Assembly (NCBI GenBank): GCA_947589495.1
Contig: CANQAK010000005.1
Coordinates: 1 to 56,601 of the forward strand
Direction of reading: 5' to 3'
From: an uncultured Bacilli bacterium
GTDB lineage: Bacteria > Bacillota_I > Bacilli_A > RF39 > UBA660
DNA: 56,601 bases
The notes under the pieces are model-generated. The model ran no database searches. It was given only the letters and a program-made list of their open reading frames with translations, and was not told the DNA's origin. This document shows, in pieces, positions 1 to 56,601 of the stretch. The stretch's first letter is position 1. Every line of letters begins with the position of its first letter. The position numbers and the translations under genes were made by a program.

Positions 1-257
1 ACATTTTGTATAAAAAGAAAAGCCTAATTTCAATAGAAATTAAACTTTTTTTATTTCTTCATCTGTCAAACTCGGGTTATAACATACAAAAAATAAAAAT
101 ACTATTTTGTTTAACATAAATTTTCCAAAAAAGATAAAAATAATACTAATGAATACTTTTTTCATATTCCTTGTTTTGTTTATAAAATAGTGATAGAATA
201 TTGTATTGAAATTTAATATATTATACTTTGTTGAATTTGTTGTAGATAGGAGGATTT
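1..257. other. Upstream intergenic stretch, no gene recognised
   Basis: No convincing coding region. A weak hairpin (TAATTTC, loop, GAAATTA) followed by a T run near 24-52 could be the terminator of a plus-strand gene that ends before the window. The stretch just before uvrB is AT-rich and must contain its promoter, but no pair of -35 and -10 boxes with good spacing stands out. The uvrB ribosome binding site, AGGAGG, lies at about 248-253. Confidence 0.4.
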
Positions 258-2210
258 ATGTTTAAATTAGTAAGTAATTATAAACCAAGTGGGGATCAAC
301 CAGAGGCAATTAAAGAATTAGTTGAAGGAATAAATAATAATAAAAAACATCAAGTTTTACTGGGTGCAACCGGTACTGGTAAAACTTTTACAATAGCTAA
401 TGTCATTAAAGAAGTTAATAAACCTACTCTAGTTCTTGCTCACAACAAAACTTTAGCAGGTCAACTTTATAGTGAGTTTAAAGAATTATTTCCAGAAAAT
501 CATGTTGAGTATTTTGTTTCCTATTATGATTACTACCAACCAGAAGCATATGTTCCATCAAGTGATACATATATTGAAAAAGATGCCTCTATTAATGATG
601 AAATAGATGAACTTAGACATAGCGCAACAAGTGCTTTAATTAACTACCGTGATGTAATTGTAGTAGCGTCTGTTTCATGTATATATGGTATTGGGGAAAA
701 AGATGAATATGAAAAAAATATGTTAGTTCTTAATATAGGAGATGAAACAAGTAGAAGTTATATTATTAATCATTTAGTTGATATGACATATGAAAGATGT
801 GATTTAGATTTTCACCGTGGAACATTTAGAGTTAGAGGAAATTCTATTGATATTATTCCAGTTAATGAAAAAGAATCAGGAATAAGAATTGAACTTGATG
901 GTGATATTGTTGAATCATTAACAGTATTTGATCCTTTAACGGGAGTTGTTAAAGAAGCAAAAAAAACTATTGTAATATCACCGGCATCTCACTTTGTTAC
1001 CAGTCCAGAAAAATTAGAAGAAGCTATTAAAAGAATTGAAAAAGAAAAAGAAGAAAGATTAAAATACTTTCATGAAAATGGCAAATTTATTGAAGAACAA
1101 AGATTAAGAGAAAGAGTTAATTATGATTTAGAAATGTTAAAAGAAACCGGATATTGTAACGGTGTAGAAAACTATTCAAGACACCTTGCTTTAAGGGGTG
1201 AAGGCGTTACACCAACCTGTTTAATTGATTTTATGCCTGAAGATTTTATGCTTGTAGTAGATGAATCTCATGTAACATTACCCCAAGTAAGAGGAATGTA
1301 TAATGGCGATAGAATGCGTAAACAAACTTTAGTAGACTATGGTTTTAGATTACCTAGTGCACTTGATAATAGACCTCTTAAATTTAATGAATTTGAAGAA
1401 AAAATTAACAATGTCATTTATGTATCCGCAACTCCAGGGGATTATGAATTAGAAAAATGTTCTCATGTAACTGAACAAATTATTCGTCCTACTGGACTTT
1501 TAGATCCACTTATTGAAGTTAGAAAAACTGAAGGACAAATTGATGATATAATTGGAGAAATAAATAAACGTATTGAATTAAATGAAAGAGTTTTAATTAC
1601 TACTTTAACGATCAGAATGAGTGAAGAATTAACTAATTATTTAAAAGAAATGAATATTAAAGTAGCATATTTACATAATGAAATTAAAACTTTAGAAAGA
1701 TTAAAAATAATTCACGATTTAAGATGTGGAATTTATGATGTTGTAGTAGGTATTAATCTTTTAAGAGAAGGAATAGATATTCCTGAAGTAAGTTTAATTT
1801 GTATTTTAGATGCTGATAAACAAGGATTTTTAAGAAGTGAAAGAAGTTTAATTCAAACAATTGGAAGATGTGCAAGAAACGCAAATGGTAAAGTAATTAT
1901 GTATGCTGATAATTACAGCGATGCTATGAATAAAGCAATTGAAGAAACTAAAAGAAGAAGAATTATTCAAGAAAAATACAATGAAGAACATAACATTACT
2001 CCTAAAACAATTAAAAAAGATATTAAAGATGTAATTAGTAATCAAATTAATACAGAAAGTAAAAAGAAAAAAGTTAGTAAAAAAGAAGCAATGGAAATGA
2101 TCCAAAAAATTGAAGAAGAAATGAGAGAAGCTGCTAAAAAATTAGATTTTGAAAGAGCAATGGAATTAAGAGATATTTTATTTGAACTTAAAGGAGATAT
2201 GAAAAAATGA
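258..2210 (+). CDS. uvrB: Excinuclease ABC subunit B
   Basis: UvrB is the damage-verifying DNA helicase-like subunit of UvrABC nucleotide excision repair; it takes damaged DNA from UvrA and recruits UvrC. The 650-residue length is normal. Walker A GATGTGKT is at residues 36-43, the strand-separating beta-hairpin motif [12 protein letters not shown] follows near 89-100, the helicase Walker B DESH is near 334, and a C-terminal UVR domain (UvrC contact) occupies about 612-647. The ATG is preceded by AGGAGG at good spacing. The stop overlaps the next gene's ATG by four bases (ATGA), so the two are translationally coupled. No uvrA is present in the window. The family assignment is certain. Confidence 0.98.
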
Positions 2211-2959
2211 AAGCACTTATAACGGGAGCATCTTCTGGTATTGGAAGAGATATGGCTAGATATTTAGCTAGTAAAAATATAGATTTAATTTTAGTAGCAA
2301 GAAGAAAAAATAAATTAGAAAGTTTGGCTAAAGAATTAAATGTCAATGTTAAAATAATTAGTATTGATTTAAGTATTGAAAAAAATGTTTATAAATTATA
2401 TGAAGATTGTAAAAATGAAAATATTGATATTTTAATTAATGATGCGGGTTTTGGCTTATTTGGAGATTTTACCAAAACTGATTTAGATACTGAATTAAAA
2501 ATGATTGATGTAAATATTAAAGCATATCATATCTTAACTAAACTTTTTTTAAAAGATTTTGTAAATAAAAATAAAGGTTATATATTAAATGTATGTTCTT
2601 CAGCAGGATTTATGGCGGGCCCTCATCTAAATACTTATTATGCTACTAAAAATTATATTACCAAATTAACTATGGCCATAAATGAAGAACTTCGTGAACA
2701 AAAAAGTAATGTTAAAATTTGTGCTCTATGTCCTGGACCAACAAATACTGAATTTAATAAAGTAGCACATGGTACATTTAGTATTAAAGAATCTAGTAGT
2801 GAATATGTTGCTAAATATGGAATAGATAATATGTTTAAAGGAAAAATGATTATTATTCCTACTCTAAGAATGAAATTAGGAATATTTGGTTTAAGATTTA
2901 TTCCATATCGTTTACAATTAATTATATCTTCATTTATTCAACATAGAAAAACTAAATAA
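2207..2959 (+). CDS. Short-chain dehydrogenase/reductase
   Basis: A classical SDR of 250 residues with an NAD(P)-binding Rossmann fold. The glycine motif TGASSGIG is at residues 6-13, the NDAG variant of NNAG near 78-81, and the catalytic set is Ser131, Tyr144 and Lys148 (YxxxK). The CPGPTNTEF stretch after the active site is typical of the DltE/YqjQ-like subgroup. It starts inside the uvrB stop (ATGA overlap), so it is probably in the uvrB transcript, although no functional link to DNA repair is known. The C-terminus is rich in hydrophobic and basic residues. The substrate cannot be told from sequence. Confidence 0.9.
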
Positions 2960-3001
2960 AAAAGTTATTATGAATTTTTATTTTCACAATAACTTTTTTT
3001 T
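2958..3001. terminator. Bidirectional terminator between SDR and cadA
   Basis: Stem AAAGTTATT / AATAACTTT with A-run before and T-run after, so it can work on both strands. It lies between the convergent SDR and P-type ATPase genes and overlaps the last codons of the ATPase. Confidence 0.8.
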
Positions 3002-5031
3002 AATATTCTTGTTGTATTTAATATTGTTAATAAAGTTACTCCAGTATCAGCAAAAACTGCTTGCCACATAGTTGCAATACCTATTGCACTTAGTATTAAT
3101 ACCAAAATTTTAACAGTAAATGCAAATATTAAATTTTGTTTAATTATTTTATCGGTTTTATGAGATATTTTTAATAATACCAATAAACTATTTAAATTAT
3201 CATTCATAATTACAACATCACTTGCTTCAATTGCAGAAGCACTTCCAATATTTCCCATAGAAATACCTACTTTAGCAATTCTTAATGCGGGAGCATCATT
3301 TACTCCATCTCCAACAAAAGCAACATTGCCATTATATTTTTTAATTTCTTTTTCTAAAAGATTAAATTTATCTTTAGGAAGTAATTCATAAGAAACATCT
3401 TTAATACCTACTTTTTTAGCAATATCTAAAGCAATACTTTTACTATCTCCCGTAAACATTTTAACATTAATACCCATGCTATTTAATTTTTCTATTGTTT
3501 CTTTAGCATTTTCTTTTATACCATCTATTAAGAGTAATTTAGAAATTATTTCATTATTAATACTTAGAAAAATTCCCGGAATATTATTTTCATAATTACA
3601 GAATTTGGCAGAACCAATTTTTATTTTATCATCATCTATTTTAAAACTAATACCATTACCTTCAATTTCTTTAAAATTTCTAACTTTAAATTTTTCTTTT
3701 ACTTTGCATAATTTTAAAATTGATTTAGCAATTGGATGATTAGATAATTCTTCTCCACTAACATAATATTTTAAAATCTCTTCTTTTTTATATTTATTAT
3801 TATAAATTTCTAAAGAATAATTTAAATTTTCATTATTAGTAATAGTACCTGTTTTATCAAATATAATTTCTTTGATAGTTCTAATGCCTTCAAGATAATC
3901 ACTACCTTTAATTAAAATTCCATTATTACTAGAAGCTCCAATACCTGAAAAATAAGCAAGAGGAACTGATATAGCAATAGCACAAGGACAAGAAACTACT
4001 AAAAATACTAAGGCTCTATATAAAGAATCACTAAAAGTTATACCAGGGACTAAAGGAAGAAGTAATGCGATTAAAATAGCTAATAATAAAATAATGGGAG
4101 TATATATTCTGGCTGCTTTAGATACAAATTTTTCTGTTTTAGCTTTTTTATCAGAAGCATTTTCTACTAAAGATAATATTTGAGCAACTGTACTATTTTC
4201 ATATAATTTAGTAACTTTCATAGTAATTAATCCATCAGTATTAATAGATCCTGAAAGTATTTCATCACCTACATTTACTTCAGATAAAATGCTTTCTCCA
4301 GTTAAGGCCTTTTTATCTAAAAGCCCATGACCTTCAATTACTTTACCATCTAATGGAACTTTTTCACCTTTTTTTATTACTATGATATCATTTATTTTTA
4401 CTTCAGTAGGATTTGTTCTTAACAAATCCCCATTAACTTTTAAATTAGCATATTCTGGTTTAATATCCATTAAATCTCCAATTGATTTTCGAGTATTATT
4501 AACTGCTAATCCTTCTAAAATTTTACCTATTTCATATAAAATAATAACCATTAATCCTTCATGAATATTATTAGTAAAATATGCACCAATACAGGAAATA
4601 GATACTAATAAATTTTCATCAATATTAAATCCTTTAATAAGCATAGTAATCGCTTTTTTTAATACTCTTTCCAATAATACTAAATAAGCAATTATAATTA
4701 AAATATTATGTATTAAAGAATTTTTTATAAATATTGATAATATAAAACAAATAATTCCTACTGCTAATCTAATAACATCAAATAACAATTTATTTTTATA
4801 TGTATTTTCATCTTGACTATATACTAATGTATCTGGTTCTACACTATGAACGATCTCTTTAACTAATTCTTTAACTCCATTTTTTAAAGGTGTTTCTATT
4901 ACTAAACTTAAATTAGCAAAATTAACACTGGCTTTATTAATATTTTCATTTTTATTTAAAGCATTTTCTATTTTTTTAGCACAATTAGCACAATCAAGAT
5001 TACTCAATTTAAATTTATATTTATAATTCAT
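2968..5031 (-). CDS. cadA: Heavy-metal P1B-type ATPase, Zn/Cd efflux (CadA/ZntA-like)
   Basis: A 687-residue membrane pump that uses ATP to expel soft divalent metals. The N-terminal heavy-metal-associated domain has Cys14 and Cys17 in a DCANCA motif, the form usual in Zn/Cd/Pb pumps. The membrane metal site CPC is near 348-350, the phosphorylation motif DKTGT near 392, the P1B marker HP in SNHPIAKS follows, and GDGVNDAP closes the ATP domain. The start overlaps the stop of the upstream SmtB-type repressor gene by 11 bp, which fits a metal-induced two-gene operon. Zinc or cadmium is preferred as substrate because of the repressor's zinc-type sensing site. Copper export is less likely. Confidence 0.93.
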   Translation of the reverse strand: MNYKYKFKLSNLDCANCAKKIENALNKNENINKASVNFANLSLVIETPLKNGVKELVKEIVHSVEPDTLVYSQDENTYKNKLLFDVIRLAVGIICFILSIFIKNSLIHNILIIIAYLVLLERVLKKAITMLIKGFNIDENLLVSISCIGAYFTNNIHEGLMVIILYEIGKILEGLAVNNTRKSIGDLMDIKPEYANLKVNGDLLRTNPTEVKINDIIVIKKGEKVPLDGKVIEGHGLLDKKALTGESILSEVNVGDEILSGSINTDGLITMKVTKLYENSTVAQILSLVENASDKKAKTEKFVSKAARIYTPIILLLAILIALLLPLVPGITFSDSLYRALVFLVVSCPCAIAISVPLAYFSGIGASSNNGILIKGSDYLEGIRTIKEIIFDKTGTITNNENLNYSLEIYNNKYKKEEILKYYVSGEELSNHPIAKSILKLCKVKEKFKVRNFKEIEGNGISFKIDDDKIKIGSAKFCNYENNIPGIFLSINNEIISKLLLIDGIKENAKETIEKLNSMGINVKMFTGDSKSIALDIAKKVGIKDVSYELLPKDKFNLLEKEIKKYNGNVAFVGDGVNDAPALRIAKVGISMGNIGSASAIEASDVVIMNDNLNSLLVLLKISHKTDKIIKQNLIFAFTVKILVLILSAIGIATMWQAVFADTGVTLLTILNTTRILKKSYCENKNS

Positions 5032-5314
5032 TTATATGTTCACATCCTAACAAAAATATTTTTTTTACATGATCATCAGACAAAGAATAAATAATACAAT
5101 TACCTTCTTTTCTATATTTAACTAACTTAGCTTGTTTTAAAATTCGTAACTGATGAGAAACTGCCGATTGACTAATATTAATTTTACTAGCAATATCACA
5201 AACACATAACTCATTTTGTAATAAAACATTAATTATTTTTATTCTAGTTGAATCTCCAAATATTTTAAATAACTCAGCAATATCTATTGTTAAATCATCA
5301 TCCAATAAATTCAA
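5021..5314 (-). CDS. ArsR/SmtB-family metal-sensing repressor (Zn/Cd type)
   Basis: A 97-residue winged-helix repressor that leaves its operator when it binds metal. The recognition region SQSAVSHQLRILK is clear. The C-terminal helix carries DDH, ten residues, H, two residues, E, which matches exactly the alpha5 zinc site (DxHx10HxxE) of SmtB and CzrA. A further Cys pair lies in ELCVCD, as in CadC or CmtR, so the specificity could be mixed. The start is TTG with GGGAG eight bases upstream; no in-frame ATG fits. It is the first gene of the cadA operon and sits just below a perfect palindromic operator. Confidence 0.92.
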   Translation of the reverse strand: MNLLDDDLTIDIAELFKIFGDSTRIKIINVLLQNELCVCDIASKINISQSAVSHQLRILKQAKLVKYRKEGNCIIYSLSDDHVKKIFLLGCEHINEL

Positions 5315-5330
5315 TTAAATCACTCCCATA

Positions 5331-5360
5331 TTTATATATGAATAGATGTTCATATATAAA
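5331..5360. promoter_or_regulatory. SmtB/CzrA-type operator, perfect 12-6-12 inverted repeat
   Basis: Arms TTTATATATGAA and TTCATATATAAA flank a 6-base centre. The core TATATGAA-N6-TTCATATA is the classical operator of zinc-sensing ArsR/SmtB repressors. It lies 17 bp before the repressor start, so the operon is very likely autoregulated. Confidence 0.9.
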
Positions 5361-5394
5361 TATATTAGCATACTTTATATTAAATGTCTACAAT

Positions 5395-5418
5395 AAAAAA
5401 ATGTGCTACTTACACATT
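5395..5418 (-). terminator. Terminator of proS
   Basis: On the minus strand the stem AATGTG / CACATT has a 7-base loop and is followed by a run of T. It overlaps the proS stop codon. Confidence 0.75.
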
Positions 5419-7114
5419 ATTTTAAATTTTCTTTAATATATTCTTTAACAAAAGTTACTGCTTCTTTAACTTGTTTTTCTTCAAAATCTTTTTTAGTTCT
5501 TAATTTTACTTCCACAATATCATTTTCTATTTTACTACCCACAGTAATACGAATTGGAATACCTATTAAATCCATATCTTTAAATTTAATTCCTACTCTT
5601 TCATCACGGTCATCAAGTAATACTTCAATTCCTAATTTAGTTAATTCATCATATATTTCGTTTGCTTTTTCACATGATTTTTCATCTTTAATATTAACAA
5701 TAACTATACATACTTGAAAAGGTGCAATATTTAGAGGTAAAATAATTCCATTTTCATCATTATTTTGTTCGATAATACTAGCTAAAATTCTACCCACACC
5801 AATTCCATAACTACCCATTATAACTGGTTTAGATAAATTTTTTTCATCAAGATAAGTTAACCCTAAGGCTTCAGAATATTTTGTACCTAATTTAAATAAA
5901 TTACCTATTTCTATACCTTTTTTAAAATATAATGAACCACCACATTTTGGACAAATATCATTTTCTTTGACATTAACAATATCCCCCACTACATCATATT
6001 TAAAATCTTTTAAATTAACGTTAATATAGTGTTTACCTTCAATATTTGCTCCACAGCAAAAATTCTTCATATTTAATATTTCTTTATCAATAACAATTTT
6101 CGTATTTAAATTGATAGGGCCAGTAAAACCTGCAACAGCATTACTTTTACTAATTAATTTATCAGTTGCAAAAGATATTTCATTAACCCCTAAAAGTTTA
6201 CAGGCCTTTGTTTCATTAAATTCTCTATCCCCTCTTATAAAGAAAACAACTAATTCTGAAGATACATTCATAAGTAATGCTTTTACTGTATCTTTAATGC
6301 TTATTTTTAAATAATCACAAACTTCTTCAATTGTTTTCTTATTTGGAGTATCAACTAATTCTAGTTTTTTTTCTTCTTGATTATTTTTTTCATTAGATAT
6401 AACTTCAGATACTTCAAGATTGGATGCATAATCACATTTATCACATAATACTAAACAATCTTCCCCTATATCAGTTACTGCTTGATATTCTTCAGATAAA
6501 CTTCCTCCCATAACACCAGTATCAGCTTTAACTATTTTATAATTTATTTGTAATCTATTATAGATATTGTTATAAGCATCTTTCATTTTATGATAAGATA
6601 AATCTAATCCTTCTTCATCTTTATCAAAAGAATAAGCATCTTTCATAATAAATTCTCTTACTCTAATTAAACCATATCTAGGTCTTGGTTCATCACGAAA
6701 TTTATCAGCTTGTTGGTATAAAGTAAAAGGTAAATCTTTATAACTTTTAACCATTGATTTTGCAGCAATTGTAAATAATTCTTCATGAGTTGGTCCTAAT
6801 ACATAAGGTTTATCAAATCTATCTTTTAAATTAAACATACTATTTCCTAGTAATTTAGTTCTACCACAAACTTCATAATATTCAGTAGGTATTAAACTAG
6901 GCATTAATAATTCTAAAGCTCCAGCATTATCCATTTCTTCTTTAACAATTTTTTTAATTTTATCTAATATTCTTAGTCCAAGAGGTAAATACATATAAAT
7001 ACCTGCACCAACTTTTTTAATCATTCCTGCTCTTACTAATAAATTACCACTTATACTTTCTTCATCTTTAGCATCTTCTCTTAAAGTATAAAAATAACTC
7101 CCTTTAAGTTTCAT
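5417..7114 (-). CDS. proS: Prolyl-tRNA synthetase (bacterial type)
   Basis: A class II aminoacyl-tRNA synthetase that charges tRNA-Pro. The 565-residue length is that of the bacterial form with an editing (INS) domain between motifs 2 and 3. Motif 1 lies in the LGLRILDKI region, motif 2 in RDEPRPRYGLIRVREF, and motif 3 around GSYGIGVGRILAS. A four-cysteine set (CDKCDYA and CPKCGGS) lies on either side of the editing insert and may bind a metal. The ATG has a good ribosome binding site (AGAGG). It is monocistronic, with its own terminator, between the metal operon and the dehydrogenase. Confidence 0.97.
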   Translation of the reverse strand: MKLKGSYFYTLREDAKDEESISGNLLVRAGMIKKVGAGIYMYLPLGLRILDKIKKIVKEEMDNAGALELLMPSLIPTEYYEVCGRTKLLGNSMFNLKDRFDKPYVLGPTHEELFTIAAKSMVKSYKDLPFTLYQQADKFRDEPRPRYGLIRVREFIMKDAYSFDKDEEGLDLSYHKMKDAYNNIYNRLQINYKIVKADTGVMGGSLSEEYQAVTDIGEDCLVLCDKCDYASNLEVSEVISNEKNNQEEKKLELVDTPNKKTIEEVCDYLKISIKDTVKALLMNVSSELVVFFIRGDREFNETKACKLLGVNEISFATDKLISKSNAVAGFTGPINLNTKIVIDKEILNMKNFCCGANIEGKHYINVNLKDFKYDVVGDIVNVKENDICPKCGGSLYFKKGIEIGNLFKLGTKYSEALGLTYLDEKNLSKPVIMGSYGIGVGRILASIIEQNNDENGIILPLNIAPFQVCIVIVNIKDEKSCEKANEIYDELTKLGIEVLLDDRDERVGIKFKDMDLIGIPIRITVGSKIENDIVEVKLRTKKDFEEKQVKEAVTFVKEYIKENLK

Positions 7115-7181
7115 ATTACTTGCCTCTTTTCTAATACATATTATAATCTACAAAATGTTTTAAGTCTAGTTAAATGATATT

Positions 7182-7206
7182 AAAAAACACACCACTACAG
7201 TGTGTT
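7182..7206 (-). terminator. Terminator of the zinc dehydrogenase gene
   Basis: Stem AACACAC / GTGTGTT with a 7-base loop, followed on the minus strand by a T run. It lies just after the stop at 7210. Confidence 0.8.
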
Positions 7207-7209
7207 AAA

Positions 7210-8223
7210 TTATTTATTTGGATCTACTAAAATTTTAATTGAATCAGATTCTCCACTATAAAGTTCTTCATAAGACTTTCCTACTTCTTCTAAACTTACT
7301 GTTTTAGAAACAAATTTTAATACTTCTACTTCTTTATTAGCTATCATACTAATACATTTAGCAAATTCTGCTTTAGTATAAGCAATTGCTCCAATAACAG
7401 TTATCTCTTTCATAACTGTTTCTATAGTAGCTAAATTTATCGGTGTCATTGAAACACCAACAAGTATTACTGTACCTCCAGCTTTCACTAAAGACATAGC
7501 ACTGTTAACTGCTGGAGTATTTCCACAACATTCTATAACTTTATCAAATTTACTGTTATAATCAGCCATAACTTTTTCATCTTTAGCATCAATCCATTCA
7601 TCAGCAACCCCTAAACTGACAGCTTTTTCTCCCCGTCTTTCATTAGTTTCTGATACAACTACTTTACTAGCACCACTTCTTTTCGCAAACATAGCAGATA
7701 CTAAACCAATAATACCTCCACCAATTACTAAGACATTATCGCCAACATCAATATTAGCTAAATTAATTGCATGATAACCAACTGCAGTTGGTTCTACTAA
7801 AGCTCCTTCTTCATAACTCATATTATCTGGTAATTTTAAAACCATATCACTACGAACTTTAAGTTGTGGCGCAAGCCCTCCCGGATTATCTAAAGAAAGC
7901 CCACTTGCATGTAACCATGTATCATGACAATAATGAATATTACCAGTTAAACACGCCTCACATTCACCACAAGGTGAAATTGGTAACGCTGTTACTCTAT
8001 CTCCTACTTTTAAATCTTCTCTTCCACCATTATCTAAAACTTCTCCAGCATATTCATGTCCCATAACCAAACCAACAGGTTGTCCTAACTCCCAATAATG
8101 AATATCTGAACCACAAATACCCGTTTTCTTAACTTTAATTAATACTTTTCCTTCTTCTTTTTCTGGTTCATTTATTTCTTTAATTTCAAATTCTTTTTTT
8201 CCTTTAATTGCTACACTTTTCAT
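7210..8223 (-). CDS. Zinc-dependent medium-chain alcohol/polyol dehydrogenase
   Basis: A 337-residue MDR-family NAD(P)-dependent dehydrogenase. The catalytic zinc ligands are seen in CGSDIHYWELG and GHEYAGEV. The structural zinc cysteines are in CGECEACLTGNIHYC, and the Rossmann motif GGGIIG is near residue 170. CGSDIHYW is typical of sorbitol/xylitol and butanediol dehydrogenases, so a polyol or acetoin/butanediol is the likely substrate, but the exact one cannot be read. The gene stands alone, with an AAGGAGG ribosome binding site, a TGGTATAAT extended -10 upstream and its own terminator. Confidence 0.92.
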   Translation of the reverse strand: MKSVAIKGKKEFEIKEINEPEKEEGKVLIKVKKTGICGSDIHYWELGQPVGLVMGHEYAGEVLDNGGREDLKVGDRVTALPISPCGECEACLTGNIHYCHDTWLHASGLSLDNPGGLAPQLKVRSDMVLKLPDNMSYEEGALVEPTAVGYHAINLANIDVGDNVLVIGGGIIGLVSAMFAKRSGASKVVVSETNERRGEKAVSLGVADEWIDAKDEKVMADYNSKFDKVIECCGNTPAVNSAMSLVKAGGTVILVGVSMTPINLATIETVMKEITVIGAIAYTKAEFAKCISMIANKEVEVLKFVSKTVSLEEVGKSYEELYSGESDSIKILVDPNK

Positions 8224-8240
8224 AAATCCTCCTTATTCTT

Positions 8241-8269
8241 ATTATACCAAACAAATTCTTTATTATAAA
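8241..8269 (-). promoter_or_regulatory. Promoter of the zinc dehydrogenase gene
   Basis: On the minus strand TATAAT (8241-8246) is preceded by TGG, giving an extended -10, and by a weak TTTATA -35 at 17-bp spacing. It lies about 18 bp before the start codon. Confidence 0.6.
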
Positions 8270-8291
8270 TTAATTTACAAAATTTTGACAT

Positions 8292-9482
8292 TTATTTATA
8301 CATAATATCTATATCAACATCTCCATTAATTCCATCGATATGTCCATTATTGCAAAGTTGCCATATTTGATAATCACCTTCATAATTAGTTTTAGATGTA
8401 TAATGAGCAAGCCAAACAGGAAATTCTTTTTTATTTGTCCAAATAGTTTCTAAATAAAATTTACTACTATAAAGCATTCCTTCATAACCTTTTTTCTTAA
8501 TTCTATCCATAAAATTATCAGCAATTTCATTTATTTCATGAAAACTAATTTTATAACTATTCCATTTTGTCCAATTTTCCCAATCAAATACTATTGGTAA
8601 ATCTATTTTTTTACCATCTAACTTTTTAATAACCCAATTAGCTTGTTTAATAGCTTCCTTCGAACTAGTTGCTATACTATAAAGATATACTCCTACTTTA
8701 AGTCCAGCTTTTTTAGCATTCTCATAATTTTGTTCAAAATATGCATCCATACTTAAATCCCCTAAGGCTTCTTTTTGGACACCTATTCTCATCATTACAA
8801 AGGAAGCCCCGGCATTCTTTACCTTTTCAAAATCAATATTTTCTTGCCATTTAGATACATCAATTCCAAATTCATTATTATCTGTTTTATATTCATTTAT
8901 TACATCTGCAAATTCTTTTTTAGGTGCTTCTTCAGGCGTACTAGGTTTTGAATTATTATCTTTTTTTGGTTTTTCAATAACATTAACGGTCACATTAACT
9001 TCTTTTTTATTATTACTACTATCACTTAAAGTATATAAAAGTTTATAAGTCCCAGCTTTATTTAAATCATATTCTCCAGTGATTTCACATTTAACATCCC
9101 CCGTATAATTATCGCCATAAGTAATTAAGTTACATAAGTCCCCTTCATAACCTACATACACCGTTTTATTTGTACCACTAAAAACTTTAGGCATTTCTCC
9201 GTCAATCACATTCAACACATAATTATAAACATAATTTTTTTTATCTTTTTTAAAATATACTTTTAATTTTTTTTCTCCTAAACTATTTGTATCAATTTTA
9301 TAATTTTCACTAATTACTTTAACATCACTTTGAAGAGTCATAATATCTTTTAAATAAGTATCACTATAAACAGGAACACTATTAACTATAATACTAATAT
9401 TATCATTTGTTTTATCTTCATAAGTTTTTCCTTCACAACCAGTAATAATTAAACTTGCTAACAAAATAAAAATCCATTTCAT
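8292..9482 (-). CDS. GH25 lysozyme-like lipoprotein with Ig-like domain
   Basis: A surface muramidase. The start at 9482 is preferred over a codon at 9509 because GAGG precedes it and it gives a clean lipoprotein signal MKWIFILLASLIITGCEG, with the lipobox Cys near residue 16. An Ig-like bacterial domain of the DUF5011 type (KAGTYKLLYTLSDSSNNKK) follows at about 120-170, then a charged linker. The C-terminal half is GH25: FGIDVSKWQ, then the catalytic acid pair in PIVFDWENW, and the end DVDIDIMYK. The protein should be lipid-anchored and cut peptidoglycan, for cell wall remodelling or attack on neighbours. Confidence 0.9.
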   Translation of the reverse strand: MKWIFILLASLIITGCEGKTYEDKTNDNISIIVNSVPVYSDTYLKDIMTLQSDVKVISENYKIDTNSLGEKKLKVYFKKDKKNYVYNYVLNVIDGEMPKVFSGTNKTVYVGYEGDLCNLITYGDNYTGDVKCEITGEYDLNKAGTYKLLYTLSDSSNNKKEVNVTVNVIEKPKKDNNSKPSTPEEAPKKEFADVINEYKTDNNEFGIDVSKWQENIDFEKVKNAGASFVMMRIGVQKEALGDLSMDAYFEQNYENAKKAGLKVGVYLYSIATSSKEAIKQANWVIKKLDGKKIDLPIVFDWENWTKWNSYKISFHEINEIADNFMDRIKKKGYEGMLYSSKFYLETIWTNKKEFPVWLAHYTSKTNYEGDYQIWQLCNNGHIDGINGDVDIDIMYK

Positions 9483-9550
9483 AAAAAACCTCACAAAAAG
9501 ATTATACAATAAAATTATATGTACACCAATAAATTTTTAATATTATGCAC

Positions 9551-9578
9551 AAAAAAAGATGTTTAATAACTAAACACC
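9551..9578 (-). terminator. Terminator of the three-gene helical-protein operon
   Basis: On the minus strand stem GGTGTTTA / TAAACATC (one G-T pair) is followed by seven Ts, directly after the stop at 9579. Confidence 0.75.
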
Positions 9579-9866
9579 TTATAAATATTCAACAACTTTA
9601 ATATTTTTTTGAAGCTTCTCAATTAAATCCTCTGGTTCATATTTAGAAAACACTTCGACAAAATTACTATGATCCATTAAAAACATATCATAATATTCTA
9701 AGAAAATTTGTTGATAATTAGTTACTCCTAGTTCTTTTAAATAATCAATATTTGCACTTACTAATTTTTTGCTTTTTTTAATAGCATCAATTAATTTTTT
9801 AGGAGAATTATTTAAAAATTCAGCAATCTCTTCTTTATTAAAATCATATTTTTCTAAAAATTTCAT
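9579..9866 (-). CDS. Small helical protein of unknown function
   Basis: A 95-residue soluble protein with no signal peptide or membrane segment. I do not recognise a family. It opens with KYDFNKEEIAEFLNNSP, which resembles the start of the upstream protein (LFNFSEEERRRA) and an internal segment of the gene before that (KFDFNEDERREA). It looks like a run of short helical hairpins of the pattern 'aromatic-D/N-F, two acidic residues, then a helix', followed by a second hairpin near LKELGVTNYQQIF. It overlaps the upstream gene by four bases (ATGA), so the two are coupled. Confidence 0.65.
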   Translation of the reverse strand: MKFLEKYDFNKEEIAEFLNNSPKKLIDAIKKSKKLVSANIDYLKELGVTNYQQIFLEYYDMFLMDHSNFVEVFSKYEPEDLIEKLQKNIKVVEYL

Positions 9867-10564
9867 GCTGCTCTACCTCTTCCTATTTCAAATTGTTCAT
9901 CAGGAATATCATTTATACCAACATATCCCATATCATTATTCATATTTTTTAAACTATCAAGTTCTGCTAATTCTCTTTCTAAATCTGCTCTTATTGCATT
10001 AAAACTAGTTTTTTCAGCTTCAATTTTTTCCATATCTTCATGAGCTTTTCTATATTCATTTATATCAACAATATTATTATTAATAGTATCGGCCTCATTT
10101 TGAATAGCAGGTTCAACAGTAATAATTTCTTTATTTAAAGTCTCTTTATTATCTACTGTCATATCTTTATTAAATTCTTGTTGCCAAGCTTTACTGCTAA
10201 AAAGAAATGGTTCATAAGTTCCATCTTCTTTTTTGTAAGGTTTACCTATTTGAATACAATAATTAATTTTTTTATAAATATCTATAACATTACGATTAAT
10301 CATTGAAGGATTTTGTCTATAAATATCTGATTCATGTATTTCTTCTAAAATAGCAAATTTCTTTTCAATTTCTGCTAAACCATTACCAAAAATAGTAAGT
10401 TCATGAGCTTTAGTAATTGTAACATTTTTTGAAGTTAAAAATTTAAGAATATCTTTTATCTCTTCTGTACTTACTAAAGATAATGAAACAGCATGTTTCT
10501 CTATTGCTCTTCTTCTTTCTTCTTCACTAAAATTAAATAATTCTAATTTTTCTTTTAAATCCAT
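9863..10564 (-). CDS. Helical protein of unknown function
   Basis: A 233-residue soluble protein. The N-terminus (residues about 5-60) is a helical-hairpin domain starting LFNFSEEERRRAIEKHAV and resembles its two neighbours. The middle has a KPYKKEDGTYEPFLFSSKAW stretch and the C-terminal third is a charged coiled coil (KIEAEKTSFNAIRADLERELAEL). No catalytic motif is seen. The gene lies 9 bp after the 373-codon-class gene and overlaps the 95-residue gene, so the three form one operon ending in a terminator. Confidence 0.65.
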   Translation of the reverse strand: MDLKEKLELFNFSEEERRRAIEKHAVSLSLVSTEEIKDILKFLTSKNVTITKAHELTIFGNGLAEIEKKFAILEEIHESDIYRQNPSMINRNVIDIYKKINYCIQIGKPYKKEDGTYEPFLFSSKAWQQEFNKDMTVDNKETLNKEIITVEPAIQNEADTINNNIVDINEYRKAHEDMEKIEAEKTSFNAIRADLERELAELDSLKNMNNDMGYVGINDIPDEQFEIGRGRAA

Positions 10565-10573
10565 ATTAACCTC

Positions 10574-11686
10574 CTAATATGCCATTAATGGAACTTTTTT
10601 AGGATCAAGTCCACTACTTCTTAATTTATTAATCGTATCGTCTAAATCATTTTTATTATATTTTATTAGAATTCCTGGATTTAAGTAAATGTCCAAAGGT
10701 TCTTTTCCAATTTCAATTAATTTATTAATTTTTTGTTCAAATTCTTTATCATATAATAATTCAACATTATCTATAAATAAATCTAAATTAATTTTATTAT
10801 TTTTTGCATATTCTACATTATTCTTTAAAACATTTACACTATAATTTGCTAATACTTTATCTAAATCATTACTTGTAAATTCCAAATGATCAAATCCTAA
10901 ATCTGTAAGAAGTTCAATTAACTCATCTTTCGGTGATTTTACTTCTTCTACTTCTTCATATGAATTATCTTTTACTTCTTCTTCTTTATTTTGAACATTT
11001 TCCTTTGCTTCTTGGAACACCTCAGAAATACTCATTCCCGGATGGGCAGCATTTTTTAATTTATTTTCATAATCGTATAAAGCATCTTCAGGGAACATCA
11101 TAATTTTAGCAGCTTCTCTACGTTCATCTTCATTAAAATCAAATTTTTCAAGTAAACTTGTTATTGAATCTCTAGTAATATTGATATTACCATTTAAAGC
11201 TAATTCAAAGTATTCATTTAATCTTTCTTGATTTTCAATAGCTTCATCTTTTCTAATTGCTAACTCTTCAATTGTAGCAATTGCTGTATTCATTTCAGCT
11301 TCTACCTTAACAAGTTCATCTTTAGCACTTTTTTTCTCTTCTTGAACTTTCTCAATTGTTTTAGGAAGCAATCTATTAACTTCTTCACTTAATCTATCTG
11401 GATTAAAATCAACTTTTAATTTTTCTAAAACAATCTTAAAATCATCAGTTTTAATATGACTTAAAGCATTAACAAGTTTTTCTCCTTCTTCAGCTAAAAC
11501 TCTTTCTTCCTCTGTTAAATTTTCTATTTTTTCTTGTAATGTAGTTTTTTCACTAGAAGTTCTTTCTTTAGTTTTAGTAGCAATATCTTTTTCTTGTTTC
11601 ATTTTTGCTAATATAACACTATCTTCGCCACGCAAATTATATAATTTATCTAATAGTCTTGTTATCTCTGCAGTTAACATTTTCAT
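10574..11686 (-). CDS. Coiled-coil protein with helical-hairpin repeats, unknown function
   Basis: About 370 residues. The ATG at 11686 is preferred to a GTG at 11695 because GGGAG lies eight bases before it. The first ~165 residues form a long charged coiled coil. Then comes a hairpin domain KFDFNEDERREAAKIMMFP (about 185-215), an acidic linker rich in E and K, and C-terminal hairpin repeats with an L-x-NPGILIKY motif that recalls mTERF-like or other helical solenoids. It is the first gene of a three-gene operon with two proteins that share the hairpin motif. The function is unknown. Confidence 0.65.
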   Translation of the reverse strand: MKMLTAEITRLLDKLYNLRGEDSVILAKMKQEKDIATKTKERTSSEKTTLQEKIENLTEEERVLAEEGEKLVNALSHIKTDDFKIVLEKLKVDFNPDRLSEEVNRLLPKTIEKVQEEKKSAKDELVKVEAEMNTAIATIEELAIRKDEAIENQERLNEYFELALNGNINITRDSITSLLEKFDFNEDERREAAKIMMFPEDALYDYENKLKNAAHPGMSISEVFQEAKENVQNKEEEVKDNSYEEVEEVKSPKDELIELLTDLGFDHLEFTSNDLDKVLANYSVNVLKNNVEYAKNNKINLDLFIDNVELLYDKEFEQKINKLIEIGKEPLDIYLNPGILIKYNKNDLDDTINKLRSSGLDPKKVPLMAY

Positions 11687-11764
11687 TAGAATCACTCCCT
11701 CTTATTATAAGTTCATTATAACAAAAGTGTCTTTATTTGTAAATAATAACTATAAATTTAAATT

Positions 11765-12388
11765 CTAATTATTTCTGTTAATAATATTTTTTACTTTATT
11801 TTTTATTCTTTGAATTGTATTATCAATTTGTTTACTATTTTTATTTAATATTTTTGCTATTTCTTGATAATTTAAACCTCTTATTTTTAAAACAAAAACT
11901 TCATATTCATTTTTGGTAAGTCTACTTTTTATTAAACTAATTAATTCTTTATAATCTTCTTCTTCTGTAATATTTTTAAGTGGATCATATTCACCTTCAT
12001 CACTTATTATATCCATAAGTCTTGAACCATTTTCAACATAAATAAAATCTAATGAATACATATCTTGAAGATTTCTATATTTATCTCTACTATATTTTCT
12101 TATAATACCAAATATTCTTCTTTCAATACAAACAGTTATAAATGTTGGTAATGATGCATTTCTATCATCTCTATAATTATGTAATGCATCACTAAAACCT
12201 ACACTACATTCACTATAAATTTCTTGATAATCAACATTTAAATTATTTAATTGAGAAGAATGTTTTTTTATTAAAATATTAATTATAAACTTATATTTAG
12301 CATAAAGTAAATTTTTAGCATCTTCATCATTTTCTCTATATAACATTAATAATTCATTATCATTAGTATCAACTGTATAATCTATCAT
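11765..12388 (-). CDS. sigH: Sigma-70 family RNA polymerase sigma factor, SigH-like
   Basis: A 207-residue alternative sigma factor that directs RNA polymerase to a special promoter set. Region 2 is seen in YQEIYSECSVGFSDALHNY and FITVCIERRIFGIIRKY, and region 4 in LTKNEYEVFVLKIRGLNYQEIAKILN, with the helix-turn-helix at its end. The start overlaps the rlmB stop by four bases. In Bacillus the spo0H/sigH gene also lies just after rlmB (yacO), which supports SigH against other sigma groups. What it controls here is unknown; competence or stress functions are more likely than sporulation, for which there is no evidence in the window. Confidence 0.8.
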   Translation of the reverse strand: MIDYTVDTNDNELLMLYRENDEDAKNLLYAKYKFIINILIKKHSSQLNNLNVDYQEIYSECSVGFSDALHNYRDDRNASLPTFITVCIERRIFGIIRKYSRDKYRNLQDMYSLDFIYVENGSRLMDIISDEGEYDPLKNITEEEDYKELISLIKSRLTKNEYEVFVLKIRGLNYQEIAKILNKNSKQIDNTIQRIKNKVKNIINRNN

Positions 12389-13047
12389 TTCTTAACCATC
12401 CCATATAAAAGTATACCAGCAGAAGTACTTGCATTTAAGCTATTAATCTTTCCATACATTGGAATACTTATAACAAAATCACTATTATCTAAAACTAATT
12501 TACTTATTCCCTTACCTTCATTACCAATTACTAAAACTTTTTTTGATGCATAATCTATTTGTTGATAATTTTCTCCAATCATATCAGCAGCATATACAAA
12601 ATAACCATCTTTTTTTAATGATTTTAATGCATTAACAATATTATTAACTCTAATTATTTTTACATGTTCAATTGCTCCTGCACTAGTTTTAACAACAGTA
12701 TCTGTAATTCTTACACTTCGATCTTTAGGAATAATAATACTTTTTACTCCTACACATTCACAAGTTCTAATAATTGCTCCAAAATTATGAGGATCTTCTA
12801 AATGATCTAGTACTACTACTAAATTCCCCTCTACATCTTGTAATGAATAATATTCATAATCATCTATATCTATAACAATACCTTGATGATTACCATTAAC
12901 CATTTTTTCTAAAACTTTTTTATCAACAAAATTATATTTTAAATTATTTTTCCCTAAATAATTTATATATTCTTTACTACTAATATAGATTTTTCTAATT
13001 TTATTTTTGTCAATTTCCGTTAAGATGTTTTTTCCATATACTAGCAT
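12385..13047 (-). CDS. rlmB: 23S rRNA (guanosine-2'-O-)-methyltransferase, TrmH/SPOUT family
   Basis: A 220-residue SPOUT methyltransferase that 2'-O-methylates a guanosine in the peptidyl-transferase region of 23S rRNA. It has a short N-terminal substrate-binding domain (LVYGKNILTEI) and the SPOUT knot with motif 1 DHLEDPHNFGAIIRTCE, motif 2 VIGNEGKGIS, and motif 3 IPMYGKINSLNASTSAGILLY. The start at ATG 13047 is chosen over an in-frame GTG at 13062 because AGGTGAG lies directly upstream. It is coupled to sigH by an ATGA overlap, the usual Bacilli neighbour order. Confidence 0.92.
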   Translation of the reverse strand: MLVYGKNILTEIDKNKIRKIYISSKEYINYLGKNNLKYNFVDKKVLEKMVNGNHQGIVIDIDDYEYYSLQDVEGNLVVVLDHLEDPHNFGAIIRTCECVGVKSIIIPKDRSVRITDTVVKTSAGAIEHVKIIRVNNIVNALKSLKKDGYFVYAADMIGENYQQIDYASKKVLVIGNEGKGISKLVLDNSDFVISIPMYGKINSLNASTSAGILLYGMVKK

Positions 13048-13141
13048 ATTCTCACCTAGCACTTATTGTATCATATTTTTTCCTACTTGCATAACATTTA
13101 TTTTTTAAGTATATTAATAATAAATTTATCGAGGTGTTTAC

Positions 13142-14062
13142 ATGTTTAAATATAGTTTAGATAATAAAAGATATCACACTCTTAATTATTTTTATAGAAC
13201 AAAATTTAATAGTAAAGTATTTAAAGTACCTATTGATGCCCATTTTAGTTGCCCAAATAAAATAAATAATCATGGTTGTATTTATTGTTATGAAAATAGT
13301 AAAGCTAATATTATTGATAGTAAGGCTTCTATTAAAGAACAATTTTTAAATAATATTAAAGTATTAGAAAAAAAATGGCCAAATAGTTTATATATACCTT
13401 ACTTTCAAGCTGGTACTAATACTTATGCTCCACTTAGTACTTTAAAAAATATTTATGAAGAGTTATTAAATGAACCAAAAGTTGTTGGCCTAGCTATTGC
13501 TACTAGACCTGATACTTTATCTAATGAAATACTTGATTATTTAGAAACATTAAATAAAAAAACATTTTTAACAATTGAGCTAGGCTTACAATCAAGTAAT
13601 AACAATACTTTAAAATTTATTAAAAGAGGACATGATGTTAATACATTTATTAATGCTGTAAAAGAACTTCATAAAAGACATATTTTTGTAGTAGCCCATA
13701 TTATAAATGGGCTACCCTATGAAACAGAAAAAGATATGCTAAATACTATTAAATTATTAAATAATTTAAATATTGATGGTATTAAAATACATATGTTATA
13801 TGTTTCAAAAAATACAGAATTAGCTTCTATATATGAAAAAGAAAAATTTCATATATTAACTAAAGAAGAATATATAGATATTGTTATTAAACAATTAGAA
13901 TTATTAAAACCAGAGGTAGTTATTGAAAGAATTACTGGTGATCCTATCAAAGAAGAATTAATTACTCCAACTTGGTTATTAAAAAAATTTTGTGTATTAA
14001 ATGATATTGATAAAGAAATGGTAAAAAGAAATACCGAACAAGGTATTTCATCTTCCAAATAA
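13142..14062 (+). CDS. Radical SAM protein, TIGR01212 / YhcC-YtqA family
   Basis: A 306-residue radical SAM enzyme. The iron-sulfur cluster cysteines are in FSCPNKINNHGCIYC (C, eight residues, C, two, C), a spacing typical of the TIGR01212 family (YtqA in Bacillus, YhcC in E. coli). GLQSSNNNTLKFIKRGH and HIINGLPYET are the conserved barrel motifs. Bacillus YtqA is linked to tRNA or radical-SAM modification pathways, but the substrate cannot be read from this sequence. It is transcribed away from rlmB, with ribosome binding site GAGGTG, and is followed by the conserved element at the end of the first surface-protein cassette. Confidence 0.88.
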   Translation: MFKYSLDNKRYHTLNYFYRTKFNSKVFKVPIDAHFSCPNKINNHGCIYCYENSKANIIDSKASIKEQFLNNIKVLEKKWPNSLYIPYFQAGTNTYAPLSTLKNIYEELLNEPKVVGLAIATRPDTLSNEILDYLETLNKKTFLTIELGLQSSNNNTLKFIKRGHDVNTFINAVKELHKRHIFVVAHIINGLPYETEKDMLNTIKLLNNLNIDGIKIHMLYVSKNTELASIYEKEKFHILTKEEYIDIVIKQLELLKPEVVIERITGDPIKEELITPTWLLKKFCVLNDIDKEMVKRNTEQGISSSK

Positions 14063-14093
14063 TTGTTAATAACTTCTTAGTTTTCAACAAAAT

Positions 14094-14170
14094 AAAAGGG
14101 AGGTCGTTACTTCTCCCAGGGTTAAGTTAAGTCTATTTTTACGTCTTCGTTGACGATTTTTTTATTTGTT
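14094..14170 (-). repeat. Conserved 3' two-hairpin element, copy A
   Basis: A stretch of about 76 bp just after the stop codon of the surface protein gene, nearly identical to 15799-15874. A run of 33 bp beginning GGGAGGTCG is identical, loops included. Hairpin 1 is GGGAG (14098-14102) / CTCCC (14113-14117); hairpin 2 is CGTC (14142-14145) / GACG (14152-14155). Read on the minus strand, hairpin 1 is followed by TTTT, so it may terminate transcription. Identity of loops and spacer goes beyond what a terminator needs. It could be a recognition structure for retrohoming or simply a recently duplicated end. Confidence 0.8.
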
Positions 14171-15410
14171 ATGAAACGATGTAAAATGGAGTTCCTATTT
14201 CTCCTGTACCTTCGAGTACCACATCGGACTTCAGATAGAAGACCGGGCGGATAGCATATCCAAGGCTTAAATTGCTGTAGTCAACGGCTCCACTTGGGCC
14301 CACCCACCACGCAGAGAAGGCAGCAGTCCCGGCAGCGTTGTTTCGACCCATACGAGTCATGGTCCATTCGAATCGCTCATCTGTAGATGTTTCTCCTCCA
14401 TTATTACTCATATGTATCCAACTTGTTTTACATTGTGCAGCATCTTGCCTACAACTCGATTCTGATCCTGTTCCACTTAATGCATATGCATAATCATGTA
14501 TATACATTAATCCTATTGGTTTTGATTCTGTCTTTTTTTCCCATTTTTTATCTGTTACTTCTTTTCCAGTTATTGGATCAATATATTTTGTATTTGCTTG
14601 ACCTGTTTCTATTTTATATACTGTCTCTGTTGGTATATTTGAATTTATATAACCATAACTTATATCTCCATATAACCATTGTTGTGGTTCTATTTTATTT
14701 TGTATACTACTATCTAATGTATTATAGTATGTATTATTTAATGTGCTAAATATTGTACTTTCTGGCCACTCTTTGTTTGTTGAATAATTATCCCACCATT
14801 GATGTGTACTTTCATATCTTGTTTGTTTTATTACTTTGATATTTCCTTCTTCTGTTATTCCTATGATTCGATACATGTTTTCATCTGTTCCACTACTAGT
14901 TGCATTACATCCATTTAGTCCCACTTCATTCAAACATATATAATTTTTTACTTTATTTCCTTTTAATTCATCTACACCTTGGTAACGGTACATTCCTCCA
15001 ATTGGTTCATCACTTAAACTTTCATCATTTGTTCTTGAATCTATTAATTCTTGTGGATTCTCTGGTGTTTTTTTATCAAAATATAAATAACAGTATGATG
15101 TTTTATTTGTACTTACTGTTATTTTATCACTTTCATATGTTAAACTATTTTCTATTTTTTCTCCATTATTATCCATACATCCTGACTTTTCTGTATTTAA
15201 CTTATAATCATTTCCTGGAAATATTGATTGTTCTTTATATTCTCCATCTTCCCCTTTTACCATAATAGCAAACATATTATTTTTTTCAACATCTTTTAAG
15301 CTAACTGTATCCAATGTTGCATTTACCGATTTATTCTTGCTTATAAAAACTATACTTGTTGTTAATAATAATATTAGAATTAATAATGTAATAGTTATTT
15401 TCTTATTCAT
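14169..15410 (-). CDS. Membrane-anchored surface protein with C-terminal variable segment (cassette A)
   Basis: About 413 residues. The start at 15410 fits AGGATGG upstream and aligns with the paralogue's start; an ATG at 15422 is possible. An N-terminal signal or anchor helix (residues about 3-23) ends at KNKSVNATLDTVSL, shared with the paralogue at 15881. One large domain follows, with the modules GGMYRYQG, YICL..G.NGC, MYRIIGITEEGNIKV and IGLMYIHDYAYA, and a closing RPVFYLKSDVVLEGTG. Paired cysteines suggest disulfides and export. Residues about 351-393 are encoded by a GC-rich island (variable segment). The gene is divergent from an XRE repressor. The family is unnamed to me; the function may be binding of changing ligands. 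Confidence 0.75.
   Translation of the reverse strand: MNKKITITLLILILLLTTSIVFISKNKSVNATLDTVSLKDVEKNNMFAIMVKGEDGEYKEQSIFPGNDYKLNTEKSGCMDNNGEKIENSLTYESDKITVSTNKTSYCYLYFDKKTPENPQELIDSRTNDESLSDEPIGGMYRYQGVDELKGNKVKNYICLNEVGLNGCNATSSGTDENMYRIIGITEEGNIKVIKQTRYESTHQWWDNYSTNKEWPESTIFSTLNNTYYNTLDSSIQNKIEPQQWLYGDISYGYINSNIPTETVYKIETGQANTKYIDPITGKEVTDKKWEKKTESKPIGLMYIHDYAYALSGTGSESSCRQDAAQCKTSWIHMSNNGGETSTDERFEWTMTRMGRNNAAGTAAFSAWWVGPSGAVDYSNLSLGYAIRPVFYLKSDVVLEGTGEIGTPFYIVS
14232..14360 (-). other. Candidate DGR-type variable region, cassette A
   Basis: 129 bp running from the MTR codons to RPVFYL. By hand count 72 of 129 bases are G or C (56%), against a strongly AT-rich surround. The codon run after the arginine of MGR consists almost only of codons ending in C or T (AAC AAC GCT GCC, then ACT GCT GCC TTC TCT), with GGG as the one exception. 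Compared with the two segments in the other protein there is one extra codon, and some third positions differ, so this copy is older or uses another template. Assignment as a retroelement variable region is inference. Confidence 0.55.
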
Positions 15411-15433
15411 ATTTTTATCCATCCTATATGTCC

Positions 15434-15452
15434 ATAGGTAATATTTACCTAT
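15434..15452. promoter_or_regulatory. Operator A1
   Basis: Perfect palindrome ATAGGTAATATTTACCTAT. It lies between the surface protein start (15410) and its -10 box, so a bound repressor would block early transcription. It is the first of three related sites. Confidence 0.75.
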
Positions 15453-15463
15453 ACAACAATTAC

Positions 15464-15492
15464 ATTATAGGCAAATTATGCCTAAAAGTCAA
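15464..15492 (-). promoter_or_regulatory. Promoter of surface protein A, overlapping operators
   Basis: On the minus strand TTGACT (15487-15492), 17-bp spacer, TATAAT (15464-15469): close to the sigma-A consensus. The spacer is almost entirely occupied by operator A2. An opposing weaker promoter for the repressor, TTACAT (15460-15465), 17 bp, TAAAAG, covers the same DNA on the plus strand. Confidence 0.75.
15467..15485. promoter_or_regulatory. Operator A2
   Basis: ATAGGCAAATTATGCCTAA, an inverted repeat TAGGCA-N5-TGCCTA. It fills the spacer between -35 and -10 of the surface protein promoter. Its centre is 33 bp from that of A1. Confidence 0.7.
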
Positions 15493-15510
15493 TAGGTAAA
15501 ATATAACTAT
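15492..15510. promoter_or_regulatory. Operator A3
   Basis: ATAGGTAAAATATAACTAT, an imperfect copy of operator A1, centred 25 bp from A2 and lying upstream of the -35 box. It would also cover the start region of repressor transcription. Confidence 0.6.
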
Positions 15511-15534
15511 ATTAAAATGGTGTTGGTGTTATAA

Positions 15535-15762
15535 ATGAATAGATTAAAAGAGATTCGAGAAGACAAAGATTTATTTCAAAAAGATATAGCAGAATATCTA
15601 AATGTTGATCAATCTAATTACAGTAAATATGAATTAGAAAAAATTAACATTCCCATTTCTATACTTATAAAATTAGCAGATTTTTATAATACAAGTGTTG
15701 ATTATTTAGTATATAGAACTGATGATAGAAAACCTTATCCTAAAAGTAAATTATCTAAATGA
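15535..15762 (+). CDS. Small XRE/Cro-CI type repressor (cassette A)
   Basis: A 75-residue one-domain DNA-binding protein. The helix-turn-helix spans about residues 4-60 (LKEIREDKDLFQKDIAEYLNVD, then SNYSKYELEK). The tail RKPYPKSKLSK is shared with the repressor of cassette B (RKPYPKSKLMK). It is divergent from the variable surface protein gene, with three 19-bp operators in the 124-bp gap, so it very likely represses that gene and itself. The small size without an effector domain recalls phage Cro or lysogeny-type repressors. A strong terminator follows the stop. Confidence 0.88.
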   Translation: MNRLKEIREDKDLFQKDIAEYLNVDQSNYSKYELEKINIPISILIKLADFYNTSVDYLVYRTDDRKPYPKSKLSK

Positions 15763-15766
15763 GATT

Positions 15767-15790
15767 CTACCAAATATGGTAGTTTTTTTT
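15767..15790 (+). terminator. Terminator of repressor A
   Basis: CTACCA, loop AATA, TGGTAG, then eight Ts. Placed four bases after the stop of the repressor gene. Confidence 0.88.
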
Positions 15791-15798
15791 ACAAACAA

Positions 15799-15874
15799 AA
15801 AAGGGAGGTCGTTACTTCTCCCAGGGTTAAGTTAAATCTATTTTAACGTCTTCGTTGACGAGTTTTTATTTGTT
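15799..15874 (-). repeat. Conserved 3' two-hairpin element, copy B
   Basis: Second copy of the element at 14094-14170, in the same orientation and at the same place, a few bases after the stop of the surface protein gene. GGGAG / CTCCC and CGTC / GACG hairpins are conserved with their loops. The two direct copies are 1.7 kb apart, so recombination between them could remove or exchange cassette A's repressor together with surface gene sequence. Confidence 0.8.
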
Positions 15875-15880
15875 TTATTA

Positions 15881-18028
15881 TCAATTTGCTATGTAGAATG
15901 GTTCTAACGTTGTTCCTTTTCCTTTTAATTTAATATCATTTGTTAGATAGAAGACGGGACGAACAGCAACCTTACGTTCTAAGGTGCTGGTGTCGACACG
16001 ACCGTCTACATACACAAACCACGCATCGAAGAAATTAAGGGAGTCATTACGCCGACCCACACGCGACATGGTCCATTCATAATCTGATGTATTTCCATTT
16101 TGGTACATATGCATCCAGCCACTATCTCTACATTTATTATATGAATCTGCTCCTTTAGAATTATGGCAACCATCTTGGTTTGCTTGATAATAATAATCAT
16201 GTAAGTACATTAATCCTATATTGGCTTCTTTTGTATTTGTCCATTTCTCTCCTGTTACTTCTTTCTTATCAGATGTTGTTGGTCCATAGTATTTGGTATT
16301 CATGTCTCCACTTTCTACTTGATATATTTGATTTGCTGTTAATGTTCCTACAAAATTATAATGCATATCTCCATAATACCAGTTCCATTTTTGTATTTTT
16401 CCTTGTATTTCACTATCTAGTGTTTTATAAAATGTTTCATTTAAAGTTGTATATACATCACTTCGAGGCCATTCTGGACATCCACTACTTCCACAATAAG
16501 AATCATCATAACGTCCGCTCCATGCATATGTACTTGTTCCGTTGTTCGTAAATTTTGTTTGCTTTATTACTTTGATATTTCCTTCTGGAGTTATTCCTAT
16601 GATTCGGTACATATTGTCATCATAACCATTATTTTTTGCATCACATCCATTTGTTCCTACTTCTTTTAAGCATATATAGTTTTTTACTTTATTTTCTTTT
16701 AATTCATCTGCTCCTTGGTAACGGTACATTCCTCCAACTAAAGTTTTACTTAACGCATCTGTAGTATCTTCTAATCTTAATGTATTTTCTTGATCTGTTG
16801 GTATTACTTCTGTTAATGTATATGGATCTTCTACTGTTCCACTTCCATATAATGTTATATTACTTTTTAAATAGAATACTGGGCGAAGCGCAATAGCACC
16901 TACCAAGGAGCCGTTGGTGATTTCACCGTCCGTATCCACATACCATCTCCAGAAGAGAACAGAGTTATAATTACCCCGACCAACACGCGTCATGGTCTGT
17001 TCTCTTGCCTCATTTCCAGATGTTGTTATTCCATTATTTTTTATGTGCATCCAACCATTATCTTTACATTTTTGATACGAATCTTTTCCTTTTGCATAAT
17101 GACAACCATCTTCGTTTGCTTGATAATAGTAATCATGTAAATATATTAATCCTATATTAGCTTTTTCATTCATTTGAGTCCAGCTTTCATTTGTTACTTC
17201 TGCTGTATTACTTGATTTATGTCCATAGTATTTTGTATTTTTTGCTCCTGTTTCTACTTGGTATATTTCATTTGCACTTAATGTCCCTACAAAATCATAA
17301 TGCATATCTCCATACCACCAGTTTTGTGGTTCTATTTTATTTTTTATTTCTTCATTTAATGAATTGTAAAATGTGGTATTTAATGTTGTATATAATTCAC
17401 TTTCTGGCCATTCTGGACAACCATCTGTTCCACATGTTGAATCGCTATCATTTGAGTTCCATGCATAATTTCCTATACTTGTTTGTTTCATGACTTTTAT
17501 ATTTCCATTCTCTGTGATTCCTATAATCCTATACATTTCATCACTTTGACTTGAACATTTTCCTTCGAAACATAAATAGTTATCTACATCTGGTCCTTGG
17601 TAACGATACATACCTCCTACAGGATTAATACTTAATCCACTGCTCTTTTTTAATTGTTCTATTAATTCTTTTGCATTATTCTTATCAAAATATAAATAAC
17701 AATATGATGTTTTATTTGTAGTAAGAGTTACTTTGTTACTATCTGAATCATATGTTAAGCTGTTTTCTATTTTTTCTCCATTATTATCCATACATCCAGA
17801 TAATTTTTCATTATAGAAATAATCTTCAGGCCATTCATTAGAGTTACTTACTTCATATTCTCCACTATCATTTTGAAGCATTATTGCAAACATATTATTT
17901 TTTTCTACTTCTTTTAAACTAACTGTATCTAATGTTGCATTTACCGATTTATTTTTTCTTATAAAAACTATACTTGTTGTTAATATTAATAATAAAATTA
18001 TTGTTGTAATAAATATTTTCTTTTTCAT
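15881..18028 (-). CDS. Membrane-anchored surface protein with duplicated domain and two variable segments (cassette B)
   Basis: About 715 residues from the ATG at 18028, which has GGAAAG upstream; an earlier in-frame start would run through the operators and is rejected. After an N-terminal anchor helix and the segment SVNATLDTVSL shared with the cassette A protein, a domain of roughly 270-300 residues occurs twice. Each copy has GGMYRYQG, MYRIIGIT.EGNIKV, WYYGDMHY or similar, IGLMYLHDYYYQAN and a closing RPVFYL. Each copy ends in a GC-rich variable segment (residues about 346-387 and 654-695). Only the terminal one is followed by the conserved 3' element. Likely exported and displayed; the ligand is unknown. 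Confidence 0.78.
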   Translation of the reverse strand: MKKKIFITTIILLLILTTSIVFIRKNKSVNATLDTVSLKEVEKNNMFAIMLQNDSGEYEVSNSNEWPEDYFYNEKLSGCMDNNGEKIENSLTYDSDSNKVTLTTNKTSYCYLYFDKNNAKELIEQLKKSSGLSINPVGGMYRYQGPDVDNYLCFEGKCSSQSDEMYRIIGITENGNIKVMKQTSIGNYAWNSNDSDSTCGTDGCPEWPESELYTTLNTTFYNSLNEEIKNKIEPQNWWYGDMHYDFVGTLSANEIYQVETGAKNTKYYGHKSSNTAEVTNESWTQMNEKANIGLIYLHDYYYQANEDGCHYAKGKDSYQKCKDNGWMHIKNNGITTSGNEAREQTMTRVGRGNYNSVLFWRWYVDTDGEITNGSLVGAIALRPVFYLKSNITLYGSGTVEDPYTLTEVIPTDQENTLRLEDTTDALSKTLVGGMYRYQGADELKENKVKNYICLKEVGTNGCDAKNNGYDDNMYRIIGITPEGNIKVIKQTKFTNNGTSTYAWSGRYDDSYCGSSGCPEWPRSDVYTTLNETFYKTLDSEIQGKIQKWNWYYGDMHYNFVGTLTANQIYQVESGDMNTKYYGPTTSDKKEVTGEKWTNTKEANIGLMYLHDYYYQANQDGCHNSKGADSYNKCRDSGWMHMYQNGNTSDYEWTMSRVGRRNDSLNFFDAWFVYVDGRVDTSTLERKVAVRPVFYLTNDIKLKGKGTTLEPFYIAN
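15944..16069 (-). other. Candidate DGR-type variable region B2 (C-terminal)
   Basis: 126 bp, 63 G or C (50%). It aligns without gaps to B1 (16868-16993). After CGG the codons are CGT AAT GAC TCC CTT AAT then TTC TTC GAT, all ending in C or T, as expected if a template of AAY codons had its adenines randomised. It lies about 60 bp before the stop and the conserved 3' element, the usual position of a retroelement variable region. Confidence 0.6.
16868..16993 (-). other. Candidate DGR-type variable region B1 (internal)
   Basis: 126 bp, 60 G or C (48%). After CGG the codons are GGT AAT TAT AAC TCT GTT then CTC TTC. Over codons 7-29 I count 15 first-position, 10 second-position and 5 third-position differences from B2, the reverse of purifying selection. 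It lies in mid-protein, far from a 3' element, so it may be a duplicated, no longer active copy or be served by homology alone. Confidence 0.58.
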
Positions 18029-18048
18029 ATTTGACTTTCCAATCTTAT

Positions 18049-18068
18049 ATACAATAGATATTTTGTAT
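18049..18068. promoter_or_regulatory. Operator B1
   Basis: ATACAA-N8-TTGTAT inverted repeat, 20 bp, between the surface protein start codon and its -10 box. Confidence 0.75.
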
Positions 18069-18077
18069 CTTAAGTTG

Positions 18078-18106
18078 ATTATACAAAACTTATTTTGTAT
18101 TGTCAA
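18078..18106 (-). promoter_or_regulatory. Promoter of surface protein B, overlapping operators
   Basis: Minus strand TTGACA (18101-18106), 17-bp spacer, TATAAT (18078-18083): a perfect consensus promoter. Operator B2 fills the spacer. On the plus strand TTGATT (18075-18080), 17 bp, TATTGT would drive the repressor, so the two promoters lie back to back over the same operator. Confidence 0.82.
18081..18100. promoter_or_regulatory. Operator B2
   Basis: Palindrome ATACAAAACTTATTTTGTAT, the most symmetrical of the three, in the promoter spacer. Centre 32 bp from B1. Confidence 0.8.
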
Positions 18107-18125
18107 TACAAAGCTTTAGTTGTAT
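18106..18125. promoter_or_regulatory. Operator B3
   Basis: ATACAAAGCTTTAGTTGTAT, again ATACAA-N8-TTGTAT, centred 25 bp from B2 and just upstream of the -35 box. Confidence 0.75.
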
Positions 18126-18151
18126 GAGAATTTTTGTTAAAGGTGATATTT

Positions 18152-18385
18152 ATGAATATTAATAGAATAAAAGAAATAAGAGAAGATAGAGATCTATATC
18201 AAAAAGATGTTGCTAATGCTTTAAAAATAAAACAACAACAATACTCAGAGTATGAAATAGGTAAAAGGCTAATTCCAATTAATTATTTAAGTGATTTAGC
18301 TGATTTTTATGATGTATCAATAGATTACTTATTAGGTAAAACTGATGAAAGAAAGCCTTATCCAAAAAGTAAATTAATGAAATAA
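18152..18385 (+). CDS. Small XRE/Cro-CI type repressor (cassette B)
   Basis: A 77-residue protein from the ATG at 18152, which has AAAGGTGA upstream. The helix-turn-helix covers residues about 4-60 (IKEIREDRDLYQKDVANALKIK, QQYSEYEIGKR), then the family motif VDYLLGKTDERKPYPKSK. It is a paralogue of the cassette A repressor, but the recognition helix differs, which matches the different operator sequence (ATACAA against TAGGTAA). It should repress the divergent variable surface protein gene and itself. A terminator follows and converges with the ABC exporter operon. Confidence 0.88.
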   Translation: MNINRIKEIREDRDLYQKDVANALKIKQQQYSEYEIGKRLIPINYLSDLADFYDVSIDYLLGKTDERKPYPKSKLMK

Positions 18386-18392
18386 AATGTAA

Positions 18393-18425
18393 AAGGAAGA
18401 AGTTTTTAAGCTTCTTCCATTTTTT
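18393..18425 (+). terminator. Terminator of repressor B
   Basis: GGAAGAAG / CTTCTTCC stem with an 8-base loop, then ATTTTTT. It overlaps the end of the convergent ABC transporter gene. Confidence 0.8.
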
Positions 18426-20211
18426 CAAATTGACTATTATATAATTCAGCATATTTACCATTAAGTTTTAATAATTCTTCATGAGAACCTTGTTCTACTA
18501 TATTACCTTCTTGCATCATTAATATTAAATCAGCATTTTTAATAGTGGATAATCTATGAGCAATAATAAATGATGTTCTTCCTTCAGTTAATTTATCCAT
18601 CGCTTTTTGAACTAATTCTTCTGTTCTTGTATCAACACTACTAGTGGCTTCATCTAAAATTAAGAAAGGGGCATCTTTAACCATACCACGAGCAATAGTT
18701 AACAATTGTTTTTGTCCTGAAGATAATGTTTCATTATCACTAAGTATTGTATTATAACCTTTAGATAAAGATTTAATATAATGATGTAATCCCACTATCT
18801 TACATACTTTTTCTATTTCTTCATCAGTAATATTACTTTTATTATATTTAATATTTTCTTTTATAGTACCTTCAAAAACCCATGTATCTTGTAATACCAT
18901 AATAAATAAATCATGAATATTTTTTCTAGTTAAATTTTTAGTAGATACACCATCAATTTTAATATCACCATCTACTATATCATAGAATTTCATTAACAAG
19001 TTAACCATTGTTGTTTTACCAGCTCCCGTTGGTCCTACTATGGCTATTTTATCCCCTGGATTAACTTTAACATTAAAATCTTTAATTATTGTTTTATCTT
19101 TATCATAACCAAATTTAACATGTTCAAAAACAATTTCTCCTTTAACATTATTTTTGTTTAGTGACTCTTTGATTCCATCTTCACTACTCATTTCTTCTTC
19201 ATCTAAAAATTCAAATACTCTTTCAGATGCAGCAGCACAAGATTGAAGACTTGATAAAGATTGAGCAATTTGTGATAAAGGTTGAGTAAATAAACGAATA
19301 TATAACATAAATGCTACTATTACACCAAAATCAATAATATTGTTCATAGTTAGTAGAGCTCCTACTACACATACACAAACATAACCAAAGTTACCAATAA
19401 ATCCCATAAATGGATGCATTAACCCTGATAAAAATTGTCCTTTTCTTACATCATCAAATATTTTATCATTAACATTATCAAAAACTTCTTCAGCTTCTGT
19501 AATACCATTATAAACTCTTACTATATTGTGTCCAGAATACATCTCTTCAATATGACCATTAAGTTCACCAATTTCATCTTGTAATCTATCAAAATATTTT
19601 TGACTTTTACTAATAACAAAAATCATAAAAGCAAACCCAATTAAACTAGAAAGTATTGCAGTAAGTGCCATAATACCATTAGTTATAAACATCATAAATA
19701 CTGATCCGATTAAAAGAGTTATGGCACTTACTAACGTACCTAAACTTTGATTTAATGTCATACTTAAAGTATCAACATCATTCGTTACTCTTGATAAAAT
19801 ATCTCCATAACTATTTTTATCAAAATATTTTAAAGGCATATTATTAATTTTTTCACTAATTTCTTTTCTTAATTGTTTAGAAAACTTATTAGTAACTACA
19901 GCCATAATAAATTGTTGTAAATAACCAAAGATAGCACTTACAATATACATTATTAATAATATTAAACTAATTTGTTTAATTTTAGTCATATTTATACCAT
20001 TAAATAATCCTTCAGTAATTAAATTAGTTATTTCTTTTAATTTATCAGGACCTATTATTGATAAAATAGAACTAATCATCGCAAGAATAACCGCTACTAA
20101 AACAGGAATAAAATAAGGTTTACAATAATTTATTAATGTTTTCATAGACTTTTTAAAGTCTTTAGCTTTTTCATTATTTTGTCCTGGCCCTCTTCTTCTA
20201 CCATGGTTCAT
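18406..20211 (-). CDS. ABC exporter half-transporter (consensus-site subunit)
   Basis: A 601-residue type IV ABC exporter half: about six membrane helices in residues 40-320, then an ATPase domain. Walker A is GPTGAGKTT, the signature is LSSGQKQ in place of LSGGQ, and Walker B LILDEATSSVD keeps the catalytic glutamate. Together with the next protein it should form a heterodimer of the LmrCD / TM287-288 kind, exporting drugs, lipids or peptides. The start codon shares one base with the stop of the upstream partner gene (TAATG), so the two subunits are coupled in translation. The substrate is unknown. Confidence 0.92.
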   Translation of the reverse strand: MNHGRRRGPGQNNEKAKDFKKSMKTLINYCKPYFIPVLVAVILAMISSILSIIGPDKLKEITNLITEGLFNGINMTKIKQISLILLIMYIVSAIFGYLQQFIMAVVTNKFSKQLRKEISEKINNMPLKYFDKNSYGDILSRVTNDVDTLSMTLNQSLGTLVSAITLLIGSVFMMFITNGIMALTAILSSLIGFAFMIFVISKSQKYFDRLQDEIGELNGHIEEMYSGHNIVRVYNGITEAEEVFDNVNDKIFDDVRKGQFLSGLMHPFMGFIGNFGYVCVCVVGALLTMNNIIDFGVIVAFMLYIRLFTQPLSQIAQSLSSLQSCAAASERVFEFLDEEEMSSEDGIKESLNKNNVKGEIVFEHVKFGYDKDKTIIKDFNVKVNPGDKIAIVGPTGAGKTTMVNLLMKFYDIVDGDIKIDGVSTKNLTRKNIHDLFIMVLQDTWVFEGTIKENIKYNKSNITDEEIEKVCKIVGLHHYIKSLSKGYNTILSDNETLSSGQKQLLTIARGMVKDAPFLILDEATSSVDTRTEELVQKAMDKLTEGRTSFIIAHRLSTIKNADLILMMQEGNIVEQGSHEELLKLNGKYAELYNSQFEKMEEA

Positions 20212-21974
20212 TATTTATCACCTTCTTCTAATTCACTTTGCGATAATTGAGATAAAGCAATTTCTTTATAAACTTTACAATTTTTTAATAATTCTTTATG
20301 TGTACCCATTCCTACTACTTTACCTTCATCAATAACTAAAATTTTATCAGCTTCTTTAATCGTACCTATTCTTTGAGCTACAATTAAATTAGTAGCATCT
20401 TTAGTATATTTTTTTAATTCTTTTCTTAAAGTAAAATCTGTTTTATAATCAAGTGCACTAAAAGAATCATCAAATATATATATTTCTGGCTCACGAGCAA
20501 TCGCTCTTGCAATAGCTACTCTTTGTTTTTGACCACCAGAAATATTAGTACCACCTTGAGAGATGCTTGCATCATATGTTCCTTCCATTTTAGAAATAAA
20601 TTCAGTTCCTTGTGCAACATCTATTGCTTCTTTTATTTTTTTATCATTAGGTTTTTTACCATCATTCATTCCATAAGCAACATTTTCTTTTATAGTACCT
20701 CTAAAAATAACAGCTTTTTGTGATACATATCCTAATATATTATTTAAAGATTCAATTTTATAATCTTTAACATTTACACCATCTACTAATACTTCTCCTT
20801 CAGTTGCATCATAAAATCTTGGTATTAAATTAATTAATGTTGATTTACCTGAACCAGTTGAACCAATAAATGCCACTGTCTCTCCACGATTTGCTTTAAA
20901 TGAAATATCATGTAACATATATTCTTCAGCATCTGGATATTTAAAAGATACATGTTTAAATTCTACTGTTCCAACTTCATTACCTTTTGTAACAGTACCA
21001 TCTTTAATTTTTTCATCTGTTTCTAAAACTTCTAAAATTCTTTTAGCTGATACAGATGCTCTTGGATAAATAATAAATATCATTATTAACATCATAAAAG
21101 ACATAAGTACTTGCATAGCATAAGATGAAAATACAACCATATCACTAAATAAAGATATTTTATCCATCATATTAGCTTTATCTATTAATATTGCTCCAAT
21201 AAAATAAATAGCTAAAGATAAAGTTGTCATTACAAGTGACATTACTGGAGATAATATTCCCATTGTTTTTTGATTAAATAATTGAACATTTTTTAATTCT
21301 TCATTAGCGTGTTCAAATTTCTTTTGTTGATAATTTTCAGCATTAAACGCTCTTATTACACGAATACCAGTTAAATTTTCTCTAGTAATTCTATTTAAAT
21401 TATCAGTTAATTTTTGAACAATTTTAAATTTAGGGAATACTAATAACATTAAAATAACTATTGTAATTAGTAAAACTACTACCCCAATAAGAGTAGCTAA
21501 ACTCCATGTTAAATTTTTACCTGTTATTTTAACAATAGCCCACGTAGCCATAATCGGAGCTTTAATAATTGCTTGTAAACCCATACCAATAAGCATTTGT
21601 ACTTGGGTAACATCATTAGTAGTTCTAGTTATTAAACTACTAGTAGAAAAATTTTTAATTTCTTCTGTACTAAATTTTCCAACTTTAGAAAAAATTTCTC
21701 TACGAATTATTTTACCAAAATATGCTGCTACATATGCTGCAAAATAGCCAACAACAAATGACGCCACTAAACTTCCTAGGGCACAGGCTACCATGTAGCC
21801 ACCTTCTTTTAGAATGCTAGACATAGTACTGCCTTCAGTTTGAACTAAAACAGTAATTTCCGACATATAATCAGGTATTTTTAATTCTAAAAATACATTT
21901 ATAGAAATAAAAATTACACATATAAGTGCATATATTAATTGTTTTTTCCCCATTTTTTTAAATAACTTAAACAT
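20211..21974 (-). CDS. ABC exporter half-transporter (degenerate-site subunit)
   Basis: A 587-residue partner of the protein above. It has six membrane helices followed by an ATPase domain with Walker A GSTGSGKST, intact signature ISGGQKQR, and Walker B IYIFDDSFSALD, where the catalytic glutamate is replaced by aspartate. In heterodimeric exporters such as LmrC and TM287 this is the usual non-hydrolysing site, while the signature motif of this subunit completes the active site of the partner. First gene of the pair, with AGAGGAG before the ATG. Confidence 0.92.
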   Translation of the reverse strand: MFKLFKKMGKKQLIYALICVIFISINVFLELKIPDYMSEITVLVQTEGSTMSSILKEGGYMVACALGSLVASFVVGYFAAYVAAYFGKIIRREIFSKVGKFSTEEIKNFSTSSLITRTTNDVTQVQMLIGMGLQAIIKAPIMATWAIVKITGKNLTWSLATLIGVVVLLITIVILMLLVFPKFKIVQKLTDNLNRITRENLTGIRVIRAFNAENYQQKKFEHANEELKNVQLFNQKTMGILSPVMSLVMTTLSLAIYFIGAILIDKANMMDKISLFSDMVVFSSYAMQVLMSFMMLIMIFIIYPRASVSAKRILEVLETDEKIKDGTVTKGNEVGTVEFKHVSFKYPDAEEYMLHDISFKANRGETVAFIGSTGSGKSTLINLIPRFYDATEGEVLVDGVNVKDYKIESLNNILGYVSQKAVIFRGTIKENVAYGMNDGKKPNDKKIKEAIDVAQGTEFISKMEGTYDASISQGGTNISGGQKQRVAIARAIAREPEIYIFDDSFSALDYKTDFTLRKELKKYTKDATNLIVAQRIGTIKEADKILVIDEGKVVGMGTHKELLKNCKVYKEIALSQLSQSELEEGDK

Positions 21975-22092
21975 TATAACTCCTCTTTCTAGTCATTATA
22001 TGATTTTATCAACATTTAAAATATATTTCAACTAATTTCAAACATTCCTATATTTTATTATCAAAATGTGATAATTTTATGAAATTTGCTAT

Positions 22093-22114
22093 AAAAAAAG
22101 TAGTTAATACTACT
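22093..22114 (-). terminator. Terminator of the Ca-type P-ATPase gene
   Basis: AGTAGT, loop ATTA, ACTACT on the minus strand, followed by seven Ts. It overlaps the last codons of the ATPase gene. Confidence 0.82.
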
Positions 22115-24731
22115 TATGTCTTTTAAATTTAAAATATTTGTATATTTCTACTATATATAATATAGAAAAAGCAAGTAAAAATAAAATAATTAAATGAAGA
22201 AAAGGAACACTTCTAATTTGTAATAAATTATTAAATAAAGGTATTTCCATAACCAATATTTGTAGTATTAAAGTTACAAATACTCCATAAAATATTAATT
22301 TATTATTTTTAAAAGGTATTTCTAAAATACTTTTACTTTCACTACGACAATTAAAAACATGAATGTTTTGAATAAAAACCATTAAAGCCATTATATAACT
22401 TCTAGCTACAACTACATCATAATTTAAAACTCTTAATAAATATATCCAAACCATAAAGACTATCACACTAATAGAAAAAGCTGAAAATAATATTTCACTT
22501 ATTAATTCTTTATTAAAAAGTGGTTCTTTAGGACTTCGTGGTTTTTTAGTCATAATATCTTTTTCACTTTTTTCAAACGATAAAGAAAAATCTTGTATTC
22601 CATCAGTAACAACATTAAGCCAAAGTAAATGAATTGCTAAAAGAGGCATAGGTAGATTAAAAAGTAGCGAAAAGGCAAAAAATAAAACTTCTGCAATACC
22701 ACAAGAAATTAAAAAATATACTATTTTTCTTATATTATCATAAGCACATCTACCTTCAATAATACCTGTAACAATTGATTTAAAACGATTATCTAAAATA
22801 ATCATATCAGATGCATCCATAGCAATATCAGTTCCACTACCCATAGCAATACCAATATTTGCAGCTTTTAAAGCTGGGGCATCATTTACTCCATCACCAG
22901 TAACAGCTACAAACTCGCCATTTCTTTTTAAAGATTCTACTATTTGTAATTTTTGTATTGGGCTTACGCGTGAAAAAACTCTTTTATTAGAAATATATTT
23001 ATCAAACTTTTTTTCACCCATTTCATAATACTTTAATAACTCTTCTCCATCTGTAACTAAATTATAATCATTTACTAAATTTAATTCTTTAGCAATAGAA
23101 AATGCTGTTAAAGGATGATCACCAGTAATCATTAAAACTTTAATACCAGATTTTTGACAATTAAGTATTGAAGATATTGTATCTTCTCTAATGGGATCTA
23201 TAAATCCTGTTAATCCCATAAAACATAATTTTTTAATATCTTCTTTAGTATAATTATCTTTTCTTTTAACTTCTCCTTTAGCTAAAGCTATTACTCTATA
23301 ACCATCTTTAGCTAAATATTCATATTGTTTATCTAAATAATCAGTATTTATTTTTTTGGAACACAAATTAATTTTATTACAAAATTTTTTAATAACCTCT
23401 AATGATCCTTTAACGGTACAATATACTTTATTATTTTCTTCATAAAATATAGCAGAATATTTATTATCTGATTCATAAGGTATTGTTGCCAATACCTTTA
23501 TATCATCTTTATTTATTTTTAATTTTTTACCTAATACTAAAAAAGCTAAATCTATAGAATCTCCACCCATTTTATTACCATTAATAAAAGCTTCATTATT
23601 AATAATACCTAATTTAGCAATCTCTTCAGCATAAGATATATTTTCTCCGATAACTTTTCCTTTAGTACTGTAACCAGTACCTGTTACTTGATATTCCATA
23701 TTATTAGGTAAAAGAATTTTTTTCAAAGTTTGTTCATTAACCGTTAAAGTACCTGTTTTATCTGAAGCAATAACTGTACAACTTCCTAAAGCTTCTACTG
23801 CATTTAATTTTCTTACAACAACATTTTTCTTAGACATTTTATTAGATGCTATAGTTAATGCCATAGTTAATGCTAATGAAAGCCCTTCCGGCATAGCAGA
23901 TACTGATAAAGCAATGACTGATAATAATATCTCGTTAGTAGGTACCCCTTTCATTGCAAGTAGAATAATTAAAATAAAAGCAATTAAAACAATTAAAATA
24001 ATTATTTCTTTAGAAAATTTCTCAATTCTAATCGTTAATGGAGATTTTTCTTCTTCTGTATTATTTATTGTATTAGCTATTTTACCTATTTCTGTATCTA
24101 AAGAAATAGCTACTACGATACCTTCTGCTCTTCCACTAAGTATATTAGTACCTGCAAATAACATATTAGTTTGTTCATTTATTAAAGCTTTTTCTTTATC
24201 AATTATTAGATTATTTTTTGGAACACTTGTACTTTCACCCGTTAAAACTGATTCATCAACACATAAATTTTGTGATTCTACAACTCTTATATCAGCACTA
24301 ATTTGATTACCAGATTCCAGTAATACATAATCCCCTACTACTAAATTTGAAGAATCAATTTCTTCTTTTTTACCATTTCTTATTACTTTAGTTTTTATAC
24401 TTACTAAATTTTCTAAAGCTTCCTTAGTTTTATTAGCTTTATTCTCTTCAAATGTTCCCATTAAAACATCCATTAAAATAATAATTAAAATAGCTAAAGC
24501 ATCTACTACTTCACCCACTATAAAACTAATTAAAACAGTAATTAATAATAAAATAACTATAGGACTTTTAAATTCACTAAAAAATATTTTTAAAATACTA
24601 TCTTTTTTCTTTTTAGGAATAATATTTTTTCCATAAATTTTTCTTCTTCTTAAAACTTCTTCATCTTTAAGACCATATTCATTTGTATCTAATTCTTTTT
24701 GAATTTCTTGAATACTTTTATTATAATACAT
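22110..24731 (-). CDS. P2-type cation ATPase, probably Ca2+ exporter
   Basis: An 873-residue P-type pump of the PacL/YloB/PMR1 group. The cation N-terminal domain (residues 1-60, QKELDTNEYGLKDEEVLRRR) is followed by the membrane motif PEGL in helix M4, the phosphorylation site SDKTGTLT, the hinge GDGVNDAPAL, and the helix M6 motif NVVTDGIQD with the cation-binding Asn and Asp. These M4 and M6 residues favour Ca2+, though Mn2+ is possible. About ten membrane helices are expected. It is monocistronic with a terminator at its end. Confidence 0.92.
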   Translation of the reverse strand: MYYNKSIQEIQKELDTNEYGLKDEEVLRRRKIYGKNIIPKKKKDSILKIFFSEFKSPIVILLLITVLISFIVGEVVDALAILIIILMDVLMGTFEENKANKTKEALENLVSIKTKVIRNGKKEEIDSSNLVVGDYVLLESGNQISADIRVVESQNLCVDESVLTGESTSVPKNNLIIDKEKALINEQTNMLFAGTNILSGRAEGIVVAISLDTEIGKIANTINNTEEEKSPLTIRIEKFSKEIIILIVLIAFILIILLAMKGVPTNEILLSVIALSVSAMPEGLSLALTMALTIASNKMSKKNVVVRKLNAVEALGSCTVIASDKTGTLTVNEQTLKKILLPNNMEYQVTGTGYSTKGKVIGENISYAEEIAKLGIINNEAFINGNKMGGDSIDLAFLVLGKKLKINKDDIKVLATIPYESDNKYSAIFYEENNKVYCTVKGSLEVIKKFCNKINLCSKKINTDYLDKQYEYLAKDGYRVIALAKGEVKRKDNYTKEDIKKLCFMGLTGFIDPIREDTISSILNCQKSGIKVLMITGDHPLTAFSIAKELNLVNDYNLVTDGEELLKYYEMGEKKFDKYISNKRVFSRVSPIQKLQIVESLKRNGEFVAVTGDGVNDAPALKAANIGIAMGSGTDIAMDASDMIILDNRFKSIVTGIIEGRCAYDNIRKIVYFLISCGIAEVLFFAFSLLFNLPMPLLAIHLLWLNVVTDGIQDFSLSFEKSEKDIMTKKPRSPKEPLFNKELISEILFSAFSISVIVFMVWIYLLRVLNYDVVVARSYIMALMVFIQNIHVFNCRSESKSILEIPFKNNKLIFYGVFVTLILQILVMEIPLFNNLLQIRSVPFLHLIILFLLAFSILYIVEIYKYFKFKRHK

Positions 24732-24792
24732 ATCTTAGTCATTCCTTTTACATTAATATAAGATTAACATAAATTATTTTATTTGAAAATAC

Positions 24793-26250
24793 TTATTTAT
24801 AACTAATATCATAATTACTAGGTCCTTTAATACATTTTCCTTCTTTAGAAAACCTAGAAGCATGACAAGGACAATCCCATGTTTCTTCAACTTCATTAAA
24901 TATTAAACTACAACCTAAATGAGGACATTTATTATAAACAATATATTCTTCATTATCTTTTTTATATATAGCTATATTTTTTCCATTTTCATTTTTAAAA
25001 ATTATATTTTTATTATACCATTTTTTATTTTTAAGAATTTTACTTTCTAAATAACTTTTAGTATTACTATAAACATTTTTTATTAAATTATTAATGTTAG
25101 AAAAATTATTAGCATTTAAAGGAGAAAATAATTTTTCATATTTATTTTCTCTTCCTTCCACTAAATCACTTAAAATAATTCCTGCTAAAAAACCATTAGT
25201 CATTCCCCAAGTATTATAACCAGTACCAATTAATAAAGAATCATTATTTTTTTCTATTTGACCTACATAAGGTAATTTTGTAGTAGTAAGTAAATCATCA
25301 TTTTTCCAAATATATTCTGGTTTTAAATTTAATTTTTCACATTTTTTAATTACTCTTTCAAAATTACTCTTTTCGTCTAAATTATTACATATATTTGATG
25401 AATTACTTAAAAATATTATATAATCTTTATAATATCTTACTGAAGTACATGGATTTTTAGAGGTAATTAAAGTTATATTATTATATTTACTTTTAGATGC
25501 TGTTATAAATGATTTTTCTCTTTCAAACTTTAATGGTGATAGAAATGGAATTAGAAAAAATGGTTCATGACACGCTAAAATAATTTTTTTAGTTTTAATG
25601 GTATTTTTAAAAGTTTTACAAACATAACCATCATTCATTTTTTCTATTTTTATTATCTTAGTTCTTTCGTATATTTTTTTATTTTTTTCTAAACAAATCT
25701 TTTTTAAAGATTTTAAAAATTTTAAAGGATGAAATGTATAAGTATTTGAAACAGATATAGCATATAAACAATTAATATTTAAAGGTAACTGATTACTTTC
25801 ATGCACTTTTATATTGAACTTTTCTAAAAGTTCTTTTTCATGTTTAACCATCTTTACTTCATTTAAATTATTTGTAAATACATAAGAATCTACTTCTTTT
25901 AAATCACAATTTATTTTCTCTCTCTTTATTACTTCTTTTATCTTTTTTATCGCATCAAGTTGACTTTCTAAATAAAGTTTAGATACATCATAAGAATATT
26001 TCTTCTCTAAATCACTATATATTAATTCTTGTAAATAATTAATTTTAGCAGTTGTTTTACCACTTACACCACGACCAATTAAATCTTGTTCCACTAAACA
26101 TATATTTAAATTACTATTTCTTAAATTATATAATGTTGATAACCCAGTAATTCCTCCTCCTATTATTAACACATCTACATCTATATCTTTTTTTAAACTT
26201 TCATATTCTTCTTTTTCTACTGTATCTAACCAAATACTCATTTTTTTCAT
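24793..26250 (-). CDS. FAD-dependent oxidoreductase with C-terminal Rieske domain
   Basis: 485 residues. Residues 25-55 hold the dinucleotide-binding motif VLIIGGGITGLS of the DAO/GlpD-type fold, and RGVSGKTTAK follows. The last ~85 residues are a Rieske [2Fe-2S] domain with both ligand pairs, CPHLGC and CPCHASRFS. The architecture matches Bacillus YhfW-type proteins, whose substrate is not established. The Rieske cluster probably passes electrons to or from the flavin. No signal peptide, so it acts in the cytosol. The gene lies 42 bp after the MMPL gene and may be in the same transcript. Confidence 0.88.
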   Translation of the reverse strand: MKKMSIWLDTVEKEEYESLKKDIDVDVLIIGGGITGLSTLYNLRNSNLNICLVEQDLIGRGVSGKTTAKINYLQELIYSDLEKKYSYDVSKLYLESQLDAIKKIKEVIKREKINCDLKEVDSYVFTNNLNEVKMVKHEKELLEKFNIKVHESNQLPLNINCLYAISVSNTYTFHPLKFLKSLKKICLEKNKKIYERTKIIKIEKMNDGYVCKTFKNTIKTKKIILACHEPFFLIPFLSPLKFEREKSFITASKSKYNNITLITSKNPCTSVRYYKDYIIFLSNSSNICNNLDEKSNFERVIKKCEKLNLKPEYIWKNDDLLTTTKLPYVGQIEKNNDSLLIGTGYNTWGMTNGFLAGIILSDLVEGRENKYEKLFSPLNANNFSNINNLIKNVYSNTKSYLESKILKNKKWYNKNIIFKNENGKNIAIYKKDNEEYIVYNKCPHLGCSLIFNEVEETWDCPCHASRFSKEGKCIKGPSNYDISYK

Positions 26251-26292
26251 AATAATTCACCATTTATATTATGGTAATTAAATTTTATTTTA

Positions 26293-29200
26293 TTATTTAT
26301 TTTTTTTATATATTAATTTATCGAATAATGCTAGTACTCCCGGAAGTAAAATTACTATTAGTAGTACAGAACATAAAGAACCTTCAGATAATGTTTTACA
26401 TATTTTTGAAGCAATAGCAGATGTAAAATTACCAACAATTAAAGTTACGATAATAAGAATTGATCCACTTGTTAAAATAGTTTGAATTGAATTATTATAA
26501 GCTTTTATTAATGAATTTTTAACATCTAATTTTTTTCTTGCTTCTAAATAATAAGATGTATATAAAATAGCATAGTCAATAGTAGCACCCATTAAAATAC
26601 TTTGAACAATTAAAATAGATATAAAATATACAGAACCTCCAAATGATAAAATTCCCATAGTAAGATAAACAGCACATTGAATAAATAATATTAAGATAAT
26701 TGGAATAATTAATGATTTAAAAGTAATTGCTACTACTACAAAGATAAAAATTATTGTTAAAATTGTTATTAAATTTAATTCATCTTGAAATGTATTACTT
26801 ATTTCATAAGCTACTGGTGAATCTCCTACTACATAAGATGTATCAAGTATTTTTGATAAATCATTTTTAACACTTTTTATAAAATTAAAAGTATTATCCC
26901 CTTCTAGTTCATAAGTAGTATTTAAAACAATTCTGGAATAGGTATTACCTACTAATAAATCTTTAGCATCTAATACATCATTTCTACCATTTTTTATATC
27001 ATTTTTCATTTCTAAAGAAATAAAATCATCAAATTTTTTATCAGTAATAATATCTTTATTTAAAAAATCTATAAACTGTTCAATAGTTAATGAGTAATCA
27101 ATATTATAATCATTTTCACTACCATAATAAATGTATACTAAATTAATTAAGTTTTCATCTAAATCATCTGTAAGCTTAGATAAAGTATTATATATCTCTT
27201 TATTTGAGTATTTTTTATCATTTAAACTATTATTAATTATAGTATTTAAAATTTCTAATCTATTTTTAGAAAACTCACTAAAATTAGCACTGTAAGTTTC
27301 ATTTTTCATAACATCCGTTACCAAAAATGAAACAAAATCTTTGTAAGAAATAGTCCTATTTAAGCCAGATTCAGTTGCATATAAAGAATAAATTAAAGAA
27401 ATTGTTTCTTTTTTAATACCTAAAAATTTTGCTAATTCTTCTTGACTATATTTTACATTGTTTAAAGAACTTTCCATTATATTTTTAAGAAGTGTTAAAT
27501 TTTGTAAACTATTTTTATCTAAACTATTTACTAAATTTTCATTAGATAGGATAAAATTAATAAATTCTATGGGTGAAAATGTTTCATTTTCACTTTCATA
27601 TAAAATATAAATATTTTTAAGTTGTTCTTCTGGAATATTAAATTTTTCACTCAATTCTTTATAATCATATTGATTACCATTAATAGTACTATTCATAATA
27701 AAATTTAATGTTAATAAATTATTTATAGTTTGTTCATCTAAACTTTTTAAAATCATTTCATTATTTATTAAAACATTTACAAATTCATATGGACTCATAT
27801 TATCAACATTTAAAGATTTAAAAATATTTTGAACTATATTTTCATCTAAATTAAACAATATAGAAATATCTTTACTAGATAATTTATTATTTATAAAATC
27901 TTTATTACTAAAAGTTTTAAGTAAAGAAATTTTATTTTTTAAAAGATCATTAACTAAACTTTTATATTCTTCATTATTCATCATTTTTTCACTAACAAAA
28001 TTAGTAAATTCAGATAAACTTAAAGTTTTATCTTCAATATTTAAGCTCTCATTATATAAAATTACTTGTTTAACTAAATTTTCATCTAACGCAAAGATAT
28101 TTGCTAACTCTTTACTATTTAATTCATTAGATATAAGTGATTTATTAGTAAACTTATTTATAGTATAAATATTATTTTTAGTATTTTCATCAATATTTTT
28201 AGAATATTCGGAATTAGAAAATACGTAAGTAGTCATAAATGTTGTAAATTCTTCTAAAGTTAGTTTAGTATTATTATTTTGAGAATTATAATATATTAAA
28301 AGTTTATTAATTGTTTCTACAGGAATATTTAATGTATCTGAAATTTCTTTAATACTTCTTTTCTTATTAATATTTTCTTTATTAGCAAAATTTTCTAATT
28401 TATCTATATTAATTCTCATTTCATTACTAATTTTTTTATTCATATCTTCATTATTATAAACATTACTTTTAATAAATTTTAATAAATCATTTAAACTAAT
28501 TAAATTATTTTCATCTTTATTATAATAGTAATAATAAAGTATTTTAATTAAACTATCTTTAGCATTAATACTTGTATTTAAACTATCTAATTTATCATTT
28601 AACTTTTCATATTTTAAAGGCATATTTATAGTATTACTATAACATAATACATCATCAATATTATTATTATTTTCTAAAACATTACAATAATCCTTTATTT
28701 TTTCTTCATCTTTAGTAGGATATAAAATAACCATTTGATTATTTGGTTTAAATACTTCATCTATTTTATTATCCTCTTCATTAGTATAAAGAATACCTAA
28801 ATTACCTTTTAAAAGAAAACTTGTTCCAAATATAGCTATAAAGATTAATAAATTAAGATATCGACATTTATAAGATATTTTTCCAAATCCATCCATTTTA
28901 ATAATAGGACTTTTCTTTTGCGTTTTAATAATAGCTTTATCAAATATTAAAATTAAACCAGGGAGAATAGTAAAAATACATATTAAACTTAATAATACTC
29001 CTTTAGCTAAAACAAAACCTAAATCTCTTCCAATTGTAAAACTCATAAAGATAAGTGCTAGTAATCCTACTATTGTTGTTACTGAACTACTAGAAATAGC
29101 TTTAAATGAATGGTATAAAGCATTTTCCATTGCTTTTACTTTATCTTTTTCTATTTGTCTTTCTTGATTATAACGTTCCATTAACATAATTGAATAATCC

Positions 29201-29868
29201 ATTGATAATGCTAATTGTAAAATAGCTGCAATAGAATTAGTTATATTAGATACGCTAGAAAAAATAATATTAGTACCATGGTTTAATAAAACTGCAATCA
29301 AAATACATGTTAAAAATAAGAATGGTTCTATATAAGAGGTACTCATAATTATTAGAATAACTAAAGCAGTACCTACTGCTAAGGCAATAATAGAAAATGG
29401 TAAAACAACTTTATTATATTCACTAATTGTACCTGATGTATCAACTAGCTTATCATCAAAATGATCTAAAATATCGTTATAAATATCTCTAGCAATTTTA
29501 GACCTAGATTTACTAGATACTGTTAATTTATATAAAGTATAATCATCTTTATTATAATCTTCACTATCTTTTTCATAATCTATTTCTTTAATATTTTTTA
29601 AATTTTTTAAATAATTATATGCTTCATCTTTTTCTTCACTTTTCAAAGACTTCAACATAATATTTAAAGTACTAGTATTATCATTTTGAAATTCTTCATC
29701 CATAATATTCATACCAATTTTTGTCTCTGAAGTCTTAGGTAAATATTTTGATATATCATGTTCAATTTCTACTTTAGTTGATAAAAAAGCAGAAATAACA
29801 CTTAAAATTATAAATAATATTAATATAAAATTTCTTTTTTTAACAATAAAATCAGTAATTTTTTTCAT
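26293..29868 (-). CDS. Very large MMPL/RND-family exporter with repeat-filled outer loop
   Basis: 1191 residues. TM1 lies at residues 14-31 and a first extracytoplasmic loop carries KVEIEHDISKYLPK. The first MMPL helix bundle follows (about 155-340), with LALSMDYSIMLMERYNQER containing the proton-relay Asp. The second bundle (about 1000-1190) has the matching GATIDYAILYTSYYLEAR. Between the bundles, residues about 436-959 form an outer domain of seven or so ~70-residue helical repeats, which is not part of ordinary MMPL proteins. It should export lipids or hydrophobic compounds. It is divergent from a TetR regulator, which probably controls it. Confidence 0.88.
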   Translation of the reverse strand: MKKITDFIVKKRNFILILFIILSVISAFLSTKVEIEHDISKYLPKTSETKIGMNIMDEEFQNDNTSTLNIMLKSLKSEEKDEAYNYLKNLKNIKEIDYEKDSEDYNKDDYTLYKLTVSSKSRSKIARDIYNDILDHFDDKLVDTSGTISEYNKVVLPFSIIALAVGTALVILIIMSTSYIEPFLFLTCILIAVLLNHGTNIIFSSVSNITNSIAAILQLALSMDYSIMLMERYNQERQIEKDKVKAMENALYHSFKAISSSSVTTIVGLLALIFMSFTIGRDLGFVLAKGVLLSLICIFTILPGLILIFDKAIIKTQKKSPIIKMDGFGKISYKCRYLNLLIFIAIFGTSFLLKGNLGILYTNEEDNKIDEVFKPNNQMVILYPTKDEEKIKDYCNVLENNNNIDDVLCYSNTINMPLKYEKLNDKLDSLNTSINAKDSLIKILYYYYYNKDENNLISLNDLLKFIKSNVYNNEDMNKKISNEMRINIDKLENFANKENINKKRSIKEISDTLNIPVETINKLLIYYNSQNNNTKLTLEEFTTFMTTYVFSNSEYSKNIDENTKNNIYTINKFTNKSLISNELNSKELANIFALDENLVKQVILYNESLNIEDKTLSLSEFTNFVSEKMMNNEEYKSLVNDLLKNKISLLKTFSNKDFINNKLSSKDISILFNLDENIVQNIFKSLNVDNMSPYEFVNVLINNEMILKSLDEQTINNLLTLNFIMNSTINGNQYDYKELSEKFNIPEEQLKNIYILYESENETFSPIEFINFILSNENLVNSLDKNSLQNLTLLKNIMESSLNNVKYSQEELAKFLGIKKETISLIYSLYATESGLNRTISYKDFVSFLVTDVMKNETYSANFSEFSKNRLEILNTIINNSLNDKKYSNKEIYNTLSKLTDDLDENLINLVYIYYGSENDYNIDYSLTIEQFIDFLNKDIITDKKFDDFISLEMKNDIKNGRNDVLDAKDLLVGNTYSRIVLNTTYELEGDNTFNFIKSVKNDLSKILDTSYVVGDSPVAYEISNTFQDELNLITILTIIFIFVVVAITFKSLIIPIILILFIQCAVYLTMGILSFGGSVYFISILIVQSILMGATIDYAILYTSYYLEARKKLDVKNSLIKAYNNSIQTILTSGSILIIVTLIVGNFTSAIASKICKTLSEGSLCSVLLIVILLPGVLALFDKLIYKKNK

Positions 29869-29899
29869 ATATTAAATCCTTTCTAAATAAACAAAAAAA

Positions 29900-29929
29900 A
29901 TTATAGCAATTTCAGTAATTTATTGTAAA
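29900..29929 (-). promoter_or_regulatory. Promoter of the MMPL gene
   Basis: Minus strand TTTACA (29924-29929), 18-bp spacer, TATAAT (29900-29905). It lies in the 163-bp gap shared with the divergent TetR gene, where TetR binding could cover both promoters. A plus-strand TTTACA-17-TAAATA pair further right may serve tetR. Confidence 0.65.
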
Positions 29930-30031
29930 CATCAAATAATTAAATAGTGTCAAAATTTTTACAGTATATACAAATGTGTTTAAATATGATAAAATAGGCA
30001 CATAATATATAATGAAAAAGGAAGTGACTTT

Positions 30032-30586
30032 GTGAAAGTTAAAGTAATAAATTCTTCTTCAAAAAAGACAAGAGAAAAAATAAAAGAAGCTTTTGCTCTA
30101 CTTTTAAAAGAAAAACAATCTCTAAATAAAATAAGTGTTACTGAAATTGCTAAAGAAGCTGATATTACAAGAAGTGCTTTTTACACCCATTATGATAATA
30201 TTTATGATGTTGCCAAAGAATTACAACATGAAACATTAGATGTCTTAACATCTTCTTTAGAAAATTTAAAAAGTATGGAAGACTTAAACAATTATTTTGA
30301 TAATATATTTAATTATATTAAAATGCATGAATCACTTTATTCCATGATTTTATCGAGTAATGAACCATTAATATTTACAGATACTTTAGGAAATATAATT
30401 TCTAAAAATATATTTTCTATTTTAGAAAATACTCCCCACAATGATAATTTAAAATTAAAAATTAGTTTCTTTATTGATGGTTTTATAAGTTTAATTATTA
30501 AATATTTTCATAAAGAATTAAAATGTTCTTTAAACGATTTAAATACATTAATGAAAGAAACATTTGTACTTTTATTTAAAAATTAA
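30032..30586 (+). CDS. TetR/AcrR-family repressor, probable regulator of the MMPL exporter
   Basis: 184 residues. The N-terminal TetR helix-turn-helix is clear: KIKEAFALLLKEKQ, then KISVTEIAKEADITRSAFYTHYDN (residues about 15-60). The C-terminal ligand domain is helical and of the short type often seen with MMPL and YkgD-like efflux genes. The start is GTG with GGAAG upstream. The divergent arrangement with the large MMPL gene is the standard layout of a TetR-controlled exporter. No palindrome is perfect enough to name as operator. Confidence 0.9.
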   Translation: MKVKVINSSSKKTREKIKEAFALLLKEKQSLNKISVTEIAKEADITRSAFYTHYDNIYDVAKELQHETLDVLTSSLENLKSMEDLNNYFDNIFNYIKMHESLYSMILSSNEPLIFTDTLGNIISKNIFSILENTPHNDNLKLKISFFIDGFISLIIKYFHKELKCSLNDLNTLMKETFVLLFKN

Positions 30587-30591
30587 ATTAA

Positions 30592-30620
30592 TTGACATAT
30601 ATAAATAATTATAGTATTAT
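30592..30620 (+). promoter_or_regulatory. Consensus promoter of the small RNA
   Basis: TTGACA (30592-30597), 17-bp spacer, TATTAT (30615-30620). The T-run then gives an A at 30627 as the likely first base. It lies directly after the tetR stop. Confidence 0.8.
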
Positions 30621-30626
30621 TTTTTT

Positions 30627-30738
30627 ACCGGAGACTTTTGTCTTGTCAGGTCGATAGTTAGGTTTCGATTTATTTAAATTAAGCGTGCTATATTGTACGT
30701 CGTCCTAACTGGGAAAAAGACATATTGCATGTCTTTTT
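30627..30738 (+). ncRNA. Structured small RNA of unknown family, about 112 nt
   Basis: A stand-alone transcription unit with its own consensus promoter, no open reading frame, and a rho-independent terminator. Hairpins seen: AGAC/GTCT with a TTTT loop at 30632-30643; a long-range stem AGTTAGG (30656-30662) / CCTAACT (30704-30710) that encloses CGTGC (30684-30688) / GTACG (30695-30699); then the terminator. The gene downstream is on the other strand, so it is not a riboswitch for it. It does not show the marks of SRP RNA, RNase P RNA or tmRNA. A regulatory sRNA or a 6S-like RNA is possible. Confidence 0.65.
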
Positions 30739-30740
30739 TT
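30715..30740 (+). terminator. Terminator of the small RNA
   Basis: AAAAGACAT / ATGTCTTTT stem with a 5-base loop, T-run on the plus strand and A-run on the other side, so it can also stop the convergent DUF3800 gene. Confidence 0.85.
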
Positions 30741-30741
30741 C

Positions 30742-31482
30742 TTATGGTAATAATATTTTAAAATCGACTAATTTAGATAATTTATAATTTATTGAATCTT
30801 TTTCATTAATTGCTTCTAAAGATTTTCTTCTTATAGTACCCGCTAATAAATCGGCTGCTTGAACTACATAACATTTTTTTGAATTTTTATAATAAATACA
30901 AATATCTAAAGAACTTTTAACTATGGGAGATATAGTTGAAGCATAATTATAATTACTTATACCATATTTTAATTCTTCTATTAAACCATCCTTTAAATTA
31001 TAATAACCATTACTCTTAGTACTTTGTTCATCAATATTAATAATAATTCTAATTGGTTGATTAGATTTTACCTCTTCATTTTTAATTAATGCTTTAATAA
31101 CTTCTTTAATCATTCTTCTAATCGAATAATCTACAAATCTTCCTTTTGCAGCTTTATTTTTCTTAATATGATTATATACTTCATCATTTTGGATAATCAA
31201 CGCTACTACAAAATATTTTTTAATATAATTCATAATTCTTCTTTTATCAGCATTTTTAATATTAGTATTTTTTATTTCTGGACATTTTTTATTACAACTA
31301 TTTCTTTGAAAACAATATTTACATTTTATATCATTAATAATACTTTTATATTGAGTAATAAATTTATCTTTTTCCTTCTTAGATAAAAAAACTAATCCAC
31401 CATAAACACTTACATGTTCTTTTGGTGTTAGTTTACCTGAATCATCTAAACTGATATAAATTTCTTGCGTTTTTAAATTCAT
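30742..31482 (-). CDS. DUF3800-family protein with a four-cysteine insert
   Basis: 246 residues from the ATG at 31482 (AGGGGGA upstream). The opening EIYISLDDSGKL corresponds to the family's YIDESG motif and the late QAADLLAGTIRR to its conserved ADLxAG, so the fold is probably RNase H-like. Between residues 45 and 65 lies C-x2-C-x5-C-x3-C, a likely zinc knuckle that is not a basic part of the family. DUF3800 proteins are often found near mobile or defence genes, but nothing of that kind is adjacent here. The function is unknown. Confidence 0.78.
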   Translation of the reverse strand: MNLKTQEIYISLDDSGKLTPKEHVSVYGGLVFLSKKEKDKFITQYKSIINDIKCKYCFQRNSCNKKCPEIKNTNIKNADKRRIMNYIKKYFVVALIIQNDEVYNHIKKNKAAKGRFVDYSIRRMIKEVIKALIKNEEVKSNQPIRIIINIDEQSTKSNGYYNLKDGLIEELKYGISNYNYASTISPIVKSSLDICIYYKNSKKCYVVQAADLLAGTIRRKSLEAINEKDSINYKLSKLVDFKILLP

Positions 31483-31548
31483 ATTAATTCCCCCTGAATT
31501 ATATATCATGAATTATAACACAAGTTACTTAAAAATAGAAAGTAATAA

Positions 31549-32649
31549 TTATTGATTTTTTAAATTCCATGTTAATCCTTGATCAGTACTAAAAAATTTT
31601 AAATTTACTCTTTCATCTTTTTTAATAATATAAGAACAATCTAAAATAAGTTCATCATTTTCTAAATAAGGTACTTTAGTAACTTTTAAATATTCTATTT
31701 CATTATTAGAATAATTTATTTGAGCATTTTGAAACGTTTTACCACCATCTAAAGTAACATAAACACTATTATTTAAATTATTGATTTTTATATTTTCTGC
31801 AGTTATTGCAAACCCTAAATCTTCAGTTAAAAAAGTAAATTTAGCTTCATTACTTACTTTAATATAACTTTCAGAAACTGGAGTAAAATCTTCCCCATTA
31901 TTTGTACTTTTTAAAACATGAACAATACTATTTTGTCCTAATACTGAATCTAATTTAGAAAATCTTAAAATAACATTATCAAATTTTTTCTCATAAAATA
32001 CTTCTTCATCTATAGGTAATATATAATTATCATTTTCATTATATTCAATTTTTTCATTATTTTCTGTATAGTCAAAATTATCTATTACTTTACCATCTTC
32101 ATTTTTAATATTCACAACATATTTTTTATATATAACTTTTCCATCATCATCATAGAAATAATACTCTATTTGATCAGGTAAACTAGTTTTTTCAAATGGA
32201 TCATATCCACCTTCCCCAAAATATCCATGAACTTTTACTTTAGTACCCATTATAAATGGATTATAATAATCATAATAATCAACATCAACACTTAAAAATG
32301 AATTAACTACTGCAATATATTTATGTTCATCTAAAATAACAAAATGTTCTGGTTTATATAAAAATGCTAAAACTAATAATATTACTTGATAAAATACTAT
32401 ACATAACATAATAAATATACCTACAAAAATAGAAGTAACTATTTTAAATACTTTATCTTTTCTTATAAAAGTTTGTATTAACCCTATAACAAATAATAAA
32501 GCTAATAATCCTAACATTAAAATAATAAACCATAATTGAAATCTCATATTAAATAAATTTAAAATAATATTAGTAATTATAAATATTCCCAAAAAGATAA
32601 AAAATGTTATTAAAATATGGTTTTTTATTTTATTAAAAAAATTTTTCAT
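31549..32649 (-). CDS. Membrane protein with BNR/sialidase-like repeats, unknown function
   Basis: 366 residues. Three or four membrane helices in the first ~100 residues are followed by an outer domain. Near the end are three copies of a beta-propeller-like Asp-box pattern: LKSTNNGEDFTP, VTLDGGKTFQNA and FSTDQGLTWNLK. Such BNR repeats occur in sialidases and in photosystem assembly factors and need not mean enzymatic activity. It lies 10 bp after the membrane-anchored HTH protein and is probably its target or partner in one operon. Confidence 0.65.
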   Translation of the reverse strand: MKNFFNKIKNHILITFFIFLGIFIITNIILNLFNMRFQLWFIILMLGLLALLFVIGLIQTFIRKDKVFKIVTSIFVGIFIMLCIVFYQVILLVLAFLYKPEHFVILDEHKYIAVVNSFLSVDVDYYDYYNPFIMGTKVKVHGYFGEGGYDPFEKTSLPDQIEYYFYDDDGKVIYKKYVVNIKNEDGKVIDNFDYTENNEKIEYNENDNYILPIDEEVFYEKKFDNVILRFSKLDSVLGQNSIVHVLKSTNNGEDFTPVSESYIKVSNEAKFTFLTEDLGFAITAENIKINNLNNSVYVTLDGGKTFQNAQINYSNNEIEYLKVTKVPYLENDELILDCSYIIKKDERVNLKFFSTDQGLTWNLKNQ

Positions 32650-32659
32650 ATAGATCTCC

Positions 32660-33682
32660 CTACTTTAAAATAATACTTTTTTCATAATTAGATAAATAAT
32701 TATCTTTTAAAATTAATCTTTGACTTCTAATAACAAAGTTAGAAATCGCGGGAACATTTATACTATTATCTCTTTCTATTAAAGAATCTCTATAATAAAT
32801 TAATTCATCATTTATAATTTCAAATGTTCCCGATGACTTTTCTAGTACTTTTTTGGAATTTGTTTTATTATCAAAATAATATATACTAAGTTCTGCTGTA
32901 AACAAATTTTCAGATCCATCATTATTTATATGTGTATAAAAAGATATTCTTAAATTCGTATCTTCTTTATTTAAAGCATGAGAAACATTCATTCCCCCTA
33001 AAGATTTAATATAGTCCTTTATTTCAAATTTTTTACAATAGTTACCATTTCTAATACTATAAAAAATATTACGATAAAAGAAACTATTAGTTACTTCATA
33101 ATTTATAATGGTAATATCTAAATCTTCATCATAGTAATAAGTTGTATTATTACAATTAAGATGCTCTAATGTATTTAAATAAGATTTTATCTCTGTTGTT
33201 AATATTTTTTTACCTCTAAAATTTTTATAAGAATAATTATTTTCATTATTTTGCATTAAGAATGAATACTTTGGTATTCCTAAATCAATTAATTTATTTT
33301 GTCCATAATTATAGCGAAGATGTTTTATTTCATAACCAAAAGGAATTACCATAAATAAAATAATAAGAAAAAGAATTAAAATAGCTACAGCTGCAATAGT
33401 AATTTTTTTTATTAACTGTTTTTTTATTTTTAATTTTTCTTCAATAATAATTTTTTCAACATCTATATTATTTTTTTTATCTATTTGTAAAATAGTATAA
33501 ATATCAGTATCAAGAACACGAGCCAGTTTTTCTAAAATCATTACATCAGGTAAACTTAATCCCCTTTCCCATTTACTTACTGCTTTATCAGTAACATAAA
33601 GAAGATTTCCTAGTTCTTGTTGGGTTAAACATTTGGCTTTTCTTAATTTAGCTATATTTAAACCAATTTTATTATTATCCAT
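32660..33682 (-). CDS. Membrane-anchored XRE regulator
   Basis: 340 residues. An XRE helix-turn-helix lies at residues 5-60 (IAKLRKAKCLTQQELGNLLYVTDKAVSKWERG), then a linker, one membrane helix at about 92-113, and a ~220-residue outer domain with no family I recognise. The layout, DNA-binding inside and sensor outside, suggests that it passes an external or envelope signal to transcription without a kinase. It is first in a two-gene operon with the BNR-like membrane protein. Confidence 0.8.
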   Translation of the reverse strand: MDNNKIGLNIAKLRKAKCLTQQELGNLLYVTDKAVSKWERGLSLPDVMILEKLARVLDTDIYTILQIDKKNNIDVEKIIIEEKLKIKKQLIKKITIAAVAILILFLIILFMVIPFGYEIKHLRYNYGQNKLIDLGIPKYSFLMQNNENNYSYKNFRGKKILTTEIKSYLNTLEHLNCNNTTYYYDEDLDITIINYEVTNSFFYRNIFYSIRNGNYCKKFEIKDYIKSLGGMNVSHALNKEDTNLRISFYTHINNDGSENLFTAELSIYYFDNKTNSKKVLEKSSGTFEIINDELIYYRDSLIERDNSINVPAISNFVIRSQRLILKDNYLSNYEKSIILK

Positions 33683-33746
33683 AATTTTTCACCCAAAATA
33701 ATTATAACATATAAACCTATTTTTGCTTCTCGACTCTTAGTTTAGT

Positions 33747-33778
33747 TAAAAAAAATAACATCTCCCATAAGAGATGCT
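33747..33778 (-). terminator. Terminator of tuf
   Basis: On the minus strand AGCATCTC / GAGATGTT (one G-T pair) with a 6-base loop, followed by a T run. It ends the ribosomal-protein and elongation-factor cluster. Confidence 0.82.
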
Positions 33779-33803
33779 ATCTTTTATAAAATTTTTGAAT
33801 TAA

Positions 33804-34970
33804 TTATTTAATAATTTCTGATACTACACCAGCACCAACAGTACGTCCACCTTCACGGATTGAGAATTTAGTACCATTTTCAAGTGCAACTGGTGCGATT
33901 AATTCAACTGTCATATCTACATTATCTCCAGGCATAACCATTTCAACACCTTCTGGTAACTCGATAACACCAGTTACGTCAGTAGTTCTGAAATAGAATT
34001 GAGGACGATAATTTGAGAAGAATGGTGTATGACGTCCACCTTCTTCTTTAGATAGAACATATACACTAGCTTTAAACTTAGTATGTGGAGTAACACTTCC
34101 TGGTTTTGCAAGTACTTGTCCACGTTCAACGTCTTCACGAGCAATTCCACGTAGAAGTACACCAGCATTATCTCCAGCTTGAGCATAATCTAATGATTTA
34201 CGGAACATTTCAATACCAGTAACAACTGATTTTTGAGTAGGTCTTAAACCAACGATTTCTACTTCATCATTAAGATTTAATCTACCACGTTCAACACGTC
34301 CTGTAACAACAGTTCCACGTCCTGAAATTGTAAATACATCTTCAATACTCATTAAGAATGGTTTATCTGTATCACGAACAGGAGCATCAATGTATGAATC
34401 AACTGCAGCCATTAAATCACGAATTGATTGAGCAGCTTTTTCATCACCTTCTAATGCTTTTAATGCACTACCACGAATGATAGGGCAATCAGAATCAAAA
34501 TTATATTCTCCTAATAATTCTCTAATTTCCATTTCTACTAAGTCTAGTAATTCTGGATCATCTACTTGGTCACATTTATTCATGTAAACAACAATCTTAG
34601 GCACACCAACTTGACGAGATAATAAAATATGTTCTCTAGTTTGTGGCATAGGACCATCAGCTGCAGAAACAACAAGGATTGCTCCGTCCATTTGAGCAGC
34701 ACCAGTAATCATGTTTTTAACATAATCGGCATGTCCTGGACAGTCAACGTGAGCATAATGACGTTTTTCAGTTTCATACTCAACGTGAGCAGTATTAATA
34801 GTTATACCTCTTTCCCTTTCCTCTGGAGCTTTGTCGATATCAGCATAATCAACAAATTGACCAAAATATTTAGTGATCGCAGCAGTTAATGTAGTTTTAC
34901 CATGGTCAACGTGTCCAATAGTACCTATATTAACGTGTTCTTTAGAACGATCAAATTTTTCTCTTGCCAT
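33804..34970 (-). CDS. tuf: Elongation factor Tu
   Basis: The 388-residue GTPase that brings aminoacyl-tRNA to the ribosome. G1 GHVDHGKT is at residues 17-24, G3 DCPGHADY follows with the catalytic His, and G4 NKCD is present. Domains 2 and 3 are complete ([18 protein letters not shown]; the end [15 protein letters not shown]). The codon choice is visibly more GC-rich and biased than in neighbouring genes, as expected for a highly expressed gene. It is last in the rpsL-rpsG-fusA-tuf set, with an AAAGGAGG ribosome binding site and an extra promoter in the 72-bp gap after fusA. Confidence 0.99.
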
Positions 34971-35004
34971 ATAATATTTTCCTCCTTTTCTTATTTACTA
35001 TTAT

Positions 35005-35033
35005 ATTTTATCTAATGCTTGAAATTTTTTCAA
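35005..35033 (-). promoter_or_regulatory. Internal promoter of tuf
   Basis: Minus strand TTGAAA (35028-35033), 17-bp spacer, TAAAAT (35005-35010), in the fusA-tuf gap. It explains how tuf can be made in excess of EF-G. The inverted repeat over the -35 box has no T-run and is not a terminator. Confidence 0.65.
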
Positions 35034-35042
35034 GTATTATTC

Positions 35043-37118
35043 TTAATTAACGCTGTTTTTCTTTATAATATCATCAGCAATATTTTTTGGTACTTCTTCA
35101 TAATGATCTAATGTCATTGTAAATGTACCACGTCCTTGTGAATTAGAACGTAATGTTGTAGCATAACCAAACATTTCTGCTAAAGGTACCATTGCATTAA
35201 TTGATAATGCATTTCCTCTTGATTCATTTCCTAGAGGTTTACCTCTTCTACTTGTTAAATCACCCATAACATTACCCATATATTCTTCAGGAACAACTAC
35301 TTCAACCTTCATAATTGGTTCAAGTAATACTGGTTTACATTTATTTAATGCTTCTTTTAAAGCCATTGATGCAGCAATTTTGAAAGCCATTTCTGATGAG
35401 TCTACATCATGATAAGAACCATCAAATAATGTTGCTTTAACATCTACCATTGGGTAACCTGCTAAAATACCACCGGCCATTGCTTCTTGTAAACCTTTAT
35501 CAGTAACAGGAATATATTCACGAGGAACTACCCCTCCTACAATTGCATCAACAAATTCATAACCTTTTTCAGGATTTGGTTCAAATTTAACCCAAACATG
35601 TCCATATTGTCCACGTCCACCTGATTGTTTAATATATTTTCCTTCACAGTCAGCTGCTTGTGTAATTGTTTCACGATAAGCAACTTGTGGACGGCCTATA
35701 TTGGCTTCAACATTAAATTCATCTTTCATACGACGAACTAATACTTCAAGGTGTAATTCACCCATACCACTAATAACTGTTTGACCAGTTTCAACATCAG
35801 TTCTATATCTAAATGTTGGATCTTCTTCAGCTAGTTTTTGTAAAGCTTGACCTAATTTATCTTGATCAGCTTTACTCTTAGGTTCAATAGCTTCATCAAT
35901 AACTGGTTCAGGGAATTCCATTCCATTCATTATTACTGGACTCTTTTCATCACAAAGTGTATCAGCTGTAGTTGTATTTTTTAAACCAACTAATGCAGCA
36001 ATTTCTCCAGTATAAACTTCAGAAATTTCTTTTCTTTGGTTAGCATGCATTTGTAAAATACGTCCAACTCTTTCTTTAACATTTTTAGTACTATTTAAAA
36101 TATATGACCCACTTGTTAAATGTCCTGAATATACACGGAAGAAAGCAAGTCTACCAACATATGGATCTGTCATAATTTTAAATGCCATAGCAGTAAAAGG
36201 TTCATTATCACTAGGATGACGTTTAACTAAATTACCGTTTGCATCAGTACAATCTATAGCTTCAATATCAGTTGGAGCTGGCATGTAGTCAATAACAGCA
36301 TCAAGTGCTAGTTTTATACCTGTATTTGATAATGCACTACCACATAATACTGGGAAAAATTCAGCGGCTAAAACACCTTTTCTAATTGCTCCTTTAATTT
36401 CTTGAACAGTTAATTCTTCTCCCATTAAGTATTTTTCCATTAAAGCATCATCAAATTCAACTGCTTTTTCTACTAATTCTAATCTTTTAGTAGCAACAAG
36501 ATCTTTTAAATCTTCAGGAATATCTATTTCTTTATAATTTTCATGTTCATCAGTACGATCAAATGTATAAGCTTTTTGTTCAATTAAATCTATTATACCA
36601 TGAAAATCATTTTCAGCTCCTATTGGCCATTGAATTGGAGCATAATTAACACCTAATCTTTTACCAATAGTCTCTAAAGAAAATTCAAAATCTGCTCCAA
36701 GTTTATCCATTTTATTAACAAAAATCATTCTTGGAACTTTATATTCAGTAGCTTGACGCCATACTGTTTCTGATTGTGGTTCTACACCAGCATTACCATC
36801 TAGTAAGCATATTGAACCATCTAATACTCTTAAACTTCTTTGAACTTCAACAGTAAAGTCTACGTGTCCCGGAGTATCAATAATATTTAAACGATATCCT
36901 TTCCAATGTGCTGTTGTTGCAGCACTTGTTATAGTAATACCACGTTCCTTTTCTTGTTCCATCCAATCCATTTGAGATTCTCCATCATGAGTTTCTCCAA
37001 TTTTATGTGTAATACCTGTATGAAATAAAACTCTTTCTGTAAAAGTAGTTTTACCGGCATCAATATGTGCCATAATACCAATATTACGAACTTTATCTAT
37101 TGTAACGTCTCTTGCCAT
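35043..37118 (-). CDS. fusA: Elongation factor G
   Basis: The 691-residue translocation GTPase. G1 AHIDAGKTT is near residues 17-25, then the switch region [12 protein letters not shown]3 DTPGHVDF and G4 NKMDKLGAD, followed by domains II to V ([13 protein letters not shown] in domain [21 protein letters not shown] in domain V). It starts 3 bp after the rpsG stop without a clear ribosome binding site of its own, so it is probably translated by coupling to rpsG. Confidence 0.99.
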
Positions 37119-37121
37119 AAT

Positions 37122-37589
37122 CTACCATCTATAATGAGCAAATGCTTTATTTGCTTCAGCCATTTTATGTGTATCTTCACGTTTTTTAACAGCTCCACCT
37201 ACACCATTAGCAGCATCTATAATTTCATTTGCTAAATTTATAGCCATACCCTTTCCATTTCTTAATTTTGCATAATTTACTAACCAACGAAGTGCCAATG
37301 TTTGAGCTCTTTCATCAGTAACTTCCATTGGAACTTGATAGTTAGAACCACCAACACGACGAGATTTAACTTCTAGTGCTGGACTTATATTTTTTAAAGC
37401 TTCTGTATAAACATCCATAGCTTTTTTACCTGTTTGTTTTTCAACAATGTCAAAGGCTTCATATAAAATCTTTTCTGCAGTACCTTTTTTACCATCTAAC
37501 ATAATTGCATTAATAAGTTTAGTAACAACTTTTGAATTATATATAGGATCTGGTAATACATCTCTTTTAATTGCTCTTCTTTTACGCAT
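37122..37589 (-). CDS. rpsG: 30S ribosomal protein S7
   Basis: 155 residues, normal length. It begins [17 protein letters not shown] and ends with the typical FAHYRW. S7 is a primary binder of the 3' major domain of 16S rRNA and organises the head of the small subunit. In many bacteria it also represses its own operon by binding mRNA. The gene lies 23 bp after rpsL, with an AAAGGAGG ribosome binding site. Confidence 0.99.
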
Positions 37590-37612
37590 TTAATTTCCTC
37601 CTTTTCTAATTT

Positions 37613-38023
37613 TTATTTACTTTTTTTAGTACCATATCTACTACGTGCTTGTTTACGATTTTCTACACCATGAGTATCAAGTGTACCACGTACAATGTGA
37701 TAACGAACACCGATTAAGTCTTTTACACGACCACCACGAACTAATACAACGCTGTGTTCTTGTAAATTGTGTCCTTCTCCTGGAATATATGCATCAATTT
37801 CTTTACCATTAGAAAGTCTAACACGAGCATATTTACGTAATGCTGAGTTTGGTTTCTTTGGTGTCTTTGTTCCTACACGAGTACAAACTCCTCTTTTTTG
37901 TGGACTTTTTGCATCAGTTTGTTTTCTTTCTAATGTATTAAATCCAACATTAAGTACTGGACTTTTACTCTTTTTAGTTTTCTTTTGACGATTTTTCTTA
38001 ACTAATTGATTTATTGTTGGCAT
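37613..38023 (-). CDS. rpsL: 30S ribosomal protein S12
   Basis: 136 residues from the ATG at 38023 ([10 protein letters not shown]), which follows AGAAGGGAGAG; a longer in-frame start at 38047 would add eight unconserved residues. S12 lies at the decoding centre. The loop [17 protein letters not shown] contains the lysine tied to streptomycin sensitivity, and [22 protein letters not shown] is fully conserved. It heads the str operon under a strong promoter at 38119-38148. Confidence 0.99.
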
Positions 38024-38079
38024 ATTATCTCTCCCTTCTATTAACACGAATCCAAGTGTGTCAAAAATATCTTTTAAAT

Positions 38080-38102
38080 TAAGTTCTACAAGGTAGAACC
38101 TA
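38080..38102 (-). promoter_or_regulatory. Leader hairpin of the str operon
   Basis: On the minus strand GGTTCTAC / GTAGAACT form a tight stem in the untranslated leader before rpsL. There is no T-run, so it is not a terminator. It may be a binding site for S7, S12 or another protein, or only stabilise the RNA. Confidence 0.45.
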
Positions 38103-38118
38103 AATAAAATGCGTACTT

Positions 38119-38148
38119 AATATACCATTTTAATATATGTTTTGTCAA
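38119..38148 (-). promoter_or_regulatory. Promoter of the rpsL-rpsG-fusA-tuf operon
   Basis: Minus strand TTGACA (38143-38148), 18-bp spacer, TATATT (38119-38124) preceded by TGG. It leaves an RNA leader of about 90 nt before rpsL. Confidence 0.8.
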
Positions 38149-38164
38149 CAATTTTTAGACATAT

Positions 38165-38545
38165 TTAATAATTTAAAGTTTGATATCCTTTACATAATAC
38201 ATATCCATTATAATAATCTATATTATCTACATTACTAACAATAACATATCCATCACAATTTTTTCCTTTTCCATCTTTTAATTCATCTATATAATTATTA
38301 CTCTTTAATGTCTCAAAACTTATTCTATATTCTCCATTTACTTTTATATTATTGTCATCAATATAATTTTTAGCAGCAACTTCTAAATTACTTTCTAAAT
38401 CTAAATAAATTTTATTTTCTATAGAGTTCCCAATAGAACCATATAATTTATAAATAAAAAATACTGCAATTAATAACGCAATTAATAAGCCACCACTTAA
38501 TAAAAGCATTTCAAGAGTTCCCCATCCTTTATTATTTAACTTCAT
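38165..38545 (-). CDS. Type IV pilin-like protein
   Basis: 126 residues. The N-terminus MKLNNKGWGTLEM followed by about 22 hydrophobic residues is a class III prepilin signal: cleavage after Gly7 puts Trp at +1 and the conserved Glu at +5 (Glu12). The small outer domain ends with two cysteines (KNCDGYV and YVLCKGY) that could form the C-terminal disulfide loop of pilins. No prepilin peptidase or pilus ATPase is in the window. It follows a small membrane protein gene at 10 bp, both lying between rplL and rpsL. Confidence 0.72.
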   Translation of the reverse strand: MKLNNKGWGTLEMLLLSGGLLIALLIAVFFIYKLYGSIGNSIENKIYLDLESNLEVAAKNYIDDNNIKVNGEYRISFETLKSNNYIDELKDGKGKNCDGYVIVSNVDNIDYYNGYVLCKGYQTLNY

Positions 38546-38555
38546 TTATATCTTC

Positions 38556-38831
38556 CTAACTATTTGTTGGTAATTTCTCCCTGACATTTATAAATATATG
38601 CCCAAATTCTTTTCCATATAAGCTATTTCTTTCATATGTTATTGATTTATATCCTAACCCCCAATAAACATAAACATGTCCATCATCATATGTCAAAGTA
38701 TCTTCTTTTAATACTATTAACATTGGTTCATTATTTTGATATCTAATATATTCTATAATTATTAAACCAATCCACATTACAACAAGTGTTAAAATAAACA
38801 CTTTAAATATAATCCCCAATGTTTTACGCAT
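38556..38831 (-). CDS. Small single-pass membrane protein
   Basis: 91 residues: a membrane helix at about residues 8-28, then a small outer domain (DDGHVYVYWGLGYKSITYER) that I do not recognise. AGAGGTGA precedes the ATG. It forms a two-gene unit with the pilin-like gene and may help its display or assembly; this is inferred only from position. Confidence 0.68.
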   Translation of the reverse strand: MRKTLGIIFKVFILTLVVMWIGLIIIEYIRYQNNEPMLIVLKEDTLTYDDGHVYVYWGLGYKSITYERNSLYGKEFGHIFINVREKLPTNS

Positions 38832-38887
38832 AGTATCACCTCTAATAATTATAAAATATAGTTATTAAAAATGCAATTAAGTTTAAA

Positions 38888-38918
38888 CAAAAAAGATTGC
38901 TAACTCATGTTAACAATC
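38888..38918 (-). terminator. Terminator of rplL
   Basis: Ten-base-pair stem GATTGTTAAC / GTTAGCAATC on the minus strand with one G-T pair and a 4-base loop, followed by six Ts. It separates rplJL from the small membrane protein genes. Confidence 0.88.
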
Positions 38919-38933
38919 TCTATCATAAAATAA

Positions 38934-39302
38934 TTATGCTAATTCTACTTCAGCACCAGCTTCAGTTAATTGATCAGCAATAGCTTTAGCTTCATCAGCA
39001 GGAACATTTTCTTTAATATTTCCACCATTATCTGCTAAACCTTTAGCTTCAACTAATCCTAAGCCTGTAATTTCTTTAATGATTTTAATTACAGCGATTT
39101 TATTTCCGCCAGCACTTTTAAGAACAACAGTTTTTGTAGAAGATCCTTCATCTTCAGCACCTTGTGCTGGAGCAGCAGCTACTGCAACTGCAGATGGATC
39201 AACACCAAATTCTTCTTTCATTGCATCAACTAATTCTTTTACTTCAAGAATAGTCATTTCTTTTAATGCACTTATAAATTCATCTTTTGTTAATTTTGCC
39301 AT
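38934..39302 (-). CDS. rplL: 50S ribosomal protein L7/L12
   Basis: 122 residues with the N-terminal dimer domain (LTKDEFISALKEMTILEVKEL), an Ala-rich hinge (VAVAAAPAQGAEDEG) and the C-terminal factor-binding domain (KIAVIKIIKEITGLGLVEAKGL). It forms the ribosomal stalk with L10 and recruits EF-Tu and EF-G, which are encoded in the same cluster. It lies 7 bp after rplJ. Confidence 0.99.
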   Translation of the reverse strand: MAKLTKDEFISALKEMTILEVKELVDAMKEEFGVDPSAVAVAAAPAQGAEDEGSSTKTVVLKSAGGNKIAVIKIIKEITGLGLVEAKGLADNGGNIKENVPADEAKAIADQLTEAGAEVELA

Positions 39303-39309
39303 TTTTCTC

Positions 39310-39807
39310 CTATTCCTTTCCTTCTAATTGTTCGGCATAAAGATTTAAACTTATTGATAAATCTCTAACATATTGGATCATGCCACCAGCAAGCATTGTA
39401 AGAAGTCCTTCTCTTGATGGAATACTTGCATATTCTTTAATAACGTCAAGACTTGCTACATCACCACTGATAATTCCAACACGAATGTTTAACTTGTCAT
39501 GTCCTTTAGCAAACTCTGCTATTACCTTAATTGGTTCTAACAAAGTATTACCAAATAACAAAGCGTTTGGGCCTTCTAAAAATTCATCCATGTTAATTTT
39601 TAATTCATCTAAAGCTCTTTTTAAAAGAGTATTCTTATAAATCTTAACATTAGAATTAATTTCATTTAGCTTATTTCTTAATTCAGTCATTTCTGAAACA
39701 GTTAAACCTTGATATTGAAATAAAATAACAGATTCGCTATTTTTGATATTATCAATAATTTCACTTACGATAACTTTCTTCTCATTAAGAATTTTTTCGC
39801 TTGCCAT
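39310..39807 (-). CDS. rplJ: 50S ribosomal protein L10
   Basis: 165 residues. L10 anchors the L7/L12 dimers to 23S rRNA. ILFQYQGLTVSEMTELRNKL and NALLFGN are the usual conserved parts, and the C-terminal helix that holds L12 is present. It has its own promoter in the end of rplA and an L10-type leader RNA, by which L10 represses its own synthesis. Confidence 0.98.
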   Translation of the reverse strand: MASEKILNEKKVIVSEIIDNIKNSESVILFQYQGLTVSEMTELRNKLNEINSNVKIYKNTLLKRALDELKINMDEFLEGPNALLFGNTLLEPIKVIAEFAKGHDKLNIRVGIISGDVASLDVIKEYASIPSREGLLTMLAGGMIQYVRDLSISLNLYAEQLEGKE

Positions 39808-39829
39808 TTTTCCTCCTTATATATTAAGA

Positions 39830-39925
39830 AAAGCTTCCGATTTTGGGAAGCTAAAAAACAAGTTTAAAGTTCCCCTCGGTAGGATTTTTAAAAGTATTAC
39901 TTCCCTACTGTCTTCGGTTTTTCTT
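39830..39925 (-). promoter_or_regulatory. L10 (rplJ) leader RNA
   Basis: The minus strand carries ACCGAAGACAGTAGGGAAG (in 39899-39918), then ATCCTACCGAGGGGAAC, the conserved kink-turn and pairing region of the Firmicutes L10 leader, bound by L10 or the L10-L12 complex. Close to rplJ a stem AGCTTCCC / GGAAGCT followed by TTTCTT could act as attenuator. Confidence 0.85.
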
Positions 39926-39938
39926 TTCTTCTTTAAGT

Positions 39939-39967
39939 ATTATATACTACAACTTATTAAATGTCAA
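39939..39967 (-). promoter_or_regulatory. Promoter of rplJ-rplL within the end of rplA
   Basis: Minus strand TTGACA (39962-39967), 17-bp spacer, TATAAT (39939-39944): full consensus. The -35 box lies inside the last codons of rplA. Confidence 0.88.
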
Positions 39968-40655
39968 AGGAATTTTTATCAACTTTAATTCCAGGACCCA
40001 TAGTTGTAGAAATAGTAATTTTATCTATAAATACACCTTTTACTGCTTGAGGTTTAGCTTTATTTATAGTTTTAATTACATATTCTAAATTTTCTAATAA
40101 TTTAGATTCATCAAATGATACTTTACCTATAATAGTATGAATGTTTCCATAAGAATCAGTTCTATAAGTAACCATACCACTTTTTAAATCTTTAACAACA
40201 TCAGCAACTTTAGTAGTTACAGTTCCTGTTTTAGGATTTGGCATTAAACCTTTTGGACCTAAAACATTACCAATTTTACCAACTTCTGGCATCATATCTG
40301 GAGTAGCTACGATAACATCAAAATCAAACCAATTTTCAGCTTTAATTTTATCAAGCATATCTTTATCTCCAACATAGTCAGCACCAGCTTTTTTAGCTTC
40401 TTCAGCAAACGCACCTTTAGCAATAACTAAAACTTTTTTACTTTTACCTGTTCCATTAGGCATAACTAATGAACCTCTTAATTGTTGGTCAGTTTTTTTA
40501 GCATCAATGTTTAATTTTATTGCAACTTCAACAGTGCTATCAAACTTAGTAACTGATGTATTTTTAACTAATTTTGTTGCTTCTTCTTTAGTATAAAGTT
40601 TATTACTGTCAACAGTATTAGCAACTTCCACATATTTTTTACTATGTTTCTTCAT
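39957..40655 (-). CDS. rplA: 50S ribosomal protein L1
   Basis: 232 residues, the normal bacterial length. Conserved parts are VEVAIKLNIDAKKTDQQLRG, GNVLGPKGLMPNPKTGTVT and the end TTMGPGIKVD. L1 forms the mobile stalk at the tRNA exit side of the ribosome and represses the rplK-rplA mRNA in many bacteria. It lies 53 bp after rplK, the usual order. Confidence 0.99.
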   Translation of the reverse strand: MKKHSKKYVEVANTVDSNKLYTKEEATKLVKNTSVTKFDSTVEVAIKLNIDAKKTDQQLRGSLVMPNGTGKSKKVLVIAKGAFAEEAKKAGADYVGDKDMLDKIKAENWFDFDVIVATPDMMPEVGKIGNVLGPKGLMPNPKTGTVTTKVADVVKDLKSGMVTYRTDSYGNIHTIIGKVSFDESKLLENLEYVIKTINKAKPQAVKGVFIDKITISTTMGPGIKVDKNSFDI

Positions 40656-40708
40656 CTTATTCCTCCTAACTGTGGTTAATTAGCGGATTTTTTATTATAA
40701 ATAATTTA

Positions 40709-41302
40709 TTATTCACTTTCTTCTTCGTTTTTATCTTCTTCACCAATAACTGGTACATCGATTTCTTCTTTGCTAGCAGCTTCTTCTTCCATTTGAGAAA
40801 GTTCAGCTTCACGTTTTTGCATTTCTTTTTCTTCTTCAAGAGCTTCTTTAGCTTGTTCAGCAAGTTCTTTATCAGTTCTACCAGAAACAGCAATTCCCAT
40901 ATTTCTTGCTGTACCTTCAATGATATTCATAGCTTCATCTACAGTATAAGCATTTAAATCTGGTAATTTAGTTTCAGCAATACTTCTCAAATCAGCTTCG
41001 CTTATTGTAGCAACGATTTGATTAGCACCCTTACTGCTACCTTTTTGGATTTTTGCTACTTTTTTTAGTAAGAATCCAGCAGGTGGAGTTTTTAATACAA
41101 AATCAAACGTTCTATCATCATAAATAGAGATTTCACAAGGAACTACATCTCCCATTTTATCACGAGTAGCGTCATTAAATTTTGTACAAAATTCTTGTAA
41201 GTTAATACCAGCAGGTCCTAAAACTGTTCCAACTGGTGGTGCTGGTGTTGCTTTGCCAGCTTGAATTTCAAGTTTAATTTTCTTTACGACTTCTTTTGCC
41301 AC
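40709..41302 (-). CDS. rplK: 50S ribosomal protein L11 with long acidic C-terminal tail
   Basis: 197 residues from a GTG start at 41302 (AKEVVKKIKLEIQAGKATPA), preceded by AGGAGGTG; a longer frame upstream runs through the leader and is rejected. L11 with 23S rRNA forms the GTPase-associated centre. The body is normal to about residue 143 (GTARNMGIAVSG). After it come about 50 further residues with a coiled coil (EQAKEALEEEKEMQKREAEL) and a very acidic end (EEDKNEEESE). Standard L11 has about 141 residues and lacks this tail. Confidence 0.96.
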   Translation of the reverse strand: MAKEVVKKIKLEIQAGKATPAPPVGTVLGPAGINLQEFCTKFNDATRDKMGDVVPCEISIYDDRTFDFVLKTPPAGFLLKKVAKIQKGSSKGANQIVATISEADLRSIAETKLPDLNAYTVDEAMNIIEGTARNMGIAVSGRTDKELAEQAKEALEEEKEMQKREAELSQMEEEAASKEEIDVPVIGEEDKNEEESE

Positions 41303-41430
41303 GAAAACACCTCCTATATAATTTTTTCGTGTTAGTGGTATTGGGCAAATCCGCATTCCCTCCCACATAACTTATACAATTAATAAATTGCATGTTAAAT
41401 AATATCATAAAAATTAAAGATATGCAATAC
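41303..41430 (-). promoter_or_regulatory. Leader of the rplK-rplA operon
   Basis: About 130 nt of untranslated RNA. Near the gene it contains GGGAGGGAATGCGGATTTGCC, able to fold on itself, which is a candidate for the L1 binding site that commonly controls this operon. The assignment rests on position, not on a firm motif match. Confidence 0.4.
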
Positions 41431-41436
41431 TTCGTG

Positions 41437-41465
41437 CTATAAAATTATATGCATACATATGTCAA
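41437..41465 (-). promoter_or_regulatory. Promoter of rplK-rplA
   Basis: Minus strand TTGACA (41460-41465), 17-bp spacer, TTATAG (41437-41442). The -35 box is perfect and the -10 box is weak. Confidence 0.55.
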
Positions 41466-41541
41466 TATAATTAATAAAATATTAGCATTTTTATACATAT
41501 TATGTTATTATTAAGTTATATTAAGGATAGAGGTTTTTATT

Positions 41542-42597
41542 ATGGCTAAAAAATTTTTCTATAATAAAGTACATAACACTAAAAAAACAATTATAAATAT
41601 AGTTATTATTGGTGTATGTATAATAGGAGTAATTATATGCTTTATCGTTACCGCCAATTTTCAAGGTGAATCTCAAAATGAACAAGGTGGCGAATTAAGC
41701 ATTAAAAATGATGTTACTATTGAAGTAAATGAAAAATTTACAAATGAAATCTTTTTTTCAAAAATTGAAAATGTTAATTTGAATAATATAAAAGTTACTT
41801 ATCCTAATGATTATGATGTTTCAAATATTGGAAAATATAAAGTTACATTGAATATAAATGGTAAAGATTATACTTCCAATTTAAACGTTGTTGATACAAT
41901 TAAACCAGAACTTGCTTTAAAAGAATTAACAATTGAAGAAAATGGTATTTATTCATCTAATGCCTTTGTAAAAAGTTGTACAGATAATAGTGAAAAAGAT
42001 TGTGATATTGAATTTTATAAAGAAGGTATGGATGAAGAAGGAAATACTATTGATTATTCAAAATATAAAGATGCAGGAACTTATCCAATCAAAATTGTAG
42101 CACGTGATGCTGCTGGAAATGAAGCAATTGAAGAAACTAATTTAATTATTACTAAAAAGAATACGACACCAACAGAGCCCCCACAAGAACCTGAGCCTGA
42201 AGTAGACGAGCCAGAACCTACTACATGTAAATATGGAAATGGTGAATATGATACAGATAATTACCTAGTGGCTATAAATATTACTTCAAATAATTGTGCT
42301 GTAAGCCTAGATTTATATAAAGATGCAACAATGTTAAATTCTACTAATAAATTAATGGAAAGTGAAACAACAAGAATTAAAAAAGATATTGAAGCTTTAA
42401 ATTTAAATGGTACTTTAGCTTTAAGTAGAGTTGTAATAGCGGTTGTAAATAAAAGTGGAAATGGTATTGTAGGATATGAATTAAAAATGACTGTAACAAT
42501 TACAAATAATGGTAAAACAGAAACTGCTGCAGAATATAAAGTTAATAATAAAGGAAAAAGAGTATTTACTCAAAACCCTTATAATTTAGGAGAGTAA
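41542..42597 (+). CDS. Membrane-anchored protein with Ig-like domain
   Basis: 351 residues. A membrane helix at about 17-40 anchors an outer part with an Ig-like domain of the DUF5011/bacterial cadherin-like type (YDVSNIGKYKVTLNINGKDY, then AGTYPIKIVARDAAGNEAIEE). A proline- and glutamate-rich linker (TPTEPPQEPEPEVDEPEP) follows, and a C-terminal domain (about 225-351) that I do not recognise. Two cysteines in the Ig part and two in the last domain may form disulfides. It resembles surface-display modules; the ligand is unknown. It is transcribed away from rplK and followed by a terminator. Confidence 0.75.
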   Translation: MAKKFFYNKVHNTKKTIINIVIIGVCIIGVIICFIVTANFQGESQNEQGGELSIKNDVTIEVNEKFTNEIFFSKIENVNLNNIKVTYPNDYDVSNIGKYKVTLNINGKDYTSNLNVVDTIKPELALKELTIEENGIYSSNAFVKSCTDNSEKDCDIEFYKEGMDEEGNTIDYSKYKDAGTYPIKIVARDAAGNEAIEETNLIITKKNTTPTEPPQEPEPEVDEPEPTTCKYGNGEYDTDNYLVAINITSNNCAVSLDLYKDATMLNSTNKLMESETTRIKKDIEALNLNGTLALSRVVIAVVNKSGNGIVGYELKMTVTITNNGKTETAAEYKVNNKGKRVFTQNPYNLGE

Positions 42598-42630
42598 ATA
42601 AATCCAATGTCATTAATTAAAAAATGAATA

Positions 42631-42667
42631 AAAAAATAGAATCAAATATAAAAATTCTATTTTTTTT
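42631..42667 (+). terminator. Terminator of the Ig-like protein gene
   Basis: AAAAAATAGAAT pairs with ATTCTATTTTTT across an 11-base loop, then T-run. Confidence 0.75.
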
Positions 42668-42703
42668 ATTCTATAAATTTATTTTTATTGTCTATTAGAT
42701 ATC

Positions 42704-42727
42704 AAAAAAATAGACTATTGTCTATTT
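42704..42727 (-). terminator. Terminator of the thioredoxin-like protein gene
   Basis: Minus strand AAATAGAC, loop AATA, GTCTATTT, followed by Ts. It overlaps the last codons of the gene. Confidence 0.82.
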
Positions 42728-43303
42728 CTTACCCATAATTACTAAACCAGCAAATCCACCAATTAATATTACAAATATTCCAACAATAATAATGGCATCA
42801 TATTTTCCTGATTTTTCTGTATCTTCATTTGTTGTTGCGCTTTGATTTGCAACTGTTTCTAAATCAATTCCTAAATCATCAGCTAAATCTTTAACAACAT
42901 CAACTTTTTCTTTACTATCTCTAGCTTTTTCAATTTCTTCTTTTACTGTATCAGTATTTTGTGGTAATCCAATTGTATGGTAATCACCAATAACAATTGT
43001 AGGCGTAGCCATTTCAGTTTCATTATAATGTTCATATACTTTTGTAATTAATTGATATAAATCATCATTTCCTACTATCCAATTACCATTACTGTCTGCA
43101 CCACTCCAAACTTCTAAAGTTACTAATTCAAATAAATCAGGTTCATCTTCTAATAAACCAGTAAAATATTCATTAGCAGATTCACAAGCAGGACAGCCAT
43201 TTTTTGTAAACATATATACTTTTACAGTATCTTCAGCTTTAACAACTGGTATCATAATTAATGCTATTGCTAAAGTTATAATAAATAATGCTATTTTTTT
43301 CAT
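42722..43303 (-). CDS. Exported thioredoxin/glutaredoxin-like protein
   Basis: 193 residues with a signal peptide (1-23, ending VVKA), a thioredoxin-like domain and a C-terminal membrane helix (about 168-188). The redox motif is NGCPACESA, a CxxC of the CPAC type, right after the first strand VKVYMFTK. The cis-proline stretch is in MATPTIVIGD. It probably forms or reduces disulfides outside the membrane, which fits the cysteine-paired surface proteins of the window. It lies 50 bp after a TetR gene and may be controlled by it. Confidence 0.82.
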   Translation of the reverse strand: MKKIALFIITLAIALIMIPVVKAEDTVKVYMFTKNGCPACESANEYFTGLLEDEPDLFELVTLEVWSGADSNGNWIVGNDDLYQLITKVYEHYNETEMATPTIVIGDYHTIGLPQNTDTVKEEIEKARDSKEKVDVVKDLADDLGIDLETVANQSATTNEDTEKSGKYDAIIIVGIFVILIGGFAGLVIMGKK

Positions 43304-43353
43304 TTTTACCTCCCATTAAAACAATTATAACAAAATTATCATGTCTTTTAAAG

Positions 43354-43902
43354 CTATTTTTCTAAAGTTTTAAAGATTTTCACAATTCGAACAATAATTT
43401 CTTTATCATCTAGTTCTATCTTATTTGTAGAAATTAAAGTTGCTAATCCATTAGCATAAAGCCATACATGCATAAACAATTCTTTAGCTTCATCAAATGT
43501 ATAACCACTTTTATTGACTAAATTTATTATTGCTCCTTGATTCCATTTTTCATTTAAAACATCATCAATAGTTTTCCATTTTAAATTATCTGATAAAAAT
43601 AAACTAATAAATAAATTTTTATAATATTTTGCAAATTCAACATAAGCAACGCACAAGGTAACTAAAGCTTTTTTATTATCAACTCTACTTGTTATAAATT
43701 CATCATATTGTTTATATATTTCTTTATAAATGTCTTCTTTTATTTCATCCATGTTTTGATAAATTCTATAAAGTGGTTTAGTTGAAATTTTTAACTCTTT
43801 AGCTAAATCACGAGCATTAATTGATTCCCAACCCTTTTTATTAACCATTACAACTGCTTTTTTAATTATTGTTTCTTTACTTAATTTGCAACTAGCTGGC
43901 AT
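43354..43902 (-). CDS. TetR-family regulator
   Basis: 182 residues. The helix-turn-helix is at about 10-55 (IIKKAVVMVNKKGWESINARDLAKELKISTKPLYRIYQN) and the rest is a helical ligand domain with a WHG-like pattern (FMHVWLYANGLATL). The gene stands upstream of the exported thioredoxin-like gene on the same strand. The upstream DNA has two TGTTACC copies (43930s and 43970s) that could be parts of an operator. The ligand is unknown. Confidence 0.87.
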   Translation of the reverse strand: MPASCKLSKETIIKKAVVMVNKKGWESINARDLAKELKISTKPLYRIYQNMDEIKEDIYKEIYKQYDEFITSRVDNKKALVTLCVAYVEFAKYYKNLFISLFLSDNLKWKTIDDVLNEKWNQGAIINLVNKSGYTFDEAKELFMHVWLYANGLATLISTNKIELDDKEIIVRIVKIFKTLEK

Positions 43903-43986
43903 ATAATTCCCCCATTCTTAGATAACCATTGTTACCATAATTATAACGGTTTAATATTTTTTTGTCAAATGTTACCAATTATTTAA

Positions 43987-46356
43987 TTATTGATTTCTTA
44001 ATTCAGCATCATATTTTTGTTCAACTTCATTTATGATCTTATTAAATTGTTCCATTACTTCTTCTTCTGTTAAAGTTTTATTTGTATCAGTAAATGTTAA
44101 ATTAAATGCAATTGATTTTTTACCTTGGAAAACATTTTCACCTTTATAGACATCAAATACTGATACATTTTCTAACATTCTACCCCCAGCTTTTTTAATT
44201 GTATTTATAATTTCTCCTGCACTTACATCTTCATTAACTATAAATGCCATATCTTTTTCCATTTCTGGATACTTATTTGCTTCTTTAAACTTAAGCGGTT
44301 TAATATCTTTCATTAATTCATTTAAAGAAAGTTCAAAAACATATATTTCATCTTTATTTATTTTTGGATGAACTCTTCCTAAAACTCCGATTTCTTTTTT
44401 ATCAAGTAATATTTTAGCACTTATTCCTGGATGAAAAGAATTATTTTCATTTACTACAAATTCATATCTATTTTTAAATCCCATATAATCTAAAATATTT
44501 TCAACAATACCTTTAACTAAATAAAAATCTATTTTTACAAATGTATTCCAACCGTTACTCATATAATTACCACTTAAAAGTCCTGTTATTAAACTTTCTT
44601 CTTGATAATTTTTATCATAAGTTTTACTTATCTCATATATAAGAATATCTTTTACTTTACGTTTTTTATTATATTCATACACATTCATAAGTGATGGAAT
44701 TAATGTAGTTCTTACAACACATTTATCTTTACTTAATGGATTTGGTAATAAAATATTTTCTTTGTTACGATAATTAAATTCCTTAGCTTCTTTTTCACTA
44801 ACTAATGTATATGTTTTTACTTCATTTAATCCTAAACTTCTAAGTCTTTTAGAAATAGATTTTCTATATTTTACATCACCAACATATTGACCTCTTCTAA
44901 TATTGGTATTAGGTAATGTAGAAGTTAAATTTTGATAACCGTATAATCTACCAATTTCTTCTGCTATATCATTAACATAACAATCTATATCTAATCTTCT
45001 ATTTGGAATAGTAACATTAAAAATACCATCTTTTAATTCATAAGGAAAATCTAATCTTTCTAATTCAATTTTCATATCATTTTCGCTTATATCTATACCC
45101 AAAATATTATTAACTTCTTCTTTTTCAAATTGAACTTTTTTAAGAGTTTTATCAATTCTATCATGACAAACTATCCCTGATAAAATTTTAGCACCAGCAT
45201 ATTTTTCTAATAAATGACATGCTCTTTTTATAGCCATTTCTGTATATTCATAATTTAAACCTTTTCCATAACGAATAGATGCTTCACTTTTTAAATCTAA
45301 ATTTTGAGCAGTATATCTTATACTAACAGCATCAAAAATTGCACTTTCAATTAATATAGTTTTAGTAGTATCTAAAACTTCAGTGTTTTCACCACCCATT
45401 ACACCAGCAATACATACAGGTTTTTCGCCATCAGTTATCACAATATCATTATTAGTTAAAATTCTTTTTTTACCATCTAAAGTAACAATTTCTTCTTGAT
45501 CTTTTGCGTCTCTTACAAGAATTTTATCTCCTAAATAATCTTTATCAAAAAAGTGTAGAGGTTGACCAAATTCAAGCATAACATAATTAGAAATATCTAC
45601 TACATTATTTAATGGACGCATTCCAGCATCAATTAATCTTTTTTTAATAAAATCAGGAGATTCACCAATTTTTATATCTGTTACCATTTTTGCTAAATAA
45701 TAAGGACATTTTGGTGTTTCAACTTTAAGTGAAAAATGTTTTTCAATTGAATCTTCTATTTCATTAAATGATAAATCAGGTAATTTAACTTTTCTATTTA
45801 AGATAGCTGCTATTTCATATGCAAACCCAATATGATAATAACAATCATTATTTCTATGTTTATGAATATCAAGTTCATATAAAGTATTACATAACCCTAA
45901 ATATTCAAGAGGATTTTTACCTACTGGAGCCTTATCATCTAATTCATAAATTCCTTTATTATAATTTTCTTCTGTTTTCTCTTCTAATCCTAATTCAAAT
46001 AAAGCACAAATCATTCCATTAGATTCTACTCCTCGAATTTTACTTTTTTTAATTTCAAAATCCCCTGGTAAAACTGCTCCTGGAAGTGAAACAATAACTT
46101 TTAAACCTTTTCTAACATTTGGAGCACCACAAACAATTTGAATAACTTCATCTCCAATATTTACTTTACAAACATGTAAATGATCACTATCAGGGTGATT
46201 CTCACATTCAATGATTTCTCCAATTACTAATTTATCAATATCATTAGTTATAACTTTTTCAACATTAATACCTGCTTTGGTAATTTTAACTGCTAATTCT
46301 TTTAAATCTTGATCACTTATATCAATATAATCTTTTACCCATTCTAAACTTATCAC
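43987..46356 (-). CDS. pheT: Phenylalanyl-tRNA synthetase beta subunit
   Basis: 789 residues, normal length. Domains in order: N-terminal tRNA-binding EMAP-like fold (about 40-150), B3/4 editing domain, B5 (around 400-470), the catalytic-like core, and the C-terminal anticodon-binding FDX-ACB domain (about 695-787, KEANKYPEMEKDMAFIV). With PheS it forms the heterotetramer that charges tRNA-Phe and edits Tyr-tRNA-Phe. The start is GTG with GGGAGG upstream, 2 bp after pheS, under the common T-box. Confidence 0.97.
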   Translation of the reverse strand: MISLEWVKDYIDISDQDLKELAVKITKAGINVEKVITNDIDKLVIGEIIECENHPDSDHLHVCKVNIGDEVIQIVCGAPNVRKGLKVIVSLPGAVLPGDFEIKKSKIRGVESNGMICALFELGLEEKTEENYNKGIYELDDKAPVGKNPLEYLGLCNTLYELDIHKHRNNDCYYHIGFAYEIAAILNRKVKLPDLSFNEIEDSIEKHFSLKVETPKCPYYLAKMVTDIKIGESPDFIKKRLIDAGMRPLNNVVDISNYVMLEFGQPLHFFDKDYLGDKILVRDAKDQEEIVTLDGKKRILTNNDIVITDGEKPVCIAGVMGGENTEVLDTTKTILIESAIFDAVSIRYTAQNLDLKSEASIRYGKGLNYEYTEMAIKRACHLLEKYAGAKILSGIVCHDRIDKTLKKVQFEKEEVNNILGIDISENDMKIELERLDFPYELKDGIFNVTIPNRRLDIDCYVNDIAEEIGRLYGYQNLTSTLPNTNIRRGQYVGDVKYRKSISKRLRSLGLNEVKTYTLVSEKEAKEFNYRNKENILLPNPLSKDKCVVRTTLIPSLMNVYEYNKKRKVKDILIYEISKTYDKNYQEESLITGLLSGNYMSNGWNTFVKIDFYLVKGIVENILDYMGFKNRYEFVVNENNSFHPGISAKILLDKKEIGVLGRVHPKINKDEIYVFELSLNELMKDIKPLKFKEANKYPEMEKDMAFIVNEDVSAGEIINTIKKAGGRMLENVSVFDVYKGENVFQGKKSIAFNLTFTDTNKTLTEEEVMEQFNKIINEVEQKYDAELRNQ

Positions 46357-46358
46357 TA

Positions 46359-47405
46359 TTAATCCTCCCTTCTATCAAAATTTCTAATTTCTCTTAAATC
46401 GGTATTATAAAATACTCTTATATCATTAATATCGTATTTTAACATAGCCATTCTCTCAGCACCAAAACCAAATGCAAAACCACTCCATGTCTTTGGATCA
46501 TAACCACTCATTTTTAAAACATTAGGATGAACTATACCCGCCCCAGCAATAGTAATCCAACCAGTTTTTTTACAAATATTACAACCCTTTCCTTTACAAT
46601 TAAAACAACTTATATCAACTTCTACTGAAGGCTCTGTAAATTGATAATAACTAGGTCTAAATCTAGTAACAATATCATCACCAAATAATTTTTTAACAAT
46701 TACATCTATAGTACCTTTTAAATCTGATAAACTTATATTTTTATCAACCAATAAACCTTCAATTTGCATAAATTGATGTGAATGAGTTGCATCATCATCA
46801 TCTCTTCTGTAAGTTTTACCAGGGCAAATCATTCTAATTGGTTCTTTTCCTTTACCTTTTAACATAGTTCTAACTTGAACAGGAGAAGTTTGACTACGTA
46901 AAAGTATTTCTTCACCTTCTATATAGAAAGTATCTTGAGCATCTCTTGCTGGATGTCCTTTGGGAATATTTAACATTTCAAAATTATACTTATCTTCTTC
47001 AATTTCAGGACCATCAACTACATCATAACCCATACTCATAAATACTTCTTCTACTTCTTCAATTAATTTTTCTAAAATATTTGGAGATCCATTCTTTATT
47101 TTTGTAGCAGGTAAACTTATATCAATTGTTTCTTTTTTTAATTTTTCATTAATTTCTGCCTCTTCTAATTTATTATTAATAGTTATATAATTATCATTAA
47201 AAATATTTCTTAATTCATTTACATGCATTCCAAACTCTTTTTTCTCTTCATTAGGAATTTCTTTAATTAATTGATTTAAAGATGTAATTTTTCCATTTTT
47301 ACCCATATATTTTATTTTTAAATCTTCTAATTCACTTTTACAATTAATATTTGTAAATAAACCATCCAGTTCTTTTTTTAAATTTTCAATTTGTTCTTTA
47401 TACAT
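46359..47405 (-). CDS. pheS: Phenylalanyl-tRNA synthetase alpha subunit
   Basis: 348 residues. An N-terminal coiled coil binds tRNA. The class II core has motif 2 in [26 protein letters not shown] and motif 3 in [15 protein letters not shown]. An unusual [16 protein letters not shown] stretch (four cysteines, zinc-ribbon-like) lies near residues 265-280, as in several other Firmicutes PheS proteins. First gene of pheST, controlled by a T-box. Confidence 0.97.
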
Positions 47406-47426
47406 TTTATCCTCCCTTTTAAATAA

Positions 47427-47632
47427 ATAAAAGTTTCATAAATAAGGCTAAAGGACGAAATGATATCCGCGGTACCACCTTTATTTATGAAACTAATCAT
47501 ACACTTTAATTCTTAATGCGAATTCACATTAACACTCATTAACTGAAATTCAATTTATAATTTAACTAAAATATTTCCACCATATATATTTTTCTCTAAA
47601 AAAGTTTTTATAAATTTACTTAATTTAAATCA
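47427..47632 (-). promoter_or_regulatory. T-box leader of pheST
   Basis: The minus strand carries the invariant T-box AGGTGGTACCGCGG (47467-47480), which pairs with the uncharged tRNA end. Terminator arms GTTTCATAAATAA and TTATTTATGAAAC then T-run (47427-47494) can form instead. A TTC at 47545-47547 on the minus strand is a candidate Phe specifier. Uncharged tRNA-Phe should allow read-through into pheST. Confidence 0.9.
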
Positions 47633-47639
47633 TCGTGTT

Positions 47640-47668
47640 ATTTTAATAATTTTCAGCTTTCATTTCAA
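47640..47668 (-). promoter_or_regulatory. Promoter of pheST inside the end of rubrerythrin
   Basis: Minus strand TTGAAA (47663-47668), 17-bp spacer, TAAAAT (47640-47645). The -35 box and spacer lie in the last codons of the rubrerythrin gene. The RNA would start near 47633, at the edge of the T-box. Confidence 0.7.
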
Positions 47669-48182
47669 AAAAGCTTTTTGGATGTTTACAAACTGGACAA
47701 ATTTCTGGAGCTTTATTTCCAATAACTATATGTCCACAGTTGCGACATATCCAAATAGTATCACCATCTTTTGAGAAAACTAATCCTTCATCAATATTGC
47801 TAATTAATTTTCTATATCTTTCTTCATGTTCTTTTTCTATTTTACCAACCATTTCAAATAAAGTGGCAATACGAGTAAATCCTTCTTCTTTAGCTACTTT
47901 AGCAAATTCAGCATACATATCTGTCCATTCATAATTTTCTCCATCTGCTGCATCTTCTAAATTAGTATGAGTATCAGGAATATCTCCACCATGTAATTCT
48001 TTAAACCAAAGTTTAGCATGTTCTTTTTCATTATTGGCAGTTTCTTCAAAAATTGCTGCTATTTGTTCATAACCATCTTTTCTAGCTTTACTAGCATAAT
48101 ATGTATATTTATTTCTAGCTTGACTTTCTCCTGCGAAAGCCGCCATTAAATTGCTTTCTGTTTTAGAACCTTTTAACTCCAT
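47643..48182 (-). CDS. Rubrerythrin
   Basis: 179 residues from the ATG at 48182 (AAGGAAG upstream); a GTG at 48191 is too close to that site. The ferritin-like diiron domain has the E..H ligand motifs [23 protein letters not shown] and [11 protein letters not shown]. The C-terminal rubredoxin domain has CRNCG and CPVCK for a single iron. It reduces hydrogen peroxide in anaerobes, with electrons from NADH via rubredoxin-type carriers. This agrees with an anaerobic or microaerobic life style. Confidence 0.95.
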
Positions 48183-48240
48183 TTTATACACTTCCTTTTC
48201 ATAAAAGATTATAAATCATTAAACTAAAAAAGTAAAGAAA

Positions 48241-49032
48241 TTATTCATTTTTATTCTTTACTTTTTTTAAATCATCGTAAGCTTTTTCTAATCGTTCTTT
48301 TTCTAAAGAACTTTCTTCTTCTTTTTCATCATTATTATCTTCATCTAAAGATAAATCTTTTTCATTTAACTTGGGAATTTCTTCCGTTTTATCTTTTATA
48401 TTATCTATTTTCTTAGTATTATCTTTTTCATTTTTTTCATCAGAACTTTTTGCTAAATTAAATATTTTCATTATATCTTTAATTATTATAAATAATGCCG
48501 GAATTAACACTACTAAAAGCCATCCAAAACTACTTGATAAGAAAGATTGAATTCTTCCTAAACCAGGTATAACAGCTTTAACAACTCCAATAACGTTGCT
48601 TTCTTTAACACATGCTTGATCTTCTTGAGTATTATTATCTCCTCTAGTAACTAAACAAGTAGAACCATCATCTAATGTTTTTGTTCCTACTACCCGGTGA
48701 GTAATAGTCATACCATAAGTTACTTGCCAAGTTGAAATAAATGTTATAACATCATTAACTTTTATATCATCTATATCATCAACTTTTGTATTAATTATAA
48801 CATCATACACATTTATAGTAGGTTCCATACTTTCACTTACTATTGTATAAACAGAAAATTTTGGTTCAAATTTTTCACCCTTAGTTGCATAAAGTTTAAC
48901 TGAAACATAATAATAAGCTAGAAGAATACCAATTATTATTAAAATCGTAAAAACAGTCCAACTTAATACGGTAGATATGTATTTAAATAGACCTTTAAAA
49001 TTATAACGTGTTTCATCCATTTTATTTTCCAT
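48241..49032 (-). CDS. ER-type (SipW-like) signal peptidase I
   Basis: 263 residues. A membrane helix at about 20-45 precedes the catalytic serine in VSESMEPT. The second active residue is a histidine in TITHRVVG and not a lysine, which marks the SipW/archaeal-eukaryotic type. RGDNN and GVVKAVIPGLG follow, then a second helix (about 168-190). The last ~70 residues are a charged cytoplasmic tail, longer than usual. SipW enzymes mature TasA- or camelysin-like surface proteins, so the exported proteins encoded nearby are candidate substrates. Confidence 0.9.
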   Translation of the reverse strand: MENKMDETRYNFKGLFKYISTVLSWTVFTILIIIGILLAYYYVSVKLYATKGEKFEPKFSVYTIVSESMEPTINVYDVIINTKVDDIDDIKVNDVITFISTWQVTYGMTITHRVVGTKTLDDGSTCLVTRGDNNTQEDQACVKESNVIGVVKAVIPGLGRIQSFLSSSFGWLLVVLIPALFIIIKDIMKIFNLAKSSDEKNEKDNTKKIDNIKDKTEEIPKLNEKDLSLDEDNNDEKEEESSLEKERLEKAYDDLKKVKNKNE

Positions 49033-49095
49033 AATAATGCTTTCCTATTCTAAATTAATTATAAACAACTTTTTCAATATTAACAAGAACTAAAA

Positions 49096-49812
49096 CTAAT
49101 TTTCTTTATATTCTACTTTAAAATTAGCTTTAATACTTTTATCTATATTATTATTAGCATTTTTAATAATTGTTTCACTTTTCCAATACATAGTTTTTTC
49201 TTCTCCTGGATTAGTAGTTAACTCATAATTAGTTTCAATACTAAGATTTGTATTTAATCCTGCTATATCATAATAATTTCCCATTAAAGGACTTAAATTA
49301 CTACTATCTGTAGAAATTACATTGTTAACATAAGTCCAATTTTCATTATCAAATGAGTAAGAAAAACGAACTAATAAGTCACTATCATTTGTAGCAATTA
49401 AATTATTATAAAAATTATTTTCTAAAATATTATATTTAACATCAAAAAAGATCTTACCAGCTTCTTTTGCACTACTATTAGTTTTAAATGTTATATTAGA
49501 AGTATTTTCTAAAACAATATCTTCTTTACTTTCTAAATCACTTGCTAATACTTTCTTATCTATATCATCAAGACTAGTTATTAAAATACGACTATTTTTA
49601 TTATTAATTTCAATAACTTCAGCATTTTTATTATCATCTCGATAATATTTTCCAATAAATACTAATGAACTAAATAAAGTAAACCCAAAAAGAATAATTA
49701 AGACAAATAAAAGAATTACTTGAGAAGAATTTTTAAAATAGGCTACTTCTTTAATTTCTAAATCTTCTGTATCATCATATTTTTTCTTATTTGTACCCAC
49801 TTTTTTATTCAT
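49096..49812 (-). CDS. Membrane-anchored exported protein, possible SipW partner
   Basis: 238 residues. A basic cytoplasmic stretch, a membrane helix at about 32-54, then a ~180-residue outer domain rich in Asn, Ser and Thr, with no cysteines and a likely beta structure (LLVRFSYSFDNENWTY). The family is not recognised. It lies 63 bp upstream of the SipW-type peptidase gene on the same strand, the position of SipW substrates such as TasA in other Firmicutes, but the sequence does not show a TasA domain that I can name. Confidence 0.68.
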   Translation of the reverse strand: MNKKVGTNKKKYDDTEDLEIKEVAYFKNSSQVILLFVLIILFGFTLFSSLVFIGKYYRDDNKNAEVIEINNKNSRILITSLDDIDKKVLASDLESKEDIVLENTSNITFKTNSSAKEAGKIFFDVKYNILENNFYNNLIATNDSDLLVRFSYSFDNENWTYVNNVISTDSSNLSPLMGNYYDIAGLNTNLSIETNYELTTNPGEEKTMYWKSETIIKNANNNIDKSIKANFKVEYKEN

Positions 49813-49944
49813 CTTTATATTCTCCTTATTCTATTAATGAGTATAGCATAAGTTCAAATTAACCGCAAGAATTATAATTTAAAAAAAATCTATTCTTAAT
49901 TGAAATAGACTTGTTATTACATCAAATATAAATAGATTTTTTTC

Positions 49945-51309
49945 TTATTCATCATAGAAATTATTCATATAATTAATATTTTCTTCTATTATTTGATAAT
50001 TTTCTTTAGAAATATGAATAACTATTTTTTCTTCACCAGTATATATTTTTATTTCTTTTTTCTTAATGTAATTTAAAAATTCATTAATATAATCTTTAAT
50101 ACTCATTTCATATTTTTTAAAAATAGACCAATAATCATAAGTTATATAATTATTATTATTAATATTATAAATATGTTTTTCTTCATTTATATCATAATGT
50201 TTTTTATCTAAAGTATAGTATTCTACTAGAATATCACTTCTATCTTCAAAAACTATTTCCGTTATATAACAATTCATATTTTTTAATATAAGATTTGGTT
50301 CCATCACTATATTAAAAGTATTAGTTAATTCAGTATGATTTTCCTCTATTATTTTATAAGTTGATAATTCACACGCTATTAAACCACTGCTAATTCCAAA
50401 AATAATTAAAGCTATAATAAACATTATAAATACTTTTTTTACTTTTATTTCTATACTCAAAATTAATTTAATAAGTATTTCTATAATAAGATAAATTCCT
50501 AATATTAAAGAAAATAAACAAATTGCTCCATAAATAAGTAATATACCATTTTTAGCAAAATAAATTACAAATATAGTTAAAGCAATTAAAAACACAAAAC
50601 AAACTAACAATGGAATTAACAAGAAAAATGCCATGAATTTTAATAATAAGATAAATATTTTTTTTAATATTTTATATGGTTCAAATTCATTATTATCTCT
50701 TATAATTATTTTTTCTTCTTTAATTTTTATTTTTTCTTTTTCTTCAACATTTTTAATACTAATTTTTTCTTTATAATCTTCATAATAATCTAAATATCTT
50801 ATTTTATATAATTTAACTAATAAATATAAAGTAATTATAAAATAAATAATAATTAATATACCATTAAACATTCCTTTTAAACTATTAAATATTTCATAAG
50901 GTAAAAAATTAAATATATTATCTAAAACATATTGAATAATAAAATTCCCTAACAATAAAAATAAAATAATTATTAAAGCATAAAAACCCATTTCAAATAA
51001 ACATTTTATTTTTTGAACAAAAGTCATACTATAAAACATTTTTATTCCTTTAATAAACATATCTAAATAGAAAGATAAATAATCCATTATTCTTTTTTCT
51101 TTTTTTACTGGTTCTTTTAACCCAATTAATTCATCCATACTTGAATTAAATAATTTACATATTGCTACTATTTTTTCTGTTTCTGGATAAGAACTATTTG
51201 ATTCCCATTTTGATACAGCTTGTCTGGATACATTTAACTCATTAGCTAAATCTTCTTGACTTAATCCTTGCTCTTTTCTTAGTTTTGCTAATTTTTCTCC
51301 AAAACTCAT
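49945..51309 (-). CDS. XRE regulator fused to a multi-helix membrane domain
   Basis: 454 residues from the ATG at 51309 (AGGTGAG upstream). The XRE helix-turn-helix is at residues 3-58 (KLAKLRKEQGLSQEDLANELNVSRQAVSKWE). Six to seven membrane helices follow between about 100 and 320, with a charged loop, then a ~130-residue outer domain near the end. It is a one-component membrane regulator, larger than the one at 32660. The target genes are unknown. The short inverted repeat upstream could be its own operator. Confidence 0.8.
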   Translation of the reverse strand: MSFGEKLAKLRKEQGLSQEDLANELNVSRQAVSKWESNSSYPETEKIVAICKLFNSSMDELIGLKEPVKKEKRIMDYLSFYLDMFIKGIKMFYSMTFVQKIKCLFEMGFYALIIILFLLLGNFIIQYVLDNIFNFLPYEIFNSLKGMFNGILIIIYFIITLYLLVKLYKIRYLDYYEDYKEKISIKNVEEKEKIKIKEEKIIIRDNNEFEPYKILKKIFILLLKFMAFFLLIPLLVCFVFLIALTIFVIYFAKNGILLIYGAICLFSLILGIYLIIEILIKLILSIEIKVKKVFIMFIIALIIFGISSGLIACELSTYKIIEENHTELTNTFNIVMEPNLILKNMNCYITEIVFEDRSDILVEYYTLDKKHYDINEEKHIYNINNNNYITYDYWSIFKKYEMSIKDYINEFLNYIKKKEIKIYTGEEKIVIHISKENYQIIEENINYMNNFYDE

Positions 51310-51349
51310 TTTTCTCACCTCGCTATCCATTTTATCTTATTTTATGAAA

Positions 51350-51394
51350 TGCAACTACCAACTTTCAGTAGTAATTTGTTAACTTTTAGTTGCA
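51350..51394. promoter_or_regulatory. Inverted repeat upstream of the HTH-membrane protein
   Basis: Arms TGCAACTA (51350-51357) and TAGTTGCA (51387-51394), 29 bp apart, with further AACTT/AAGTT motifs between. The place, just before an XRE regulator gene, suggests an operator. Not proven. Confidence 0.4.
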
Positions 51395-51410
51395 AATTAC
51401 TATTATAAAC

Positions 51411-51434
51411 AAAAAAATCTCATTAATCGAGATT
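51411..51434 (-). terminator. Terminator of the HD-domain gene
   Basis: Minus strand AATCTC, 7-base loop, GAGATT, then Ts; it overlaps the stop at 51433. Confidence 0.78.
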
Positions 51435-52167
51435 ATTTTAATTTCATTTGATAATTTTCTAATTCAGGATTAATTCCTGTTACACATGCTAATATACTTT
51501 TAATAGATTTTAAATCTTTATTAAATGAAACAATTTTATCGGCAGAAGCCATAACTTGTCCTTCAATATATTTACTTTTAGAAAATGATATATTTCTAAT
51601 ATTATTGATATTAGTTGTTTCAATAATTAATGCTTTTAGATGAAGAGGTATTTTTTTATATTTCTCCATATTATTTATTTCTAAAATTTCAATTGGTACA
51701 TTTATTGAACGTACTGGAAATGGATACATATGATGAATTACACCATCTATAATAATTTTAGCTTCATCAATTGATTCAAAATACTCTGGAAACCAAGTTA
51801 TTGCATTAACAATAGCTTCAATCGGATGAGTAAATCCATGACGATTAATTAACATACTTTTTTTATTATTTTGATTTTGCCATGGCTTTTCATATAAATC
51901 ATGGAATAATGCTATTATAACTGCTAATCTTAAATCAATGGGATTAGTTGAAGTTGATTTTTTTTTGGAAATGGCATATGTTACAATAGCATCATTTATA
52001 ATATGACTTCCTAAACTAACATTACCATGATGTGGAAACACTTTAGCATCACATCTTTTTATAAATTCTTTATGAAATATTATAGGACTAGCTATATTTA
52101 AAAAGAATTCTTTTTCTTCATCCGGAAATTGATATTCATCTAATAATTTATAAATGTGATTTAGCAT
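51433..52167 (-). CDS. HD-domain protein (putative phosphohydrolase)
   Basis: 244 residues from the ATG at 52167 (AAAGGTG upstream). HD motifs: a first His in FPHHGNVSLGSHI, the HD pair in ALFHDLYEKPW, and further His in RHGFTHPIEA and VIHHMYPFP, followed by a late Asp in MASADKIVSF. The arrangement is that of metal-dependent HD phosphohydrolases. The substrate cannot be inferred. It stands alone with its own terminator. Confidence 0.82.
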   Translation of the reverse strand: MLNHIYKLLDEYQFPDEEKEFFLNIASPIIFHKEFIKRCDAKVFPHHGNVSLGSHIINDAIVTYAISKKKSTSTNPIDLRLAVIIALFHDLYEKPWQNQNNKKSMLINRHGFTHPIEAIVNAITWFPEYFESIDEAKIIIDGVIHHMYPFPVRSINVPIEILEINNMEKYKKIPLHLKALIIETTNINNIRNISFSKSKYIEGQVMASADKIVSFNKDLKSIKSILACVTGINPELENYQMKLK

Positions 52168-52312
52168 TTTATTCACCTTTATTAAATTATATGCGAATAT
52201 TAAATTTTATACAATAATTTTTTTAGAAAATATGTCAATTATATATAAATATTTCTAAATAAAATTTTAAAACTTTCATATAATATTTATATATTCAAAA
52301 AATATAACACAT

Positions 52313-52341
52313 TTGACATGTAATGCTTTTTAAGGTAAAAT
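52313..52341 (+). promoter_or_regulatory. Promoter of tRNA-Cys
   Basis: TTGACA (52313-52318), 17-bp spacer, TAAAAT (52336-52341), 21 bp before the tRNA. Confidence 0.85.
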
Positions 52342-52362
52342 AATAAATGTTAATTTATTTAT

Positions 52363-52436
52363 GGAGCCGTAGCCAAGTGGTAAGGCCCCGGTCTGCAACA
52401 CCGTCATCGCCGGTTCAAATCCGGCCGGCTCCTCCA
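52363..52436 (+). tRNA. tRNA-Cys (GCA)
   Basis: A 74-nt cloverleaf with encoded CCA. Acceptor GGAGCCG / CGGCTCC; D arm GCC / GGC; anticodon loop CTGCAAC with GCA; T arm GCCGG, TTCAAAT, CCGGC. The first pair of the anticodon stem (C-T at 27-43) is a mismatch. It is far more GC-rich than its surroundings, as usual for a tRNA. It is a single-gene unit with its own promoter and terminator. Confidence 0.97.
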
Positions 52437-52480
52437 ATATTGATTGTTACTTTAAATAATTAGTTTGAAAGTAATAAATG

Positions 52481-52503
52481 CTAACAGAAATGTTAGTTTT
52501 TTT
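52481..52503 (+). terminator. Terminator of tRNA-Cys
   Basis: CTAACA, loop GAAA, TGTTAG, then seven Ts, 45 bp after the tRNA. Confidence 0.88.
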
Positions 52504-52533
52504 GTGCATATAAAAAAGTTCTATTATAAGAAC

Positions 52534-53727
52534 TTAAATTACAATATTTCCATCTTTCATAATAGTAACTTTACCATCTATAGTATCAGCTTCAATTGTT
52601 AAATCATCAGTTCCAATCATAAAATCTACATGATTTTCTGACATATTTAATCCTATTTTCTTTAATTCATCTTTACTTAAATTATTTCCATCTTCAATAC
52701 ATTCTAAGAAACCACTTCCAAGAGCAACATGACAAGATGCATTTTCATCAATTAAAGTACTTTTAAAAACAATGTTAGTATTAGAAATTGGTGAATCAAA
52801 ATTTACTAAAGCTACTTCTCCTAAATAACAAGCGTTTTTATCACTTTCAATTATTTGTTTTAAAGTTTCTTTCCCTTCTTTTGCATCATAATCTACTACT
52901 TTGCCATTTTTAAATTTTACATGAAAATCATCTATTTTTTGTCCATTATAAATTAATGGTTTAGAACTATAAACAACACCATTAGTATAATGAAAGTCTG
53001 GAGAAGTAAATACTTCATAGCTAGGAACATTAACAATCCATTCTCCTGAACTTGCACTACACCATAAAGCCTTTTCATTTAATGTTACTTCAAGATTGGT
53101 TCCTAAAGAATTTTTATAATATAATTTATTTATTTTTAAATCATTTAATTTATTTTTTAATTTTTCTTGCTTGTCTAAATATTCATCCCATCTTTGAATA
53201 GGGTTACCTTCATCAAACATACATATTTTAGATAAGACATTCCAAAAATCTTCCACAGGATTTTCACTATCAGGAAATAAATCTTTAGCCCAAGGTTCAT
53301 TAGGAACACAAGCTATACACCATGGTATTTCTGATTTTAATTGCTTTTCTTTATAAACTGGTTTAGTAGTTCTTTTTATATTAGATGACTCAGCAATTTT
53401 ATCTGCTTCAATATCATCCATTAGTGCAGGTATCTCACTATCTAACATTAAAAATGCAGCATTTTTTTTAGCATACTCATCCCAAATACTACAATCAAAT
53501 AATTTACTATTTTTTATTTCCTCGACATTTGCGTCTTTTAAAAAATCATGTATATAATACTCATCTTCTTCTGCTAAATAAATATCTTGTACTCCTAAAG
53601 TTTTAGCAAATGACACCACTTCATCTACAAAATCCTTAATTAAAGTATTGTAATTAATAAAAAGTGGAGTATCACTACTTACTTTTAAACATCTTTTAAG
53701 TAAAAGTTCAATATATTTTTCTTTCAT
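52534..53727 (-). CDS. M29-family aminopeptidase (AmpS/PepS type)
   Basis: 397 residues from the ATG at 53727 (AAAGGGTG upstream). The M29 family of leucine/arginyl-type metallo-aminopeptidases is shown by IPWCIACVPNEPWAKDLFP, LGEVALVNFDSPISNTNIVF, CHVALGSGF and the end ENHVDFMIGTDDL, which hold the Glu, His and Asp metal ligands. It should be a cytosolic exopeptidase that recycles peptides, an important role in a fermentative cell with few biosynthetic genes. Confidence 0.93.
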   Translation of the reverse strand: MKEKYIELLLKRCLKVSSDTPLFINYNTLIKDFVDEVVSFAKTLGVQDIYLAEEDEYYIHDFLKDANVEEIKNSKLFDCSIWDEYAKKNAAFLMLDSEIPALMDDIEADKIAESSNIKRTTKPVYKEKQLKSEIPWCIACVPNEPWAKDLFPDSENPVEDFWNVLSKICMFDEGNPIQRWDEYLDKQEKLKNKLNDLKINKLYYKNSLGTNLEVTLNEKALWCSASSGEWIVNVPSYEVFTSPDFHYTNGVVYSSKPLIYNGQKIDDFHVKFKNGKVVDYDAKEGKETLKQIIESDKNACYLGEVALVNFDSPISNTNIVFKSTLIDENASCHVALGSGFLECIEDGNNLSKDELKKIGLNMSENHVDFMIGTDDLTIEADTIDGKVTIMKDGNIVI

Positions 53728-53754
53728 ATTATTCACCCTTTTGATTATATCATA

Positions 53755-54000
53755 TTATTCAAAAAATCTTCCAATATTAGTATTTAACACAATTGAAATT
53801 TTATACAATGTTTTTAAAGAACAACCAACTTTACCTTTTTTAAATTCTAATCTTCTAACAAAATCATAAGAAAGACCAATATCTACTGCTAACTGTTCTT
53901 GAGTAATTCCTTCCTTTAAACGATATTTTTTAATATTTTTAGAAACAACCTCCATAATATTTTCATTAAATTCATATTCTTTTCTTTCAAACGTTACCAT
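53755..54000 (-). CDS. Small XRE-family regulator
   Basis: 81 residues. A helix-turn-helix occupies residues 20-75 (IKKYRLKEGITQEQLAVDIGLSYDFVRRLEF), with a short N-terminal extension. There is no effector domain. It lies 27 bp before the aminopeptidase gene on the same strand, so the two are probably co-transcribed, and is divergent from a 68-residue hypothetical protein, which it may control. Confidence 0.82.
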   Translation of the reverse strand: MVTFERKEYEFNENIMEVVSKNIKKYRLKEGITQEQLAVDIGLSYDFVRRLEFKKGKVGCSLKTLYKISIVLNTNIGRFFE

Positions 54001-54068
54001 AATTTAATCACCCAATACATTGTGACATTAAAAAACTATAAAGTCCGGTAACTATTATGTCCTGTTTA

Positions 54069-54077
54069 TGTTATAAT
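54069..54077 (+). promoter_or_regulatory. Extended -10 promoter of the 68-residue gene
   Basis: TGTTATAAT: a TGN extension directly before a perfect TATAAT; no good -35 box is seen, as is common with extended -10 promoters. Confidence 0.6.
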
Positions 54078-54103
54078 ATACATTATAAAGGTAAAGTGAT
54101 ATT

Positions 54104-54310
54104 ATGAAAAATCCCTATGTTTTTTATATAAAAATTATAAAACCTATTGAAAATAAATACACTAGATACTGTATTTTACATTCAATATTTAAAATTAATT
54201 ACTTTAAAAGAAAAAAACAATTTTATAATAAAATTTTAATAGAGTATTATAGAATGTTACAAAACGATTATAAAAATATTAAAGAACTTGAAAAAAGAAT
54301 ATCTAAATAA
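54104..54310 (+). CDS. Small basic protein of unknown function
   Basis: 68 residues, rich in Lys, Tyr and Ile (FKRKKQFYNKILIEYYRML), with no membrane helix or signal. It has an AAAGG ribosome binding site and an extended -10 promoter upstream, so it is probably a real gene. It is divergent from a small XRE regulator and converges on the 534-residue membrane protein gene with one base between stops. The basic charge would allow nucleic-acid binding, but no motif supports this. Confidence 0.55.
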   Translation: MKNPYVFYIKIIKPIENKYTRYCILHSIFKINYFKRKKQFYNKILIEYYRMLQNDYKNIKELEKRISK

Positions 54311-54311
54311 T

Positions 54312-55916
54312 TTATTTTAAATTAATTAAATATTCTTTATTTCTAATTGTAATAGCTAAATATAATTCATCAGCGTCATTAATTTCATTTGATGTTTCTA
54401 AAACTATTTTATCTTTTAAATTACTTGGGGTATTATTTTTAATTGTTAAATATTTTTCTTGATTATTAATTATCGCTTTAATTTTCAAAAAATTATTAAC
54501 AAACCCTGCAATATTACTTGAAGTTTTATAATATGGAATATTATTATCAAGATTAAATTTATATCCTAAAACAACCAAAGTTTTATCTTTTTGCATAAAA
54601 TCAATATTTACTTGATTTTTATAAGTATTACATTTATCGTCTTGACATACTTCATAATCATATATATATTTATCAGTTATTACTACATCACTAACTTTAA
54701 AAGTAGAATCCCCTAAATTAGAATTAATTAAAGAAATTTCATCATTTTTTTTATATTTTCCTTCAGTTGAAACTTGAGTAATTATTGTTGGTGAAATACT
54801 TATATTATTAAATTTACCAATTTGTAAACTGTTACTTAATACAAAACCACTTTCTATTTTTATTTTATAATTTTTTTTAACTTCATTTTTATTTATTTTA
54901 TATACTAAAGAAAAATAATTTTGACTACCAGGATCTAATTCTTTACCATAATATTCATTAGCGTAATCTATAAATCTTTTACCCATATCTTTTACTGGAT
55001 ATTCATATCTATTATTAACATCTAATCGAAACTTATTATAATCAAGTGCTATTTTTTCAGTTGTTTTATTTTCAATATTTAATTTTACAACAACATAATA
55101 ATAATCATTACTTATAATATCTCCTTTATAATCTAAATTTGTAATAATACTATCTTCAATACGATATTGTAATCCCGTTATATTAAATAAATCACCTTGT
55201 CTATAATTAGTATCTACTATTTCTGGTAAAGCTTTATAAACAATAAATGCTACTCCAAAAAATAAAAATATACAAATTAGAATAAAAATAAACTTATTTT
55301 CAACAATATAATATTGAAATTCTCTTATAAATCTTCGCAAATTCCTTTGAATTTTTACGCCATCTTTTTTAAAAGTTATTTCTACTTCTTCATTATCTTC
55401 TTCTGATATTTCTAATTCTTTTAAATCTTCTTTAAAATTAAATTTATGAATATTAAATCCAAATCCTCTTAATAAAAATAAAATAATAAATAAAGGTTGG
55501 GGTATAAATGATAAAATTGATAAATCTCGATAAACTCTAATAGTACCAGAACTTAAAGTTGTAGATTCTAAAGTAATCATTACATTTTTTATTACACTTA
55601 AAAATATTAAAAATATAACAAAATAAATTATACTCGATATATAAATTTTACTAGGTTTCTTTTTATAATAAAATAACAATACAATTGCAGCTAATCCAAA
55701 AATGATTAAAAGAATAAGAATATTTAATAAAGCTGAAATATAATTAGAATAAAAACCTGCATAAAAACTACCTGTATAATTACTAGTAATAAAGTTTTGA
55801 AAAAAAACTATTATATTATAAGTTTTATATGCTACATAAAAAGAAAGTATTGCTATTAAAAAATGAATAATTTTAAAATGTTTAATTAAAAATGCATATG
55901 GCTTTCTAAATATCAT
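54312..55916 (-). CDS. Multi-helix membrane protein with outer beta domain, unknown function
   Basis: 534 residues. Four membrane helices lie in the first ~160 residues, a charged cytoplasmic segment (LKELEISEEDNEEVEITFKK) follows, then a fifth helix (about 208-228) and an outer domain of about 300 residues. The outer part has a DUF4352/telomeric-repeat-like beta pattern (NDYYYVVVKLNIENKTTEKIAL), typical of proteins that stabilise or sense envelope conditions. Single cysteines in YEVCQDDKCN could form a disulfide. No function can be given. Confidence 0.68.
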   Translation of the reverse strand: MIFRKPYAFLIKHFKIIHFLIAILSFYVAYKTYNIIVFFQNFITSNYTGSFYAGFYSNYISALLNILILLIIFGLAAIVLLFYYKKKPSKIYISSIIYFVIFLIFLSVIKNVMITLESTTLSSGTIRVYRDLSILSFIPQPLFIILFLLRGFGFNIHKFNFKEDLKELEISEEDNEEVEITFKKDGVKIQRNLRRFIREFQYYIVENKFIFILICIFLFFGVAFIVYKALPEIVDTNYRQGDLFNITGLQYRIEDSIITNLDYKGDIISNDYYYVVVKLNIENKTTEKIALDYNKFRLDVNNRYEYPVKDMGKRFIDYANEYYGKELDPGSQNYFSLVYKINKNEVKKNYKIKIESGFVLSNSLQIGKFNNISISPTIITQVSTEGKYKKNDEISLINSNLGDSTFKVSDVVITDKYIYDYEVCQDDKCNTYKNQVNIDFMQKDKTLVVLGYKFNLDNNIPYYKTSSNIAGFVNNFLKIKAIINNQEKYLTIKNNTPSNLKDKIVLETSNEINDADELYLAITIRNKEYLINLK

Positions 55917-56014
55917 ATTCTATTCTCCTATTATTCATTTTACTAAATTTCCAATAAAAAGTAAATTATAATAAATAAACTAGATTGCATTTAACACATA
56001 TCTAGTTTAATAAA

Positions 56015-56464
56015 TTATTTTTTATTAACAAGTAATTGACCTGCCATTAAATAAATAGTACCATTTTCATCTAAAAATTTATCTTTATTACTATTAAATA
56101 TTTTTATAACCTCATCAATTGTATCACCTTCAGCAGTTATATAATAAGAATATCCACTTTTAGGTATAAGTATTTGTTGATTTGGATAAATATAATCATC
56201 CATATTTAATCCATTCATACTTGCTAATAATTCAGGATTAATATTGTATTTTCTAGCAATTGCATATAAACTATCTCCTTTTTCTACTACATAATAATTA
56301 AAATAATCTTTACTTTCAGTTGGAACAATTAATTCCATATCAGCTCTTAAATCTTCTAAAAAATATAAATTGTTAATATCTTGTAATATTTTAACACTAG
56401 TATTAAATTTTTTAGCTACATCTTCTAAACTTTCATTACTTTTTAAACGATAACTTTCAAACAT
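56015..56464 (-). CDS. LysM-repeat protein without signal peptide
   Basis: 149 residues made almost only of LysM modules: residues about 3-49 (YRLKSNESLEDVAKKFNTSV), a clear second one at 53-100 (YYVVEKGDSLYAIARKYNI, ending NQQILIPK), and a degenerate third at 104-147. LysM binds the glycan of peptidoglycan or chitin. There is no signal peptide or membrane helix, which is odd for a wall-binding protein. It could be released by lysis, stay in the cytosol, or have a non-wall role as in spore-coat LysM proteins. Confidence 0.82.
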   Translation of the reverse strand: MFESYRLKSNESLEDVAKKFNTSVKILQDINNLYFLEDLRADMELIVPTESKDYFNYYVVEKGDSLYAIARKYNINPELLASMNGLNMDDYIYPNQQILIPKSGYSYYITAEGDTIDEVIKIFNSNKDKFLDENGTIYLMAGQLLVNKK

Positions 56465-56547
56465 TTAACCCACCTTCTAATATAAAGTATGAAAAAAACA
56501 CAAATGTGTTATTAAGAAATAAAAAGGTTCTTAAACATTAAGGAGTG

Positions 56548-56601
56548 ATGAATAAAAAATCATCATTCTTTTTTGAAGATCTAAATACATTAGTAGCAAA
56601 T
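56548..56601 (+). CDS. Possible start of a plus-strand gene, cut by the window end
   Basis: AAGGAG (56540-56545) lies two bases before an ATG that opens 18 codons without stop (MNKKSSFFFEDLNTLVAN). The spacing is short for a ribosome binding site, so the start may differ. It is too short to identify. Confidence 0.35.
   Translation, partial: MNKKSSFFFEDLNTLVAN

Follow-up and report, generated by a model that had tools for sequence, protein, structure and literature searches.

Most described diversity-generating retroelements (DGRs) have one or few targets beside the reverse transcriptase (RT). Their cassettes hold up to 4 variable regions (VRs; PMC3521204). In Bordetella phage BPP-1, the RT, Avd, and a template (TR) act on one target by adenine-directed change, and the VR lies beside a conserved 3' end, followed after 4-34 bp by a GC-rich hairpin with a GRNA loop; this hairpin was shown for phage-related DGRs, and chromosomal DGRs mostly have one (PMC3240598). 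More extended target sets are described for several bacteria. The Treponema denticola DGR (TvpA family) has 2-7 targets of the FGE-sulfatase type, which persist in strains without the RT (PMC4891356). Trichodesmium erythraeum has 18 loci with TR/VR homology and two RTs, and at least 11 of the loci vary in metagenomes (PMC8867640); for cyanobacterial DGRs, 76 remote targets were counted across 21 genomes (PMC7517822). Thiohalocapsa PB-PSB1 holds nine DGR loci with 15 targets and 21 VRs (PMC10907252), and in Faecalibacterium prophage DGRs the VR lies at the C-terminus of a DUF6273 domain (PMC11792537). According to one survey, a single Pseudomonas record contains as many as 91 TR-VR pairs, with 21 of the VRs in the same ORF (PMC6642488); we regard this record as probably a repetitive adhesin and not a comparable case. 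Remote targets are missed by surveys of short contigs (PMC8144416).

The stretch of DNA analyzed here (hereafter the window; 56,601 nucleotides) is contig C5 of the 1.11-Mb draft genome of a gut bacterium (51 contigs, 88% complete, reported contamination 0). Two segments in one of its genes had been flagged as candidate VRs. We consider it very probable (roughly 93%) that they are two remote VRs of a cellular DGR whose cassette is found elsewhere in this genome, on a different contig, with one RT and one TR for 54 such patches. The system is of a known kind, with an unusually large repertoire. As in T. denticola, one RT and one TR in a host-associated bacterium go with remote paralogous targets scattered over the chromosome, but the targets here are ~42 DUF6273-like genes, often with two VR units (PMC4891356). 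Dispersal of remote targets as paralogues is shared with T. erythraeum and other cyanobacteria, where the targets are mostly cytosolic signalling proteins and not, as here, surface-type proteins (PMC8867640, PMC7517822). Thiohalocapsa PB-PSB1 is likewise multi-target and multi-VR, with trans rewriting deduced from a perfect non-adenine match, but it has nine loci and immune-sensor targets in place of one RT and surface-type targets (PMC10907252). The viral fold matches of the VR unit include DUF6273 proteins, as for the Faecalibacterium prophage targets; unlike those phage-borne DGRs with one or two VRs, neither the RT nor the target had relatives in the viral contigs searched (PMC11792537). 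RT, Avd, TR, adenine-directed change, and a VR beside a conserved 3' end are common to this system and BPP-1, which differs in its single target and in a hairpin that was not found here (PMC3240598). Among the openly readable papers searched, none described a larger single-RT repertoire; the highest counts there were 7 targets, 18 loci, and 21 VRs.

Variable regions in the window and the cassette on contig C7

The features on which the comparison is built are as follows.

14142..14155, minus strand: repeat CGTCAACGAAGACG, exact copy, downstream of the 417-aa gene's stop codon
14169..15422, minus strand: second target gene by translation, a 417-aa paralogue with a single VR unit; matches DUF6273 at E=9.6e-5, slightly short of the Pfam cut-off
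14244..14357, minus strand: VR_C, 114 nt (one extra codon), in the 417-aa gene; 24/37 template adenines and 25/74 other sites changed, p=0.002
15847..15860, minus strand: repeat CGTCAACGAAGACG, exact copy, downstream of the 715-aa gene's stop codon
15881..18028, minus strand: flagged target gene by translation, encoding 715 aa; hydrophobic segment at the N-terminus, two VR units in tandem; paralogues across the genome, unit pLDDT 93
15956..16066, minus strand: VR_B, C-terminal, 111 nt; 26/37 template adenines and 13/74 other sites changed, p=7e-8
16880..16990, minus strand: VR_A, internal, 111 nt; 27/37 template adenines and 19/74 other sites changed, p=2e-6
L001 199-309 (contig C7): TR, 111 bp, adenine-rich, reading SRIGRNSSSSTNFNAWNVNSNGNVNNNNLNNTNAVRP; ~1 kb upstream of the RT and outside the target gene

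The original prediction aligned 16868-16993 with 15944-16069 (minus strand) without a gap over 42 codons and counted 15, 10, and 5 differences at the first, second, and third positions of codons 7-29. Both the alignment and the counts were reproduced exactly, and the four codon pairs quoted with them (AAC/TCC, TCT/CTT, GTT/AAT, ACC/GAC) are all real; over the full 42 codons the differences number 21, 12, and 12. The GC richness attributed to replaced adenines is real too (47.6% and 50.0% in the two segments vs. 29% in the rest of the ORF), but replacement is only part of its cause, because the template already has 44% GC (~61% if every A were randomized). Each of the two tandem units ends in a G-R...R-P-V-F-Y-L segment. 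The proposed location just before the protein end holds for the second segment, with 21 residues after the motif, but not for the first: the 715-aa protein contains two VR units in tandem, which makes this segment internal. A third homologous segment, VR_C in the neighboring gene, had been overlooked.

The search of the genome for an RT and a template, which the same prediction had proposed as its check, led to an RT with IGNMTSQ and YMDD, an Avd homolog, and the adenine-rich template; together with the adenine-biased divergence of the flagged pair, they support its DGR interpretation. The RT is the only RT match in the window's genome. It is 375 aa long, matches PF00078, and has as its closest solved relative by sequence 8ub7, the Bordetella phage DGR RT. 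Its motifs read LPIGNMTSQ and YMDD, and DGR RTs are defined by (I/V/L)GxxxSQ and YxDD (PMC3521204). Directly upstream is the Avd homolog (bAvd 7.6e-6 and DivGenRetAVD 7.6e-9, both below curated cut-offs); a 128-aa ORF matching MutS domain I alone (L002:8763-9149, contig C7) also lies upstream with Avd, and an ORF of ~95 aa lies downstream. The order MutS-I, Avd, RT, 95-aa ORF recurs in >20 related loci, with the last ORF absent or unrecognized in some, and the presence of a mismatch-binding-like part beside an error-prone RT is suggestive. Near the cassette, a 685-aa protein (L002:1692-3749, minus strand) has a membrane segment followed by cysteine-containing repeats of the type CPxGYTKxGxGxxxKC. 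Rfam gave no match at the cassette and two sub-threshold, implausible matches on the window.

The TR is upstream of the MutS-I-like, Avd, and RT genes, where it occupies a separate short open frame. Thirty-four of its 37 adenines are at first or second codon positions; if the adenines were randomized, no TR codon could turn into a stop, and ~1.5e20 proteins would be reachable. A second TR was sought in the window's genome by DNA and protein searches, which gave only the copy on contig C7. The flagged VRs are on C5 and this TR is on C7, and it is the binning of a draft assembly that places both contigs in one genome.

TR and VRs have the 3' end GCGGTTCGCCCAG in common and then part, with CCCACTATAAC in the TR and TATTCTAT or TCTTCTAT in the VRs. 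This stretch is a candidate for the initiation of mutagenic homing region of DGRs, a conserved 3' end of TR and VR with divergence directly after it. A GC-rich hairpin with a GRNA loop was not found close behind the VRs, where only short AT-rich or 5-6 bp stems occur within 70 bp; such a hairpin is not required for DGR membership. Ten exact copies of the repeat CGTCAACGAAGACG, followed by TTAAAATAG or TAAAAATAG, are present in the genome; nine follow target genes, and the tenth is at the cassette end. It marks the cassette 3' end both here (C7:14857) and in three related loci (L095:11382, L114:2882, and L123), and there it codes for the last residues of the ~95-aa ORF (IRQRRR). As a DGR hairpin the repeat was rejected: the youngest VRs are not followed by it, and it sits roughly 15-45 bp past the stop codon.

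Small genes resembling helix-turn-helix regulators (15535-15762 and 18152-18385, plus strand) lie divergently upstream of both target genes of the window. Divergent XRE regulators were dismissed as a general partner of target genes, being upstream of only 3 of the 17 target genes checked.

Change at template adenines

In the proposed mechanism, the RT would make errors at adenines when it copies the RNA of the TR, and cDNA mutated in this way would replace a matching patch of ~111 bp, located where a surface-type protein unit with a DUF6273-like fold ends. Compared with the TR, the VR just before it has changes at 15/37 adenines and at 0/74 other sites; for the VR at C7:19251, the counts are 22/37 and 4/74. 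Over the ten youngest VRs, template adenines are read as A 177, G 91, T 56, and C 46 times. Among the 48 VRs that could be codon-aligned automatically, adenines changed more often than other sites in 47, with p<0.05 in 41; summed over first and second positions, 943/1623 A sites vs. 331/1911 non-A sites changed. Furthermore, in a paralog pair with 87% identical upstream DNA, the VRs differ at 24/37 A sites and 4/74 other sites.

A bias toward first and second positions could also arise with no retroelement, if selection diversified the exposed residues, whether or not gene conversion took part. Positive selection can act on the exposed loops of surface proteins, non-A differences occur in the older VRs too, and in old VRs part of the A-site excess could come from selection of this kind. 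The young VRs give clean evidence because they show almost no non-A change. Selection does not predict 15/37 vs. 0/74 relative to a noncoding adenine-rich copy beside an RT, nor the 0/63 non-A differences of remote VRs in another species (below). For the DGR system as a whole, selection alone is already refuted, and for the flagged VRs we regard it as highly improbable.

The flagged VRs also show an excess of change at template adenines far beyond chance. The original prediction had expected a template A at every site where the two segments differ; this is the case at 22/43 sites, but the other 21 are not template A, and the flagged VRs are thus not fresh copies of the present TR. Nor did this TR write them as they stand, because they carry 13 and 19 nonadenine differences. 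The flagged pair was last rewritten some time ago, or was written by an earlier or undetected template.

The latter could be a second template of the same RT, lost or missing from the draft assembly. Sister cassettes carry up to four TRs beside one RT, VR_A departs from the TR over a block of neighboring non-A sites, other VRs agree with one another in states that differ from the TR (sites 19, 22, 28, and 62, among others), and the assembly is only 88% complete. Against this, the protein and DNA searches of the assembly returned one TR only, and among the known TRs the best fit to VR_B is the one on C7: VR_B differs from it at 13/71 sites and from foreign TRs at 20-25 of 60-68. For young VRs of the window's genome, the corresponding values are 0/71 and 11-19 of 60-68; no TR fits VR_C better than another. 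We regard a second template for the flagged VRs as less likely than not.

A repertoire of probably differing ages

Under the DGR reading, one RT and one found TR would serve, or would have served, 54 patches in ~42 paralogous genes. This count comes from a protein search of the genome with the translated TR, which gave 55 further places, one of them weak. Twelve genes, including the flagged 715-aa gene, have two VRs each. By an estimate from ORF sizes, the target genes amount to ~60 kb, or 5-6% of the assembly, so that a host-associated bacterium with ~1.1 Mb of DNA gives ~60 kb to one diversifiable family. The genome of T. erythraeum is much larger.

The VRs are not equally close to the template. 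A near-perfect dozen, spread over nine contigs, departs from the TR at no more than 10/74 non-A sites, and the remaining VRs at up to 39/74; all VRs beyond this dozen, including the flagged pair, are older or from another template. Non-A differences at third positions range from 0/34 to 25/34 across VRs and thus provide a rough clock since the last rewriting, which puts VR_B (6/34) and VR_A (7/34) in the middle range and VR_C (18/34) among the old VRs. The GC content of VRs falls as this third-position change rises (rho -0.57, p=2e-4). Some non-A differences are common to many VRs, e.g., 25/38 have T in place of C at site 62, which suggests that the TR itself has probably changed. Rewriting would proceed via cDNA in trans, and the older VRs, the flagged pair among them, have probably not been rewritten since the TR last changed.

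Two target genes (C2:80038-81438 and C3:9803-11242) have an identical run of ~360 bp that ends inside their VRs, with far lower identity outside it, which points to recent recombination between paralogs. Their near-identical VRs (C2:80350 and C3:10808) were considered as proof of rewriting within the genome and found too weak, because the two differences, both at template A, lie at the edge of the longer shared run. In several target genes (C10:22528-22958, C7:34875-36127, and C1:84119-85352), the coding sequence is split over reading frames, and these may be pseudogenes, assembly errors, or switchable frames.

The flagged VRs could be fossils, that is, DGR products fixed long ago, exempt from further rewriting, and now subject to ordinary mutation, selection, and recombination between paralogs. 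Their non-A differences from the TR, the extent of third-position change in VR_C together with its lack of a preferred TR, the drop in GC with third-position change, and the long identical run through the VRs of two paralogs as a sign of recombination between copies would all fit such an origin, whereas VR_B is clearly closer to its own TR than to foreign TRs and its third-position change is moderate. We give this account of the flagged VRs somewhat less than an even chance. For the system at large, we lean slightly toward a single DGR acting as a genome-wide repertoire generator, in which one RT, with one or few templates that change in the course of time, would rewrite in trans a whole surface-protein superfamily occupying ~5-6% of a reduced genome. 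Its members would be refreshed at different times, so that the cell would hold a library of fresh and retired variants. If this is true, the repertoire is comparable in scale to antigenic-variation gene families. The third-position clock opens questions about which targets are refreshed, about template turnover, and about a role in attachment or evasion in the gut.

Target proteins and related genomes

The VR closes the unit and usually the protein. The AlphaFold2 model of the unit has pLDDT 93 and pTM 0.91, and its viral fold matches comprise several phage proteins named DUF6273 (best overall 1.9e-10). In the PDB fold search, a Thomasclavelia IgA peptidase was the only strong match (1.6e-6), and C-type lectins, whose fold is one of the marks of DGR targets, appeared at E>0.6 only. 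The predicted scaffold is thereby of a known DGR target type (DUF6273-like). From the N-terminal hydrophobic segment the target proteins are probably located at the surface, where they may bind ligands.

MAGs labeled Bacilli, from the guts of rabbits and goats, contain related cassettes. A search of genome contigs with the RT found no genome of the same species, and the best RT was 79% identical. In a sister genome (G032), four TRs lie upstream of one RT on contig C21, and two VRs lie on a different contig, its own C7. Compared with a particular local TR, one of these VRs differs at 20/36 A and 0/63 non-A sites (p=2e-11), and the other at 13/36 and 0/60; compared with the TR of the window's genome, they show 19/66 and 22/68 non-A differences. 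VRs thus track the template of the genome that carries them, and this is strong evidence for rewriting in trans after the two species split.

The genus is well suited to following this process, with the target domain in 38/38 genomes and an RT match in half of them (19/38). Genomes with an intact RT have a median of 24 target domains vs. 12 in those without (Mann-Whitney p=6e-4), medians that may be affected by draft completeness and by the use of a profile derived from proteins of the window's genome itself. In three relatives (G006, G016, and G018), the RT matches are interrupted or split, yet 9, 36, and 8 target domains are present; these genomes are natural cases for following VR aging after loss of the machinery.
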